A stretch of DNA of 59,072 bases, from positions 1-59,072 of the forward strand of contig JALQUR010000207.1 in the NCBI GenBank assembly GCA_023260695.1, written 5' to 3'. Under the pieces are notes generated by a model, which saw only the letters and a program-made list of their open reading frames with translations, did no database searches and was not told the DNA's origin. This document shows, one piece after another, positions 1-59,072 of the stretch; the first letter of the stretch is position 1; every line of letters starts with the position of its first letter. Made by a program: the position numbers and the translations under genes. The stretch comes from Planctomycetaceae bacterium. Its GTDB lineage: Bacteria > Planctomycetota > Planctomycetia > Planctomycetales > Planctomycetaceae.

Positions 1-2
1 GG

Positions 3-345
3 GCGATAGTGGATGGCACGGGTGGGTGTTGCGTTTTCGCAACATAGATCGGAACCTGCGCGGCATTCTCAGTCGTGGTCAACGCACCACGACTGGCACT
101 CCACCAACCGACGAAGTCACCAGCCGCCGATCCGGCGGACCGGCAACAGTGGGCACCGGCGAAAGTGGATGGCACCGGCGATAGTGGATGGCACGGGTGG
201 GTGTTGCGTTTTCGCAACATAGACCGGAACCTGCGCGGCATTCTCAGTCGTGGTCAACGCAGCACGACTGGCACTCCACCAATCGACGAAGTCACCAGCC
301 GCCGATCCGGCGGGACCGGCGAAAGTGGGTGGCACCGGGTTCCCG
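3..345. repeat. 175-bp tandem repeat, about two copies
   Basis: The stretch 3-177 is repeated nearly exactly at 178 to about 345, an offset of 175 bases that holds over most of the unit (for example 121 matches 296). The copies differ by scattered substitutions and a small indel near the end of the unit. I see no start codon with a ribosome-binding site and no recognisable protein in it, so I treat it as a non-coding repeat. The rest of the stretch up to the first gene (346-594) shows nothing else recognisable. Confidence 0.85.
152..189. repeat. 19-bp direct repeat nested in the 175-bp unit
   Basis: A 19-base unit starting GGCACCGGCG is present at 152-170 and again at 171-189 with one mismatch. 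A related form recurs near 319-340. It sits at the junction between the two 175-bp copies and could be the site at which the larger unit was duplicated; that origin is inference. Confidence 0.7.
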
Positions 346-594
346 ATGTTGCCCTTTGGAAACATTGACTGATCAAAACACTGGCTGAGAAAGGTCCGGG
401 GAAATGATTTGTGTCTCGCTCCCGGCCAGCCCTGAGCGCCAGTGGCCGAATCCATGAGCTGTTTTCCTCGGATTCACGCAGTACTTTTCACTGCATCTCA
501 TCCGTCACATGCACTTGACTCACTGCCACAACCTGAGAAGCTCCGAATCCCTGCTTTTTCTCGCGGTCCGATCCACCACATCCCGGAGCTCACC

Positions 595-3500
595 GTGTCC
601 TCAACTTCGCATTACTCTTTCCGAGCTGTCACCGGACTGTTGTTGCTTGTGCTGGGATTGCCACAACTGTTCTTCCCGCAGAGTTTCGCGGACGACATTC
701 AACTGCAGCCCGGTGACCGCATTGCCATCGTCGGAAATACGCTTGCCGATCGGATGCAGCACGCAGCCTGGCTGGAGTCGCTCCTGCACTACCATCTGCC
801 CGAGCACAGACTGATCGTTCGTGACCTGGGGTTCAGCGGCGACACCATCACGACGCGACCGCGATCGGATAACTTTGGTACTCCGGAAGAATGGCTGCAG
901 AAGGTCAGAGCCGACGTGGTCATCGCCTGCTTCGGGTACAACGAATCATGGGCCGGTGAAGCAGGTCTGCCGGCCTTTCGCAAGGAGCTCACTGACTGGC
1001 TGTCACAACTGCAGAACACCAGCTTCAATAGTCACAATCCCCCCCGCGTGCTGCTCTGTTCCCCGACCTGCTATGAAGACCTGCAGCTTCCGTCTCTGCC
1101 GGATGGTCAGCAAATCAATACTCGTCTGCAGAAGTATGTCAGCGAAATGCAGGCCATTGCAGCGGAGCAGAATGTCGCCTTTGTGGATCTGTTCGCCCCA
1201 ACCATTGCTGCCGTCGCTGCCCGTAATTATGACACAAGTCAGATTCATAACCTGGCAGGAATCCGCCGCGACCGATTCGGTTCAGAAGTCAACCCACAGA
1301 CCGACTCGGTTCATCCGGAACTGACGATCAACGGCGTGCATCTCAACGATCATGGAAACCGTATCGTCGCTGACGTGATCATCTCAGCCCTGATTCCTGC
1401 AGGCAGGGCCCCCGACCCCGAACGACTGCGGTCAATCCGTGCCGCTGTTCTGAAGAAGAACCTCTGCTGGCATAACGTGTACCGCGCAACCGACGGCTAC
1501 AGCGTCTTCGGGGGGCGTTCCAGTCTGCGGTTTGTGGGGGGGCAGACAAACTTCGAAGTCATGCAGCAGGAACTGGCGATTCTGGAGGCGATGACGGCGA
1601 ATCGGGATAACGTCATTCACGCAGCCGCGCGCGGTGAACAAATCGAGCCCGCTGACACAAATCTGCCCGGACCACTGGCCGTACAGACCAACAAACCGGG
1701 GCGCATGGACGAGGGGCGTCATCTGTTCCTCGGCGGCAAGCAGGCAATTGAAAAGATGACAGTGCATTCCGGCATGCAGGTCAATCTGTTCGCCTCCGAA
1801 GAAATGTTCTCAGACCTTGTGAATCCGGTGCAGAGTGCGGTGGACCCCGACGGACGGCTGTGGGTTTCCGCATGGCCAACCTACCCGCACTGGAATCCGC
1901 TCGAAGCAATGAACGACAAATTGCTCATCCTTCCGGATGACGACGGAGACGGAGTTGCCGACCGCTGCATTACCTTCGCCGACGGACTGCACAACCCGAC
2001 CGGGTTTGAGTTCTGGAATGGTGGCGTCCTGGTGGCAATGGCTCCGGACATCTTCTTCCTGAAAGATCTGGACGGCGACGATCGTGCAGACATCAGAGAA
2101 CGCATTTTCCACGGACTGGATTCGGCCGATACGCATCACACGGCCAACGCCTTCGTCATGAGCCCCGGCGGAAAGTTTTACTTCAGCCGCGGTATCTTTC
2201 ATGCGGAAAACTTTGAGACGCCGTGGGGCACCACAAAGCGCTATGGAACCGGTGGAGCAGGCGTCTACGAGTGGGATCCACAAACCTTCGACATCAACTT
2301 TCACTTTCCTGTCGGACCGAACCCGCATGGCGATGTGTTCGACCAGTGGGGCAATCAGTTTGCTACGGATGGAACCGGTGGAACAGGAAATCACATCGCC
2401 ATCCCCGGCCGAGGGGCTCCGCGACAGCTGTACACAAAACGCGTCCGCCCCGTGCCCGCAATCACGATTCTGGACAGTGAGCACTTCCCGGAAGCCAACC
2501 GCGGCAATCTGCTGATTGCCAATGTGATCGGATTTCAGGGCATCACACAGTATGAATTTGAGAAACGCGGTGCCGGCTTTTTTGCCGTGGAAACGGAGCC
2601 GATTCTGTATTCATCGGATCCCAATTTCCGCCCCAGTGATCTGGAAATTGGCGGCGATGGAGCATTGTATGTGCTGGACTGGCAGAACCCACTGATCGGC
2701 CACATGCAGCACAATCTGCGTGACCCCAGCCGCGACCATCTGCACGGACGAATCTACCGCGTCACGGCAACCAATCGCTCGCTGCAGAAGAATCTGCAGC
2801 TCACCACTGCATCAACGACCGAGGTGGTGAATGCATTATCCAGCGCGACACTGGCCGAACGATACCGCGCTCGCCTGGAACTCAGCCGCCGCAACGTGAC
2901 CGAAGTACTGGCGGCCACAGCAGCAGGAAAACAATCGCTGGACGTTACAGCGCCCGCAGACGCACGCAATCTGCTCGAACTGCTCTGGGCCACAGTGCGT
3001 GTGCGACAGACCGACTACGACCTGCTGGAACAGCTGCTCGATTCTCCAGTTGCGGACGCCCGCGCTGCCGCACTGCGTGTGCTGCGCGATATCGCCCGGG
3101 ACATCTCCCTGACGCCGTCGGCTCCTGCCGTGGGAGCTGTCGATCGCCGCAGATCCGCAACCCCCGTTGCATTTGACGAAGTCACTGCCTCCGGCCGAAC
3201 CCCCGCGTCCTTTGAGGAGCAACTGCTCAGACTGGCAGCAGATCCTGATGCTCAGGTACGCGCGGATGCCGTGGTGGCAGCATCGTTCACGCGCGGACCA
3301 CTGGCGGCAGAGATCCTGTTTCGAGCAATTCAGACAGAACAGGATGAACAACTGACGTTTGTCATTGATGAAGCACGTCGCGTGATTGACCTGCAGCAGG
3401 CTGTACGTCAGACGCTTGCAGCAGGCCGCAAGCTCACCCCTGCGGCGCAGGCCTGGGCACTTTCCGGAGCCAGTCTCGCAGATTTGCAGCTGATGGAACC

Positions 3501-5721
3501 ATCTGAGGGTGTCTATCGGGCAATTCTGACTCGTGACAGTGTGCCCGTGGAAGTTCTGCAGAAAGCACTCAGCGGCCTCGCAGCGGCTCGAAAGAAAGCG
3601 GAAATTGAACAGCTGTTTGAGCTGATTGAGGAACTGCATGAACGAGCAGGCACAAGCGCCCTCAACAGCCTGGTGCGTCTGCTCGCGGATCAGCCGGTGG
3701 ATCAACTGCAGCGAGTTCGAGACCGCATCGCAGCAATTGCCAGCACAGCGGGATCAGCAGAAGCACGACGTGTCTGTATCGCGGCATGGATGAATGCAGA
3801 TGGCGCGGCCACGGCGGTCATCAGGGCAGGAGAGCAGGGCAGTCTGGAGTGGCGGGAAATCTTTGCAGCTGCTGCACTGGTCACCAACAGGGCCGCGCAA
3901 CAAAGTCTGGTCACCATCCTGCTGCAGCGGATTCCGGATCTTCCGGGTGCGGGCGATGAGACAATCCGGGTGACTCCTGGACTCGCAGTCGACTTTTTTG
4001 CGCCGCACCAGACGAATGTTGCCATTGAAACGCTGGAACCGCTGCAGCCGCAGGCCAGCGGAACCGCCACGGCAATTGTGATTGACCAGCCCATCCTGAC
4101 GCAGCGAGACGCCTTTGCCCTGCGGTTCCGTGGTCACCTGCAGATCCCAATCAGTGGGGAATACCAGTTCTTCCTGAGCAGTGATGACGGTTCCCGGATG
4201 TACCTTGATGGGGAGTTGCTCATCAACCATGACGGACTGCACGAAATGACTGAAAAGCAGGCGACCGCGACACTGGCAGCCGGCCTGCACCCGCTGACCG
4301 TCACCTACTACGACAACGGCGGAGGTGACGGACTGTCACTGCAATGGACAGGCCCGGGTATTGAACGCCAGGCATTACCGCTGGAAGCTCTGGTCACTAC
4401 AGCCGACAGCACTCTACAGGAACTGGCCGTCAGTACCCTCGTTGGTTTGCCGATCAATCAGGAGCAGCAGGTGCAGCTGCTCATTCGCATGCTGCAGAAC
4501 AAACAGTCGGTTGCCACGGCATTGTCTGCACTGGCCGGCCTGCCTGTCACGGCGTGGAAAGATTCCGCAGCCGATGACATCGGGACGATCTGCGTCGACT
4601 GGCTGGCTCGCCGCCCGGCCCGGGAACGCAACGATGCCACCGCTGATGTTGTTCTGGCACTGGCAGATGTTGTGAAAGGAAAACTGCAGGGCCCCACTTT
4701 GCAGAGCTTTGAATCGAAGCTGGCTGCCGTTGTCGTCCCTGTGATTGAGCTGGGCACAGTGGAAGAACGGATGATCTACGATCGCGAGATGCTGGTTGTC
4801 CGAGCCGGCAGCCCGGTAGTCCTGAAACTGGCCAATACAGACCGGATGCCCCACAACCTCGCAATTGTTCGACCGGGGACACTTGCCGAAGTTGGCGAAC
4901 TTGCGGAAACAACCGGAAGAGATGCGGATGCTGCCAACCGACAGTTCATTCCGGCGACAGACAGCATTCTAGCTGCCAGCCGACTCCTGCAGCCGGGGCA
5001 GACTGATGCGATTTTCTTTGCAGCACCGCAACTGGAAGGAATCTATCCGTACGTCTGTACCTACCCTGGACACTGGCGACGGATGTATGGAGCAATGTAC
5101 GTTGTCGCCGATCCACAGGAATTTGCGGCAGATCAGGCCGCATATATTGCAAAACATGACCTGCAGATCGCCGATGAGCTGCTGAGTCTGCTGGGACGAA
5201 ATACGGAATGGACCCTGGCTGATCTGGATGAGTCAGCGACCCATCTGAATCATCGCGCGAACAACTTTGCGGTCGGCCGCAGACTGTTCACAGCCGCCGC
5301 CTGTGCCGGTTGCCATCGACTGCAGCAGACCGGCAACGCGCTCGCGCCGGACCTCGCGAAACTGCCCGCAGAATACAAGCCCCGCGATGTGCTGGATCAC
5401 ATTCTGAACCCCTCGAAGACAATCGCCGAAAAATACCGCTCGCAAGTCCTGGTGCTGAAGTCAGGAAAGGTGCTGACCGGGCTGGTGGTTGCAGAGGAGA
5501 ATGGGACCCTCCAGCTGATCGATAACCCACTGGCCCCGGATCAGCGCCAGCAGATTCGCAGCGACGATATTGAGGAGAAGAGCTTCAGCAACGTCAGTAT
5601 TATGCCCAAAGGCGTCCTGAATAAGCTCAATCAGGAAGAGATCCTTGATCTGCTTGCTTTCGTGATTGCCGGAGGGAATGCTGAGCATGCACTGTTTGGT
5701 CAGGGGGCACATCAGCATTAG
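595..5721 (+). CDS. Secreted multidomain SGNH hydrolase / PVC dehydrogenase-like propeller / PA14 / cupredoxin / cytochrome c protein
   Basis: Predicted exported protein of 1708 residues, probably an envelope redox or carbohydrate-processing enzyme of unknown substrate. The GTG at 595 is chosen because GGAG lies six bases upstream and a signal peptide follows at once (about residues 8-32); the frame stays open to a GTG at 442 that has no ribosome-binding site. Domains in order: SGNH/GDSL-like hydrolase (about 37-270, with GFSGDT), a beta-propeller of the PVC membrane-bound dehydrogenase type (about 388-725, with DDDGDGVAD and LDGDDRAD), a helical HEAT-like stretch (about 730-1120), PA14 (about 1126-1272), a cupredoxin-like domain (about 1392-1504, ligand candidates in MPHNL and YVCTYPGHWRRM), and a c-type haem domain with CAGCH at 1570-1574. 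These modules are known from planctomycete proteins; this full order in one chain is unusual. No partner gene adjoins it, and the substrate is unknown. Confidence 0.88.
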   Translation: MSSTSHYSFRAVTGLLLLVLGLPQLFFPQSFADDIQLQPGDRIAIVGNTLADRMQHAAWLESLLHYHLPEHRLIVRDLGFSGDTITTRPRSDNFGTPEEWLQKVRADVVIACFGYNESWAGEAGLPAFRKELTDWLSQLQNTSFNSHNPPRVLLCSPTCYEDLQLPSLPDGQQINTRLQKYVSEMQAIAAEQNVAFVDLFAPTIAAVAARNYDTSQIHNLAGIRRDRFGSEVNPQTDSVHPELTINGVHLNDHGNRIVADVIISALIPAGRAPDPERLRSIRAAVLKKNLCWHNVYRATDGYSVFGGRSSLRFVGGQTNFEVMQQELAILEAMTANRDNVIHAAARGEQIEPADTNLPGPLAVQTNKPGRMDEGRHLFLGGKQAIEKMTVHSGMQVNLFASEEMFSDLVNPVQSAVDPDGRLWVSAWPTYPHWNPLEAMNDKLLILPDDDGDGVADRCITFADGLHNPTGFEFWNGGVLVAMAPDIFFLKDLDGDDRADIRERIFHGLDSADTHHTANAFVMSPGGKFYFSRGIFHAENFETPWGTTKRYGTGGAGVYEWDPQTFDINFHFPVGPNPHGDVFDQWGNQFATDGTGGTGNHIAIPGRGAPRQLYTKRVRPVPAITILDSEHFPEANRGNLLIANVIGFQGITQYEFEKRGAGFFAVETEPILYSSDPNFRPSDLEIGGDGALYVLDWQNPLIGHMQHNLRDPSRDHLHGRIYRVTATNRSLQKNLQLTTASTTEVVNALSSATLAERYRARLELSRRNVTEVLAATAAGKQSLDVTAPADARNLLELLWATVRVRQTDYDLLEQLLDSPVADARAAALRVLRDIARDISLTPSAPAVGAVDRRRSATPVAFDEVTASGRTPASFEEQLLRLAADPDAQVRADAVVAASFTRGPLAAEILFRAIQTEQDEQLTFVIDEARRVIDLQQAVRQTLAAGRKLTPAAQAWALSGASLADLQLMEPSEGVYRAILTRDSVPVEVLQKALSGLAAARKKAEIEQLFELIEELHERAGTSALNSLVRLLADQPVDQLQRVRDRIAAIASTAGSAEARRVCIAAWMNADGAATAVIRAGEQGSLEWREIFAAAALVTNRAAQQSLVTILLQRIPDLPGAGDETIRVTPGLAVDFFAPHQTNVAIETLEPLQPQASGTATAIVIDQPILTQRDAFALRFRGHLQIPISGEYQFFLSSDDGSRMYLDGELLINHDGLHEMTEKQATATLAAGLHPLTVTYYDNGGGDGLSLQWTGPGIERQALPLEALVTTADSTLQELAVSTLVGLPINQEQQVQLLIRMLQNKQSVATALSALAGLPVTAWKDSAADDIGTICVDWLARRPARERNDATADVVLALADVVKGKLQGPTLQSFESKLAAVVVPVIELGTVEERMIYDREMLVVRAGSPVVLKLANTDRMPHNLAIVRPGTLAEVGELAETTGRDADAANRQFIPATDSILAASRLLQPGQTDAIFFAAPQLEGIYPYVCTYPGHWRRMYGAMYVVADPQEFAADQAAYIAKHDLQIADELLSLLGRNTEWTLADLDESATHLNHRANNFAVGRRLFTAAACAGCHRLQQTGNALAPDLAKLPAEYKPRDVLDHILNPSKTIAEKYRSQVLVLKSGKVLTGLVVAEENGTLQLIDNPLAPDQRQQIRSDDIEEKSFSNVSIMPKGVLNKLNQEEILDLLAFVIAGGNAEHALFGQGAHQH

Positions 5722-6145
5722 AGCGGTGCTCAACTCCAGTTCCGATGCCATCCTGAGGGCCATTCCAGGCCGGTTTTCCGTATTGCCATAGAGTTCAAAG
5801 CAGCCGATGTTCTCAGAATGGGGAACTAAAACGCCAGAAAAACTGCCGTCTGACAGCTCTCCAACGGCTCCTGGAGTACGGAAACCACTGGAATTGAGTC
5901 CAGCAGGCCTCAAGCAGCAGTCGAAGACCACATCAGGATTGATTGCCCGGCAGGAAATGCTAGCATGCAATTTGTCAGGGTCTGTGCGACAGACCCACAC
6001 CCATGAACACCTGAACAGTCGCTCAGGACACAGCCTGCTGTGATTTGGAAGCGATTCTTTCGGAAGTTTTCTCCGGAGGGATTGTTTCAGCAGTGGCCGT
6101 GATCCCGTCTGTCGGGAAGTAATTGCAGTTCAGAAGGTTATTGAA
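5722..6145. other. Intergenic region / rpsO leader
   Basis: A 424-base region without a convincing gene separates the giant oxidoreductase-like gene from rpsO. The longest open frames are short, lack ribosome-binding sites and resemble nothing known. Its one clear element is the hairpin at 5978-5996. It probably contains the rpsO promoter, which I cannot place. Confidence 0.5.
5978..5996 (+). promoter_or_regulatory. Perfect 8-bp hairpin in the rpsO leader
   Basis: GGGTCTGT at 5978-5985 pairs perfectly with ACAGACCC at 5989-5996 across a GCG loop, 149 bases before the rpsO start. In other bacteria S15 often represses its own mRNA through leader structures, so this is a candidate regulatory hairpin. 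There is no T-run after it, so it is not a classic intrinsic terminator. Confidence 0.4.
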
Positions 6146-6415
6146 ATGGCGATTAGTCAGGAACAAAAGCACGCGATCATGGCAGAATATGCCACGAAGC
6201 CGGGTGACACGGGATCACCGGACGTGCAGATAGCGGTGCTGACGGCAGAAATTCAGGCAATCACTGCTCACCTGAAGGATCATTCGCACGACTACAGCAG
6301 TCGTCGCGGGTTGCTGGCCAAGGTCAGTCGACGCCGACAACTGCTCGACTATGTCAAGCGTGGAAACTACCAGAAGTATCTGGATCTGATTGGTAAGCTT
6401 GGCATTCGTAAGTGA
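6146..6415 (+). CDS. rpsO: 30S ribosomal protein S15
   Basis: An 89-residue protein of standard S15 length. S15 binds 16S rRNA in the platform of the small subunit and helps nucleate its assembly. The family signature is clear: TGSPDVQIAVLT near residue 24, then HSHDYSSRRGL and the basic helix RRRQLLDYVKR, ending LGIRK. The ATG follows a purine-rich stretch (AGAAGG about ten bases upstream). It is followed on the same strand by pnp, the conserved rpsO-pnp order seen in many bacteria, but here the two are separated by 1.37 kb of structured non-coding sequence. Identification is secure. Confidence 0.98.
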   Translation: MAISQEQKHAIMAEYATKPGDTGSPDVQIAVLTAEIQAITAHLKDHSHDYSSRRGLLAKVSRRRQLLDYVKRGNYQKYLDLIGKLGIRK

Positions 6416-6639
6416 TCGAATCTGCGGGGCGTGCGGAGATTACTCTTCGCTCGCCCGCTGTGTTTTGTCGGCTGACGAATTCAACGAGCGGATAGCTCCT
6501 CTGAATCGAAGCAAAGAAATCGCCCGGCAGCATCCTGTCAGGTGCAATTTTGCCGGCCGGTCTCTGGTGAATGCAGCAAAGTGCTTGTGAAAGCAGCAGA
6601 GTGCTGCGGTGTTTTGGCGACAGTTTATGCTGTCGTGGC

Positions 6640-6681
6640 GGATACACCCAGGTAACGGTGTATCCAGGTAACGGTGTATCC
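6640..6681 (+). repeat. Alternative hairpin: one 5' arm, two competing 3' arms
   Basis: GGATACACC at 6640-6648 is perfectly complementary to GGTGTATCC at 6657-6665 and to the same nine bases again at 6673-6681, because a 16-base unit is tandemly duplicated. RNA could form either of two mutually exclusive stems. Confidence 0.6.
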
Positions 6682-7025
6682 AGGCGACGGTGTTCGCGCC
6701 AGCGGGGCCTGTTCTGGGAGGCCCTTGGTTTTCGGCTGAAACCTAATTGTGCCGAAAGCAATTGTTGTCAGGTAAGTGTTGATTGAAGTTCGTATCACAG
6801 GTTGTTCCGGGACGGGATAAGATCCCGGCAGTATTACAGAGAATTGTTGTATCTCTGTGTCTTGGTATTTGATGCCCCTTCCGCTCGGAAGGTTCTGTTC
6901 CGGTGTATTCCCGTCGCATTGGCGGTTTGTCAGGAGTGCACCAGAGCCACGATCGTATTCACCGTCTGCTGATTCCTGCGCAATCAGTTGTTCAGACCGG
7001 CAGGCAGCATCGTGGTGGTTCGTTT

Positions 7026-7058
7026 CTCTCTGAATGACTGACGCAGTGATTCAGAGAG
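7026..7058 (+). promoter_or_regulatory. 10-bp perfect stem in the pnp leader
   Basis: CTCTCTGAAT (7026-7035) pairs fully with ATTCAGAGAG (7049-7058) over a 13-base loop. It is the longest stem in the leader and about 720 bases upstream of the pnp start. It has no T-run. It is a candidate RNase III or protein-binding site by analogy with the E. coli pnp leader. Confidence 0.45.
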
Positions 7059-7343
7059 TGTAACGGCAGATACCGACCGAAGTCCGTCTGATCGGATTGC
7101 CGATGGGACGGTGCAGGAAGCAGGTGGTTTCGCAACAGCCACCGGAATCATGACTCACCGCCCTGGGTCTCGAGACTGGAACCTTTCCGTAGTGCGGAAA
7201 GAGCACACAGTTGAGCCCTCTGCCGGGCAGAACTTCAGCGTCGCATGTCGGTTGTGTAGCCGGAGGCGTTGTTTTTGCTGTCCATGTCTGTGTCTCTGAA
7301 ACAGCAAGTGCTGGCCGAGCGAAGACATCATTTCGGTTCACCC

Positions 7344-7370
7344 GTCGGAGTGCATCAGAATCACTCCGAC
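7344..7370 (+). promoter_or_regulatory. 9-bp perfect stem in the pnp leader
   Basis: GTCGGAGTG (7344-7352) pairs with CACTCCGAC (7362-7370) over a nine-base loop. It belongs to the same series of leader hairpins, with no T-run following. Confidence 0.45.
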
Positions 7371-7780
7371 TTCCGTTCCGAATCGCTGTCGTCAGACCGT
7401 CTGGCCGTTACGGAATGCATGGCAGAATTGTTGAGCAGAATTGTTGAATTGTCACGTAACGCTTTATGTCTGAGATTTTGAATTAAGTAGGTTTTGACTG
7501 CTGCCGCAGGTTCGTAGCGGATTGCCGCATCCTGTGGTGACTTTGAGTTGTCAGTTTTTGCAGACGATTTTCAGCAGGTACCACGTCTTCTCAGAAGACG
7601 CAGAGCCTGCAGGAATCTGGTCATTCTCAGCTGCCCCGCATGACTGCGGTCCGCAGCAGCAGAACGACTCGACGCTGCATGTTGTCTGATGTCGTGAAGT
7701 TACTGCACGAGCGAGATTTGCTCACGATCCCTGCCAGGCGAAGCAGTCGGTATGCCGGCTGGTCCGGGTTAGGAATCGTT

Positions 7781-9910
7781 GTGAGTAAAGTTATTGTTGA
7801 ACAGGAAATTGGTGGTCGTCCCCTGAGTATTGAAACGGGGGAACTCGCAAAGCAGGCTGCTGGTGCCGTCCTGATTAAGTTCGGAGAAACCAGCGTATTC
7901 ACGGCCACTGCCAGTGGCCCGTCTCGTCCGGGAACAGACTTCTTCCCCCTGACGGTGGACTACCGTGAGCGTCTTGCTGCAGCCGGCAAGTTCGCCGGGG
8001 GTTATCTGAAACGCGAAGGACGGCCCACGACTCGCGAAATCCTCACCTGCCGTCTGACAGACCGCCCGATTCGACCGCTGTTTCCCAAGGGATTCCGCGA
8101 TGAAGTTCAGGTCATGTCCAACGTCATGTCCTGCGACGGTGAAAACGACCCGGATGTGCTCAGCATTACTGCTGCCAGCGCTGCTCTGATGGTTTCCGGC
8201 CTGCCGTTTCGCGGTCCGATTGCTGCGGTCCGCGTTGGCATGATTGATGGTGAATTGATCCTGATGCCGACCGTGCAGCAGGTTGCCGAAAGCAGTCTGG
8301 ACCTGGTCGTCGCCGGCTCTGACACCGCCGTGCTGATGATCGAGGGTTTCGGAGATCAGATTCCCGAGCAGCAGATGGGTGATGCCATCATGTTTGCCCA
8401 CCAGCACATCAGAACCCTGTGCCAGTTGCAGCTGGACCTGATGAAGAAAGCTGGTATTGAGATGCCTGTTCTTCCGGAAGCCCCGGAGAATCCGCTCTAC
8501 GAACAGCTGCGAAGTGAAGCTTACGATGCTCTGACAGAAGCCAAGACCGCTGGACAGAAGCTGGAGCGTGGCGAAAAGGTTCGCGAGCTGAAGAAATCCC
8601 TGCTGGAAAAGTACTTCCCGGAAGATGCTGAAACCACAGCAGACGGCCTCACTCGAGCGCAGTTCAGCAATGCCTTCCACGATCTGGAAGAACGTGTTGT
8701 TCGCGATCAGATTCTGAAAGGCCGTCGCATCGACGGACGTGCAACCACTGATCTGCGAGCAGTCAGTTCCACCGTGGGAGTACTGCCACGCGTGCACGGG
8801 TCTGCCACGTTTACTCGCGGTGAAACTCAGGCGCTGGTGACAACCACCCTTGGTTCAACCCGTGATCAGCAGAAATCTGACGGTCTGTTTGGTGAAGAGT
8901 CTGCACGATTCATGCTGCACTACTACTTCCCTCCGTTCTCTGTTGGTGAGTGCCGGCCTGTCCGCGGTCCGGGACGGCGTGAAATCGGGCATGGCTGTCT
9001 GGCAGAACGATCTGTTGCTCCGGTCATTCCGGCAGCAGAAAAATTCCCGTACACCATCCGACTGATCTCAGACATTCTGGAATCGAACGGCAGCAGTTCA
9101 ATGGCATCGGTCTGCGGTGCGACTCTGGCCCTCATGGATGCCGGTGTCCCGATTACTCAGCCAGTCGCCGGTATCAGCATCGGCCTGGTCTGTGAAGGCA
9201 ATGAGTTCACACTGCTCACAGATATCATGGGTGACGAAGACCACTTCGGAGATATGGACTTCAAGGTGGCAGGTACAGGTCGCGGGGTAACAGGGATTCA
9301 GCTGGATCTGAAGATCCCGGGGATTTCTGAAGAGATCATCCGCGCCACCCTGGATCAGGCACTGCAGGCTCGCAAGGATCTGCTCCGAAATATGCTCACC
9401 ACGATTCGTCGTCCACGAGCAGAAGTTTCCGAAACAGCTCCGAAGCTTGTTCAGACGAAGATCAACCCGGAAAAAATCGGACTGCTCATCGGTCCCGGTG
9501 GCAAGACCATTCGTGCCATCCAGGAAGAATCCGGAGCAACCATCGATATCGCCGAGGACGGCTCGGTCACCATCTCAGCTGCAAATGGAGCGTCAGCAGA
9601 TGCGGCTCTGGCTCGCATTGAAGCACTTTGCGAAGAGATTCAGCCCGGACGCATCTACATGGGCAAAGTGACATCCATCAAGGACTTCGGAGCATTCATC
9701 GAAATCGCTCCGGGCAAGGATGGGCTCTGCCACATCAGCGAATTGTCCGATGGCTTCGTCAAGAATGTGCACGACGTCTGCAAGATCGGCGATACATTCG
9801 AAGTGAAGGTCATCGCAGTCGATGACCAGAACCGTGTCAAGCTCTCCCGCAAGGCTGTTCTGGCCGCGGAAGCCGACGACGAAGATGCTGAAGAAGGCGA
9901 CGACGAATAA
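7781..9910 (+). CDS. pnp: Polyribonucleotide nucleotidyltransferase (PNPase)
   Basis: A 709-residue phosphorolytic 3'-5' exoribonuclease, the usual length for the family, acting in mRNA decay. The GTG at 7781 is preferred because AGGA lies six bases upstream and the protein then starts like other PNPases (VSKVIVEQEIGG); the frame is open back to 7640 but that extension is not family-like. Two RNase PH core domains are separated by a helical domain. The first core includes DRPIRPLFPKGF and the second has GRRIDGRATTDLRAV and TRGETQALVTTTLGS. A KH domain follows (GLLIGPGGKTIR, about residue 562), then an S1 domain (about 622-693, GKVTSIKDFGAFIEI) and an acidic tail. It lies downstream of rpsO and ends at an intrinsic terminator, so it is probably the last gene of that unit. 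Confidence 0.97.
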   Translation: MSKVIVEQEIGGRPLSIETGELAKQAAGAVLIKFGETSVFTATASGPSRPGTDFFPLTVDYRERLAAAGKFAGGYLKREGRPTTREILTCRLTDRPIRPLFPKGFRDEVQVMSNVMSCDGENDPDVLSITAASAALMVSGLPFRGPIAAVRVGMIDGELILMPTVQQVAESSLDLVVAGSDTAVLMIEGFGDQIPEQQMGDAIMFAHQHIRTLCQLQLDLMKKAGIEMPVLPEAPENPLYEQLRSEAYDALTEAKTAGQKLERGEKVRELKKSLLEKYFPEDAETTADGLTRAQFSNAFHDLEERVVRDQILKGRRIDGRATTDLRAVSSTVGVLPRVHGSATFTRGETQALVTTTLGSTRDQQKSDGLFGEESARFMLHYYFPPFSVGECRPVRGPGRREIGHGCLAERSVAPVIPAAEKFPYTIRLISDILESNGSSSMASVCGATLALMDAGVPITQPVAGISIGLVCEGNEFTLLTDIMGDEDHFGDMDFKVAGTGRGVTGIQLDLKIPGISEEIIRATLDQALQARKDLLRNMLTTIRRPRAEVSETAPKLVQTKINPEKIGLLIGPGGKTIRAIQEESGATIDIAEDGSVTISAANGASADAALARIEALCEEIQPGRIYMGKVTSIKDFGAFIEIAPGKDGLCHISELSDGFVKNVHDVCKIGDTFEVKVIAVDDQNRVKLSRKAVLAAEADDEDAEEGDDE

Positions 9911-9931
9911 GTTGTTCCGCTGAACTGAACT

Positions 9932-9965
9932 GACCCGGCGACTGCTGTCGCCGGGTCTTTTTTTT
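9932..9965 (+). terminator. Intrinsic terminator after pnp
   Basis: GACCCGGCGAC (9932-9942) pairs perfectly with GTCGCCGGGTC (9947-9957) over a TGCT loop and is followed by eight T residues (9958-9965). It starts 21 bases after the pnp stop codon, a textbook rho-independent terminator. Confidence 0.96.
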
Positions 9966-10016
9966 GACACGCCCGGATCAAGTCTCCGGACCGTACTGAC
10001 CATCAGGAACGAAGTC

Positions 10017-10757
10017 ATGACGGAAGCAACTCCGCGGAAATCAGATTCACTGCAGGCCAGACACACGGAACTGGCGACGCTTGCCGGTGGACTGGCTCAC
10101 GAGATCCGCAACCCTCTGTCAACGATCGGCATGAACCTCGAACTGCTGGCAGAAGATCTGGCCGAAGATGAGAGCCCTCGCAGTCGCCGCATGCTCCGCC
10201 GTATTTCCAGCCTGCAGAATGAATGTCGAAGTCTGGAAGAAATCCTGAATGCGTTCCTGCAGTTTGCCCGCGCAGGAGAACTTCATCTTGAGGCAGATCA
10301 GCTCAACGAACTGGTCCGCAGCTATGTGGAGTTTCTGGCGCCGCAGGCAGCAGGGCAGAATGTGGAGATCCGCACACACCTCGACAGCGACCTGCCGTTG
10401 GTCAGTCTTGATCGCTCACTCATGAGACAGGTTCTGGTCAACCTTTGCAGAAATGCACTTGAGGCAATGCCTGACGGTGGTTCACTGGATCTGCTCACAC
10501 GAGTCCGCAATGGCCAGGCAGTCCTCGAAGTCATCGACACTGGTCGCGGGATGGATGAAGCGGTTCGCGAACGAATGTTTCAGGCTTTCTTCTCCACACG
10601 ATCCGGAGGCAGCGGCCTTGGACTTCCAACCGTCCACCGCATCATCGAAGCCCACCACGGAGAAATTGTCTGTGAAAGTGAGAAGGGGAAAGGCACACGC
10701 TTTTCCATCACGCTCCCTGTCGATGGCGTCACCCGCCTCCAGGCCGAGCAGGTCTGA
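10017..10757 (+). CDS. Soluble sensor histidine kinase
   Basis: A 246-residue kinase core without transmembrane segments or a recognisable sensor domain. It should autophosphorylate His28 within GLAHEIRNPLS and pass the phosphate to a response regulator. The HisKA dimerisation helices span about residues 15-85. The HATPase_c domain follows with an N box (NLCRNALEA, about 143), G1 (DTGRGMD), F box (FQAFFSTR) and G2 (GGSGLGL). AGGAA lies about eight bases before the ATG. No response regulator adjoins it; the closest is the single-domain regulator at 27063, which is too far away to be assigned as partner. The pnp terminator upstream implies its own promoter. The fold is certain, the signal and partner are not. 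Confidence 0.93.
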   Translation: MTEATPRKSDSLQARHTELATLAGGLAHEIRNPLSTIGMNLELLAEDLAEDESPRSRRMLRRISSLQNECRSLEEILNAFLQFARAGELHLEADQLNELVRSYVEFLAPQAAGQNVEIRTHLDSDLPLVSLDRSLMRQVLVNLCRNALEAMPDGGSLDLLTRVRNGQAVLEVIDTGRGMDEAVRERMFQAFFSTRSGGSGLGLPTVHRIIEAHHGEIVCESEKGKGTRFSITLPVDGVTRLQAEQV

Positions 10758-11141
10758 TCCGGCAGGCTGTGCGGCGAGCATTCAATCTGCTCCATACAAC
10801 CCCAATAAACGCGATAATCAACAAAATCCAGCATTTTCGCCTGCGGGCTCAGGCGGATTCGTTTTGCCTTGACGGTGTAAACTCTCCGAAGATACACAAT
10901 GAGAGAGTAATACCGCAGAATTCCTGCATCAGGACATCCTCCTGCAGTTGCGGGTACGAAAATGGGGCCACACACCTCACGAGACCCGCAGTTGCTGCCA
11001 GATCACCGTTTCGGCGATGAAGAAGAATCGCCAATTGATTGCGTTTCTTCTGATCCGTCCCCCACCTGATTTCCCCGCTGCTGATACTGCCGACGTTATG
11101 CCGGTCCCTCCAATTTCAGCGGGAAACAGCTTTGACTCGGA
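10758..11141. other. Intergenic region, no gene seen
   Basis: These 384 bases hold no credible gene. A weak promoter-like pair occurs at 10869-10874 (TTGACG) and 10891-10896 (GATACA) with 16 bases between; the second box fits the consensus poorly, so I give it little weight. Nothing else stands out. Confidence 0.4.
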
Positions 11142-14054
11142 ATGCACGTAATGAAAACGAGTCGTTCACCTGAACTACAGCCTGATTATGCGAGTGACGC
11201 TCGACTCAGGACCTGTCGCTGGCTGCTCACAGCAATCCTGACCTTGTTGCCTTCCTCCGTTGCCCCTGCAGAGGAACCGATCAGCGCTGTCATCAATCGT
11301 CACCTCAGACCGCTGACCGTTGCTCCGGCAGGCGTGGCAAACGATGCCGAATTCCTGCGACGCGTCAGTCTTGATCTGACGGGCATGCCGCCGGATGCAG
11401 ACACGGCCCGCATGTACCTCGCTGACGCTGCACCCGATCGACGCCAGCAACTCATTGATCGTCTGCTGAGTACACCGGCCCATCACCGTCATCTGGCTGA
11501 GCAGTTGAGTGTGATGCTCATGGAACGCAGGACTGCCAGCCACATCCCTGAAACAGACTGGGGCAACTGGCTGACCGGATCCATGCGAACCAACAAGTCA
11601 TGGTCGACCCTGGTTCAGGAGCTGCTCATGGCAGACGGAGAACCAGGCGATGGACGACCAGCTGCAGCATTCATCCTGAATCGCGAAACAGAACCGCATA
11701 CGCTTGCCCGGGACATCGGTCGCATCTTTTTTGGTCAGGATCTGCAGTGTGCTCAGTGCCATGATTCCCCGCTGGTAGCCGACTTCCTGCAGCAGGATTA
11801 CCAGGGTCTGCTGGCCATCTCTTCTTCCATTGCGACATTCACCCGCAAGATTGACAATAAGGACATCACGCTGCTCCGCGATCAGGCGGGCAGTGACATT
11901 ACCTTTGAAAGTGTATTTGCAGCCGGAAGCCCGCATCGCACAGGTGCCCGCATTCCGGGGGGTACTACTCTGATTGAGCCGTTCACGCTGCCTGCGGACC
12001 AGTACAAGGTCGCCCCTGCAGATGGTGTGCGTTCCGTTCCAGCGGTGCATCGCCGAGCGTGGCTCGCTGAAATGGCAACCTCCGGAAATAACTCTCAGTT
12101 CAACCGTAACGCGGCCAATCGCATCTGGTCTTTCATGTTTGGACGCGGTCTGGTCCATCCACTCGACATGCTGCATCCGGATAATCACAGCCCCAGCCCC
12201 GGTCTGCTCGAGGAACTCGGACAAAGATTTGCTGCATCTGGCTTTGATATCCGCATGCTGCTCCGCGAAATCGCACTCAGCGAAGCTTACCAGAGGCCAT
12301 TTGATCTGCCGGCCGAATTACAGGCCGGTGCGACCGTGCAGACCGAACTGCTGTCTGCAAACTTGCAGCAGGCGGAGCAGGCCGCAGAGCAGCTCAGTGT
12401 GCTCAGCCAACAACGCAATCAGGCCGACGAACAGTTCGATCTGGCAGAAACCGAGCTGATCCCGATCGCTGCTGCTCAGGACAAGGCGCGAGCCGCTGTC
12501 GTCGCCGCAGCGGACAAACATCAGAAAGCCGTGGCTGAAGTCAACACCGCAGATGCTGCCCTGAAAAAGAATGAACAGCTGCAGACAAATCTGCAGGAGG
12601 CTGTGACAGCACTGCAGCGAGCCCTTGAAACCACAGCAGAACAGGAATTAACGCCGGCATTCGAATCGCTCCAGCAGCGCGTACAAAAAACCACGGCGGC
12701 CGCAGAACCTCTGCAGAAAACTCTGACCCAGAAGCAGGAAGCGGCGGCGCCGCTGGAAACGGCATGGAAGGATTCAATCGTTGCACTGCAGAATGCTGCA
12801 GCCGGTTCGGCACCACTTCTGGAGAAAATGCTGCAGGCGGAGTCACAGGCGGTGACCAGACGACTTGCATGGCAGGAGCAACAGTTTCGAGTCAGCAGCC
12901 TGCAACAGCAGGGTGAGCTGCTGCAGAATCTCGCCAGTGACAGTCAGGCAGAAACGCAGCTCGCAGAACTGAATGGACAGCTGCAGACGCTCGCGACTCA
13001 ACTCTCCAGCGCAGGCAGAAAGGTGACTGCCGATGAACAATTGCTCACGGCAGCAGAGGATCAGCTGGCAACGCTGCAAAAACAGCAGCAGGCTCTGCAG
13101 ACGGAAATGGCAACCACCCAGCAGCAACTGGAGCGGTCCGGAATCTCCGGCCAGCGTCTTGCTGAATCACTGGCAGCAGCTCAGCAGGCAACAGCACTGC
13201 TCACTTCGACTGCTGAGCTTGCAGAACTGAATAAACGCCTTGCCAGACAGGTCCAGCTGGCTCAGACACACCAGCAGGAACTGCAGGGCAGGGTGAAGGA
13301 ACTGGAGACGCAGATAAAAGCAGCCACAGCCGCGGGCAAGTCTGCCGAATCTGCAATGCAGACCGCTGCAGACACTCTGCGGGCCAGCCGCGCAAGCCTG
13401 TCGGAAATGCAGGTCAACCACACTGAAGTGCAGGATGCCCTTGCTGCAGCTGCAGCTGAACGCAGCCGGCGAGCAGCTGAACTTCCAGATCAGCTTTCTG
13501 CGCACTTTCAGCTGTCAGATCTGCGTCCGCTTTCCCCCGAACAACTGTGCTGGTCAATCCTCCGGGTTACAGGAGTCTACGAACGCACGCAGGCCGGAGT
13601 GATTGCCGCTCTGGATCAGGAAAACCCGCTTTCCGACGAACAACGCCAGGATGCAGCAGCCGTCGCCGCACGAAACCAGCTGATCGAACAGCAGACGTGG
13701 GACAAACTGCAAAGCAATCGAAATCAGTTCATTTCCCTGTATGGAGCTGGTCCGGGGCAGCCTCAGGGAGATTTCTATGCCAGCGCCGACCAGGCTCTGT
13801 TCACCAGCAATGGGTCCACAATCAACTCATGGGTGGCTCCAGCCGGCGACAACACAACCCAGCGAGTAATTGCCGCCGAGTCCGCTCAGGTTGCAGCCGA
13901 AGCATTGTATCTGGGCATACTCACACGTCTGCCCAGTTCCGAAGAAGTCACCGAAGTCGAACAGATTCTCCAGCAGCGAAGCGATCGCCGTGAAGCTGCC
14001 CAGGAGCTGGTCTGGGCATTGATCTCCAGCGCTGAATTCCGTTTCAACCGCTGA
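11142..14054 (+). CDS. DUF1549/DUF1553 (PSCyt2/PSD1) protein with large internal coiled coil
   Basis: A 970-residue exported protein of the planctomycete DUF1549/DUF1553 family, whose biochemical function is unknown. A hydrophobic stretch ending SSVAPAEEP (about residues 28-44) looks like a signal peptide; ATG codons at 11142 and 11151 are both possible. DUF1549 covers about 47-230 (RRVSLDLTGMPPDAD) and ends in a haem-like or metal-binding CAQCH at 203-207. DUF1553 starts near 300 (NRNAANRIWSFMFGRGLV). From about 400 to 785 the family fold is interrupted by a very Gln/Ala/Glu/Leu-rich stretch predicted to be a long coiled coil, after which DUF1553 resumes (LSPEQLCWSILRVTGVYERT) to the end. 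It is followed 48 bases later by a DUF1501 gene, the usual partner, so the two are probably cotranscribed and act together outside the cytoplasm. Confidence 0.9.
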   Translation: MHVMKTSRSPELQPDYASDARLRTCRWLLTAILTLLPSSVAPAEEPISAVINRHLRPLTVAPAGVANDAEFLRRVSLDLTGMPPDADTARMYLADAAPDRRQQLIDRLLSTPAHHRHLAEQLSVMLMERRTASHIPETDWGNWLTGSMRTNKSWSTLVQELLMADGEPGDGRPAAAFILNRETEPHTLARDIGRIFFGQDLQCAQCHDSPLVADFLQQDYQGLLAISSSIATFTRKIDNKDITLLRDQAGSDITFESVFAAGSPHRTGARIPGGTTLIEPFTLPADQYKVAPADGVRSVPAVHRRAWLAEMATSGNNSQFNRNAANRIWSFMFGRGLVHPLDMLHPDNHSPSPGLLEELGQRFAASGFDIRMLLREIALSEAYQRPFDLPAELQAGATVQTELLSANLQQAEQAAEQLSVLSQQRNQADEQFDLAETELIPIAAAQDKARAAVVAAADKHQKAVAEVNTADAALKKNEQLQTNLQEAVTALQRALETTAEQELTPAFESLQQRVQKTTAAAEPLQKTLTQKQEAAAPLETAWKDSIVALQNAAAGSAPLLEKMLQAESQAVTRRLAWQEQQFRVSSLQQQGELLQNLASDSQAETQLAELNGQLQTLATQLSSAGRKVTADEQLLTAAEDQLATLQKQQQALQTEMATTQQQLERSGISGQRLAESLAAAQQATALLTSTAELAELNKRLARQVQLAQTHQQELQGRVKELETQIKAATAAGKSAESAMQTAADTLRASRASLSEMQVNHTEVQDALAAAAAERSRRAAELPDQLSAHFQLSDLRPLSPEQLCWSILRVTGVYERTQAGVIAALDQENPLSDEQRQDAAAVAARNQLIEQQTWDKLQSNRNQFISLYGAGPGQPQGDFYASADQALFTSNGSTINSWVAPAGDNTTQRVIAAESAQVAAEALYLGILTRLPSSEEVTEVEQILQQRSDRREAAQELVWALISSAEFRFNR

Positions 14055-14102
14055 GCAGCACCAGACATCTCACCGATTCTCCTCCTCTGAAAGGTCCGAA
14101 TC

Positions 14103-15392
14103 ATGTCACTCCGATATCCCTGCGGATCCGCTTCCCATCATCTGGCTCGTCGTAACTTTCTCGGCTCACTTGCGGCTGGTGCCGGTGCCGTTGCCGGGGG
14201 GATGGGAATCTTTACCAGTCCGCAGATCAGCGCCGCCATGGCGTCTCAGCAAAAACGTATTGTTGTCTTCAACATGCACGGCGGGCTGAGTCAGCTGGAA
14301 AGCTGGGACCCCAAGCCAGGTACGGAAACAGGGGGACCGTTTCTGGCCATTCCCACATCCGTCCCCGGGATTCAGATCTGCGAACTGCTGCCAAAGACAG
14401 CTCAGCAGATGCATCACCTGGCTCTGATTCGCAGCGTGAACACATCAGAGAATGACCATGGAAAAGGTCGCTACATGATGCTCACGGGACGCAGACAGAA
14501 TCCCGCACTGCAGTTCCCTGAAATTGGCGCCGTCGCAGCTCGCACGCTCACACCAGAAGACAGCGAGCTTCCCGGACACATCGTCATCACACCCGGTGGC
14601 AGCGGCGGTCGTGGCAACGATTCAGCATGGCTCGGACCACGCTACTCCAGCGTCCAGCTGGGCAATGGCAATCCCCCTCCAAACACCACTCTTCCTGAAC
14701 AGCTGTCGGCGGACTCCGATAACTCGCGTCAGGATATTCGACGCCGTGTCAATGAACGCTTTCTGAATCGCCGGCGCACCGCGGTCACCGAAGCCTTCAC
14801 CTATTCCTTCGATCAGGCAGAAAAGCTGATGAGCCGCAGGGACGTCTTTGACGTCACAAAGGAGTCGGCATCAGACACCGAGCGATACGGGGTGAATGAT
14901 CTCGGCCGACACTGTCTGCTGGCCAGACGACTGCTGGAAAATGGTGTCTCATTTGTCCAGGTGTCACATTCAAACTACGACACGCACAACGAAAACTTCA
15001 ACTTCCACATTGAACAGCTGGGTGAGTTTGATATTGCCTTTGCCACGTTCGTGGCCGACCTCGCCGATCGTGGCATGCTCGACAGTACCCTCATCGTTGT
15101 GCTCAGCGAATTTGGACGGACCCCGACCATCAACCGCTATTACGGGCGAGACCACTGGTCTGGCGCCTGGTCAGTCTGCATGGCAGGATGTCGAGCTCCT
15201 CGAGGGGCTGCGTTCGGCAAGACCAATGACAAGGGAACTGAAGTCACCGACCAGCAGGTGGATCATGGCAACCTGTTCCATACTTATCTGCAGGCAGTAG
15301 GAGTTGACTCAACCGGCAGCGTGATGGTGGACGGCCGGGAAATGCCGATCGCTGATCCTGCGTCACACCCGATCAGTGGACTGCTGACCTGA
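14103..15392 (+). CDS. DUF1501 family protein with Tat-type signal
   Basis: A 429-residue member of DUF1501, a family with an alkaline phosphatase/sulfatase-like fold that is greatly expanded in planctomycetes and of unknown substrate. The N-terminus has a twin-arginine motif (ARRNFLGSLAAGAGAVAGG), so export of a folded protein is likely. Family features include NMHGGLSQLESWDPKP, NDHGKGRYMMLTGR, a segment containing HSNYDTHNENF, and LSEFGRTPTINR followed by GRDHW. AAAGG lies about ten bases before the ATG. The partner DUF1549/DUF1553 gene is directly upstream. A 9-bp inverted repeat begins at the stop codon. The family call is sure; the reaction is unknown. Confidence 0.93.
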   Translation: MSLRYPCGSASHHLARRNFLGSLAAGAGAVAGGMGIFTSPQISAAMASQQKRIVVFNMHGGLSQLESWDPKPGTETGGPFLAIPTSVPGIQICELLPKTAQQMHHLALIRSVNTSENDHGKGRYMMLTGRRQNPALQFPEIGAVAARTLTPEDSELPGHIVITPGGSGGRGNDSAWLGPRYSSVQLGNGNPPPNTTLPEQLSADSDNSRQDIRRRVNERFLNRRRTAVTEAFTYSFDQAEKLMSRRDVFDVTKESASDTERYGVNDLGRHCLLARRLLENGVSFVQVSHSNYDTHNENFNFHIEQLGEFDIAFATFVADLADRGMLDSTLIVVLSEFGRTPTINRYYGRDHWSGAWSVCMAGCRAPRGAAFGKTNDKGTEVTDQQVDHGNLFHTYLQAVGVDSTGSVMVDGREMPIADPASHPISGLLT

Positions 15393-15421
15393 ACTGCAGC
15401 CTGCGGCACAGCCTGCAGTTC
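15391..15421 (+). terminator. Possible terminator hairpin after the DUF1501 gene
   Basis: GAACTGCAG (15391-15399) pairs perfectly with CTGCAGTTC (15413-15421) over a 13-base loop and overlaps the stop codon. No T-run follows, so it may stabilise the 3' end or act in a rho-dependent manner rather than as a classic terminator. Confidence 0.3.
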
Positions 15422-15651
15422 GAGCACGACCAGGCTGTGCACTTCGCATCGCCCCCTGCCGCAGACCGCAGCGCTCGTGAGTTTCACCAGTTGACCGCTC
15501 TCCGTTCGCGCGTTCTGCGTGCAGTTCCGGCGATGGTGTCCATGAGTATCAGCCGCAGGGATCATTCCATGTGCCTTAGCGCAGGACTCTCTTTCTGCTC
15601 CACGTGATGCAATTGCGTCTGAGCTGAGCACGGGTTGCGAAATGGCTCTGG

Positions 15652-15675
15652 ATTCCCGCCTCTGCAGGAATGACG
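15652..15675. repeat. dRS3-like palindromic motif
   Basis: The stretch from 15652 starts ATTCCCGCC and ends GGAATGACG, resembling the short palindrome (ATTCCC...GGGAAT) found in repeat families such as neisserial dRS3 and similar elements in other genomes. The central part is degenerate here, and a single copy in the window does not prove a repeat family. Confidence 0.35.
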
Positions 15676-15754
15676 AATGTGTGAAACTGAGCTGGAATGC
15701 TGGCAGGCGCGAGCCTCACCTTTGGCAGATTTCCAGGAGAGGCACTTCGTCCGC

Positions 15755-15794
15755 CGAGACAGGGTGCTCGCGGCCGAGACAGGGTGCTCGCGGC
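15755..15794. repeat. 20-bp tandem repeat, two copies
   Basis: A 20-base unit containing CCGAGACAGGGTGCTCGCGG is present twice head to tail, the first copy with a slightly altered start. It is intergenic; no function is evident. Confidence 0.6.
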
Positions 15795-15932
15795 GGTGCG
15801 GCGGACGGATGACAGTCAGTTCCTGCACCAGCTTCAACAGAGCAGGCAATCACAGATTCCAGAATCGCTGGCTCCCGGCACAGCCGGAACTCCTGGTCTG
15901 CAATTCTGATAGTCTCCACCGACATACAATCG

Positions 15933-15954
15933 GCAGGTACTCGAGTTTACCTGC
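15933..15954 (-). terminator. Possible terminator hairpin after the DUF116-prenyl synthase gene
   Basis: GCAGGTA (15933-15939) pairs with TACCTGC (15948-15954) over eight bases, nine bases beyond the stop codon of the minus-strand gene. There is no T-run on the minus strand, so termination activity is uncertain. Confidence 0.3.
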
Positions 15955-15962
15955 TGTCACCT

Positions 15963-17864
15963 TCAGCCGATAATCGGCAGCAGACTGGCACTGCCGTTCG
16001 CTTCGGTATTGAGCTGTACCAGCAGTCCCGGATTCGCTTCGAGCATTGTTGGAGGCAATTCAGGGGCAAGAATTGTCTCTGTGAAGAATCGCAGCAGATC
16101 CCGGATGCTCACATCGTCAATTTTCTCAAGAATTCCTTCTGCCCGTTCGCGGGAACGTTCCACCAGAACTTCGGCTCGCTCGAAGATATCCAGTTCCTCA
16201 AACACTCGCCGTAATTCCGCTGAACGATGCTGAGCATCACCCACGGCGTGTGGCTCCAGAAGCATCTGTCTGAGCAAAGCATGCTGCTGTTCATCAGCAT
16301 GCTGGAGTGCCAGAGCCAGCAGCACGGTTGGTCGGAGTGCTGCCGCGTCCTGGCCGGAGACCATTTTATTGTCGGCATCTCCCATCCAGTCCTTCAGGTC
16401 GTTGAGTACCTGGAAGGCGACACCCGCATGCCGACAGTAATGTGCAATCAGATCCGTCTCTGCCAGCGGATGGCCCGCCAGACGCAGGCCTGCATAAAGA
16501 GCCGCTTCAAAGGCAGGAGAGGTCTTGAGCGAATAGATCTGCAGAGCATCCAGTGGAGTTAACGACGTATCAGGAGTTTTCTGGAAGGCCATCTCAGCCC
16601 CCTGACCATCACACAACCGCAGGTGTGCGGCGGACATGTGGTCAAGAACATCGAGCGCTGCTGCTGCATCGTGAGCACCTGCGGAATGGATCAGACGGTA
16701 TCCCAGTCCAATCAGGTAGTCGCCCACATTGATCGCCTGCTCCACCCCGTGAGTGCGGTGCAGAGTGGATTTGCCATAGCGAAACTGATCGTCGTCCTGA
16801 ATATCGTCGTGAACCAGCGACGCTTTGTGGAAGGCTTCGATTGCCATGGCCACCGCAGCCACGGCATCCGGAATCTGAGGAGTCTCGGCACCACTGGTGA
16901 GCTGCTGCTGTCCGGAACCGGCGTACCATGCCGCCAGAGTCATGAATGGTCGGAAACGCCTTCCTCCATGCTGCAGCCAGTCGCGAGAAATGGCTTCTGT
17001 CGCGGCCACCGGGGAAGAGTTTTCTGAGGCTGCTGTGACACGAATTGGCGGCAGCAGCTGATCGAAGCGAGTTTCGAACACCTCTGATGAGGCGCGCAGG
17101 AGCGGAACATAGCTGGTGGTTGGCTTTTCCGGCAGCGGTTCGTACCGATCCAGAACCTCCCAGACCCACGACTGATCAAGGGTCGTATTCAGACAATCCC
17201 CCGAATGCAGTGGAACTGCATAGGAAGGCACGCCTGCAATCAGAACTTTATCGATCGCTTTTTCGAGCACGTTCAGACAGGCGACGCCAAGAATCCCGTC
17301 AATATAGCCGGAAACGATGATCTTCAGGACCACCGGGGAACCTTCGGCAACCAGTACCTTGTAACCAAGCTGTTCCGCCCTGACCTTGTAGTCAGCGATG
17401 GAACAGGCACCGCAGCGTTCGCAGTCGAGCCCAAACTGGGTGTATTCTGCCGGACAGCCCTCGGCATGCTTCAGACAATGAGGCAGCAGCAGCATGCGGC
17501 GTTCAAAAGGAATGGCCAGAAACTGCCGCTTCCAGAAGAAGTTGCCGATCATCACCATGCAGAAGCCCAGAAATTTCTCTGGTAGTTCCATCTGAGTCAG
17601 CAGCGACCGTGCATGCGACTCAAGCTGGTCACGACTGAGTGCCCGCGAATGATCAAGCTGCTGAGCATACTCCTCAGCGGCATCACGGACCTGCTCACGA
17701 AGCTCCAGGGTCTCCGGAACATACTTGAACTGAGTCGTACTACGGCGACGACGTTTACGCTTGACGGGCGTCGGATCGTCGTCCAGCTCGCCAGCCTCTT
17801 CCGGAAACTGCGGACGCATGAGATCTTCGTCAAGCTCTTGTGATTGCGTTTCAGCTGAGGACAC
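15963..17864 (-). CDS. DUF116 domain fused to trans-polyprenyl diphosphate synthase
   Basis: A 633-residue fusion. The GTG at 17864 is chosen because GGAGAAG lies six bases upstream; the frame continues to a TTG at 17993 without such a site. After an acidic then very basic N-terminal stretch (KRKRRRR), a DUF116 domain occupies about residues 45-250 with five clustered cysteines (C130, C137, C148, C151, C154, in [10 protein letters not shown] and DCERCGAC), suggesting a metal or Fe-S site. The C-terminal half is an isoprenyl diphosphate synthase: GGRRFRP (300-306), first Asp-rich motif DDIQD (353-357) in [10 protein letters not shown], second motif NDLKD (488-492) with N in place of the first D. 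The enzyme half should condense IPP with allylic diphosphates. It lies 250 bases downstream of a class II terpene cyclase on the same strand, suggesting it supplies that cyclase. The role of DUF116 is unknown, and the product chain length cannot be read by eye. Confidence 0.88.
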
Positions 17865-18114
17865 TTGCAGCTTCTCCGTCGTCTTCCCACTACTTCTTAA
17901 AAACCGACAGCCAATGTTCAGGTCACCGGAATCCAATGCATCAGATCCTGATGCAGCACAAGCAATCCTCGGTGATCTGCATGATCTGAGCAATCACGCG
18001 CAGTCGCAGGTGAATCCAGACCGACGGATTGAACAACGGCACTGTGCTGCCGTTTGTCCCATCGTCAGCAGAAACCCCGGCGTTCTGCCGGTGGCGTAGT
18101 GTAACGCACACAAC

Positions 18115-19914
18115 TCAGCTTCGCATCTGAAGTCCTCTCCTAAACCCCGAGACGGCAAATATGAGTGGATACAAATGTTCAAAATACCAGAGTTTTGCGA
18201 AATAAAAGCCAATTGGAGACGGCGTGGCGATCTCCCCCTCGGACACTTTTGCCGACAGCCAGTCGAGTCCACGCGCTACAGCCGCATCCGCCCCTGCAAC
18301 TCCGCTCAGACTCTCCACCGCCAGAGCCGTCTCTTCCACTGTGCTTTCAATGCTCCGGACTGCTGACCAGCCGCCGTCTTCATTCTGATTCTGCAGCAGC
18401 CAGCGGACCGCTCGAGCATACACCTCCGTCTGCTGCTGCTCGCAGACCCCAAGGGCACGTAGTACACGTGAGGTTCCATACAGCGGGTTTTCATCGTCGA
18501 GGTTGTGCTGATTGCCGAACCAGAGGGGCAGCCACGAACCGTCGGAACGCTGCTGTCGGCGAAGGAAGTCCAGACCGCGTTCCATTGCCTCACGGTACCC
18601 CTTTCCCGGTAAGCCGATCCTGCGGTCCCATTCAGCAAAAGCACGCAGCACATGAGCAGTGAGGTCAGAAGAACTGCGGTCGAAAGGCAGCGTCCCCCAG
18701 CCTCGACAGAATGTTGGCCAGCCTCCGTCACGATTCTGCAGATTGAGCAACCACGCTCCTGCAGCTTGCAGCGCATTACACTCCGCCTCGCCGAATTCCT
18801 CACCGGGTGCACGCAGATTCAGCAGCGCCAGCATCGCTCCTGGTGTATCGTCAGAATCCGGAACACCACCAGGCAGAGAAGTCCACGACCAGCCCCCGGG
18901 AGCAGCTCCCGTGTAGGGGTGAATCCCGGTGTATTGCTGAGCCAGCAGCCAGCTGCGAATCCGCTCCGCAGCAGAATCGTCAAGCTGCTGTTCATCACGA
19001 CCGTGCCCGTGCTGACTGAGTGCATTCACGCTGAGCGTCGTTACCCAGGTCTCAAGATTTGTATCAATTGGCCAGCTGCCGTCAGGTCGCACAGACTGAG
19101 CAATGAATTTCAGGCATCGTCGGGTGACCGGATGATCATGCAGTCCACAGCCCGTCAGACTCATCGACACAAAACTAGTCAGCGGGGTCGCTTCAAGGAA
19201 CCCACCGTTGGGCGGCTGGATGGATGCCAGCACACGCAGAGATTTCCCGACAGCCGCTCGACGAATCCAGCGGAGCAGAGGATTCCAGTGGCCGCGATGA
19301 TGGAAGATTACCTGTCCGATCGCAATCAGCGCCGGTAACGCATAACTCACAACCGGCATCCTGACGGCGGCATACCAGCGTTGCGGGATACAGGCGAGTT
19401 CAAAAGGAAGCGGCAGGACCTGCTTCCATGAGACAGTACCGGCCAGCGCACAATGCGTCAGGATCGGAATCGAAAACGTGCGGTCTTTTCCGTAACGCTG
19501 CAGGACAGCATCTGCTCCGCCAGCAGCCTGGACATGTGCCTGAGCCGTCCTGAGAGCATGCTGCCAGGCCGGAGTGAAGGGCAGGTCGGTCCTTTCAGCA
19601 GCATGGAACACGGCGTGAACCAGCATCGTGGTCGAAATATTGCTGATGCTGAGAACAGTGTCACCCCAGCCACCGTCGCTGTTCTGATGTTCCGCAAGCC
19701 AGCCCAGTCCCCCCTGAATGATCAGATCCCGCTGCGGAATCTGATCGTCTTCCGGAGCATGCAGTCGCAACTGCAGCAACGCCATTACCGCCGTGGCGGT
19801 CGACAAGGCGGAGGTGGACAGTTCCCCTTCCCACCAGCCACCGGCAGTCCGCTGCTGCAGCAATTCAGCCGTCACTGCCGCAGCAGACTGGTCCCACGTA
19901 TTCCGTTCAGACAT
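18115..19914 (-). CDS. DXDD-type terpene cyclase, squalene-hopene cyclase family
   Basis: A 599-residue alpha/alpha-barrel cyclase of the squalene-hopene cyclase/oxidosqualene cyclase superfamily. It carries the class II acid motif DSDD at residues 353-356 (GGVPDSDDTPGA), so it should start cyclisation by protonating a double bond or epoxide. Several QW-type repeats are visible: QNSDGGWGD near 78, PDGSWPID near 278, QNRDGGWPTF, QRSDGSW and QNEDGGWS. It is slightly shorter than classic hopene cyclases (about 630). AAGGGC lies upstream of the ATG. The gene starts 39 bases after obg and precedes a prenyl synthase fusion, so it is probably in one transcript with them. No squalene-making genes (hpnC/D/E or squalene synthase) are in the window, so squalene should not be assumed as substrate; a linear prenyl diphosphate or prenyl alcohol is possible. 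Confidence 0.87.
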   Translation of the reverse strand: MSERNTWDQSAAAVTAELLQQRTAGGWWEGELSTSALSTATAVMALLQLRLHAPEDDQIPQRDLIIQGGLGWLAEHQNSDGGWGDTVLSISNISTTMLVHAVFHAAERTDLPFTPAWQHALRTAQAHVQAAGGADAVLQRYGKDRTFSIPILTHCALAGTVSWKQVLPLPFELACIPQRWYAAVRMPVVSYALPALIAIGQVIFHHRGHWNPLLRWIRRAAVGKSLRVLASIQPPNGGFLEATPLTSFVSMSLTGCGLHDHPVTRRCLKFIAQSVRPDGSWPIDTNLETWVTTLSVNALSQHGHGRDEQQLDDSAAERIRSWLLAQQYTGIHPYTGAAPGGWSWTSLPGGVPDSDDTPGAMLALLNLRAPGEEFGEAECNALQAAGAWLLNLQNRDGGWPTFCRGWGTLPFDRSSSDLTAHVLRAFAEWDRRIGLPGKGYREAMERGLDFLRRQQRSDGSWLPLWFGNQHNLDDENPLYGTSRVLRALGVCEQQQTEVYARAVRWLLQNQNEDGGWSAVRSIESTVEETALAVESLSGVAGADAAVARGLDWLSAKVSEGEIATPSPIGFYFAKLWYFEHLYPLIFAVSGFRRGLQMRS

Positions 19915-19953
19915 TCGTAAAGCCCTTGCGAGAGCATTCAGTTCTGCAGCGGT

Positions 19954-21042
19954 TTATTCCGAACTCTCCGGCGCATCGTCGGTGGCGGCATTCTCTGTGG
20001 CAGTATCCTCGTCCACCGAATCGGGGAGGGGAGAGGAGATGGATTCCGCTGGTTTCATTTCCTGAAGTGCCGCCACGATCCTGCGATTCAGTTCGGGCAG
20101 CCCAAGACCTGTGACCGCTGAGATTCGGAACACCTGCTGCCCGGTCAGCTCCTCGAGCAGTTCTGCACACGCGGCAGCATCCGGGAGCTCACTCTTGGTC
20201 ACACAGATGATCTCAGGTCGCTCGGCCAGCTGACTGTCGTACAGCCGCAATTCATCGCGGATTGCCTTGTAGTTTTCCAGTGGGTCGGTCTGATCCATCG
20301 GCGTCGGTTCCACCAGATGGACCAGCAGCCGAGTTCGCTCCACGTGACGCAGGAATTCGTGCCCCAGTCCGACCCCTTCGTGCGCCCCTTCAATCAGGCC
20401 AGGAATATCTGCCAGCACATATTCGTGGTCATACCCGAGCTGCACGAGCCCAAGATTCGGATAACGAGTTGTAAATGGATAGCTGGCGATTTCCGGGGTT
20501 GCCCTTGAGACTCGACTGAGCAGAGTTGATTTGCCGGCATTCGGTTTTCCGATCAGCCCGACATCAGCAATGATCTTCAGCTCAAGTTCCACCTTCCGGT
20601 ATTCCCCCTCATGACCACCCTCGCACTCCCGCGGAGCACGATTGACTGAGTTCGCAAATCGCTTGTTACCGCGCCCCCCCTTGCCGCCTTTGGCAATCGT
20701 GACAGTATCGCCGTGCTCCTTCAGATCACGAAGCACATGGCCATGCTCCAGATCCTTCACGATCGTCCCCGGAGGAACACGAATCACCGTCGGCTCGCCG
20801 CACCGCCCTGTACACAAGGCTCCCTGGCCATGTTCCCCTCGTTCGGACTTCCAGTGTCGATGGCCGATCAGATTATTGAGTGAACCGACATTCCGATCCG
20901 CCTCAATAATGATGTCGCCGCCGTCGCCACCGTCGCCGCCGTCCGGCCCACCGCGTGGAACGAATGTCTCACGTCGAAAACTACTGCAGCCGTTGCCGCC
21001 GTCACCAGCGCGACAGTAAAGCACAGCTCGATCCGCAAACAT
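19954..21042 (-). CDS. obg: GTPase Obg/CgtA
   Basis: A 362-residue Obg GTPase involved in late large-subunit ribosome assembly and stress signalling. The Obg fold is marked by the glycine-rich stretch GGPDGGDGGDGGD and by KGGKGGRGNKRF. The G domain has P-loop GKPNAGKS, DIPGLIEGAHEG (G3) and TKSE (G4). The ATG at 21042 is chosen because MFADRAVLYCRAGDGGNG is the standard Obg N-terminus and GGGGA lies upstream; the frame stays open to 21171 but that part is not family-like. The C-terminus ends in an acidic, low-complexity tail instead of a long OCT domain. It is the first gene of a likely minus-strand operon with the terpene cyclase. Confidence 0.97.
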   Translation of the reverse strand: MFADRAVLYCRAGDGGNGCSSFRRETFVPRGGPDGGDGGDGGDIIIEADRNVGSLNNLIGHRHWKSERGEHGQGALCTGRCGEPTVIRVPPGTIVKDLEHGHVLRDLKEHGDTVTIAKGGKGGRGNKRFANSVNRAPRECEGGHEGEYRKVELELKIIADVGLIGKPNAGKSTLLSRVSRATPEIASYPFTTRYPNLGLVQLGYDHEYVLADIPGLIEGAHEGVGLGHEFLRHVERTRLLVHLVEPTPMDQTDPLENYKAIRDELRLYDSQLAERPEIICVTKSELPDAAACAELLEELTGQQVFRISAVTGLGLPELNRRIVAALQEMKPAESISSPLPDSVDEDTATENAATDDAPESSE

Positions 21043-21493
21043 CTCGGTCGTCCCCGGCAAATACCAAGCATCAAGACAGGCAGTATTCAACAGATGAGAA
21101 CTGCCATAAAACTTCAGCGTGGTGAACTGGTGCAGAGATCTGGTTCCACCGCCCGACTCTGATGAAGTCAACGGCTCAGAACCGGAATGAAATCGCCGGA
21201 CTGAAGACTGCTGAATTCAGTGCCGGCAATCAGATTCCACAGCAGAACACCTCTGCGTCACAACGCAGCAGGAAAAACAGTCAGCAGATAATGCTGTACA
21301 GCAACCCGCAGTTGTGCAACTGAAGCAATCCCACGGAACCAAAGCACTTTGCGCCACGGTGTGGATCCCTGCAGCACTCTGGCAGCAGCTGCGGGCCACC
21401 ACGCTTAGAGCAGAATTGTACCATGCCGATTGCCGCTGCCCAGATGTCCGCTGACGGTTCCCGAAAGCGACGCAGCAGAATTACCTCAAGGTG
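21043..21493. other. Intergenic region, no gene seen
   Basis: These 451 bases upstream of obg hold no credible gene or RNA on either strand. It probably contains the obg promoter, which I cannot place. Confidence 0.4.
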
Positions 21494-22948
21494 TCAGGCA
21501 AGCACTTCATGCAGCACGTTGCCATGTACATCGGTCAGCCGGTAGTCGCGCCCCTGGAAACGGTAGGTAAGAGCCTCATGATCCAGCCCCAGCTGGTGCA
21601 GAATCGTTGCCTGCAGGTCATGCGGCGTCACGGGATTCTCAACAACTTCAAACCCCAGTTCGTCCGTCTGCCCGTAGTTATAGCCCCCCCGAACTCCGCC
21701 GCCGGCCATCCACATCGTGAAACAATCGGGATAGTGGTCCCGCCCGAGCACATTGCCATTGGCCGTCCGTCCCTCTCGGAAGGGTGTTCTGCCAAACTCA
21801 CCGCCACAGACAATCAGTGTTTCGTCAAGCAGTCCTCGCTGACGCAGATCGTCAATCAACGCAGCAATCGGACGATCCGTTACCCGCCACTTGTTCGTCA
21901 GACCGTCCGTCAGACCTTCCCCCGGACCTGTTCCGTGAAAATCCCAGCCCCAGTCGAACAACTGCACAAAACGAACTCCGCGTTCGACAAGCCGCCGTGC
22001 CAGCAGGCAGTTGTTGGCAAAGCTGGCCTGTCCAGGCTGTGCTCCGTATGCCTCCAGTGTCGCCTGCGTTTCCCCCTCAATACTCATCACGTCCGGAACT
22101 GATGCCTGCATCCGATAGGCAAGTTCATACTGAGCAATTCGAGTTGCAGTTTCCGGGTGCCCCATCCGCTCCGCCTGCACTTCATTCAGGTTGCGCAGTG
22201 TATCGAGCGAACGCCGACGCAGCTTGCGGCTCATCCCCTGCGGGTCCGATACGTACAGCACCGGATCTCCTTTTGAGCGACACTGGACTCCCTGAAATAC
22301 TGATGGCAGAAAACCGCTTCCCCAGGAATTCGTGCCACCGTTGGGCTGAACTCCATTGCTGATCAGTACCACAAAACCGGGCAGGTCCTGATTCTCTGTT
22401 CCCAGCCCGTAGGTGACCCACGAACCCATTGATGGACGGCCCGATCTGGGGGAGCCGGTATACAGCAGAAGTTCCGCCGGCGCATGATTGAACTGATCGG
22501 TGGTCATCGAGTGGATCAGACACAAGTCATCGGCCACTCGCTGCAGGTTCGGAACAGCATCAGACAGCCACGTCCCGGACTGGCCGCACTGGCTGAACTT
22601 GCGTGGTGTGCCAAGCAACTTCGGTACACCTGATGTAAATGCAAACGTCCGCCCCTTCAGAAATTCATCCGGACAATCCTGCCCCGTCCGGGCAACCAGA
22701 GCAGGCTTGTAATCATAGATATCAAGGTTGGGCGGAGAGCCGGTCAGATGCAGGTAGATCACTCGCTGCACGCGCCCGGAGTGGCCGCCGGATCGCTGTG
22801 ACAGCGGCTGCGTGCGATCAACATCGATATCTGCCCGCAACGGCATTCCCTCCAGCTGCGACAATGCCGCAAGGCCAAGACCAGGCACCTGCCCAGCGAT
22901 GAAGTGCCGGCGTGTTTTCTGCTCAAGTATCTGGAGTCTCGACTGCAT
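21494..22948 (-). CDS. DUF1501 family protein (unpaired)
   Basis: A 484-residue DUF1501 protein, related in fold to sulfatases and alkaline phosphatases, with unknown substrate. The ATG at 22948 is chosen because the protein then starts like other long DUF1501 members (MQSRLQILEQKTRRHFIAGQ), including a degenerate twin-arginine-like signal; the open frame reaches 23155 but is not family-like. Visible motifs include YLHLTGSPPNLDIYDYKP, the DFHGTGPGEG segment near the metal site, GGEFGRTPFREG and GRDHYPDCFTMWMAGGG. Unlike the copy at 14103 there is no DUF1549/DUF1553 gene beside it. Identification as DUF1501 is firm. Confidence 0.9.
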   Translation of the reverse strand: MQSRLQILEQKTRRHFIAGQVPGLGLAALSQLEGMPLRADIDVDRTQPLSQRSGGHSGRVQRVIYLHLTGSPPNLDIYDYKPALVARTGQDCPDEFLKGRTFAFTSGVPKLLGTPRKFSQCGQSGTWLSDAVPNLQRVADDLCLIHSMTTDQFNHAPAELLLYTGSPRSGRPSMGSWVTYGLGTENQDLPGFVVLISNGVQPNGGTNSWGSGFLPSVFQGVQCRSKGDPVLYVSDPQGMSRKLRRRSLDTLRNLNEVQAERMGHPETATRIAQYELAYRMQASVPDVMSIEGETQATLEAYGAQPGQASFANNCLLARRLVERGVRFVQLFDWGWDFHGTGPGEGLTDGLTNKWRVTDRPIAALIDDLRQRGLLDETLIVCGGEFGRTPFREGRTANGNVLGRDHYPDCFTMWMAGGGVRGGYNYGQTDELGFEVVENPVTPHDLQATILHQLGLDHEALTYRFQGRDYRLTDVHGNVLHEVLA

Positions 22949-23205
22949 ATGAACACTTTTCCTGTGTGCCAGCCAACGATGCCGCTGCAACAGCCACGGC
23001 CCTGCACTCAGCAATGTACCGGGTTCGTTGCGTTGATGCCAATTCAGCAATTGACGGCAAGCAATATCGCCGCGGACACAACGTGTACGCATGATCACTT
23101 CAAGTGAAAAGTCCCTACATTCTGTTGATTCCTCACTGTCAGTAGAATCAGACAAACCGTATTATCCGGCGTGTCCTGCCCCACCCCTACAAGGTCTTCC
23201 CGCCA

Positions 23206-24504
23206 ATGCCCAAGGAATCGGCATACCATCCCCAGCCTGAAGGTTCATGGCAGGAGTGTTCCGGACCGGCGAACTGGTTCACGTTCAAGTGTCCTTCACT
23301 GCTGACGTTGCGGAAACGCGAAACGCAGATCGAGCTCTGCCTGAAGAATTCATCTTCTGCTCGGCCTGTCATGACAATTATGGCATGGTGGGATGACATG
23401 GGGGTCGACTTCGCAGAGTCACCTCCGGACCTCAACCTTTTGTTTCCAAACGTCCTGCTGAGCAAGAGGCTCCCGGCTTTCCCCGCAGATGCAGATGTCG
23501 TCACCGATGTCCATTCCGGCACTTCTCATCGCCACCCGTCTCGCAGCATGTTCCGTTTGCTGATCTCTCGAGGGTCCTGTTATCAGTGGCGGTTATGGAG
23601 ATTTCGATCCGGGAATCTGTGTCTTGCAGCAGTCACCGAATCGCAGGACGGATATTCACTCTCCTCCGAACAATTGATGATGTGTTCGGAAATCCTGAGC
23701 ACGCTCAGCTTTGCTGAGCTTCCGGCGTGGCCCCCCGATGTATTCCAGCGCCAGACTCACCTGCTGGCCCGCAGGCACTTTCCATTGATTCCGTCAGCTT
23801 TGTCCGCGGGGTTCACGTTGCGGCTTGGAGATTCGGAGATCTCTCTGTCGAGCCTCTATCGAATGTATCTGCAAAAACCAGATTCATTCCGTCGAATTGT
23901 TCTTCCCGGACTGACGTCCACGGTGCGACTGCAGGAACTTGGTTCCCGGTTTTCAAACCCCGAACTGGCTGACGTCCGTGACAGGATTCTGCCAGTGATT
24001 GTCAATAGTTCTTCCCGGCAGTCCGCAGACAGAGTGTTGCTTCCCTGGGTAGCGGATCTGAGCATTGGATTCGTGATTGACGAGGATGACACCTACCGAT
24101 TTGTGCAGCAGCGTCTGATTGACAACTGGCGCCTTGCGGGCGATCAACTGCTTGACATTGCAATGGCGAACCTGCGGACCTGGGTGGAACAACATCCTCC
24201 ACGATTTACTCTCGGAGATGAATCGGACGCTGGCCCGTTGCTCATCCCTGTGGATCCTTCTCCTTACAACTGTTCACTGATTCTGGATCCGGGTATACGA
24301 GAACTCCTGTTGTCACAGCTTGGGCAAAGACTGGTTCTGGGGCTTCCGAACCGGGACTTCTTTGCGGTCATGTCGCAGTCCGGTCAGACGGAGATCAGTC
24401 GCATGCGGCGTCAGATTCAGGAGAACTACGGCTCCGTTGAAGATCCGCTGACACATCGTTTACTGCTGTTGAGTGCCGATGGTGTCAGCGAGTTCTGCGA
24501 TTGA
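23206..24504 (+). CDS. DUF1444-like protein with extra N-terminal domain
   Basis: A 432-residue cytoplasmic-looking protein without a signal peptide or membrane segments. The C-terminal 200 residues resemble DUF1444 (YtpP family): ILPVIVNSS, a segment SIGFVIDEDDTYRFVQQ, LLDIAMANLRTW, and the LGLPNRDFFAVMSQSG stretch. The N-terminal half (YHPQPEGSWQECSGPANWF, about residues 7-160) looks like a small DcrB/PsbP-like alpha-beta domain, which I infer from pattern only. The function of the family is unknown. It ends 57 bases before the chosen murG start and may be cotranscribed with it. It is divergent from the DUF1501 gene, with 257 bases between that probably hold both promoters. Confidence 0.7.
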   Translation: MPKESAYHPQPEGSWQECSGPANWFTFKCPSLLTLRKRETQIELCLKNSSSARPVMTIMAWWDDMGVDFAESPPDLNLLFPNVLLSKRLPAFPADADVVTDVHSGTSHRHPSRSMFRLLISRGSCYQWRLWRFRSGNLCLAAVTESQDGYSLSSEQLMMCSEILSTLSFAELPAWPPDVFQRQTHLLARRHFPLIPSALSAGFTLRLGDSEISLSSLYRMYLQKPDSFRRIVLPGLTSTVRLQELGSRFSNPELADVRDRILPVIVNSSSRQSADRVLLPWVADLSIGFVIDEDDTYRFVQQRLIDNWRLAGDQLLDIAMANLRTWVEQHPPRFTLGDESDAGPLLIPVDPSPYNCSLILDPGIRELLLSQLGQRLVLGLPNRDFFAVMSQSGQTEISRMRRQIQENYGSVEDPLTHRLLLLSADGVSEFCD

Positions 24505-24561
24505 GGTCTGCTCAGGCCATGATCATTGCTGCAGGCTGCATCGTCTGCCACGATTCAGGCC

Positions 24562-25791
24562 ATGGCCACGAATGTTTCCATGAGAGTTAATCCCGATGAG
24601 CCGCTGTTCGTGTTCGTCGGTGGTGGATCCGGCGGACACATCGCGCCAGCCATCGTCACAGCCAGAATGCTGCAACGGGCATTTCCGCGGTCGCGCCATC
24701 ATTTCCTCTGCAGCACTCGTGAAATCGACCGTCGGATGCTGCAGAATGCTTTCGGCGACGACAACACATTCAGAGCTGAGTTTCCTTTCGACTACACCGT
24801 CCGGACTGGTTTTTTCGGGGGTATTCGCACCTCTCTGCAACTGCTGATCGATACGGTGCGATCGGTCAGAATGCTGAGGGCTCTGAATCCGGCCGTTGTG
24901 ATCAGCCTCGGAGCGCGTCCGGCGATTGCCCCGGGACTGGCCGCAAGGCTGTTGCGAATTCCGCTGATTCTGCTCGAGTTCAATGCTGTCCCCGGAACAG
25001 CCACGCGGCTGCTGTCGCGCTTTGCTGACATGGCCTTGACGGGGATTCCGATTTCCACGGATTCCACCGGAGGGCTGCAATGCCCACACAAGTCGACGGG
25101 AGTTCCACTGCTGTGCAATGACCATGACCTCGAAAGTCCGGTTTCTCCAGCGGCGGAATACCTGCAACGTCGCCAGCTGCTCATTCTGGGCGGAAGTCAG
25201 GGTGCAAGTGAACTGAATCAACTGGTCCCGGCTGCGATCCGCAGCGCCCGACTGCTGGACAGCGGCTGGTCAGTCCTGCACCAGCACGGAGAAGGAAAGG
25301 ATGCCGAGGCACGTGCAGCATGGGGGGCTGATGTGTCGCGTGTAACCCTCGCATCATTTCTTCAGAATCCCTCCGCTGAACTTGCGCGCTCTGCATTCGT
25401 CATCTGCCGATCAGGTGCAGTCACGCTGGCAGAGATCAGCAACGCCGGAATCCCGGCATTGCTGCTGCCCCTGCAGAATTCCAGTCACAGCCACCAGTGG
25501 CGTAATGCGGAATGGGCCAGAGATTCGGGCTTTGCAGAACTCCTGGAATTCTCAGCCGACTCCTCCGGACAGCTCCGTCAGTCCCTGCAGGCCCTGTGCG
25601 CCGATGAGCAACGTCGCCTGCAGATGTGCACTGCCGCAACAGCGGTGGCTCGCCCCTCGGCAGCCCGTGCTGTCGCCGACGCGATTTCCTCAATGCTGAA
25701 GTGCGACCTGGAGCGTGCCGGAGAATCAGTGCCACCACGGGATTCAGCGGTGCAGATCGATGACGGTAACTCCTCGACCCGGAAACTGTGA
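24562..25791 (+). CDS. murG: MurG-like undecaprenyl-PP-MurNAc-pentapeptide GlcNAc transferase
   Basis: A 409-residue GT-B glycosyltransferase of the MurG family, which makes lipid II from lipid I at the inner face of the cytoplasmic membrane. The N-terminal glycine loop reads GGGSGGHIAPAI, a variant of the usual GGTGGH. LILGGSQGASELNQ marks the start of the second Rossmann domain, and CRSGAVTLAEISNAGIPALL with LPLQNSSHSHQWRNAE forms the UDP-GlcNAc-binding region. The start is uncertain: ATG codons at 24562 and 24580 are both possible, and an upstream TTG at 24526 is also in frame. The last 30 or so residues are not family-like and overlap the 3' end of the convergent dehydrogenase gene. It is isolated from other division/cell-wall genes. 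Confidence 0.88.
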   Translation: MATNVSMRVNPDEPLFVFVGGGSGGHIAPAIVTARMLQRAFPRSRHHFLCSTREIDRRMLQNAFGDDNTFRAEFPFDYTVRTGFFGGIRTSLQLLIDTVRSVRMLRALNPAVVISLGARPAIAPGLAARLLRIPLILLEFNAVPGTATRLLSRFADMALTGIPISTDSTGGLQCPHKSTGVPLLCNDHDLESPVSPAAEYLQRRQLLILGGSQGASELNQLVPAAIRSARLLDSGWSVLHQHGEGKDAEARAAWGADVSRVTLASFLQNPSAELARSAFVICRSGAVTLAEISNAGIPALLLPLQNSSHSHQWRNAEWARDSGFAELLEFSADSSGQLRQSLQALCADEQRRLQMCTAATAVARPSAARAVADAISSMLKCDLERAGESVPPRDSAVQIDDGNSSTRKL

Positions 25792-26787
25792 CATCTGCAT
25801 CAGCAGGGAAGCTCCCTGCTCAAGCGATACGCGGGCGCTGATCAGCTGATCCGGTTGCAGCATTCCGGCAGAAATCATTCGCAGCATCCTCGGGTATTCG
25901 TGAGCCTGCATGCCATGACTTCCCAGCAGCTCCAGTTCGCGTCCGATCACAGCCGACATTGGAACTGGTGGATCAGACTCGTCCCCCAGCATCAGCCCGA
26001 CCTGCACATGGCGACCTCTTTTCGCCAGTGACAGAATGGAGTTGCGACAGGTTGCTCTGCTTCCAAGGGCGTCAAGTGAAAGCTGCACGCCACCGCGACT
26101 CAGGTCATGCACGGCAGCAGGAATCTCTGCGGTCGCCAGAGCATTCAGAGTCTGAACGGCACCACATTCCCGTGCCAGCTGCAGACGCTCATCCTGCACG
26201 TCCACAGCAATCACCTGCAGACCGAGCGCCCTGCCGATCATGACTGCTGACAGCCCGACACCGCCACATCCATGCACGGCCATCCAGTCACCGGCAGTGG
26301 CCCGCCCCTGAAACACAACCGCACGAAAGGCAGTGGCAAATCGACACCCCAGTCCGGCAGCGGTGACAAAATCCATCTGTTCCGGAAGGCTGACCAGATT
26401 GACATCGGCATGTCGAATCTCAACGAACTCGGCAAAGGCGCCCCATTGCGTAAAACCAGGCTGCGTGTACGAGTCACAGATATGCTGCTGCCCCTGCTGA
26501 CACTGCCGGCAACGTCCACAGCCGCAGCAGAACGGGACGGTGACGCGCGCACCGACCTGATAATTCTGAACATGCTTTCCCGCAGCCACAATTTCACCGG
26601 CCAGTTCATGCCCCGGTACGTGCGGCAACTGCACGTCTGAATCATGCCCCATCCAGCCGTGCCAGTCACTCCGGCAGAGGCCGCAGGCCCGGACTGCAAT
26701 CACGACGGCGTCGGCAGAAGGACTGGGATCGGGCACACTGCGAACTTCAACAGGCCCCCGGAACTGCTCAAATACAGCCGCTTTCAT
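25744..26787 (-). CDS. Zinc-dependent alcohol dehydrogenase family protein
   Basis: A 347-residue medium-chain dehydrogenase/reductase, normally oxidising an alcohol with NAD(P)+. Catalytic zinc ligands are expected at C38 (CGLCRSDWHGW) and H60-E61 (PGHELAGE). The structural zinc site is C90, C93, C96 and C104 (CGCGRCRQCQQGQQHIC). The Rossmann glycine loop is GCGGVGLSAV. The substrate cannot be told from the sequence. The 3' end runs 48 bases into the 3' end of murG on the opposite strand, so the two convergent transcripts overlap. No related pathway genes lie beside it. Confidence 0.93.
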   Translation of the reverse strand: MKAAVFEQFRGPVEVRSVPDPSPSADAVVIAVRACGLCRSDWHGWMGHDSDVQLPHVPGHELAGEIVAAGKHVQNYQVGARVTVPFCCGCGRCRQCQQGQQHICDSYTQPGFTQWGAFAEFVEIRHADVNLVSLPEQMDFVTAAGLGCRFATAFRAVVFQGRATAGDWMAVHGCGGVGLSAVMIGRALGLQVIAVDVQDERLQLARECGAVQTLNALATAEIPAAVHDLSRGGVQLSLDALGSRATCRNSILSLAKRGRHVQVGLMLGDESDPPVPMSAVIGRELELLGSHGMQAHEYPRMLRMISAGMLQPDQLISARVSLEQGASLLMQMSQFPGRGVTVIDLHR

Positions 26788-27062
26788 TCGTTCTGATCTC
26801 CTCGACAGCTTTTCTGATCACGACATCGGCGGAACACTGTTGCAGAGCGTTGTTGTGACAGACCGGAAACTTCCACCAGATACAGTCCCTGCTGTATGCC
26901 CTCGCGATGACATAGTCGGTTCAGCGCGTGTGAATCCTGATGATACCAGCAGCAGGACAGCTTCACTCGCTGTTGCCGAACTCGTATTTCAGAGATATCC
27001 TCCAACTACTGGATCACTGTTGTTGTGGCCTTATTCCTGAACTTCCCGACGAAAGCAAGTCC

Positions 27063-27527
27063 ATGCCGGCAGCGGATGTTGATATTTCCTCTTCGCGAGT
27101 TCTGATTGCTGACGACATTCCACAGAATCGTGAATTGCTTGAAGCCTGCCTTGCTGATGAGGGCTACGAGATTCTGATGGCGGGAAATGGCAGTGAAGCC
27201 ATGGAACTGGTCCAGCAACAGCAGCCGGATCTGATTCTGCTGGACATCATGATGCCGCGAATGAGCGGCTACGAAGTGTGTGCCCAGCTCAAGCAGGCAC
27301 CGGAAACGCGACAAATCCCTGTGCTCATGGTCACAGCTCTGAATGAACCCGGGGATATTGAAAAAGCGGTCAATGCCGGCTGCGATGACTTTCTGACAAA
27401 GCCAGTGAATCGGCTCGAACTGCGGACACGCGTACGCTCATTGCTCCGTGTACGCCACCTTGCCAGCGAACGCGATCGACTGCTGGCGTACCTTGAGGAG
27501 ATGGAACAGCGAATTCTTCGCGACTGA
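27063..27527 (+). CDS. Single-domain response regulator
   Basis: A 154-residue receiver-domain protein with no DNA-binding or enzymatic output domain. Acidic residues DD17-18 follow RVLIA, the phosphoacceptor is D61 in LILLDIMMP, T91 lies in VTALNEPGDIEKA and K113 in FLTKPVNRLEL, so the site is complete and should be phosphorylated. A short helical tail (about 125-154) follows. The ATG at 27063 is chosen because the upstream part of the open frame (from 26940) is not receiver-like. It lies 61 bases before an RlmI-like methyltransferase on the same strand. Probable signalling partner unknown; the orphan kinase at 10017 is one possibility but not linked. Confidence 0.92.
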   Translation: MPAADVDISSSRVLIADDIPQNRELLEACLADEGYEILMAGNGSEAMELVQQQQPDLILLDIMMPRMSGYEVCAQLKQAPETRQIPVLMVTALNEPGDIEKAVNAGCDDFLTKPVNRLELRTRVRSLLRVRHLASERDRLLAYLEEMEQRILRD

Positions 27528-27588
27528 TTCTTCCAGTGCAGCCGCTGCCCAATTCTGCCTTCCAGACTCATTTCGGTCGTACCCAGAC

Positions 27589-28848
27589 ATGACACAAACA
27601 AACTCCTCTGATTCCCCGGTTCGGATTCGCCAGGCAGAGGGACCTCCGGCAGCGGTCATACGGCACCGTCGTGCACAGCCGTTCTTCGGAAGACACCCAT
27701 GGGTATTTGTAGGAGCCATTGAAGAACTCCTCACCGAAGACGGGCAGCTGCCGACTCCCGGAACTGTCATTCGAGTCATCAGCCACGAACGAAAGTTCAT
27801 CGCCTGGGGACTGTTCAATCCTCATAGTCGAATCATCATTCGCCTGTATTCGTGGCAGGAATCCGACGATATCACTCAGCCCGAGTTCTGGAACGGGCGG
27901 GTCGCTTCTGCAGTGCAACTGCGTCAACGTCTGTTCGATCTGGCTGCCGATGGATGTGGCTGCCGTCTGGTCTTCAGCGAATCTGACGGACTGTCCGGAC
28001 TCACCGTCGATCTGTATTCCGGCTGTCTGCTGGTACAGTTCACCAGTCTGGCGTTGTACCAGTACCGCGAACATCTGCTGAATGCACTGCAGCTGCACGC
28101 TCACCCCCAGGGAATCTGGCTGCGGACCGAACGTGGCATGCGCGAGCAGGAACAACTGGAAGCGGTCGACGGACTGCTCCGCGGTACCGCGCCACCACAG
28201 CCACTGTTCATCGAATACTCGGGGATCAGCTTCGGTGTTGATGTACAGCAGGGACAGAAAACAGGGTACTACCTCGACCAGCGTGAAAACCGTCTGGCGG
28301 CCAGCCGCTACCTGCAGGGGGCCCACATTCTCGACGCCTTCTGCTTCAGTGGCGGCTTCGGAATTACAGCGGTGAAACACGGTCAGGCGGCGTCGTCGCT
28401 CGGAGTGGACTCTTCAGAGCCAGCTCTGACTCTTGCTGCCGCCAACGCTGAACTCAACGGCGTCGCGGCTCAGTGCAAGTGGATCTGCAGCGACGTGCAG
28501 GATGCGCTGGCGGAGTTCCGCACGCAGGAACGGCTGTTCGACGCCGTGATTCTCGATCCTCCACGTATGGCTCGCACCCGCGGCGGGCTCGACAGAGCGT
28601 TACAGGGTTATCGCCGCCTGAATCTCGCCGCACTCGAAGTGCTTCGGCCCGGGGGAATCTTCGTGACCTGCAGCTGTTCCGGACTTGTAAGCCGCCAGCA
28701 GTTTGTGGAAATGATCGGTGATGTGGCTCGACAGTCCGGCCGTGACATTCGGATCCTCGAACATCTCGGGCAGCCGGCAGACCACCCTGTCAGCGCCACC
28801 TGCCCGGAAACTGACTACCTTAAGGTGGTGATCTGCCAGGTCAGCTGA
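27589..28848 (+). CDS. RlmI-like class I SAM-dependent rRNA methyltransferase
   Basis: A 419-residue methyltransferase with the architecture of RlmI, which methylates C1962 of 23S rRNA to m5C. An N-terminal PUA-like domain begins with FFGRHPWVFVGAIEE and is followed by a small EEHEE-like segment. The Rossmann methyltransferase domain has the SAM motif ILDAFCFSGGFGI, an acidic motif near GVDSSEPAL, the catalytic-type motif ILDPPRMARTRG, and the C-terminal cysteine segment VTCSCSGLV that fits an m5C enzyme. The ATG at 27589 is chosen to match the family start; the frame is open upstream into the response regulator gene. Exact target base is inferred from the family only. Confidence 0.9.
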   Translation: MTQTNSSDSPVRIRQAEGPPAAVIRHRRAQPFFGRHPWVFVGAIEELLTEDGQLPTPGTVIRVISHERKFIAWGLFNPHSRIIIRLYSWQESDDITQPEFWNGRVASAVQLRQRLFDLAADGCGCRLVFSESDGLSGLTVDLYSGCLLVQFTSLALYQYREHLLNALQLHAHPQGIWLRTERGMREQEQLEAVDGLLRGTAPPQPLFIEYSGISFGVDVQQGQKTGYYLDQRENRLAASRYLQGAHILDAFCFSGGFGITAVKHGQAASSLGVDSSEPALTLAAANAELNGVAAQCKWICSDVQDALAEFRTQERLFDAVILDPPRMARTRGGLDRALQGYRRLNLAALEVLRPGGIFVTCSCSGLVSRQQFVEMIGDVARQSGRDIRILEHLGQPADHPVSATCPETDYLKVVICQVS

Positions 28849-28900
28849 CCGCCCTGAGACAGCAGCACAACCGGTCCCGGTCATCCTCGCCGCGACGCTG

Positions 28901-30103
28901 TCAGTCCACCCTCGCGGTATGGGAATTCAGCAGAAACCGGCGATGTTCCATCGCTAACCACTGCGTGTCACGAATCCAGCGCCTGCGACGACGCCACCAC
29001 AACAACGGGTCCGGTTCATCAATCAGAATCTGAAAACGCAGATCCGGATCACTGTCCGCAACGATCCGCTCCATCACCGCCAGCTGAAATCGATCTTCCG
29101 GATACAGCGGGGCTCCGGTCTGCTGCAGAGACATGCGGTCCAGACGAACAACCCTCCAGCCACCCACAGATTCATCCGCCAGCCAGGACTGCCATGGTTC
29201 AGCCAGTCGTTCGCTGCCCCACTCGTGAATCCAGAGCTCCCATTGTTCAGGGCGATCAGAGTACAGCTGCCAGCCAACCCAGTTGTCCGCCAGCCCCAAC
29301 AACCCGGAAAGCGAAAACAGTATCGCTGCCGGGGCAAGCCGGTATCCGCGCAGACTCCCCTGTGCTGTCCTGCCGGCAAGTAACAACGGAATCAGCAATA
29401 CAAACAGCAGGTTCCAGATCAGCACACCCCAGTGGTGATTCAGCCGAAGTGGACCAAGGGCAAACAACAGGGCGCCGTGCAGGCCGACCGCCACCACACC
29501 CGCAGGAATTCTAAGCCAGCTCCAGCGAACAACTCCCAGCAGTGCCAGTCCCAGCAGAATCTCCCCCACCAGTGCCGTTCTGGTCATGAATCCGAGTGCA
29601 GACTTTGAGATGTCTGCTGGACACAACTGCTGCATGATCAGTGCTGAGATTCCGGAATCCATCTGGTCACTGATTCTCGAAAGCCCGGAGCAGAGATACA
29701 GCCCCGCCAGCACCATCACGATTGCAGTCCGCTGTCGCTGTTGCCGCCCCGTGCATCGAATTGCTGTCACCAGCAGGAAAAACCAGTACCACGCCTGCAG
29801 GCAGTGAACATTCTGCAGCGGCGGAATCAGAGCGACGGCAAGCAGGATTCCCGACCACAGACGCCCGTTGAAAAATCCCCGCGCCGCGCGACACCCAGCA
29901 ACAGAAATCACAGTCCGGAAACAACTCACAGCAATCACAACGGACGCTGCCGGCAACAACCATCCCGGCAGATGCCATGGAATCATTGGCACCGACGGAA
30001 ACACGCCGGTACCACTCCACAACGGCAGAGTCACCAGCATCAGGAGTAACTGGTTCAGCGCCACCAGTCCGTCAATCAGTTCCAGACGACGCTGCTCACT
30101 CAT
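28901..30103 (-). CDS. Multi-pass membrane protein, HTTM-like
   Basis: A 400-residue integral membrane protein of unknown function. About eight hydrophobic helices lie in the first 280 residues (for example LNQLLLMLVTLPLW, LPAASVVIAVSCF, ILLAVALIPPL, LLFVLLIPLLLAG), followed by a soluble C-terminal part (about 290-400) with several tryptophans and a basic WWRRRRRW motif. The arrangement recalls HTTM / vitamin K carboxylase-like membrane proteins, but I see no decisive motif. Its ATG overlaps the stop codon of the upstream gene (TGATG), so the two are translationally coupled. It is the last gene of a three-gene minus-strand operon and converges with the methyltransferase gene. Confidence 0.75.
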   Translation of the reverse strand: MSEQRRLELIDGLVALNQLLLMLVTLPLWSGTGVFPSVPMIPWHLPGWLLPAASVVIAVSCFRTVISVAGCRAARGFFNGRLWSGILLAVALIPPLQNVHCLQAWYWFFLLVTAIRCTGRQQRQRTAIVMVLAGLYLCSGLSRISDQMDSGISALIMQQLCPADISKSALGFMTRTALVGEILLGLALLGVVRWSWLRIPAGVVAVGLHGALLFALGPLRLNHHWGVLIWNLLFVLLIPLLLAGRTAQGSLRGYRLAPAAILFSLSGLLGLADNWVGWQLYSDRPEQWELWIHEWGSERLAEPWQSWLADESVGGWRVVRLDRMSLQQTGAPLYPEDRFQLAVMERIVADSDPDLRFQILIDEPDPLLWWRRRRRWIRDTQWLAMEHRRFLLNSHTARVD

Positions 30104-30915
30104 CACTGCGGGGCCCGCTTCTGGTCCACCAGCGGTGATAATTCACGCAACTGCACAGTCAGTTCCGACTTATCCATCCGGAAATCGGCCCACGCCGGAC
30201 GGGGGCAATCGGGGTAACCACTGAAACTCACAACCTGTACTCCCGGAGCGCGTGTCTCCAGCAACAACTCCGCGTCCTCGTCAGACAGGTCGTCTTCGTC
30301 AATCAGAATGAGCTGGCAGGTTCCGCTGCTGACATCGCTTTGCAGTGACGCAACGTCCGGATGGCATACGACCGCGGTCGACGGCGCCAACAGTCCGGAA
30401 ATTGCCGTTGCCAGCGCCCGATCAGCCGACACTACCGCCGCCGCCGAATGCACTGCAGTGTCAGATGCGGATGGTGTTGCCAGCAGTGAAAACAGCTCTT
30501 CAGCACCCAGCAGTGGTGTCGCTGCCGGGTGCCCTTGTCGCCAGGCCTGCAATTCCTGAAGCAGTCGCGCTCGGGCGGAACCAATCGGTATCTGACAGGC
30601 CAGCGGCCAGATATCGTGAGTTCGCGCGGCGGAAACACACCATCCACTGCTGATGCAGAACACACGACGACCGGGCAGGGCACCAATCAGCCGAGCAGTG
30701 TCCTCCGCTGAGTACTCTCCTGGATGTCCCTGGAATACGATCAGTACGTCCGGAAGATGCGGCTGTTCATGCAGCAGACGGAGCGCCTGCGAGAGATCCG
30801 CCGCATGTTGAATGGAACTGCCAGCAGACTGCTGCAGCCAGTCGTAAAGATCGCAAAAAACGGCAGACACCGATCCCGTGATCAATACCTCTGGTCTGCA
30901 GTCTGCCGTAGCCAT
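30103..30915 (-). CDS. Tandem degenerate receiver-like protein
   Basis: A 270-residue cytoplasmic protein I do not recognise by name. It appears to consist of two alpha/beta halves with receiver-like pattern: the first contains PDVLIVFQGHPGEYS where a receiver would have its phosphoacceptor strand, the second LILIDEDDLSDEDAELLLETR followed by VQVVSFSGYPDC and FRMDKSE. Key receiver residues are not fully conserved, so these would be pseudo-receivers used for binding rather than phosphotransfer; that is inference. The ATG at 30915 is chosen because GGAG lies five bases upstream. It starts 23 bases after the DapA-like gene and overlaps the membrane protein gene, indicating a tight operon. Confidence 0.6.
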   Translation of the reverse strand: MATADCRPEVLITGSVSAVFCDLYDWLQQSAGSSIQHAADLSQALRLLHEQPHLPDVLIVFQGHPGEYSAEDTARLIGALPGRRVFCISSGWCVSAARTHDIWPLACQIPIGSARARLLQELQAWRQGHPAATPLLGAEELFSLLATPSASDTAVHSAAAVVSADRALATAISGLLAPSTAVVCHPDVASLQSDVSSGTCQLILIDEDDLSDEDAELLLETRAPGVQVVSFSGYPDCPRPAWADFRMDKSELTVQLRELSPLVDQKRAPQ

Positions 30916-30938
30916 GGTCACTCCATCTGACCCGCAAC

Positions 30939-31856
30939 TCAGTCCAGCGCTCGCTGCAGCAACTCGCACGCCGCAGCCCGAATCTGCTCCACGGCAGACT
31001 CGGCCACCCCGGACAGCAATGGCAGATGAGGCCCCGTTTCCGCAATGCCGCACAGGGCCACGGCTTCGTGCAGTACACGGATCGGGTTGATCCCATTCCG
31101 CAGATCTTCCAGCGGCCGAAAGATGCTGCGAATCTCTTCAGCCCGCGCCAGATCACCCGCATGCACAGCCCGCAGCAGCTGCTGCGAAAGTCCCGGATTA
31201 ACGCAGACACAGCCACTGGTGAAGCCTGTCAGACCAAACTTCGTCAGATGCACGATCGCCGGCTGCTCTCCGATCCCGCTGCAGATCAGTTTCGGATCCA
31301 CCAGCTGCACCAGCTCACTCAGATACCCATCATCAGCCGGATCGTCGCGAACGATCGCGTATTTGATGAATGACACCAGCCCGTCATTCACCAGTTCGGC
31401 CGCGCCCTGCGGTGAAATGTATCCGTCTTCCTTGATGTACAGCACTGCTGGACGCTGAATCGTCTCAACGAACCTGCGGAAAGCTGTCTGCAGACCAGCT
31501 TCGGTCATGACAACTTTGGTTGGCAGCACCATCACTGTAGGAAAGTCGGAATCCTTCAGCAGATCCGCCTGATCCATCATCAGACCATACGAAGGTCCGA
31601 CGGAAGGAATGACCAAAGTATCCTGACCAGCCTCGCTCTGCAGAATTTCCAGCAGCCCCGCAAACTCCGAAAGCCGCACGTGATACAGATTGGCATTGCC
31701 ACCATAAAGCAGCATGGACACGCCGCCACTTTCAATGTGGCGAATCACGCGACCATTCTGCTCCGCACAGATCCTTTCAGAGCTGTCTCGAGCCAGTGGG
31801 GGAACAGCCAGAACGGAGGAACGGAACTGTTCAGATTGAACCGGAGTCGTCTGCAT
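30939..31856 (-). CDS. Dihydrodipicolinate synthase/N-acetylneuraminate lyase family protein
   Basis: A 305-residue class I aldolase-like (beta/alpha)8 barrel. The likely Schiff-base lysine is K165 in VSFIKYAIV, and Y140 in PAVLYIKEDGY sits where the DapA family has its proton-relay tyrosine. The usual GTTGE segment is replaced by YGGNANLYH, so it is unlikely to be the housekeeping DapA; planctomycetes have many such paralogues acting on keto-sugar acids, pyruvate adducts or 4-hydroxyproline derivatives. The substrate is unknown. It is the first gene of an operon with the pseudo-receiver and membrane proteins. Confidence 0.87.
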   Translation of the reverse strand: MQTTPVQSEQFRSSVLAVPPLARDSSERICAEQNGRVIRHIESGGVSMLLYGGNANLYHVRLSEFAGLLEILQSEAGQDTLVIPSVGPSYGLMMDQADLLKDSDFPTVMVLPTKVVMTEAGLQTAFRRFVETIQRPAVLYIKEDGYISPQGAAELVNDGLVSFIKYAIVRDDPADDGYLSELVQLVDPKLICSGIGEQPAIVHLTKFGLTGFTSGCVCVNPGLSQQLLRAVHAGDLARAEEIRSIFRPLEDLRNGINPIRVLHEAVALCGIAETGPHLPLLSGVAESAVEQIRAAACELLQRALD

Positions 31857-31926
31857 TGCTGGAAAATCTTATGGCAAACAAAAGAACCACGGGAACGCAT
31901 TTCCCGGGGAGAAATCGTAAGAGTCT

Positions 31927-31957
31927 GCACTGTGCGCCACGCAGCACTGTGCGCCAC
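31927..31957. repeat. 14-bp direct repeat, two copies
   Basis: GCACTGTGCGCCAC occurs at 31927-31940 and 31944-31957, separated by three bases, in the short gap between the M13 peptidase and DapA-like genes. No function is apparent. Confidence 0.6.
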
Positions 31958-32000
31958 ACTGAACGATGCTTCACGCTGACAGCAAACTTCGTCAGCCGTC

Positions 32001-34037
32001 TCACCAGATGCGAATTCGCTCAGCCGGTGGCTTCCAGAGCTTATCGCCAGGCTTCACACCAAATGCCTCGTGAAACGCGTCCAGGTTGATCACTGGTCCG
32101 TTGGCCCGATAGGCCGACGGAGAATGCGGGTCGATGAGAATCCGACGTGCCATCTCATCATCGCGATACTTGCGGCGCCAGATCTGTGACCAGCCCAGAA
32201 AATATCGCTGTGCAGGAGTGTATCCGTCCAGCTTGCGACCACCGGAATCACCGAGCGAAATCATGTAAGCCTTGAGTGCAATGGACATGCCGCTCAGGTC
32301 CGCGATGTTTTCTCCCAGAGTAAGCTTGCCGTTGAGCTTCTGACCCGGCAGCGGTTCGTACTGTTCAAACTGGGCGATCAGCCGAGTCGTCAGTTCTTCA
32401 AAGGCCTTGCGATCTTCATCGGTCCACCAGTTCTTCAGGTTTCCGTCGCCGTCGTACTTGCTGCCTTCGTCGTCAAAACCGTGACTGATCTCATGGCCGA
32501 TCACTGCACCAATCCCACCGTAATTCACGGCGTCATCCGCAGTGGCATCAAAGAACGGAGGCTGCAGAATTGCTGCCGGAAAGACAATCTCGTTCAGGCT
32601 GGGATTGTAGTAGGCGTTGACGGTCTGCGGAGTCATCCCCCATTCCGCACGGTTCACCGCTTCATTCAGGCGATTGACCTGGTAGAAATGCTCAAAGTAG
32701 CGGGAGCGTGCGATGTTCCCCAGCAGGTCATCTGCCTTGATTTCCAGGCCGGAGTAGTCGCGCCACTCATCCGGGTAACCAATCTTCGGCGTGATCTTGT
32801 GCAGCTTGTCCAGAGCCTGCTCGCGAGTCTTCTGAGTCATCCAGGGCAGGTCCTGCAGACTTGCCTCGTAGGCAGCCATCAGGTTGCCTACCAGCTCCTG
32901 CATCCGGCGTCGTGATTCCGGAGGAAAATGCCTGCGGACATAGAGTTGCCCGAGCGGTTCGCCAAGGACGCCGAAATCACCGGCACCAGCTCCTGAAGTA
33001 GCGTCGACAGCTCGTTTCCACCTCGGCTTCTGCTCCGGCACACCGGAAATCGCCCGATCATGGAGTTCAAAGGATGCATCAACAAACCCCCTGGGAAGAT
33101 ACTCCGCCGCAGCATCCAGTACCCGAAACTTCGCATACAGCTGCCATGTCTCCAGACCCGCACTATGCCCGGCCTCCATCAGCTTTTCGAAATAACTGGG
33201 AGTCACCACGTTGACGTCCTGGATATCCGGGACACCGGATTTTTCCAGAAACGCCTTCCACGGGAGCGATGCGGAGATCGTCGGCAGATCGGCAACCTTG
33301 AACAGGTTATATCGCTTCTCTGCATTGCGAAGTTCCGTGCGTGACCACTGAATTTCCGCCAGGGATTTTTCCAGAGCAATAATGCGATCAGCTGCGTCAT
33401 CTGCAACCGTCAGGTCTGCCAGCTCAAACAATCGATTGATGTAAACACCCAGAGCAGCCCGGGCTGCTGCATGGTCCTCGCGATCACTCAGATAATAGTC
33501 GCGGTCCGGAAGCGTCAGGCCGCTCTGAATCAGATGCGTGACGTATCGCGACGAGTCGCGGTCGTCGACACCGATGTAGAATCCGATCGGCCCACCGACG
33601 CCATAAATCCCCGCTTCGGCAAAAAAACCGACGACATCCTCAGCCGAGTCCAGCTGATCAATCGTCCCAAGAGCCTCATTCAGCGGAGATATCCCCCGAG
33701 CTTCGATCGTCTGCTCATCCATGTAACTGCGATAGAAATCACCAACCTTCCGGGTCACTGGATCACTTGAAGTGGCAGACTTCTCAACAGCTTCCTCGAT
33801 GATCAGGCGAATGTTCTGCCGTGCTTCGTCATCCAGCTTCGTGAATGAGCCGTAATTTGATTTGTCCGCAGGAATATCCGTCGACATCAGCCAGCGACCA
33901 TTCACGTGCAGAAACAGGTCATCCTGCGGCCGAATGTTGCGATCAAAACCGTCACGATCCAGACCGGAATGCGGTTCATCTGCAGTCACAAGCGACATCG
34001 GAGACACACACAACATCAGCAACAGAATTCGTATCAT
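32001..34037 (-). CDS. M13 family zinc metallopeptidase (neprilysin/PepO-like)
   Basis: A 678-residue exported oligopeptidase of the M13 family, normally cleaving peptides on the amino side of hydrophobic residues. The signal peptide is MIRILLLMLCVSPMSLVTAD. The zinc site is HEISH at residues 515-519 (GHEISHGFDD) with the third ligand E576 in ENIAD (576-580). NAYYNPSLNEIVFPA upstream is the substrate-backbone-binding segment, and the protein ends in the expected RIRIW. Length is normal for the family. It stands alone, with no peptide transporter beside it. Activity in the periplasm or as a released enzyme is inferred from the signal peptide. Confidence 0.96.
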   Translation of the reverse strand: MIRILLLMLCVSPMSLVTADEPHSGLDRDGFDRNIRPQDDLFLHVNGRWLMSTDIPADKSNYGSFTKLDDEARQNIRLIIEEAVEKSATSSDPVTRKVGDFYRSYMDEQTIEARGISPLNEALGTIDQLDSAEDVVGFFAEAGIYGVGGPIGFYIGVDDRDSSRYVTHLIQSGLTLPDRDYYLSDREDHAAARAALGVYINRLFELADLTVADDAADRIIALEKSLAEIQWSRTELRNAEKRYNLFKVADLPTISASLPWKAFLEKSGVPDIQDVNVVTPSYFEKLMEAGHSAGLETWQLYAKFRVLDAAAEYLPRGFVDASFELHDRAISGVPEQKPRWKRAVDATSGAGAGDFGVLGEPLGQLYVRRHFPPESRRRMQELVGNLMAAYEASLQDLPWMTQKTREQALDKLHKITPKIGYPDEWRDYSGLEIKADDLLGNIARSRYFEHFYQVNRLNEAVNRAEWGMTPQTVNAYYNPSLNEIVFPAAILQPPFFDATADDAVNYGGIGAVIGHEISHGFDDEGSKYDGDGNLKNWWTDEDRKAFEELTTRLIAQFEQYEPLPGQKLNGKLTLGENIADLSGMSIALKAYMISLGDSGGRKLDGYTPAQRYFLGWSQIWRRKYRDDEMARRILIDPHSPSAYRANGPVINLDAFHEAFGVKPGDKLWKPPAERIRIW

Positions 34038-34268
34038 GGATTTTGCCCGTTGGATTTCGGCGGCACTGGCTGCAACTCATTTTTGCAGCAGCCTTGACTC
34101 AGAACTGCGTGAGGCAGCATCAGGGAAATTCAGACAGGCAACAGACCCGGTCTCTGATCCGGTGCACCTGCAGAACCTCCCCACCGTATCTTAGTCAAAT
34201 TCTGTGATCCTGCCCGTTCACGGAATGAGTTTTCAGGCAGAAGCCTGCTGATTCACTGGCAGGAATCT

Positions 34269-35228
34269 TCACACGCCGTTGACGATGTTGTCCGGACGCT
34301 GGCCCTGCAAAGCCTGAATTGCAATCTGCGCCGCCGTCTCACGCAGTCGGCGCACTGCCGTTTCACTGGCTGAGGCGATATGGGACGCTGCAATCACATT
34401 CGGTATGGTTCGCAGTCGATGCTCCGCCGGGAGCGGCTCGGGACTGAACACATCCAGCGCCGCACCCGCAAGATGCCCGTCCTCCAGGCAGTCAGCAAGA
34501 GCTTCGGTATCCACCAGGTCTCCCCGGGCAACATTGATCAGCAAAGAGCCGTACCGCATGGACTGCAGTGTCTCTGCATTGAGCATGCCGCGATTCTGTT
34601 CTGTCGATGGGCAGTGCAGAGAAACAATGTCGGAATTCTGCAGGACGTCAGACAGAGACAGCGGGGTACAGCCCAGCTCAGAAATCTCAGCATCTGAAAC
34701 CACCGGATCGTACACCTGTACCCGGCAGCCAAACGCCAGCAGACGTTCGGCGACCTGACGGCCAATGCGACCAAATCCGATCAGTCCGACTGATCGTCCA
34801 CGCAGTGCCATCATCCGCTGCAACCCGCCAGCCAGCCCCCAGCCTCCATTCTGGATCAACTGCGCGTTGGAAACCACCTGTCGGGTCAGCGAAAGAATAA
34901 ACGCCAGCGTATGGTCAGCAACTTCGTCGATGCAGTAGCCGGGAACGTTGCACACGGGAATTCCAGCCGCGGTGGCGGCCTTCAGGTCCACATTGTCGAC
35001 GCCGATTCCATAGCGAACGATAACCCGCACACGCTGCATCTTTTCAATCACCTGCGCAGAAATCGGCGCAAACTGGGTGATCACAGCATCAGCCCCCGCA
35101 ACCATCTCAAACAGTTGCTCAAGGGTCGGACACACACGACTGGCCTGCAGCGAAAAACCGGCTGCATCAAGCAATTTCTGTTCGATCTCGATGTCCGGGA
35201 ACGTGTAGTCGGTAATCAGCGTTTTCAT
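34269..35228 (-). CDS. D-isomer-specific 2-hydroxyacid dehydrogenase, CtBP-like
   Basis: A 319-residue NAD-dependent dehydrogenase of the D-2-hydroxyacid family (phosphoglycerate dehydrogenase/CtBP group). The NAD loop is LIGFGRIGRQVAER; the catalytic Arg lies in INVARGDLVDTEAL, the Glu in the segment around SPEPLPAEH, and the His in SHIASASE. There is no C-terminal ACT domain, so it is not the regulatory SerA form. Substrate not predictable; glyoxylate, hydroxypyruvate or a sugar acid are possible. A purine-rich site GGCGAG precedes the ATG. It shares a strand with the M13 peptidase downstream, with 231 bases between. Confidence 0.93.
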   Translation of the reverse strand: MKTLITDYTFPDIEIEQKLLDAAGFSLQASRVCPTLEQLFEMVAGADAVITQFAPISAQVIEKMQRVRVIVRYGIGVDNVDLKAATAAGIPVCNVPGYCIDEVADHTLAFILSLTRQVVSNAQLIQNGGWGLAGGLQRMMALRGRSVGLIGFGRIGRQVAERLLAFGCRVQVYDPVVSDAEISELGCTPLSLSDVLQNSDIVSLHCPSTEQNRGMLNAETLQSMRYGSLLINVARGDLVDTEALADCLEDGHLAGAALDVFSPEPLPAEHRLRTIPNVIAASHIASASETAVRRLRETAAQIAIQALQGQRPDNIVNGV

Positions 35229-35524
35229 TATTGTCTCGCCGAGAATTCATTTTTCTGCCGTAATGACGCCTGCAGGCCGCCCCTTCCAGAGGTGGACTAT
35301 CCTCGCAGATACGTACTCTGACAAGCCAACAAGCCCATTCCTGCCCAGCGGTCCCGTCCGGACTGTTCAATATTGGCGAAATTGCCGCTGTTCTGTAACA
35401 TCCGCAGCAGAATAAAACTCAAGCTGACGGGCTCCCCCCGGACCGCTCCACACACGTTGTGCAGAACCCCGTTCCGCATGCCAGGATGGCCATTGCCCGG
35501 GGATTCCCAGCTGGATCAGATGAA

Positions 35525-36013
35525 ATGGATTTCAATGTCCGCCCGATTGCCAGACAGTGCGCAGTCTCGGGAAAGGCCTTCCAGCCAGGCCAGACCTGCT
35601 GGTCTGTTCTGATTGAAAAAGACGGCGTGATTGTCCGCACGGACATCAGCGAAGAAGAATGGACCGGCCCGCCCGCAGAAGCAATCGGGCACTGGCGTTC
35701 GCTCTACAACGGCAATGCAGAGCCGGAACGGAAACTGATGGACACCGAGTCGTTGTACGACTATTTCCTGCAACTCAGTGATTCGCCCAATTCTCTTGAA
35801 AAACAGTACCGCTATGTTGTGGCATTGCTGTTGATGCGTAAAAAACGTCTTGTCCTCGATGAAGTCATTGAACTTGATGACCAGCAGATGATGCGTCTGA
35901 GTGGCTCGGGGGGCGAAGGTCCGTTTGACGTCATTGAGGAAGAACTGTCGACAGAGGAGGTCGGCAGGCTGCAACAGCAACTCTTTCAGTCTTCCGGATC
36001 GGCTGCAGCATGA
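35525..36013 (+). CDS. Conserved planctomycete-type small protein of unknown function
   Basis: A 162-residue protein with no signal peptide or membrane segment. The N-terminus MDFNVRPIARQCAVSGKAF with PGQTCWSVL has a pair of cysteines that might bind metal with later residues, but no full zinc-finger is visible. The middle contains EEWTGPP and a helical stretch RYVVALLLMRKKRLVLDEV. I do not recognise a named domain. The ATG at 35525 is preferred to 35459 because the N-terminal conserved-looking block starts there; this is a judgement. It overlaps the next gene by four bases (ATGA), indicating translational coupling to a lipoprotein. Confidence 0.65.
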   Translation: MDFNVRPIARQCAVSGKAFQPGQTCWSVLIEKDGVIVRTDISEEEWTGPPAEAIGHWRSLYNGNAEPERKLMDTESLYDYFLQLSDSPNSLEKQYRYVVALLLMRKKRLVLDEVIELDDQQMMRLSGSGGEGPFDVIEEELSTEEVGRLQQQLFQSSGSAAA

Positions 36014-37011
36014 CACGATGTCTGACCAGATTGACTGCCGTCCTGGTTCTGCTGCTGGTCTGCAGCGGGTGCCCATCGTCCAGCCCAATCAGCCGTGTTC
36101 TCCTGAGAAGGGAGAAACCTCCGGTTCTTTCCACCGACATTTCCCCGTCCGAACTGATTCAACATGTCAATCAGCAGCGGGAAGGTCTGCAGAACTGGCG
36201 GTCGCAGCACACCATCCTCACTGTCAGCGGTCCCGGAATTCCCGTACGGCAGAAACTAAGCGGGCACTTTATCTGCTCTGCCCCCCACAGCTTCCGATTA
36301 TCCGCTGGCAATATGCTTGCCAGCGTCGATTTTGGCGCAAATACCGATCATTGCTGGGCGTGGGCACAGCCAGGAGCCCCGGCAATTCTGACGTGGCCAC
36401 ACGAAGACGCCTACCTGCTGCATGAGCTTCCAGGAGAACTTCCGTGGCTGGAAGCCGAATGGCTTGCGGCAGTCGCCGGCATCACTCCCATCGACGCTAC
36501 AGAATTCACCGTACAGTCTTCTCCACAAAAACCTCTGGAACGATCGCTGACACGAACTCGGCAGAGCGGGGCTGGTGCGGTAAAGGATGCACTGATCATC
36601 AATCTGATGACCGGTAACTGTGAAGAAGCACTGGCGTACGATCATGAAGGCCGACTGATGGTTCGGGCCAGGCTGCTCAAACACCAGTTTGTCAATGGCA
36701 GGACATTGCCACAGGAAATTGCAGTTCATGCCGTGCAGGCCGGATTTCAACTGAACCTTCGATTTGACCATGTACTGACCAACGTCACAGTTGAGGAAAA
36801 GATCTGGAATCCACCTGCCGGTGAGAATCTGCAGGTTGTGGATCTGAGTGACCTGGTAAGAAGCCAGCAGTCCGAACCCCAGGTCTCACTGCCCGGCTCC
36901 GAGCCGCAGCTTTCCGCTCCCCGATTCGATTCGGAACTGCCGATCTTTGACGATGAAAATACCATAGCCAGTACCAGACGCTTTCGCTGGCCCTGGGAAT
37001 GGTGGCGTTAG
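36010..37011 (+). CDS. Predicted lipoprotein of unknown function
   Basis: A 333-residue protein starting with a lipoprotein signal: hydrophobic LTAVLVLLLV followed by the lipobox-like CSGC, so Cys22 is probably lipidated and the protein anchored to a membrane. The mature part has alternating beta-strand pattern (QHTILTVSGPG, KLSGHFICSAPHSFRLSAG, HCWAWAQPG), which resembles LolA/LolB-like half-barrel proteins, but this is inference from pattern only. Starts four bases inside the preceding gene and is followed closely by an M19 dipeptidase, so a three-gene operon is likely. Confidence 0.78.
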   Translation: MTRCLTRLTAVLVLLLVCSGCPSSSPISRVLLRREKPPVLSTDISPSELIQHVNQQREGLQNWRSQHTILTVSGPGIPVRQKLSGHFICSAPHSFRLSAGNMLASVDFGANTDHCWAWAQPGAPAILTWPHEDAYLLHELPGELPWLEAEWLAAVAGITPIDATEFTVQSSPQKPLERSLTRTRQSGAGAVKDALIINLMTGNCEEALAYDHEGRLMVRARLLKHQFVNGRTLPQEIAVHAVQAGFQLNLRFDHVLTNVTVEEKIWNPPAGENLQVVDLSDLVRSQQSEPQVSLPGSEPQLSAPRFDSELPIFDDENTIASTRRFRWPWEWWR

Positions 37012-37116
37012 TATTCAATGAGCCTGACGAAGACGCCACGGCCATCGCTGCAGGCGTCGCAGGAATTCATCAGCCGGTCCCCTCCCGGTCCAGTTCAGAA
37101 ACTCTGGGTGGTTCGA

Positions 37117-38253
37117 ATGATGCTTCTCCCCACACTGTTCCGTTTCGCCGTGCTGCTGCTGACTTGTCTGCCACTGCTGGCTGATGAAAAAACGCAGCCA
37201 GTGATTCCCAGTCCCGCCGCCAGCAGAATTCATCAGACAGCGATCCTGTTTGACGGCCATAACGATCTTCCATGGGAATTGCGGTCGCAGGGACTTTCCT
37301 CCCTCAACGGTATCGACCTGCGACAACAACAGCCAAAGATGCACACTGATCTGCCGCGGCTTCGCGAAGGTGGTGTGAATGCTCAGTTCTGGTCCGTCTA
37401 CGTCCCGGCCGACACCATGGATACCGGGGACGCACTGTTGCAGACGCTGCAACAGATTGAACTGGTGCATGCTCTCATCAGGGCCTATCCGGAAGCCCTG
37501 GCTGCGGCGGACACTGCAGACGATGTGGAACAGATTGTCAGCACCGGTCGCATCGCATCGATGATGGGTGTCGAAGGTGGACACTGCATTGAGAATGAAC
37601 TCAGTAATCTCTCCCGCCTGTACAAACTTGGCTGTCGCTACATGACGCTGACGCACTCCAGATCACTCACCTGGGCTGATTCGGCAACGGACGATGCGCT
37701 GGCGGGCGGGTTGTCTGACTTCGGAGAAGAAGTGGTGCGGGAAATGAATCGTCTGGGGATGCTGGTGGACCTCTCACATGTTTCCCCTGCAACCATGAAG
37801 CACACGCTGCGAATCACAAAGGCACCGGTGATCTTTTCACACTCCAGTGCGCGTGCAATCTGTGATCATCCCCGCAATGTCCCCGACGATGTCCTGCCAC
37901 TGGTTCGGGAAAACGGCGGAGTCATCATGGTGAACTTCTTTTCAGCCTTCATCGTTCCCACCGCTCAGCTGGAACAGAATCCGCTGGCTCGAGGAACAAT
38001 TCACGACGTTGTCGACCACATCGATTACCTGGCACAAAAAGTGGGTGTCGAATACGTGGGCATTGGATCTGACTACGATGGCGTTCCCAGACTCCCTACA
38101 CAGCTTGAGAGCGTGGCCACCTACCCGCGGATCACAGAATTACTGCTGCAGCGCGGCTATACAGAACAGGATCTGCACAGAATTCTCGGCGGTAACGTGC
38201 TGCGTGCACTACGCGAGGCGGAACAGGTTGCAACGGAACTGCAGCAGCAATGA
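37117..38253 (+). CDS. M19 family membrane dipeptidase
   Basis: A 378-residue renal-dipeptidase-type zinc enzyme that hydrolyses dipeptides, including some D-amino acid-containing ones. The ATG at 37117 is chosen because a signal peptide (LLPTLFRFAVLLLTCLPLLA) follows directly and GGTGG lies upstream; the frame opens at 37018. Metal site and active-site segments are visible: DGHNDLPWEL (the HxD motif), MGVEGGHCIENEL (bridging Glu), LTHSRSLTW, DLSHVSPATM (His), FSHSSARAICDHPRN (second His) and GIGSDYDGVP. It is exported, and its place after a putative lipoprotein suggests cell-envelope peptide turnover. Confidence 0.95.
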   Translation: MMLLPTLFRFAVLLLTCLPLLADEKTQPVIPSPAASRIHQTAILFDGHNDLPWELRSQGLSSLNGIDLRQQQPKMHTDLPRLREGGVNAQFWSVYVPADTMDTGDALLQTLQQIELVHALIRAYPEALAAADTADDVEQIVSTGRIASMMGVEGGHCIENELSNLSRLYKLGCRYMTLTHSRSLTWADSATDDALAGGLSDFGEEVVREMNRLGMLVDLSHVSPATMKHTLRITKAPVIFSHSSARAICDHPRNVPDDVLPLVRENGGVIMVNFFSAFIVPTAQLEQNPLARGTIHDVVDHIDYLAQKVGVEYVGIGSDYDGVPRLPTQLESVATYPRITELLLQRGYTEQDLHRILGGNVLRALREAEQVATELQQQ

Positions 38254-38321
38254 TCTCTCTCCATCTGAGAACCGGTCTTCACTGATCCGGAACTCTCCAA
38301 CCCCCTTCGGATTCCATCAGG

Positions 38322-39332
38322 ATGCCAGAACTCAAAGCAGACGATCAACTGCTCATCACAGGCGGCACCGGACTTGTCGGCAGCCATGTTGCAGAACAGG
38401 CAGTGGCCAAAGGACTGGCAGTGCGCTGCCTTGTCCGCCCCGGAGCAAAGACCTCGTTTCTCAGCGAACTCGGCTGCGAACTGGTTGAGGGCAGTATGGA
38501 GCAGCCCGAATCACTTGCCCCCGCTGTCGCTGGTGTCAGCTGCGTGATTCACTGTGCCGCAAAAGTGGGCGACTGGGGCCCGACTGAAGACTACCGCAGG
38601 GTCAACGTACACGGAACGGCAGCCCTGGTCGATGCAGCGCTGAACAGCGGCTCTCTGAAACGCTGGGTGCAGATCAGTTCCCTCGGCGTCTATCCCGCAA
38701 AGGACCATTACGGAACCGACGAAGCGACACCACCGAGCACTGTGGGCATCGACGGCTACACACTCACCAAGGTGGAATCCGAACAGCTCATCCTCGATGC
38801 CGTCCGGGACCGCGGTCTGCCTGCTGTTGTACTGCGGCCCGGTTTCATCTACGGAGTCCGTGACCGAACAGTCCTTCCGCGTCTGATGGAACGTCTGCAG
38901 TCAGGGAAATTTGCCTACCTCGGCTCTCCTGACAAACTGATGAACAACACGTGGGTCGGCAATCTGTGTGAAGCCGTCTGGCTGGCAGCAGAATCAGAAG
39001 GGCTCGAGGGACGAGCCTTCAACATTCGAGATCCACGGCTGGTTTCCAAACGGGAATTCATGGAAACCATCTGCACCGCGGCAGGAATCCCCGCACCACA
39101 GAAAATCGTTCCACTGGTGGTCGCCAGAGCACTTGCGAATGGCATGGAGTCCGTCTGGAAGCTGCTTGGCCGACAGGAGGCACCGCTGCTGAATATGGCC
39201 AGAATCAAGTTCCTCGGCCTGAACCTCGATTACTCAATCGACCGAGCGCTGGAAGAACTTGGCTACAACCCGCAAACGGACTTTTCTGAGGCGATGCCCA
39301 CGGCAGTCAGCAGTCTCGCACCGACAGGCTGA
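38322..39332 (+). CDS. NAD(P)-dependent extended SDR, 3-beta-HSD/epimerase-like
   Basis: A 336-residue extended short-chain dehydrogenase/reductase. The nucleotide loop GGTGLVG is at residues 14-20 and the catalytic Tyr/Lys pair is Y146 and K150 (GYTLTK), with serines at 119-120 (QISSLGVY). The NTWVGNLCEAVWLA segment and the C-terminal part recall 3-beta-hydroxysteroid dehydrogenase or OleD-like members rather than sugar epimerases. Its substrate is unknown; a lipid or sterol-like ketone is possible. It is transcribed toward the bidirectional terminator at 39598-39619. Confidence 0.9.
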   Translation: MPELKADDQLLITGGTGLVGSHVAEQAVAKGLAVRCLVRPGAKTSFLSELGCELVEGSMEQPESLAPAVAGVSCVIHCAAKVGDWGPTEDYRRVNVHGTAALVDAALNSGSLKRWVQISSLGVYPAKDHYGTDEATPPSTVGIDGYTLTKVESEQLILDAVRDRGLPAVVLRPGFIYGVRDRTVLPRLMERLQSGKFAYLGSPDKLMNNTWVGNLCEAVWLAAESEGLEGRAFNIRDPRLVSKREFMETICTAAGIPAPQKIVPLVVARALANGMESVWKLLGRQEAPLLNMARIKFLGLNLDYSIDRALEELGYNPQTDFSEAMPTAVSSLAPTG

Positions 39333-39666
39333 AAACCATCGACTGGATGCAAGGAAGCATACACGACAGTCACCAGATACGGGTCGTCGCAACATGGCTG
39401 CAACATTCAGCTCTGCCGCTGCGAGACACGGGGCGTGCGAATTCGCCTCCGCAATTGTCGGTCCAGATTCGTGCCCGGATGGATGGTATCACGGGGGCAA
39501 CTGCCGCCACTCCCGCAGGAGGGCAGGGCACTGTCCGGTCATGCAACACTGCCTCCAGGTCGATCAGCCCACCGTTGCAGAGCGGCAACAAAAAAAACCG
39601 CGATGCCGGAGCATCGCGGTTTTTGAGCATCCTCTGCTGATTGCCCGCAGAGTATCCATGGCAAGG
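39333..39666. other. Convergent intergenic region with bidirectional terminator
   Basis: These 334 bases between convergent genes hold no credible gene. The only clear element is the terminator near the right end. Confidence 0.55.
39590..39624. terminator. Bidirectional intrinsic terminator
   Basis: CCGCGATGC (39598-39606) pairs perfectly with GCATCGCGG (39611-39619) over a CGGA loop. An A-run precedes it (39590-39597) and five T residues follow (39620-39624), so it can stop transcription of the minus-strand propeller gene (eight U residues) and the plus-strand SDR gene. Confidence 0.93.
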
Positions 39667-41322
39667 TTATTCCAGCGGCTCGCTCTGAGCCCCTTCACGA
39701 ATCGCGAAGATCCGATTACGGTTGGCAATGAACATCGTGTCGTTGGCAATCACCGGTGTCGTGTAGACAGATGACCCCATGTTGATCTCAGCGATCATGT
39801 CGTATTCGGCCGACAGCTTGAAGATGGAGATATCACCGTCTTCGTCACCGATATAGACCTTGTCTTCCACGATGAGCGGAGATGCCCAGCTGGCCGCAAA
39901 CATATCGTAGGTCCAGTGTGGCTTGCCTGTCTTGACGTCCAGGCAGTGCACCAGGCCACTGAAGTCAGCAACGAACAGGAGGCCGTCCTTGATTGCCACT
40001 GTACCGCAGGTGCGGTGCATGGTTGTCTCAAACTCTTCCACATCCGCTCCGACATAGTGCCAGACAGCGGCAGAATTCGGGTTTTCGCGTTCGAAGTCGC
40101 CGTCCTTTTCAACAAGTGCCTGCAGACGCTTGTGAGCAATCGGAGTCTTCGGATCGCTGGAGTTATAGACGAGCGTCGGGCTGACGTCGCCCCGGCGAGT
40201 CGGATCAATGCACCACAGATGCCCCTGTCCCTCGCCATGTTCCGGGTCCTCGCCGACGCCGATGTAAACCAGGCCGTCATGGACCACCGGAGTAGCAATC
40301 AGGTGATTGCGAGTTGCACGTCCACCAAGCAGGTAAATCGAATCCTTGGGATTGCAGTCGAACTTCCAGAGCAGATCTGCCTTGCCGTCCTTGCCTTCAG
40401 CAGCAAACCCGTACAGATAACCGTCACCGCCACCCATGATCACCTGAGCCACACCGTCGAAGACGCCATAGGCGGGAGATGACCACTGTCCATGCAGCAC
40501 GTTGGTTCCTGGTGACCCGTCCGTCCAGAGGATCTCGCCGGAATCCCGGTCCATGCAGATAAAGCTCGGAGCTCGTTCAGCTGGAATGGTAATGTGACTT
40601 TCGTCCACACCGTTGCCGGTAATCACGAACAGCAGATTTCCGATACTGGTCACCGAACAGCTGCACATATTGTGCTGAGAAACCTTCAGGTCCTTCATCA
40701 TGTCCACAGCCCAGACGATGTCCGCTTCCGTCTCGCCGGTGAGTTCTTCACCAACATAAGGGCTGTCGTTCTGGCCATCCCGGAAGCCTTCCGTATCAAG
40801 GCAGACTACCTGTCCACGACTGCTGACATACCATGCACGTTCACCGTCAACAAACGGGGAGCAGCAGATGCCCTGGTGTGGCCAGTCATGGACACGACCT
40901 GTGGGAAGTTTGGGATTGCTGTGCTGCCACAGAAACTCACCCGTCTTCTCGTCAAAGCAGATGAGGCAGCCAAGGTCCACCTCACTCGGATAACGCTCAA
41001 TGTAGCCGCTGCCGTTGTTGGTCCCGACATAAACCTTGCCGTTGGCAACAACCGGGTTCCCATAGGTTTCCGAACCCAGAGACATTGACCAGAGGATGTT
41101 CTTTCCGGACTCCACGTCCCACTCCACCGGAATATTCCTGCCTTCCGGCGTATTGTTTCGAGAAGCACTTCCGCCCCATTGTGGCCAGTCATGCTTGCCA
41201 ACTCGCATCTTTGCGATCTGCTCCAGAACCAGCTTTGTGGGATCCTCAGCCGTTACTGTCGTCGTCGACAGCACAAGAGCAGCCAGCATGGCTGCCGCGA
41301 TGCAGTGTTTTGTCTTCAACAT
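39667..41322 (-). CDS. Exported PQQ-like beta-propeller protein
   Basis: A 551-residue secreted protein built of PQQ-like (YWTD/PQQ enzyme-type) propeller blades. The ATG at 41322 begins a clear signal peptide (CIAAAMLAALVLSTTTVTA) and has AGGAACGG upstream. Blade motifs are repeated: GKVYVGTNNGSGYI, CFDEKTGEFLWQ, CMDRDSGEILW, GLVYIGVGEDP, DVKTGKPHWTY. Several extra cysteines (DLGCLICF, QGICCSP, HNMCSCSV) are unusual for a simple propeller and could form disulfides. I see no complete PQQ-binding or catalytic site, so it may be a structural or binding protein, as with many planctomycete paralogues. Ends at the bidirectional terminator. Confidence 0.88.
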   Translation of the reverse strand: MLKTKHCIAAAMLAALVLSTTTVTAEDPTKLVLEQIAKMRVGKHDWPQWGGSASRNNTPEGRNIPVEWDVESGKNILWSMSLGSETYGNPVVANGKVYVGTNNGSGYIERYPSEVDLGCLICFDEKTGEFLWQHSNPKLPTGRVHDWPHQGICCSPFVDGERAWYVSSRGQVVCLDTEGFRDGQNDSPYVGEELTGETEADIVWAVDMMKDLKVSQHNMCSCSVTSIGNLLFVITGNGVDESHITIPAERAPSFICMDRDSGEILWTDGSPGTNVLHGQWSSPAYGVFDGVAQVIMGGGDGYLYGFAAEGKDGKADLLWKFDCNPKDSIYLLGGRATRNHLIATPVVHDGLVYIGVGEDPEHGEGQGHLWCIDPTRRGDVSPTLVYNSSDPKTPIAHKRLQALVEKDGDFERENPNSAAVWHYVGADVEEFETTMHRTCGTVAIKDGLLFVADFSGLVHCLDVKTGKPHWTYDMFAASWASPLIVEDKVYIGDEDGDISIFKLSAEYDMIAEINMGSSVYTTPVIANDTMFIANRNRIFAIREGAQSEPLE

Positions 41323-41430
41323 TTCTGTTCCGTTCCTGAAAAAAAGTACGCTGTGCTGCCCTGATCCATCAGCCGACTGCACAGGATATGTCCTGCTGAC
41401 ACGCAGTGAAATTGTTTGAGTCAGACGAGA

Positions 41431-43611
41431 TCACTCATTGTCGGTGACCATCACGTTGTCAATCAGAAACTCAGCCACCTTTGCGTTACCAAACAGACCA
41501 GGGCTGCCCTGCAGGTTCGGTACCGCATCTGTCGCTTCAATCTGCCATTCTGCCGGCTCTGCCTCACCACGCTTCCAGACCTTACCTCGGAGAGTGACAC
41601 CCCCGGTGCCTGTCTCACTCTGGAATTTCATCGTATACCAGGTCTCGCCCTCCCACTCAAACGGAATGGTCTTCGCAAAACGCAGTTCCAGTCGGGCAGT
41701 CCAGGAACGAATCTGGAGTCGCTGAGCTCCCATCATGTCCAGCGTATAACGCTGGTTGATAAGTCCCATGTCAGGCAACTGGCCATCATTGTTGATTGCG
41801 TGAAAGTCCGCCTGAATCGTGTAGTCGTGCGGAGTAGTAATGCCCATCCACGCCTGACTGCGGGTTCCCTTTGGAATCGTGCTGACCTTCCGCAGCACGG
41901 TTGCACCATCGACTTCAGCCGGTTTGTGACGGTAGTTGGCCCCGATCCACGTGGTCGGTACCTTGCCATCCGCAAAGTCGAACTTCCACGGAAACGCCGG
42001 TACCACGCGCGATCGAGCTGATCCGGTCGCCTCACCGACAGTTGCCGTAATCTTCACGCCAGCCGGACCACTTGCCGGCGCCGTAAATACACCGCCACTG
42101 ACTGAACCACCACCTTCGACAGCAAACTGAGCGTCTTCCACCATGCGGATGAACTGTCCAGCACTGTTGTAACCTCGCACCTGCAGCGAAACCTTGTCGC
42201 CAGGCTGCAGAATTGTCTCCGTCGGACTTACGACCAGCTGAGAAATCTTTCGATCACGCAGCTCAACTTCGTTTCGTTTGACATTCGGGACAGTCGCAGT
42301 TGTCCTGCGGGGTTCTCCGGAACCGATGCAGTAAAGCGCCTCAATCGATGACAGATAAATCCGTCCGTTGGCGATTGCGACGGAGCCAAAGACTTCTTCA
42401 CCCTGCGCCAGACGTGTCTGAGCAGCGATTTTGAAGCCGGTGTCCGTTGGTTCGAGCACATAGAAACGACCAGTATTTTCACACAGGTAGATGCGTCCGT
42501 CAGCAACCACCGGGCTGCCGAACATGATTCGTCCGACCTTCTTTTCCGCCACTTCTTCACCGGTCTTCGCGTCCAGAATGACCAGCAGCGCACCGTCCTC
42601 AAGGAAATAGACGCGGTCGCCCAGCTTCACCATGGAACTGCGACCCAGCGCGCGCTTGGGGATCTTCCAGAGCAGATCGCTTTCGGCAATCTCGCCGCGA
42701 GTGTTCCCGTTGAATGCAAACACTGCACCCAGAGTTGTCGTGTCGGCAGCGTTCTGCTCCGCGTGACCGCCGTAAACAATCCCGTTCTCGTCAACGATCG
42801 GGGTGGAATTGACGCCGCGTTGTGAAGCCTGATATTTCCAGATCTGACGACCCGTTCGCGGCTGAACCGCATACAAGGCACCGTCGCCAGCACTGAACAC
42901 CATCGCCGCTTCACCATTCAGAGTCGTGAAGACCGGCGTGGTGTAGGTTGTGTCTTCCGGACGCAGGCGTGTGCTGAGCACCCAGCGGACATCACCGGTA
43001 CGTTTATCCATGGCAAAGAAACGGTGAGCAGGAATCGCTGTCTCGCCCCAGCCGGTTGTTACCCCACTGACAATGACAAGGTCCTCAAAGACCACCGGAG
43101 TGTTGGTACGGCCACCATATGTGGACAGCAGCCCAAACTCTTCACTCAGTGAACGCTCCCAGAGAATCTTTCCGGTGGACCCTTCAAGACACTGGAACAC
43201 ACAGCCAAGCCCCTGAGAAAAAATGGTGTCCGTCTCCGGATCACCCGTCACACTGGACCAGCCAATCCGCTCTGCCGGGGCGTCAGACAGGTAAATGTTG
43301 TGCACGCTCTCCCAGATCAGTTCTCCGGTCTCGGCGTTGACACAGACCGTCTTCTCACCTTCCTCGGTTGTCTCCGGATGCGATCGACAAATCACATAGA
43401 CACGACCGTTCATGACGATCGGAGTGTTGCGGGCACCGAATTCCTCGTTCCGCCACAACAGGTTCTCTCCATCCCGAGACCACTCCATCGGCAACCCGGT
43501 CTCAAAGCTGTGACCGTCGTTGTTGGGGCCGCGCCAGTGCGTCCAGTCTTCCGCCATCACGATGCCAGAAATCACCAGCAGACTGAAAATCAATCCGATC
43601 GACTTGCTCAT
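41431..43611 (-). CDS. Exported PQQ-like beta-propeller protein with C-terminal beta-sandwich domains
   Basis: A 726-residue secreted protein. The ATG at 43611 follows a strong ribosome-binding site (GGGAGGGAC) and starts a signal peptide (SIGLIFSLLVISGIVMA); the frame is open to 43815. The first 430 residues form a PQQ-like propeller opening with the typical WTHWRGPNNDGHS, with blade motifs such as AMDKRTGDVRW, AVQPRTGRQIWKY and ILDAKTGEEVAEKK. After LYCIGSG an Ig-like domain (about 470-560) and a lectin/laminin-G-like beta-sandwich (about 570-726, ending in LIDNVMVTDNE) follow. The last part resembles family-16-type carbohydrate-binding domains, so binding of a polysaccharide is a possible role. 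Separated by 108 bases from the next propeller gene on the same strand. Confidence 0.87.
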   Translation of the reverse strand: MSKSIGLIFSLLVISGIVMAEDWTHWRGPNNDGHSFETGLPMEWSRDGENLLWRNEEFGARNTPIVMNGRVYVICRSHPETTEEGEKTVCVNAETGELIWESVHNIYLSDAPAERIGWSSVTGDPETDTIFSQGLGCVFQCLEGSTGKILWERSLSEEFGLLSTYGGRTNTPVVFEDLVIVSGVTTGWGETAIPAHRFFAMDKRTGDVRWVLSTRLRPEDTTYTTPVFTTLNGEAAMVFSAGDGALYAVQPRTGRQIWKYQASQRGVNSTPIVDENGIVYGGHAEQNAADTTTLGAVFAFNGNTRGEIAESDLLWKIPKRALGRSSMVKLGDRVYFLEDGALLVILDAKTGEEVAEKKVGRIMFGSPVVADGRIYLCENTGRFYVLEPTDTGFKIAAQTRLAQGEEVFGSVAIANGRIYLSSIEALYCIGSGEPRRTTATVPNVKRNEVELRDRKISQLVVSPTETILQPGDKVSLQVRGYNSAGQFIRMVEDAQFAVEGGGSVSGGVFTAPASGPAGVKITATVGEATGSARSRVVPAFPWKFDFADGKVPTTWIGANYRHKPAEVDGATVLRKVSTIPKGTRSQAWMGITTPHDYTIQADFHAINNDGQLPDMGLINQRYTLDMMGAQRLQIRSWTARLELRFAKTIPFEWEGETWYTMKFQSETGTGGVTLRGKVWKRGEAEPAEWQIEATDAVPNLQGSPGLFGNAKVAEFLIDNVMVTDNE

Positions 43612-43867
43612 GTCCCTCCCCCAATTCGCCGAACGGACTTCTCCGCCCCGGTCCTGTTTGACTCGTTCCTGCCGCCTCTGAAACACCCCCAGATGCACAT
43701 TCCCTACCCTGAAGGCAAACGCCTGTCCGCAGCACAATCGCACTGCGTTGTTCCTGCCAATATCTGCCCCGACCAGATGCCAGTCCAGACAGCCGACAGA
43801 AACCCGGTATTCCACGGGTAGCTCGGCCGTGCCGCCGGACTGCCTGGACTGCCCCTGTTCTATCTCG

Positions 43868-44362
43868 TCAGCCGGAGTTTAACCAGTCACAGCTTGAATC
43901 CTCGTGGGGTTCTCGAGCTGCTCGAAGTAATTCGGTGAGCTGACTGAGCTGTCTGGCCTGCAGGTGCCCAAGCTGCTGCTGATGCATCGCCAGCACTCGC
44001 TCAGACATCCGATCAAGCAACTCAATACCCGCCGCTGTAATCAATGTCTCTACAACTCGCCGGTTGTCACTCCGACGCTGCCGACTGACAAGCCCTCGCT
44101 GTTCCAGTCGGTCCAGCATCCGAGTTGTGTCCGGACCGCGCGATATCAACCTGCGCCCCAGAACCAGGGTCCGCATCGACAGTGGATGAACAGAACGCAA
44201 CAGCCGCAGAGCATTGTACTGCTGCGCCGAAAGTCCGAATTCACCAAAAACCTGATCCTCCAGAGCCTTCAGGCAGTCGTACGTTCGCCACAGATTCAGA
44301 AAGACTTCCTGCTCCTGTGAATCAAACCTGCGCAAGCCGTGATTCTCAGATCCTGTTGACAT
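43868..44362 (-). CDS. MarR family transcriptional regulator
   Basis: A 164-residue winged-helix regulator. The helix-turn-helix region is SAQQYNALRLL followed by HPLSMRTLVLGRRLISRGPDTTRMLDRLEQRGLV, with the wing RQRRSDNRRVVETLITAAG, characteristic of MarR proteins that bind small phenolic ligands or sense oxidants. No regulated gene is divergent; the flanking genes are propeller proteins on the same strand, and the nearest aromatic-type enzyme is the intradiol dioxygenase-like gene at 46013. A sequence matching TTGACA and TATAAT lies upstream (see the separate entry). Confidence 0.94.
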   Translation of the reverse strand: MSTGSENHGLRRFDSQEQEVFLNLWRTYDCLKALEDQVFGEFGLSAQQYNALRLLRSVHPLSMRTLVLGRRLISRGPDTTRMLDRLEQRGLVSRQRRSDNRRVVETLITAAGIELLDRMSERVLAMHQQQLGHLQARQLSQLTELLRAAREPHEDSSCDWLNSG

Positions 44363-44364
44363 AG

Positions 44365-44398
44365 ATTATAGCTTCGACGTTCAGACATCAGTTGTCAA
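44365..44398 (-). promoter_or_regulatory. Possible MarR-gene promoter/operator
   Basis: On the minus strand TTGACA (44398-44393) and TATAAT (44370-44365) match sigma-70 consensus fully, but they are 22 bases apart and the second box ends only two bases before the ATG, so the transcript would begin inside the gene. TGTCTTGACA overlaps the first box and has 4-bp inverted arms. The match may be by chance. Confidence 0.25.
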
Positions 44399-44479
44399 GA
44401 CATGCAATCTCCGTCCTGATCAGACGCAGGGAAACGCCGCAGAACTTTGACCGCCCTGCGGCGCTCTGAATCACAACAA

Positions 44480-45928
44480 CTACTGTGAAACACAGTACAA
44501 ATGATGACTTGATCGCAGGAAAATCTGGCCCCCGCTGATTGCTGGTGTGGCACTGAAATCTTCCGCGTCGGCCGTGACCCGATTTGTCGCCAGCACCTTC
44601 AGTTCGTCGCCCGGCTCAATCACATGAATGTCACCGCTGCGCGTCACGTAGTAGATTCGCCCGTCACCCAGTACCGGAGACGCGTAATCCGATCCGCCAC
44701 CGAAGCCGCCGCCACCGAAGCCCCCTCCACCGAAACCACCGCGACCTCCACCAAAGCCGCCACGACCTCCACCCGGAGCACCGGGGCCGCCTGGGCCGCC
44801 GAAGCCCCCTGGGCCACCTGGGCCGCGACCACCTTCCGCTCCGCCTCGCTCACCGCCGCCAGCGCCCCCCGGCAGTCGACCGCGATAAACTTCACTTCCG
44901 TCCGCTGCGTTAACACAGATCGCCATGCCACCGGAAATCATGTACAGACGTCCGTCGTGCAGCAGTGGAGTAGCAAAGCGGTTTCGATCCCGTCCGGACC
45001 AGACAACTCCTGATTCAGAAATGTCTCCCTTCCCGCCAGCCTTGATTGCAATCGACCCACCGGATCTTCCTTCAGCGGCAAAAATCTGATCACCGGCAAC
45101 CACCACACTGGAATTGAACTGATCCGTCTCCATCGCTTCGCAGTACCACCGCAGCTTGCCTGTCTGCGGATTCAGCCCCCAGATTTCGTTTGGAGCCCCG
45201 ATGACCACATCCATTCGCTCACTGTCAACCTGACTGATGGCCGGAGTCCCCCAGACCCCGCCCAGCAGATCACTCTCGGCACGCCACAATTCCTTGCCGG
45301 TCGCCTTGTCCAGCCCCACGATTGCACGCGATTCGGCACCGGCCGGCACGACCAGTACATCGCCGGCCAGAATCGGACTCGAGGATGATCCCCAGGCACG
45401 ATCATCGGATCCTGTTCCGACGGTCGCCTGCCACTGCAGCTTTCCTTCCAGGTCATAACTGCGAACGCCTGATTTGCCCAGGAAGACATAAATGCTGCTG
45501 CCATCCGACACCGGTGTGTGCGATGCATAGCCATGCTGCGGAACTCCCATCCCGCTGTAAGTATCCTCCGGGAGCACAGGTTCAATTTCGTCCTGCCAGA
45601 GCAGTTTGCCGTCCGCACGAGAATAACACAGCACATGACGACGCAACTGCTCCATCTCGCCCGGGTTCTGCTGGTCCATTCCATAGCCTGTGTAACAGGT
45701 GATGACCACACGATCGCCGACAACGATCGGGCAGGAAACTCCTCGCCCCGGGAGCGCAACTTTCCAGCTGAGATTCTTTTCGGCACCAAATTCCACCGGC
45801 AATGGCTCGCTGTCAGTGCTGACACCGCTTCCATTGGGACCACGAAATCGCAACCAGTCAGAACCGCTTGCGACGGTACCCGATACGAGCAGACAAACCA
45901 CCGCCAGGAACAGTGCGGACCTCGACAT
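44480..45928 (-). CDS. Exported PQQ-like beta-propeller protein with glycine-rich insert
   Basis: A 482-residue secreted propeller protein. ATG at 45928 is preferred because GGAGG is five bases upstream; a signal peptide (RSALFLAVVCLLVSGTVA) and the typical opening WLRFRGPNGSGVS follow. Propeller blades show motifs such as YSRADGKLLWQDEI, DKATGKELWRAES and NPQTGKLRWYCEAM. Near residues 350-410 a low-complexity block made of GGF, GGP and GGR repeats is inserted before the last blades resume with SDYASPVLGDGRIYYV. The insert could be a flexible surface loop. The protein may take part in binding or in electron transfer outside the cell; no catalytic site is visible. Confidence 0.88.
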   Translation of the reverse strand: MSRSALFLAVVCLLVSGTVASGSDWLRFRGPNGSGVSTDSEPLPVEFGAEKNLSWKVALPGRGVSCPIVVGDRVVITCYTGYGMDQQNPGEMEQLRRHVLCYSRADGKLLWQDEIEPVLPEDTYSGMGVPQHGYASHTPVSDGSSIYVFLGKSGVRSYDLEGKLQWQATVGTGSDDRAWGSSSSPILAGDVLVVPAGAESRAIVGLDKATGKELWRAESDLLGGVWGTPAISQVDSERMDVVIGAPNEIWGLNPQTGKLRWYCEAMETDQFNSSVVVAGDQIFAAEGRSGGSIAIKAGGKGDISESGVVWSGRDRNRFATPLLHDGRLYMISGGMAICVNAADGSEVYRGRLPGGAGGGERGGAEGGRGPGGPGGFGGPGGPGAPGGGRGGFGGGRGGFGGGGFGGGGFGGGSDYASPVLGDGRIYYVTRSGDIHVIEPGDELKVLATNRVTADAEDFSATPAISGGQIFLRSSHHLYCVSQ

Positions 45929-46012
45929 CATCGCCTCCATGTTTCCAGTGGGAAAAAATATTCAGAATTGAGCAGACAAAGCACTGCGTGCTTCTGAGCG
46001 GCGCAACCGGCT

Positions 46013-46747
46013 TCACTGCTGACGACGGGCTGGCGGTGCAATTCCGCCTCGTATCTTTGCCTCGCCTTCATCAGGAGTCGCGCCAATCACAATATCGAAT
46101 CGAGCAGTCAGCTCGCCAAGCTTCGAACCGGCCAGACTGCGGAAGGGAACGACAACCAGTTCCCGCAGCTTCGGATCACGAATTGCCTTCAGCACTCCGT
46201 CGTTTTCATTATCCGGATCATCCGCAATCAGCAACTGAGTGGTCAGAATTCGCTGCCCGTTGCGACTCACCGCGACATGAATGTGCGGCGCTCGAACCGT
46301 ATTTCCAGCCTGATATCGCACCGGACGAATTGTACGGAAAACGTATTCGCCACGGGAGTCGGTCAGGAAGCGACCGTAACCCTGAAAATTCACATCCGGT
46401 CCACGCTCACTGCGTCCTTTCGAATGCAGGTAGGAACCCTGAGTATCCACCTGCCAGATCTCAACAAACGCATTCCGCAGTGGCTCACCAGAAGTATTCA
46501 TTACCCTGCCACTCAACCATGTGATCTCTCCCACTGCAGGAGTCACCGCATCGTTCAGAATGAGCAGATCATTGTCGGTGTCCAGCGGCAGCTTGTCCGG
46601 ATAGAAGGGCCCCTCTGTCGTTGCCGGTGTTGCCAGCTGCTCGGCAAACAACCCTGGTGTCGTCCAGAGGGCTGCTCCGAACACCCCGGTCCGCAGACTC
46701 TCTCGACGATTCATCCTGCCTGGAATCCAGATCCGACTCATACTCAT
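46013..46747 (-). CDS. Intradiol ring-cleavage dioxygenase-like protein, exported
   Basis: A 244-residue protein of the intradiol (protocatechuate/catechol-type) dioxygenase family, which use Fe(III) to open catechol rings. The ATG at 46747 has GGAAAGGA upstream; the next in-frame ATGs are 46741 and 46714. A twin-arginine-like signal is present (NRRESLRTGVFGAALW). Ligands are in place: Tyr in WQVDTQGSYLH, Tyr in RTIRPVRYQAG and two His in RAPHIHVAV; TTEGPFYPDKLP is the family opening. Secreted intradiol-like proteins are common in planctomycetes and their substrates are unknown; they may act on lignin- or humic-type aromatics. Following genes encode a VOC protein and a LysE exporter, and a MarR gene lies nearby. 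Confidence 0.88.
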   Translation of the reverse strand: MSMSRIWIPGRMNRRESLRTGVFGAALWTTPGLFAEQLATPATTEGPFYPDKLPLDTDNDLLILNDAVTPAVGEITWLSGRVMNTSGEPLRNAFVEIWQVDTQGSYLHSKGRSERGPDVNFQGYGRFLTDSRGEYVFRTIRPVRYQAGNTVRAPHIHVAVSRNGQRILTTQLLIADDPDNENDGVLKAIRDPKLRELVVVPFRSLAGSKLGELTARFDIVIGATPDEGEAKIRGGIAPPARRQQ

Positions 46748-47063
46748 GCCATCCTTTCCATTTCGATTTATCGTCGCCCCGCAACGGATTCTGACTCGGG
46801 CCGCCTGCCTGCCGCAGCTGCTGCCCGTCCCACAAACCGCTCCCCAACTGTTCCTCACTGACCCTACCAGCACCAAACCACTGCCAGAGGCCGAAGTGGC
46901 GGGAGAATTGCTGAAATAAACCGCACAGGTGAAGATCTGCTCCGGGACCAGACTGCGAACATCGCCATCAATCTGTGCTGACCGACCAAAGCTGCCAGCG
47001 GCAGACCAAAGCCCAGGCAGCCTGCTGAATTCTGTACAATGCCAATGCAGACTGCCAGCCTGC
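46748..47063. other. Intergenic region, no gene seen
   Basis: These 316 bases between the dioxygenase-like gene and the VOC gene hold no credible gene on either strand and no clear repeat. They may contain the dioxygenase-like gene's promoter. Confidence 0.4.
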
Positions 47064-47381
47064 TTACAGACTGGTCGGATCCATCAGCTCCACCGAATTC
47101 CCGGCATTGTCGCTGATGTACACCGAACGAGTGCCGTCGCGGTGAGGCTTGAGCCCAGGATGCCCGATTGCAGACTGAGAAGAAAATGCAATGTGCGGTG
47201 GATGATGCCCAGGAAGCACCAGAGCCAGGTGCAGATTGGCAAATTTCAGAAATGCCCACGTCTCATCCTGGTAAGCAATCTCACAACGAAACTTCTGGCA
47301 GTACCACTGCACACTCTCGCCAATGTTCTTCACTTCAATTGCCACGTGATGCATTGCATCAAGTTCTGCGGTTTCCGCCAT
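47064..47381 (-). CDS. VOC (glyoxalase/bleomycin resistance) family protein
   Basis: A 105-residue, single-module vicinal oxygen chelate protein. The start MHHVAIEVKNIGESVQWY, the middle LKFANLHLALVL and the end YISDNAGNSVELMDP are typical of this fold; His in HHVAIEV and Glu in VELMDP are the expected metal ligands. GGGAGC lies upstream of the ATG. One module would dimerise to form a site. The substrate is unknown. It is between the intradiol dioxygenase-like and LysE genes on the same strand, which may reflect a small detoxification set, but this is inference. Confidence 0.87.
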   Translation of the reverse strand: MAETAELDAMHHVAIEVKNIGESVQWYCQKFRCEIAYQDETWAFLKFANLHLALVLPGHHPPHIAFSSQSAIGHPGLKPHRDGTRSVYISDNAGNSVELMDPTSL

Positions 47382-47474
47382 GATCAGCTCCCTTACTCAA
47401 TTTCCCGGATTGGCCGGCTGAGCATTCCCGGCCTGTAATCGACACACCGCCGTACGCGGCATCGGTCCGTTCTG

Positions 47475-48131
47475 TCAAACCAGAAGCATTCTTACCGCGA
47501 GGTAAACAAATACCAGAGCACAAATCCGATCCAGCACGGGACTCAGCCCGGGACGGGCTTCCAGCAGCTGGCCCACCTCACCAGCAAACAGCCCCACAAC
47601 AGAAAACACAACGACCGCAATCGCCGTGAAAATCAGGCCCAGGCCAAGCAACTGCAGAGCAGGGGAAGTGGCCGCCGGAACCAGAAACTGCGGCAGGAAC
47701 GCCAGAAAAAAAAGTGCAACCTTGGGGTTGATCAGGTTGGCAATCAATCCACGCAGGAAATAGTTCCGCTGCCGCTCTGCCAACGCCGCATCGCCAGCGG
47801 TTTCCACGCCCGCATTCGATCCGGTCGCTCGACGCGGCCGCAGAATCCCCTGAGCAAGCCAGATCAGATAGCACGCCCCAGCTGCCTGAAGCCCCCATTT
47901 CGCAGCGGGAAAGACCTGCAGAAACTGCGATACCCCCGCAGCCGCGAGCCCCGTATGAAACAGACAGCCGCTGGCACAGCCGAGCCCAAAACTGACAGCC
48001 ACCACGCGACCGCGACTGATCCCCAGAGATACCGTCGCCAGAATATCGGGGCCCGGAGCCACAGTCATCAGCAGGGCCGGAAGAAGAAACCGCAGGATCT
48101 GTTCAGCTGTCAGCACAACTGGTTTTCTCAT
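47475..48131 (-). CDS. LysE/RhtB family amino-acid exporter
   Basis: A 218-residue inner-membrane exporter with about six transmembrane helices (ILRFLLPALLMTVAPGPDIL, VSFGLGCASGCLFHTGLAAAG, GACYLIWLAQGIL, LINPKVALFFLAFLPQFL and others). APGPD near residue 27 and NPKVALFF are family hallmarks. Typical substrates are basic amino acids, homoserine or threonine; the specific substrate cannot be told. There is a short loop (RRATGSNAGVETAGDAALAE) between helices 3 and 4. The same strand carries the VOC and dioxygenase-like genes downstream. Confidence 0.93.
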   Translation of the reverse strand: MRKPVVLTAEQILRFLLPALLMTVAPGPDILATVSLGISRGRVVAVSFGLGCASGCLFHTGLAAAGVSQFLQVFPAAKWGLQAAGACYLIWLAQGILRPRRATGSNAGVETAGDAALAERQRNYFLRGLIANLINPKVALFFLAFLPQFLVPAATSPALQLLGLGLIFTAIAVVVFSVVGLFAGEVGQLLEARPGLSPVLDRICALVFVYLAVRMLLV

Positions 48132-48211
48132 CCTGCAACGGGGCCGAATGCCTCACCCCTGACCCGGGAAAAACTCTCACCGCAGGCACCCCGACAACTG
48201 CAGCCCGGAGT

Positions 48212-48237
48212 ACCGGTCCGGAGCACCGGTCCGGAGC
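48212..48237. repeat. 13-bp tandem repeat, two copies
   Basis: ACCGGTCCGGAGC is repeated head to tail at 48212-48224 and 48225-48237 in the gap between the PH-domain and LysE genes. No function is evident. Confidence 0.65.
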
Positions 48238-48387
48238 ACCATCTGGACGGCCGCCCCTGCCTGAAGCTCTGCCGGCAGACAACAAGGAACACCTGCAGCC
48301 ACCACCGCGAAAGTCCATCCGGCCGCTCGCAATCAGAACCGTGTCTGTGCGTGAACCAGGAAGCTGATCCCGATGCCACGATTCCTG

Positions 48388-48891
48388 TCAACGGCGGCTG
48401 TTGATCGTCTGGAGAGATGCAGCAACAAGGCGGCGAGTCTCCACGGCACGCAGAATCATATTCCTGAAGGCACCAGCATCCGCCACGCCAGGCAACAGAA
48501 GCAGCGTCTGTCCGTTTGCACCCTTGAGCCGTATATCTGCGGCACGGAAGAACCCCTGCCCGGACAATTCTTCCAGTTCCACGGATTCCACCTGGAGCAG
48601 ATCGGCAGATCCCGTCTTTGTTGAACCCATTCCGCCCCAGATCTGCACGTTGCGATTGGTCACAATGTAACGGGACCCGGTGAGCCGCAGGAAGAACAGC
48701 AGCAGGCCGAGCGGCGCCAGCGGCAGACCAAAAATGAGATACGAGAGCGGAATACCCCAGATGCGGATCGGAATACTCGTCATCAGCTGCCCGATCAGAC
48801 GTCCCAGACCATTCGCAGCGACCGACGGAAACTCCGTCATGATGCGAGCTTCTTCGGTTGGACTGACTCCGGCAATTGCCTGCACTGACAT
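48388..48891 (-). CDS. PH domain-containing membrane-associated protein
   Basis: A 167-residue protein with a hydrophobic hairpin (IWGIPLSYLIFGLPLAPLGLLLFFL, about residues 45-70, split by polar residues) followed by a bacterial PH (bPH2/YdbT-like) domain: TGSRYIVTNRNVQIWGG, VESVELEELSGQGFFRAADIRL and LPGVADAGAFRNMILRAVETRR. Such proteins are membrane-bound and of unknown function, sometimes involved in envelope stress. It lies 122 bases after nuoD on the same strand but is probably not part of the complex I cluster. Confidence 0.82.
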   Translation of the reverse strand: MSVQAIAGVSPTEEARIMTEFPSVAANGLGRLIGQLMTSIPIRIWGIPLSYLIFGLPLAPLGLLLFFLRLTGSRYIVTNRNVQIWGGMGSTKTGSADLLQVESVELEELSGQGFFRAADIRLKGANGQTLLLLPGVADAGAFRNMILRAVETRRLVAASLQTINSRR

Positions 48892-48961
48892 GTCACGTAT
48901 CTCTCAAAAGACTGAACAGGGCATCAGCCCCGTGTTTTCGCGTTAATGCCGGACCTGCCGC

Positions 48962-48999
48962 CGACGGCCAGAGCCGTGCTCGACGGCCAGAGCCTTACT
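48962..48999. repeat. 19-bp tandem repeat, two copies
   Basis: A 19-base unit starting CGACGGCCAGAGCC occupies 48962-48980 and 48981-48999 with two mismatches, just after the nuoD stop codon. No function is evident. Confidence 0.7.
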
Positions 49000-49013
49000 C
49001 AACGATCAGAACC

Positions 49014-50252
49014 TCAGCGATCGATCTCACCCATCACAACATCCAGAGATCCCACGACTGCCGGGATGTCCGCCAGCGGAACGCCATTACAGATGTGGTC
49101 GGTAATTGACAGATTACAGAAGCAGCTGCTCTTTGCCCGCAGTCGCAGCGGCGCCGCTTCGCCATTTCCAACGACGTAGAAGCCCATCTGCCCGCGAGGA
49201 CATTCGGTTTCCAGATAGACCTCGTCCTTCGGCAATTTGGAATTCATCTTGAAGGCCACCCGGTGGCTGCCCTCAGACGCCTGGTACTTCGGAATCGCCT
49301 GACGAATGAGCCGAATTGCCTGAACCACTTCCATCATTCGGACATAGAAGCGATTCCAGCAGTCACCCAGTTCAGCTTCGCGCGGTGCCTCTTTGAAGGA
49401 AGCGACCGGGATATCAAAGTCGTAACCAGCATACATCGACGTGTAGATCGGCTCACCATCCCGACGCAGGTCAAAATCAACTCCACTGCCACGCAGGACC
49501 GGGCCAGTGCAGCCATAACTGATCGCACGCTCCGGTGTGAGAATTCCAATGCCCGCAGTTCGCTTGATAAAGATCGCGTTGCGAGTGAGCAGTGTGTGGT
49601 ATTCCACGATCTTTGGTTCGAGCCACTGCAGGAACATCTCCAGCACCTCGAGGAACGGATACCGCTCTCCGGGTTTGCGATCCGTCAGAGCCGCCAGGCC
49701 ATCCGGAATCTCGATCTCTTCGGGCAGATCATGTGTCGCTCCGCCAACCGTCAGATAGCTGCAGGTGAGCCGCGCCCCACAGACTTCCTCAAACAGATCC
49801 AGAATGATCTCACGTTCGCGGAAGGCATAAAGAAACGGGCTGAATGTGCCCAGGTCCAGGCCGTATGCTCCCATGCCGACCAGGTGACTGGCGATGCGGC
49901 CAAGCTCTGCAATGAGCACACGCAGGTGCACAGCTCGCTCCGGCAGTTCCATGCCGATCATCTTTTCGATGGCCAGAGAGAACCCCAGATTCATGTTCAT
50001 CGCGGCCAGATAATCCATCCGGTCCGTGTAGGGGATGTATTGAGGTGGGCTGAGATTCTCGCCGATCTTCTCGGCACACCGATGCAGATAGCCGATGTGC
50101 GGAGTGCATTCGTGCACAATCTCACCGTCGGTTCGCAGGAGCAGACGCAGTACGCCATGAGTACTCGGGTGCTGCGGGCCCATGTTGACCAGCATCTCGT
50201 CCGTCTGAACGTCAAACTCAATGATCCGCGGATCTTCTACCACCAGACTCAT
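49014..50252 (-). CDS. nuoD: NADH-quinone oxidoreductase subunit D
   Basis: A 412-residue 49-kDa-type subunit of complex I, which forms the quinone-binding cavity with NuoB and couples electron transfer to proton pumping. The opening NMGPQHPSTHGVLRL, HIGYLHRCAEKI, the central DRMDYLAAMNMN and the C-terminal PRGQMGFYVVGNGEAAPLRLR, ending DVVMGEIDR, are family hallmarks. AGGTG is six bases before the ATG. It follows nuoC with a 262-base gap holding the 13-bp minisatellite. No neighbouring nuoB gene is seen. Confidence 0.98.
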   Translation of the reverse strand: MSLVVEDPRIIEFDVQTDEMLVNMGPQHPSTHGVLRLLLRTDGEIVHECTPHIGYLHRCAEKIGENLSPPQYIPYTDRMDYLAAMNMNLGFSLAIEKMIGMELPERAVHLRVLIAELGRIASHLVGMGAYGLDLGTFSPFLYAFREREIILDLFEEVCGARLTCSYLTVGGATHDLPEEIEIPDGLAALTDRKPGERYPFLEVLEMFLQWLEPKIVEYHTLLTRNAIFIKRTAGIGILTPERAISYGCTGPVLRGSGVDFDLRRDGEPIYTSMYAGYDFDIPVASFKEAPREAELGDCWNRFYVRMMEVVQAIRLIRQAIPKYQASEGSHRVAFKMNSKLPKDEVYLETECPRGQMGFYVVGNGEAAPLRLRAKSSCFCNLSITDHICNGVPLADIPAVVGSLDVVMGEIDR

Positions 50253-50367
50253 GATTCACCTGATTCTTTCGGCCGCATGTTCCAGCCAGGTCTGTTCTGG
50301 CATTGCCAGTCTCAGCAATGTCCTGGTCCGACTGTCAGCCGAAGCTGTCCCCAACTGACCAGACCGT

Positions 50368-50471
50368 CTTAACTATTGTGTTTAACTGCCGTGTTTAACT
50401 GCCGCGTTTAACTGCCGCGTTTAACTGCCGCGTTTAACTGCAATGTTTAACTGCAATGTTTAACTGCCGTC
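50368..50471. repeat. 13-bp minisatellite, eight units, between nuoC and nuoD
   Basis: Eight head-to-tail 13-base units fill 50368-50471; the core is TTTAACTGCCGCG with changes in the last five bases (variants GTG and CAATG). The first unit is the most diverged, the central three are identical. It is in the nuoC-nuoD spacer, 43 bases after the nuoC stop codon on the transcribed strand. It could form through slippage; a regulatory role for spacing is conceivable but unproven. Confidence 0.9.
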
Positions 50472-50514
50472 GCGCCGTGGCCCCGGCAGTGCCACGATCA
50501 GTGGCGACGCCAGT

Positions 50515-51060
50515 TCAGCGTCCTCTCACACCGTGATACTCCAGCGGAAATTCATAATCCTTCCGCAGTGCATGTCCGGTCCAGTCTTCCGGGCAGAGAA
50601 TCCGACGCAGATTCGGATGCCCGGTAAACATGATCCCCACCAGATCATACGCTTCACGCTCGTGCCAGTTGGCAATTCCCCAGATTCCGCTTACTGACGG
50701 AACTTCTGGAAGCTGCCCCTGCTGATCGTCCTTCCAGCGGGGCACTACAACCTTGAGCTTCAGCAGTACGCGGTGTGTCATGCTGGTGAGGTGATAGACA
50801 ACTTCCACATGTGGCTCATGCCCGAATTTGGCAGCCTTTTTCTCGTCCGGCTCAAAGTAGTCTGCGCCACACAGATCATTCAGATGATCGTAGGCCAGCC
50901 GCTCGTCGTCATGCAGAAACTGTCCCACCTCAAGCAGGCGGTCTGCGGCAACCTGAATCCACGGATCCGTGGCCTGATGCACCTGTTCCCCAACAGCATC
51001 CGCACCGAACTGTTCCAGCAACAGTGCATGCACCTGCTCAATCGTCATGCCATTACTCAT
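50515..51060 (-). CDS. nuoC: NADH-quinone oxidoreductase subunit C
   Basis: A 181-residue 30-kDa-type subunit of the peripheral arm of complex I. Family segments are visible: RLAYDHLNDLCGADY, VPSVSGIWGIANWHEREAYDLVGI and the signature NLRRILCPEDWTGHALRKDYEFPL. GGGATCTGAG precedes the ATG. The order here is nuoA, nuoC, nuoD, so the usual nuoB between A and C is absent; the A-C gap is only 80 bases, leaving no room for it. Confidence 0.97.
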   Translation of the reverse strand: MSNGMTIEQVHALLLEQFGADAVGEQVHQATDPWIQVAADRLLEVGQFLHDDERLAYDHLNDLCGADYFEPDEKKAAKFGHEPHVEVVYHLTSMTHRVLLKLKVVVPRWKDDQQGQLPEVPSVSGIWGIANWHEREAYDLVGIMFTGHPNLRRILCPEDWTGHALRKDYEFPLEYHGVRGR

Positions 51061-51140
51061 CTCAGATCCCTGATCCCGGAATTCCTCGCCGTCTGTTCAA
51101 CGGCGCAATTTGCAAGTGAACACCTTCTGAGCAGAACGCC

Positions 51141-51689
51141 TCAGGCAACTTCCCCGACCTTGCGAACAGTCTGATCCGCAGCCTGCTGACTGGTCTTTGC
51201 GAGGGCGCGAATCCAGTCCAGATCACCACGCTTCCAGACGTAGGCGAATCCCACCAGCAGGACGCAGAAGAACACCAGAATGTCAGCCAGACCAATCCAG
51301 CCCAGCTGCAGAGCCGTCTCAGGACTGATCACAGCCCCGGATGAAATGAGCCCCGAATCCTGGCTGAGCAGACGGCCGCTGAGCGTTTCGCGGGCGACGC
51401 CATCCAGTCTCGCGTCGGCCAGATGCATCACACTTCCGTAAACACTGGCCCACGGAAAGAAGAATGCCACTTCCACGTCAAAGACAATAAAGAGCAATGC
51501 GACCACATAGAAACGCACATCGAACTGAATGTAACTCGAACCAATTGCCGGCTCACCACACTCGTAAATTGCGTCCTTTTCCGGTGTCGGCAACTTCGGA
51601 CGCAGCAGGCGACCAAGTGTCAGAGGCAGCATCAGAAACGCTGTCGCCAGAGCACCAAAAAGCAGGAAATGGCCAATCAGATCTGTCAT
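51141..51689 (-). CDS. nuoA: NADH-quinone oxidoreductase subunit A
   Basis: A 182-residue membrane subunit of complex I with three transmembrane helices. The conserved motif KDAIYECGEPAIGSSYIQFD and VALLFIVFDVEVAFFFPWA identify it. The protein is longer than typical NuoA (about 120-150): an extra loop of about 40 residues (about 82-125, ADARLDGVARETLSGRLLS and beyond) sits between helices 2 and 3, and there is a C-terminal extension. GGGGAGC lies upstream of the ATG. It heads the nuoA-C-D group. Confidence 0.95.
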   Translation of the reverse strand: MTDLIGHFLLFGALATAFLMLPLTLGRLLRPKLPTPEKDAIYECGEPAIGSSYIQFDVRFYVVALLFIVFDVEVAFFFPWASVYGSVMHLADARLDGVARETLSGRLLSQDSGLISSGAVISPETALQLGWIGLADILVFFCVLLVGFAYVWKRGDLDWIRALAKTSQQAADQTVRKVGEVA

Positions 51690-51799
51690 CGCAGATCGCT
51701 CCCCTTTTACCGAATCTTCTCGTTCCGATCGATTACACTGTCATGAGCTGCAATACACCTGCATGTGTTCAACACACCGATGATTCCCGTTGTCCGTCG

Positions 51800-52270
51800 T
51801 CAGCAACTCTGACCAAACTCGGAGGAACCAACGGAGCTCGTACCTTGCAGGAGCGGTCGACGACGCGCTTCTGAACACTCACCCGCATGCCAGAACCCAA
51901 GTTCAGGGTCCTGAGGCCCCCAGCAGAACCACACATCTGTTCCGTCGAGCTGCCCCCGGAAATCCACAAATCCATGCGACCGATCCGAAAGCCGAGCACC
52001 AAGCTGCTGCAGTTCCGCTTCAAATTCACCCATTCGTTCGTCGTCCGCAGTTAACTCGGCTTCCATCTGCCGCACTTCCTGCTCATACACGGATTCCGCG
52101 TCCTCCTGATTTCGCACAGGATAACGCTCCCGCAGATCCCGCAGCCGTTCACGCCGCTGCGACATGTCCTGATGCAGTTCCATCGCATCACGAACAATAC
52201 AACGCACAAGAGGCAGACGACGATTGACATCCTGCACAGACAGAACCGGATTCTCCTGCAACTTTGCCAT
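51800..52270 (-). CDS. DUF2203 domain protein
   Basis: A 156-residue cytoplasmic protein of the DUF2203 family, whose function is unknown. The opening VLSVQDVNRRLPLVRCIVRD, a charged central helical part rich in Arg and Glu, and the end GFVDFRGQLDGTDVWFCWGP with FWHAGE are family features. The ATG at 52270 (GGGAGA upstream) is chosen over the longer frame beginning at 52300. It sits between nuoI and nuoA on the same strand, spaced by 110-194 bases. A link to complex I is only positional. Confidence 0.85.
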   Translation of the reverse strand: MAKLQENPVLSVQDVNRRLPLVRCIVRDAMELHQDMSQRRERLRDLRERYPVRNQEDAESVYEQEVRQMEAELTADDERMGEFEAELQQLGARLSDRSHGFVDFRGQLDGTDVWFCWGPQDPELGFWHAGECSEARRRPLLQGTSSVGSSEFGQSC

Positions 52271-52383
52271 GTTTCGCGTCTCCCCTCTTTTCTTCCGCAC
52301 CTTCGCTGCTGCTGATCACTCCGTCGCCAACATCCGAAAACTCAACGACCGACAACAGCTCCAGCCCCCACAGCCCTCACAAC

Positions 52384-52420
52384 TTACAGCCCCAGAATTT
52401 GCAGCCCCAAAATTTGCAGA
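52384..52420. repeat. Short direct repeat of about 16 bp
   Basis: A unit ACAGCCCCAGAATTTG is followed by a near copy GCAGCCCCAAAATTTG in the gap between nuoI and the DUF2203 gene. The unit is small and may be chance. Confidence 0.4.
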
Positions 52421-52464
52421 GCAGAAGGCCGATTCGTTGCGGAACCCCCTGAACGGGAACCTGA

Positions 52465-53010
52465 TCAGGACTCGGCAAATTCAAACGGACTTGGCTCACC
52501 TTTCACCCACACCGGCTGATGCAGCACCTTGGACTCCGAAACCACAGCCGGATTCAGGCTGGCCTTCCCCCACGCAATCTGCAGCGGAAGTTTTGCGTAG
52601 TCCACAATACACCCATCCCGACTGTACCCGCTCAGGTCATAGTTCGAACCCATGAAAATACAGTCGACCGGACACGGCTCCACACACAATGCACAGAACA
52701 TGCACTTGGTATAGTCAATGGTGAATCCGTTGAGCCGAAAGCCTTTGCCGACAGGGCTCTTTTCCTTGTCGATGTAAATACAGTCAACCGGACAGGCAAC
52801 CGCACACTTTTCACACCCGATGCAGGTCGTCAGATCAAAGCGGTGAAAACCTCGATAGCGAGGCTTCACCTTCACCGGTACTTCCGGGTACTCGAAAATC
52901 TCTGTGTAAGTCCTGCGACGATAAGTGCTGAGCATCGTGCGGAGAGTGACATACATCCCCTCCAGCACAGTCACTACCGACATCCAGACATTGCGAAACC
53001 ACATCAACAT
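52465..53010 (-). CDS. nuoI: NADH-quinone oxidoreductase subunit I
   Basis: A 181-residue TYKY-type subunit carrying two [4Fe-4S] clusters (N6a, N6b) that pass electrons through the peripheral arm of complex I. The two ferredoxin motifs are [12 protein letters not shown] (C63, C66, C69, C73) and [12 protein letters not shown] (C103, C106, C109, C113), each followed by the second cluster's fourth cysteine as PVDC. GGAGAAG lies eight bases before the ATG. It is placed first in this minus-strand group, ahead of DUF2203, nuoA, nuoC and nuoD, which is not the standard order. Confidence 0.97.
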
Positions 53011-53428
53011 CAGCGAACTTCTCCAGAGTTACCGTGAACAGTGCTCACCTTCGAATCGCTTCGACTCAATCTTCTTCAGCCACCAGCAGCCAGCAGTGAA
53101 TGCCACGGATTCTGACGTCCGCATCTTCCGCCGAGAACCACTGGCTGGACCTGTCTGAATTGTCTCCGAATCAGGAATTGACAGACCGCCGAATTATAGG
53201 AGGGCAGACTGCTTACGCAACCAGGAGCTCTGCCGTCCTGCAGGCGAGAACTCTGATTCCCACAGAATCTCACTACGGAAACAGACCTCCCACGGCCTCC
53301 CATAACGCTCAGCGATGACACAAATTCACCAGATCCAGCCGGCAATCAACTTCCCCGGAGTTCTCTCTGAACCAACGCGGAAAGTCCTTGTTCCACACTC
53401 GAGCTGCTGAAAACCCGGCCTTCTGCAC
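53011..53428. other. Intergenic region, no gene seen
   Basis: These 418 bases between the sulfatase stop and nuoI start hold no credible gene or RNA on either strand. The right part, next to the nuoI start, probably contains the nuo cluster's promoter. Confidence 0.4.
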
Positions 53429-55279
53429 CTACAGACGACTCTGAGCATGCTCGAACAGTCGGCGAAAATAGTCCGTCTCACCGTCCGCCGTGAGTTCCGG
53501 CAGACAAATCTGCAGCACTTCCAGCGGGGCTTCGTCCAGTTCCCGCATGATCCAGTGCCGCAGAATTTCATCGCCCTCCGCCTGTTTCAGCTCCCTCAGA
53601 AATCCCTCAGCTGCCCGCTTGTGAGCTCCCGCACGAGCCAACCCGCTGACACCGCTGATCCGCACCATCACATCGGCATCCTGCAGGAACACCTCCAGAT
53701 CCGCCATTCGCTCACGACCACTCACCGCCCGGGAAATCGCTTCGGCATTCCACCAGCGAATTGCCGCATCCGCTTCATCGCCAGAAACTCGCTGCAGCGT
53801 TGCCCCGTCCGCTGTTGTGCTCGTCTGAGCAGCCTGCAGGACTCGCCGCAGCCGATCACGCCCCGCAGCCCCGGCAAAAATCTGAGCTCGGGTACCGTGC
53901 TGCCGACCCTGACTGTCCAGCATCGGTTCAGGCAGAACCTGAGCATCGCCGATCTGCAGCTGCCATTCATCGCACGCTGTACGCAGTTCCGCCAGCACCG
54001 ACTGCAGCTGCGGATCGTCGACCAGATTTCGCGTCTCCCAGGGATCCGCCTCCAGGTCGTAAAGCTCTTCCGGCCGCCGACGTTCCAGCCACTGCGCCGA
54101 TGTCTTACGCAGATTCCCTTCCGCATAAAGCCTGCGCATCTCCTGCCGAGTTTCATTGCGTTCCGAATACGACACGTGCTGCAGAGCAGGGTACCAGGGC
54201 ATCAGGTTCCGCACGTAACGATACCGTCGATTGCGAACCATCCGCACCAGATCGTGCCGCTCGTCAAGGCGATCTCTCGCTCCGTAAATCAGATGCCCAG
54301 CATGCTGCTCAGGCCCCAGAAACGGACGCCCATGCATATTCTCCGGGACCGCCACGCCAGCCAGATGCAGGACCGTCGGTCCCAGATCAATCAGGTTGAT
54401 CATTCGCTCATCACGACTGCCGGCAGCCTTCGTTCCGGCAAGGTCCTGATACTTCTGCGGAACCCGGACAATCATCGGCACGCGAGTCCCACTGTCGTAG
54501 GTCCAGCGCTTTGCACGTGGCAGACCATTGCCATGATCCGACCAGAAGATCACGATCGTGTCATCCGCCAGTCCGCTCTGATCCAGTTCCTCAAGAATCT
54601 GTCCCACTCGACGGTCCATCACCGTAATCAGATCGGCCAGACGCGCGAAATCCTCGCGAACTACCTGCGTGTCCGGATAGATCGGAGGAACCTCAATTCC
54701 CTCCGCCGAATGTCGCTCCGCTTCCGGCAGATCCTTCACCACGCCGGCCCAGCCGGAAGGCCAGACCTTGCTCTCGTGAGTCATCGTCAGATTGAACACC
54801 GCAAAAAACGGCTGACCATCGGCTCGATTGCGGTAATGAGCTTTCCCGGACGTTTCATCCCAGACTTCCTGCTGCTTCCAGACCAGGTTGTAGTCCGTCT
54901 TGCTGTTGTTGGAACAGTAATAGCCTGCTTCCCGCAGCAATGCCGGAAACAGACGAATCTGCTCCGGCAACTCTGCCTTCGAACGCATGTGATTCGCACC
55001 CAGGGAAATCGGGTACATCCCTGTAATAATTCCGGTGCGGCTGGGAGCACAGACACCGTGGCAGGTGAATGCATGCGTATACATCGTCCCTTCAGCAGCC
55101 AGGCGATCCAGATTTGGAGTCGTCGCCAGCGGATCACCGTAACACCCAAGGTGCGAACTGATGTCCTCACAGCTGATCCAGAGAATATTCGGACGATCTG
55201 CTGCAGCCAGATTACGATCCGCAGCGCCGAAACACACCAGGCTGAATACGCAGACCAGCCCCAACCGTCCCCAGTTCAT
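53429..55279 (-). CDS. Exported sulfatase (S1 family)
   Basis: A 616-residue formylglycine-dependent sulfatase. The ATG at 55279 is chosen because a signal peptide (GRLGLVCVFSLVCFGAA) follows and a G-rich site lies upstream. The activation motif is C77-A-P-S-R in CHGVCAPSRTG; the Cys must be converted to formylglycine. PNILWISCEDISSHLGCYG starts the metal site and WSDHGNGLPR is the second metal-binding segment. The style (ISCEDISSHLG) is that of N-sulphoglucosamine-sulfohydrolase-like planctomycete sulfatases. The C-terminal 170 residues are a HEAT-like helical region. It probably removes sulfate from polysaccharide in the periplasm. No carbohydrate hydrolase adjoins it. Confidence 0.95.
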   Translation of the reverse strand: MNWGRLGLVCVFSLVCFGAADRNLAAADRPNILWISCEDISSHLGCYGDPLATTPNLDRLAAEGTMYTHAFTCHGVCAPSRTGIITGMYPISLGANHMRSKAELPEQIRLFPALLREAGYYCSNNSKTDYNLVWKQQEVWDETSGKAHYRNRADGQPFFAVFNLTMTHESKVWPSGWAGVVKDLPEAERHSAEGIEVPPIYPDTQVVREDFARLADLITVMDRRVGQILEELDQSGLADDTIVIFWSDHGNGLPRAKRWTYDSGTRVPMIVRVPQKYQDLAGTKAAGSRDERMINLIDLGPTVLHLAGVAVPENMHGRPFLGPEQHAGHLIYGARDRLDERHDLVRMVRNRRYRYVRNLMPWYPALQHVSYSERNETRQEMRRLYAEGNLRKTSAQWLERRRPEELYDLEADPWETRNLVDDPQLQSVLAELRTACDEWQLQIGDAQVLPEPMLDSQGRQHGTRAQIFAGAAGRDRLRRVLQAAQTSTTADGATLQRVSGDEADAAIRWWNAEAISRAVSGRERMADLEVFLQDADVMVRISGVSGLARAGAHKRAAEGFLRELKQAEGDEILRHWIMRELDEAPLEVLQICLPELTADGETDYFRRLFEHAQSRL

Positions 55280-55407
55280 GTCGATCCCCCCAGTCCCATG
55301 ACTCAACTTTGCGGACTTCCCGCAGAATCCACCCGCACTCGATTACCCGTTCAGCCACCCGCGCCCGCTTCCACTCGCAGCATTCGAACAGAGTGACTCA
55401 TCGGGCA

Positions 55408-56391
55408 CTATCGCTGCGGATTCCTGCTCACCACATTGCGACCTGCAACTCCCGTAGCCATCCGCTCCGACAGCCATTCACCCAGCGCCTGCTGCAGCGG
55501 GGTACTTGTCAGCAGACGAGTATAGCTGATCCCCAGCCGACCGCACTCCTCAGACAAACACTGAGCAAATTCGTGGTACTGCCGCAGGTATTCAGCGCGA
55601 AGCCGCAAAGGATCTGTCCGCTGCCGCAGACCACTCTGCTCCAGACTCACAAACTGCGTCGGACGATCAAAGGGAAACGTCTCTTCCTCATCCGCAGCGA
55701 TCCGAAACAACACCATCTCATGATTCGCATGACGATACCGCTGGAGCACTTCACAAAGCCGCCCAACATCGTCAAAACAGTCGCTGAGCAGAATCACGAG
55801 ACCGCGACGGCCCAGCGTCGGGAGCAGCGGCTGGAGCACATCCGCCAGCGATGTTTCACCCCCCGGTGCCGTCTTCTGCAGCAGCTGAGTAAACTCGGCG
55901 AAGGACTGTCTGTTACTGGTCGGACGCACCTCCGCGCGAATCTTCGTATCCACCAGAGTCATCCCGACGGAATCGCGCTGAACCAGCAGCAGCCACGTCA
56001 GCGCCGCAGCAAACACGCTGGCATAACGAAACTTGCTGACGCCCCGGCCCGCATAACCCATACTCCCGCTGGCATCCACAATCAGCCGCGCATTCAGACT
56101 GGTCTCGTCCTCAAATTCCTTCACGTAATAACGGCCCGTCTTCCCGAATGCCCGCCAGTCAATATGCCGCAACTCGTCGCCGCGGTGATATTCACGATGC
56201 TCCACAAACTCCACGCTGGAGCCTTTGAATGGGCTGCGGTGATGACCCATCATCACCCCCTCCACCAGCTGCTGCGCAATCAGCTCCAGACTGCCGCTCT
56301 GCATCAGTTGCAGAACATCAACTGGCAGGCCTGATGAAACTGCACCACGGCCACTGGCTTTGTCTGCACTGGCTTTGTCTGCACTGGCCAT
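55408..56391 (-). CDS. DUF58 domain protein (von Willebrand A-like)
   Basis: A 327-residue DUF58 protein. The conserved DUF58 signature RREYHRGDELRHIDWRAFGKTG-like stretch is present (EYHRGDELRHIDW), followed by a vWA-like domain with the metal-site motif VDASGSMGY. DUF58 genes usually accompany a MoxR-type AAA ATPase, but none is in this window; the next gene on this strand is a sulfatase. At the extreme N-terminus an in-frame 15-bp repeat encodes two copies of ADKAS. The function is unknown; MoxR/DUF58 pairs often serve protein maturation. Confidence 0.92.
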   Translation of the reverse strand: MASADKASADKASGRGAVSSGLPVDVLQLMQSGSLELIAQQLVEGVMMGHHRSPFKGSSVEFVEHREYHRGDELRHIDWRAFGKTGRYYVKEFEDETSLNARLIVDASGSMGYAGRGVSKFRYASVFAAALTWLLLVQRDSVGMTLVDTKIRAEVRPTSNRQSFAEFTQLLQKTAPGGETSLADVLQPLLPTLGRRGLVILLSDCFDDVGRLCEVLQRYRHANHEMVLFRIAADEEETFPFDRPTQFVSLEQSGLRQRTDPLRLRAEYLRQYHEFAQCLSEECGRLGISYTRLLTSTPLQQALGEWLSERMATGVAGRNVVSRNPQR

Positions 56392-56597
56392 ATCTGAGCT
56401 TCATTCCGGAGAGGAACGGTGGAGTCTGATCAGGCACCAGATCTGCCCTCGGACATCGCGCCCTGGCAGCGCCTCGGCAGCTACCGGACTCCGATCAGGT
56501 TCAGATCACGGCACAATCGGCCGGCAGTATCGCAGAATCCGCCCCCCTTCGCACACCAAAGCGGAAAACTACGAACCGATCAGACCTCAGCACACTC

Positions 56598-57641
56598 TCA
56601 GGCGGCCCGCCGCTCGGCCCCGAACGGGCTGCCACTCTGCCACGACCAGCCCTGCATCCCGCCGCGAACGCGCTCTGCCACAGCCATCGCTCGCACCGCA
56701 TCGGCACCGCTCACCCGCGGCTGCCCACCCCGCACCGCTGCCACGAAATCACGCAGCTCAGCTGTGAGCGCATCTGCGTCGGACGCCTGGATCTCTTCGT
56801 GCTTCAGCCATTTGGCGAACACTTCGTCCTTCAGTGTGAGCGGATCGACGGTTGCCGTCACAACGTCGTGTACCATTTCAGGACGCGCAGCAATCGCATC
56901 ACATGGCTGCCACACAGTCACCTTTCGCGTCTGCAGATCCGCAGAAACAAATCCGCGATCATTCCAGACCTGTATCGATCGTTCCGCCTGCGGACACATC
57001 CTGCCAGCCGTCAGATCAGCAATCACGCCATTGGCGAATCGCAGCCGCGCTACCGCAAAGTCCTCGTGCGGACCAATGGTCACTGCCCCGAAGGAATCTA
57101 CGGTTTCCACAGCAGATCCGGCCAGAGACTGCGCCAGTTCAATATCATGAATCATCAGGTCGTGGATCACCCCGATGTCGGTGGAACGGAATGTATACGG
57201 ACTGACCCGCTGACAGCGGATATACAGCGGTCGCCCCACCCGTTCCTGCAGCTCTTCAAACGCCGGATTGAAACGCTCTACATGCCCGACCTGGAGCATC
57301 GCTCGCCCGGCATCTGCTCGCTCCTGCAACTGGCGAGCTGTCTTCAGATCTGCGGCCAGTGGTTTCTCCACCAGCACTCCCAGCCCGGCGTCGAGAAAGC
57401 AGCCGGCAGCCTCCTCATGAAACACTGTCGGGACCGCAATCACGACTCCGTCAACAAGTCTCGCAACATCTTCAGGCTTCGCGAACCATTGTGTCTGGTA
57501 TTTCTGAGCGATCTCTCGCCCGCGCTCCTCGCGAGATTCCACTACCCCGACCAGCTCAACATCCTGCATTCCAGCAAGAATTCGAGCGTGATGCTGTCCC
57601 AGAGCGCCAACCCCTACAACCGCGATCCGACTTCGACTCAT
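56598..57641 (-). CDS. Gfo/Idh/MocA oxidoreductase, GnnA-like candidate
   Basis: A 347-residue NAD-dependent sugar oxidoreductase. The Rossmann loop is VVGVGALGQHHARI, the catalytic Lys lies in VLVEKPLAAD, and GVIHDLMIHDIEL supplies the active-site His and Asp region. It overlaps the lpxA stop codon by four bases (ATGA), so both are translated together. In several bacteria an oxidoreductase beside lpxA (GnnA) oxidises UDP-GlcNAc at C3 so that GnnB can add an amino group, giving an amide-linked acyl chain on lipid A. By position this gene is a candidate for that step, but no GnnB-type aminotransferase is in the window. It could also be an unrelated sugar dehydrogenase. Confidence 0.9.
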   Translation of the reverse strand: MSRSRIAVVGVGALGQHHARILAGMQDVELVGVVESREERGREIAQKYQTQWFAKPEDVARLVDGVVIAVPTVFHEEAAGCFLDAGLGVLVEKPLAADLKTARQLQERADAGRAMLQVGHVERFNPAFEELQERVGRPLYIRCQRVSPYTFRSTDIGVIHDLMIHDIELAQSLAGSAVETVDSFGAVTIGPHEDFAVARLRFANGVIADLTAGRMCPQAERSIQVWNDRGFVSADLQTRKVTVWQPCDAIAARPEMVHDVVTATVDPLTLKDEVFAKWLKHEEIQASDADALTAELRDFVAAVRGGQPRVSGADAVRAMAVAERVRGGMQGWSWQSGSPFGAERRAA

Positions 57642-58495
57642 GCCGCTCTGCGTCCCTTCTGATCTTCACACTGCTGCTGCGGGGCATTTCGAAATGCTTC
57701 CCGCGCACGTCCCATCTTTCCGCTTCGCTGTAGTTCAACGGACTCCAGCAGCTCTGTCAGCTCTGCCGGAAAATTGTCTCCCAGCAGGTCGGCAAAGTGT
57801 TCACGCACTTCCTCCAGGGAACGATTCTTCCGAAACAGCATCCGGAAAGCTTCCTTCACGGCAGTAATCGACTCTTCCGAAATCCCCGCCCGACGCATGC
57901 CCACAATATTAATTGTCTTCATCTTCGGATTGTCACTGCCGGCCGCCAGCATAAAAGGCGGGACGTCACGCGGCACACGACATCCCCCGCTGACGAAACT
58001 GAGCCGCCCCAGCGTGGAAAAATGATGCACCACAGAATTTCCGCTGACAATCGCGTTGTCATGAACATGAACATGACCGCCCAGCAGCACACCGTTCACC
58101 AGAATCACATTGTTGTAAATACGGCAGTTATGCGCCACATGACTGTTCGCCATGAACAGATTGCTGTTGCCGATACGGGTGACACCGTCTTCCTTCTCCG
58201 CCCCGCGGTTGACTGTCACCCCTTCCCGAAACGTGTTTCGGTCGCCAATCTCCACGGCCGTGTTCGACATATTCCAGCTCACATCCTGGGGATCTCCGCC
58301 GATCACACAGTTTGGCCAGAACGTATTGAACTTCCCAACGACAGTGCGCCCCACGAGCGACACGTGGCTGATGAGCTCAGTGCCGTCTCCGATCTGAACT
58401 TCGGGACCGACCACGCAAAAAGGCCCGATCCTCACCCCACGTCCCAGTCGGGCAGCAGGATCAACCTGTGAAAGCGGCGAGATTACATTGTCCAT
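57638..58495 (-). CDS. lpxA: UDP-N-acetylglucosamine acyltransferase LpxA
   Basis: A 285-residue left-handed beta-helix acyltransferase, which puts the first acyl chain on UDP-GlcNAc (or UDP-GlcNAc3N) in lipid A synthesis. Hexapeptide repeats run from about 12 to 190, and the catalytic base should be H122 in SHVAHNC. The C-terminal helical domain (GISEESITAVKEAFRMLFRK) is normal, followed by a basic tail. The ATG at 58495 fits the family start (MDNVISPLSQVDPAARLG); the frame is open to 58699 without similarity. It starts 38 bases after lpxC ends and overlaps the oxidoreductase. Confidence 0.96.
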   Translation of the reverse strand: MDNVISPLSQVDPAARLGRGVRIGPFCVVGPEVQIGDGTELISHVSLVGRTVVGKFNTFWPNCVIGGDPQDVSWNMSNTAVEIGDRNTFREGVTVNRGAEKEDGVTRIGNSNLFMANSHVAHNCRIYNNVILVNGVLLGGHVHVHDNAIVSGNSVVHHFSTLGRLSFVSGGCRVPRDVPPFMLAAGSDNPKMKTINIVGMRRAGISEESITAVKEAFRMLFRKNRSLEEVREHFADLLGDNFPAELTELLESVELQRSGKMGRAREAFRNAPQQQCEDQKGRRAA

Positions 58496-58533
58496 TTTGA
58501 TCTTCCTGATCAAATCCCCTTCCTCGGCCCGCA

Positions 58534-59072
58534 TCATGCAGCCCGAAGCAGCTCCCCAGCACAACTCTCTGCACTCGTCACACCCATCGCATCCGACCGC
58601 ACAACATTCGCCAGCAACTGATTCAGGCGATGACCGCTGCGACAGGCAACGATTCGCCCCTCCAGACGCTGGCCACACAGGAACATGTCGCCCAGACAAT
58701 CCAGAATCTTGTGCCGCACCGGCTCATCCGGCCACCTCAGCTGGTTATCGATCACACTGCCGTCCGCAGCGAAGACCAACAGATCAGCCCCGGTCAGATG
58801 TCGACCAAACCCCGCCCGCTGCAATGCCTCAACTTCCGTTTCCAGAACAAAGGTTCGAGCGGCCGCAATCTCACGCAGGAAAACTTCCGGAGTAATTTCA
58901 ACAACCAGCGACTGCGGCGGGACAACAGAATCCACCCCGTAATCAAGCTGATAACTGATCTCCAGCCCGCGCCCCGGAATTGACTCAATCCACTGCCCGC
59001 CAGCCGGATCACCGACACGCTGCAACGGCAAACGCAGCGATGCAGGAGCAGGTGCATTCTGCATTTGCACTC
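58534..59072 (-). CDS. lpxC: UDP-3-O-acyl-N-acetylglucosamine deacetylase LpxC, C-terminal part
   Basis: The gene runs off the right edge of the window, and only the second domain of about 178 residues is visible. LpxC is the zinc deacetylase that commits the cell to lipid A synthesis. The signature DEPVRHKILDCLGD contains the expected zinc ligands (H and D in HKILD), and ARTFVLETEVEALQRAGFG and CRSGHRLNQLLA match the family. No FabZ domain is fused at the C-terminus. It is followed 38 bases later by lpxA, as in a lipid A operon. Confidence 0.93.
   Translation of the reverse strand, partial: VQMQNAPAPASLRLPLQRVGDPAGGQWIESIPGRGLEISYQLDYGVDSVVPPQSLVVEITPEVFLREIAAARTFVLETEVEALQRAGFGRHLTGADLLVFAADGSVIDNQLRWPDEPVRHKILDCLGDMFLCGQRLEGRIVACRSGHRLNQLLANVVRSDAMGVTSAESCAGELLRAA

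Follow-up and report, generated by a model that had tools for sequence, protein, structure and literature searches.

The closest described counterparts of the locus studied here lie at the same gene border in other bacteria. In Escherichia coli and Streptomyces coelicolor, RNase III cleaves a hairpin in the rpsO–pnp intergenic region, which destabilises the pnp mRNA as part of the autoregulation of polynucleotide phosphorylase (PNPase) (PMC10126417; PMC8708148), and PMC3997798 cites a paper whose title states that PNPase degrades a double-stranded structure of its own leader. The details of the E. coli leader used for comparison are drawn from reviews. In Actinomycetales, a conserved structured cis-regulatory RNA named for pnp, i.e. 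Actino-pnp (RF01688), is represented by a 63-position model (PMC2864571). Our literature search, which covered open-licence papers, turned up none that describes a pnp leader in planctomycetes.

The window, i.e. the whole 59,072-nt stretch of DNA that was analysed, is part of the planctomycete MAG G000 (contig C454), and the comparisons with its relatives rest on MAG assemblies. The original prediction that rpsO and pnp lie more than 1 kb apart here is borne out by a spacer of 1,365 nt between the end of rpsO (6415) and the start of pnp (7781), the same spacer measuring 69 to 1,282 nt across 35 relatives. Across 246 kb of G000, no ORF-free stretch is longer than one piece of this spacer, 6762–7639. 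rpsO homologues are located 5' of pnp in all relatives in which the region is present, and the PNPase encoded in the window shares 54–97% identity with its homologues in relatives. Sequence comparison places the conservation in the final 290 nt of the spacer (7491–7780) and not in the perfect hairpins that had been counted, most of which are located in its fast-evolving part. The suggestion of a structured leader controlling PNPase thus fits these 3' 290 nt but not those hairpins. We consider it reasonably probable that these 290 nt are a cis-acting RNA leader of pnp with a stem formed by two arms, A and B, mediating PNPase autoregulation of the RNase III type by analogy with E. coli and Streptomyces. 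The features of the region are as follows:

6146–6415, + strand: ORF, rpsO (ribosomal protein S15, 89 aa)
6424–6467, + strand: terminator-like hairpin (stem 6424–6458) with the tail TGTGTTTTG, predicted fold −22.3 kcal/mol, adjoining rpsO
6468–7490, + strand: expanded, hairpin-rich, fast-evolving segment, 11 perfect stems compared to 2.25 expected upstream of arm A
7494–7566, + strand: arm A, nearly invariant 5' arm of the predicted leader stem, 36 invariant columns in 30 genomes
7503–7538, + strand: predicted alternative local fold in arm A, GCC.CAGG/CCUG.GGU around GCGG-AUUG-CCGC, canonical in all sequences
7567–7672, + strand: variable linker and apex of the predicted stem, unalignable between relatives, about 30–220 nt
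7673–7750, + strand: arm B, 3' arm of the predicted leader stem, 60 bp with arm A in the window
7755–7767, + strand: small CCGG...CCGG hairpin 5' of the Shine-Dalgarno motif, CCGG/CCGG kept in all leaders
7771–7774, + strand: Shine-Dalgarno-like AGGA, assigned from the sequence, the motif preceding GTG in most relatives
7781–9910, + strand: ORF, pnp (polynucleotide phosphorylase), GTG start

Alignment of the three closest spacers reveals arms A and B as two near-identical islands amid unalignable sequence, and across the relatives the conservation of arm A is far above that of arm B. A search of 170 family genomes finds the core of arm A in 30 of them, always as a single copy, and a reversed control of the core has no match. 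A covariance model adds three more genomes and a fifth genus, resulting in 33 genomes of five genera with one arm A each, MAGs of Fuerstiella and Planctomycetaceae among them. Wherever the neighbouring genes are visible, arm A lies between rpsO and pnp, and the sole genome of the five genera without arm A has no detectable pnp in its assembly, which is 66% complete. In a comparison with 31 other PNPases, those of the genomes carrying the element group into a single clade (support 100/100), which points to a single origin of the element. A wider spread of arm A was rejected: matches in other genera are weak, G166 and G044 having theirs at places other than pnp, 294 genomes of the phylum contain no convincing match, and pattern matches in Nitratireductor and in a Desulfuromonadales MAG are at chance level for 20 specified bases.

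In the window, 60 pairs are predicted to join 7494–7566 to 7673–7750 in an imperfect stem, within which UGUGGUGACUUUG at 7533–7545 pairs with UGAAGUUACUGCA at 7695–7707 as the core helix. Folding, which is a thermodynamic prediction, was applied to 32 leaders taken from arm A to the start codon; in 28 of them arm A and the arm B core are paired, although the linkers are unrelated and vary in length as well as content, and averaged over the 32 leaders most of arm A is collinearly paired with arm B. In the 12 column pairs of the core helix 96% of the cells are canonical, compared to 28–59% if the partner is slid by 1–4 positions, and two of these column pairs show three canonical pair types each and zero non-canonical ones. 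The energy of the A:B duplex is below that obtained with shuffled arm B in all 32 complete leaders (z −2.3 to −6.2). Arms of the same lineage fit each other better than arms of different lineages (double-centred −4.1 kcal/mol, p=0.00005 in a permutation that treats the groups as exchangeable although they are related), whereas the same coevolution test is null on three scrambled controls. Regarding the covariation proposed as a check in the original prediction, the arms coevolve across lineages, but no single pair is significant if covariation per base pair is compared to a tree-based null; the support for coevolution of the aligned arms stands at the level of the arms and not of single base pairs. 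The duplex is predicted at −64 kcal/mol for the sense strand and at −43 kcal/mol for the antisense strand, and this advantage of about 20 kcal/mol suggests the sense RNA as the likely pairing molecule. The long imperfect A:B stem is therefore a well supported structural model, in which comparison and folding place a sense-strand stem with its end about 20 nt 5' of the Shine-Dalgarno motif. Mimicry of 16S rRNA helix 23, prompted by CAGGUUCGUAGCGG, was examined separately and rejected, the match being no better than shuffles.

The strong conservation of arm A could also reflect a site in DNA, such as a pnp promoter or a binding site for a regulator, in which case the complementarity to arm B would be incidental. 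Arm A starts with TTGACTGC, and as little as about 90 nt of spacer may precede it, which requires a promoter to be near. We regard this explanation as highly improbable, since the arms coevolve while their scrambled controls do not, the pairing is strand-specific and tolerates G-U, and the only sigma-70-like site of the spacer is found on the − strand and at chance level. The conservation of arm A goes beyond what pairing with arm B alone requires, which counts against the autoregulatory reading. Within arm A a local fold can be drawn that excludes the long stem and in which every pair is canonical in all sequences; together with the conservation of A far above that of B, this suggests a second role for A. 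Arm A might thus act as a bistable switch, folding locally (GCCGCAGG/CCUGNGGY around GCGG-AUUG-CCGC) and later being captured by arm B, with a ligand or protein that binds the local fold, possibly S15, PNPase itself or a metabolite, setting pnp expression. The 3' strand of A is common to the two mutually exclusive helices, both of which are compatible with all or nearly all sequences, the local one being almost invariant, and the local fold is preferred over the long stem in 5 of the 32 predicted ensembles. Its mean cost relative to the best fold, however, is 4.4 kcal/mol, compared to 0.6 kcal/mol for the long-range helix, arm A alone folds little better than its shuffles (mean z −0.7), and the local helix shows nearly no variation by which covariation could be assessed, so that we judge a switch of this kind to be unlikely. 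Its most elaborate form, a clade-specific bistable RNA in which a near-invariant domain of about 75 nt alternates between a factor-binding local fold and capture into a roughly 60-bp RNase III substrate, and which would be a PNPase-sensing switch with an origin independent of the E. coli and actinobacterial leaders, is likewise a tentative idea that we hold to be rather doubtful.

A further reading assigns function to the upstream segment (6468–7490), either as a non-coding RNA or as a structured barrier separating the decay of rpsO and pnp. An exceptional density of inverted repeats had been claimed for the spacer, and this claim stands at about four times the expectation: with a perfect stem defined as at least 6 bp with a loop of 3–12 nt, the whole spacer contains 12, two of them nested at one place, compared to 2.8 +/- 1.6 in dinucleotide shuffles (0/200). 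The piece 6762–7639 has 9.1 stems per kb, whereas the other ORF-free stretches of the genomic background (246 kb, 21 contigs of G000) have 17 compared to 15.8 expected, i.e. 2.2 per kb and no excess. Since no shuffle matches the spacer and the other ORF-free stretches show no such excess, we regard the excess as real. It recurs upstream of arm A in two relatives (6 compared to 1.8 in L081, 7 compared to 2.2 in L002), which favours this reading, as does the number of pairs in which both sides have changed while pairing is kept, counted across the entire spacer of the window and L002, 33 compared to a site-shuffled mean of 18 and a maximum of 32 in 500, although this count takes in the leader and poorly aligned stretches. 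The proposed comparison of folding with shuffled sequence also came out in the expected direction, the energy of 6416–7400 lying far below that of shuffles on the + strand (z −5.8) as well as on the − strand (z −7.5; 20 shuffles each). That the antisense strand folds at least equally well fits inverted repeats made by mutation at the DNA level as well as it fits a selected RNA, and thereby speaks against the reading. Moreover, the segment is missing in most genomes retaining arms A and B, where the spacer 5' of arm A is about 90–250 nt (1,091 nt in the window), and it is alignable to one (G002) of 20 relatives searched, over 6800–7374 with 78% identity. The single hairpins are not maintained: in seven aligned perfect hairpins of the window and L002, 3 of 13 changed pairs are still canonical. 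The perfect hairpins at 6590–7400 were thus rejected as a conserved element, their stems being poorly kept even in this nearest relative, and by this comparison they are lineage-specific and poorly conserved. A dispersed repeat or mobile element was rejected as well, since the 5' segment has no convincing further copy elsewhere in the genome. The hairpin excess is no fluke, but we consider it improbable that the upstream segment is the functional part.

Several observations on repeats and hairpins are recorded alongside. The spacer 5' of arm A is expanded to 0.7–1.1 kb in several g1 genomes (window 6416–7490; L031, L033, L036, L037), with sequences that are unalignable between subclades. At 6648–6695 of the window, the 16-nt unit CCAGGTAACGGTGTAT occurs three times in tandem, the third copy being 75% identical, and its copies also form a 9-bp hairpin at 6640–6665. 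Just 5' of arm A, at 7422–7447, the 13-mer GCAGAATTGTTGA occurs twice in tandem without a mismatch, a related 13-mer, AGAATTGTTGTAT, being located at 6840–6852. In L163 (g62), overlapping perfect hairpins occur 5' of arm A at spacer nt 59–140, five of them within 80 nt. Elsewhere, the first 500 bases of the window (1–500) contain four perfect stems of at least 7 bp, exceeding every other 500-base bin of the window.

At the 5' end of the spacer, an imperfect 35-nt hairpin (6424–6458) is followed by TGTGTTTTG, which corrects the original prediction that no T-run follows the stems, and of 31 genomes of the clade 28 have a hairpin with a T-rich tail directly 3' of rpsO. In relatives (L065–L094), its position and a GGCGT(C/T)GC...GC(A/G)ACGCC-like stem are kept across genera while the inner bases vary, and this hairpin looks like a good test case for covariation. 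As rpsO has its own terminator-like hairpin, pnp would be expressed via read-through or from a promoter within the spacer. The rpsO–pnp layout of E. coli likewise includes a terminator after rpsO.

At the 3' end, the GTG start of pnp is found at the same place in 32 of 32 leaders. Some lineages have C-G, U-A or A-U as the inner pair of the small CCGG hairpin; others, among them that of the window, have a mismatch there. A consistent sequestration of the ribosome site was rejected, since its accessibility is not consistently altered across the predicted leader ensembles, which is a further point against the autoregulatory reading. In most g26 and g62 genomes (L068–L075, L161–L163), the last 60 nt before pnp contain a GCGATCA...TGATCGTG complement that can pair over the GTG, and this exact pair is absent from the genus of the window.

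The best reading of the element is a planctomycete variant of a PNPase-autoregulatory leader, its mechanism being modelled on the known systems. In such a leader, the predicted long imperfect sense-strand stem of arms A and B closes the variable linker, and RNase III would cut this stem as in E. coli and Streptomyces. The A strand released by the cut would next be digested by PNPase, starting at the newly formed 3' end, so that the pnp message would lose the duplex at its 5' end and be open to decay or to a block of translation. High levels of PNPase would thereby lower its own synthesis. An RNase III (TIGR02191 above cut-off) is encoded in G000 (C522) and in five of six other genomes searched, the one without a match being 86% complete.

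The element thus has the location, the predicted long stem and the RNase III gene in common with the leaders of the E. coli and Streptomyces type, and, judged by its anatomy, it seems to work in the manner of the known pnp leaders. As in E. coli, the stem lies between rpsO and pnp in the pnp leader and RNase III is present (PMC10126417, PMC8708148), but the planctomycete arms are far apart with a variable apex of 30–220 nt, the predicted stem is longer (about 60 bp in the window), the 5' arm is nearly invariant, and cleavage of the stem is here predicted by analogy. The S. coelicolor hairpin is located at the same gene border and is an RNase III substrate controlling the operon (PMC10126417); it differs in that a [4/4] internal loop is its cleavage site, in that its sequence is unrelated to the planctomycete element, and in that four promoters are known there while none is mapped in the planctomycete spacer. 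Actino-pnp is similar in being a structured cis-regulatory RNA associated with pnp and differs in its distribution and its 63-position model. It was rejected as an identity of the element, having no match in the window and, in a search of 11 genomes, none at the pnp leader; in these genomes no match exceeds the cut-off, none lies in G000, and two weak ones are on contigs other than that of pnp. No family of Rfam 15 reaches its gathering score in the window, and none matches 7380–7790 at E up to 5, which places the element outside the described RNA families in this library. With its arms split by a long unalignable apex, such an element can escape window-based RNA searches.

If our reading as an autoregulatory leader is true, the Planctomycetota would join the bacteria in which PNPase is under feedback control via a double-stranded rpsO–pnp leader, though with a different RNA, suggesting that the same regulatory logic evolved repeatedly and independently at one gene border. 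It would also provide a sharply defined and testable RNA in a phylum in which RNA regulation is little studied.
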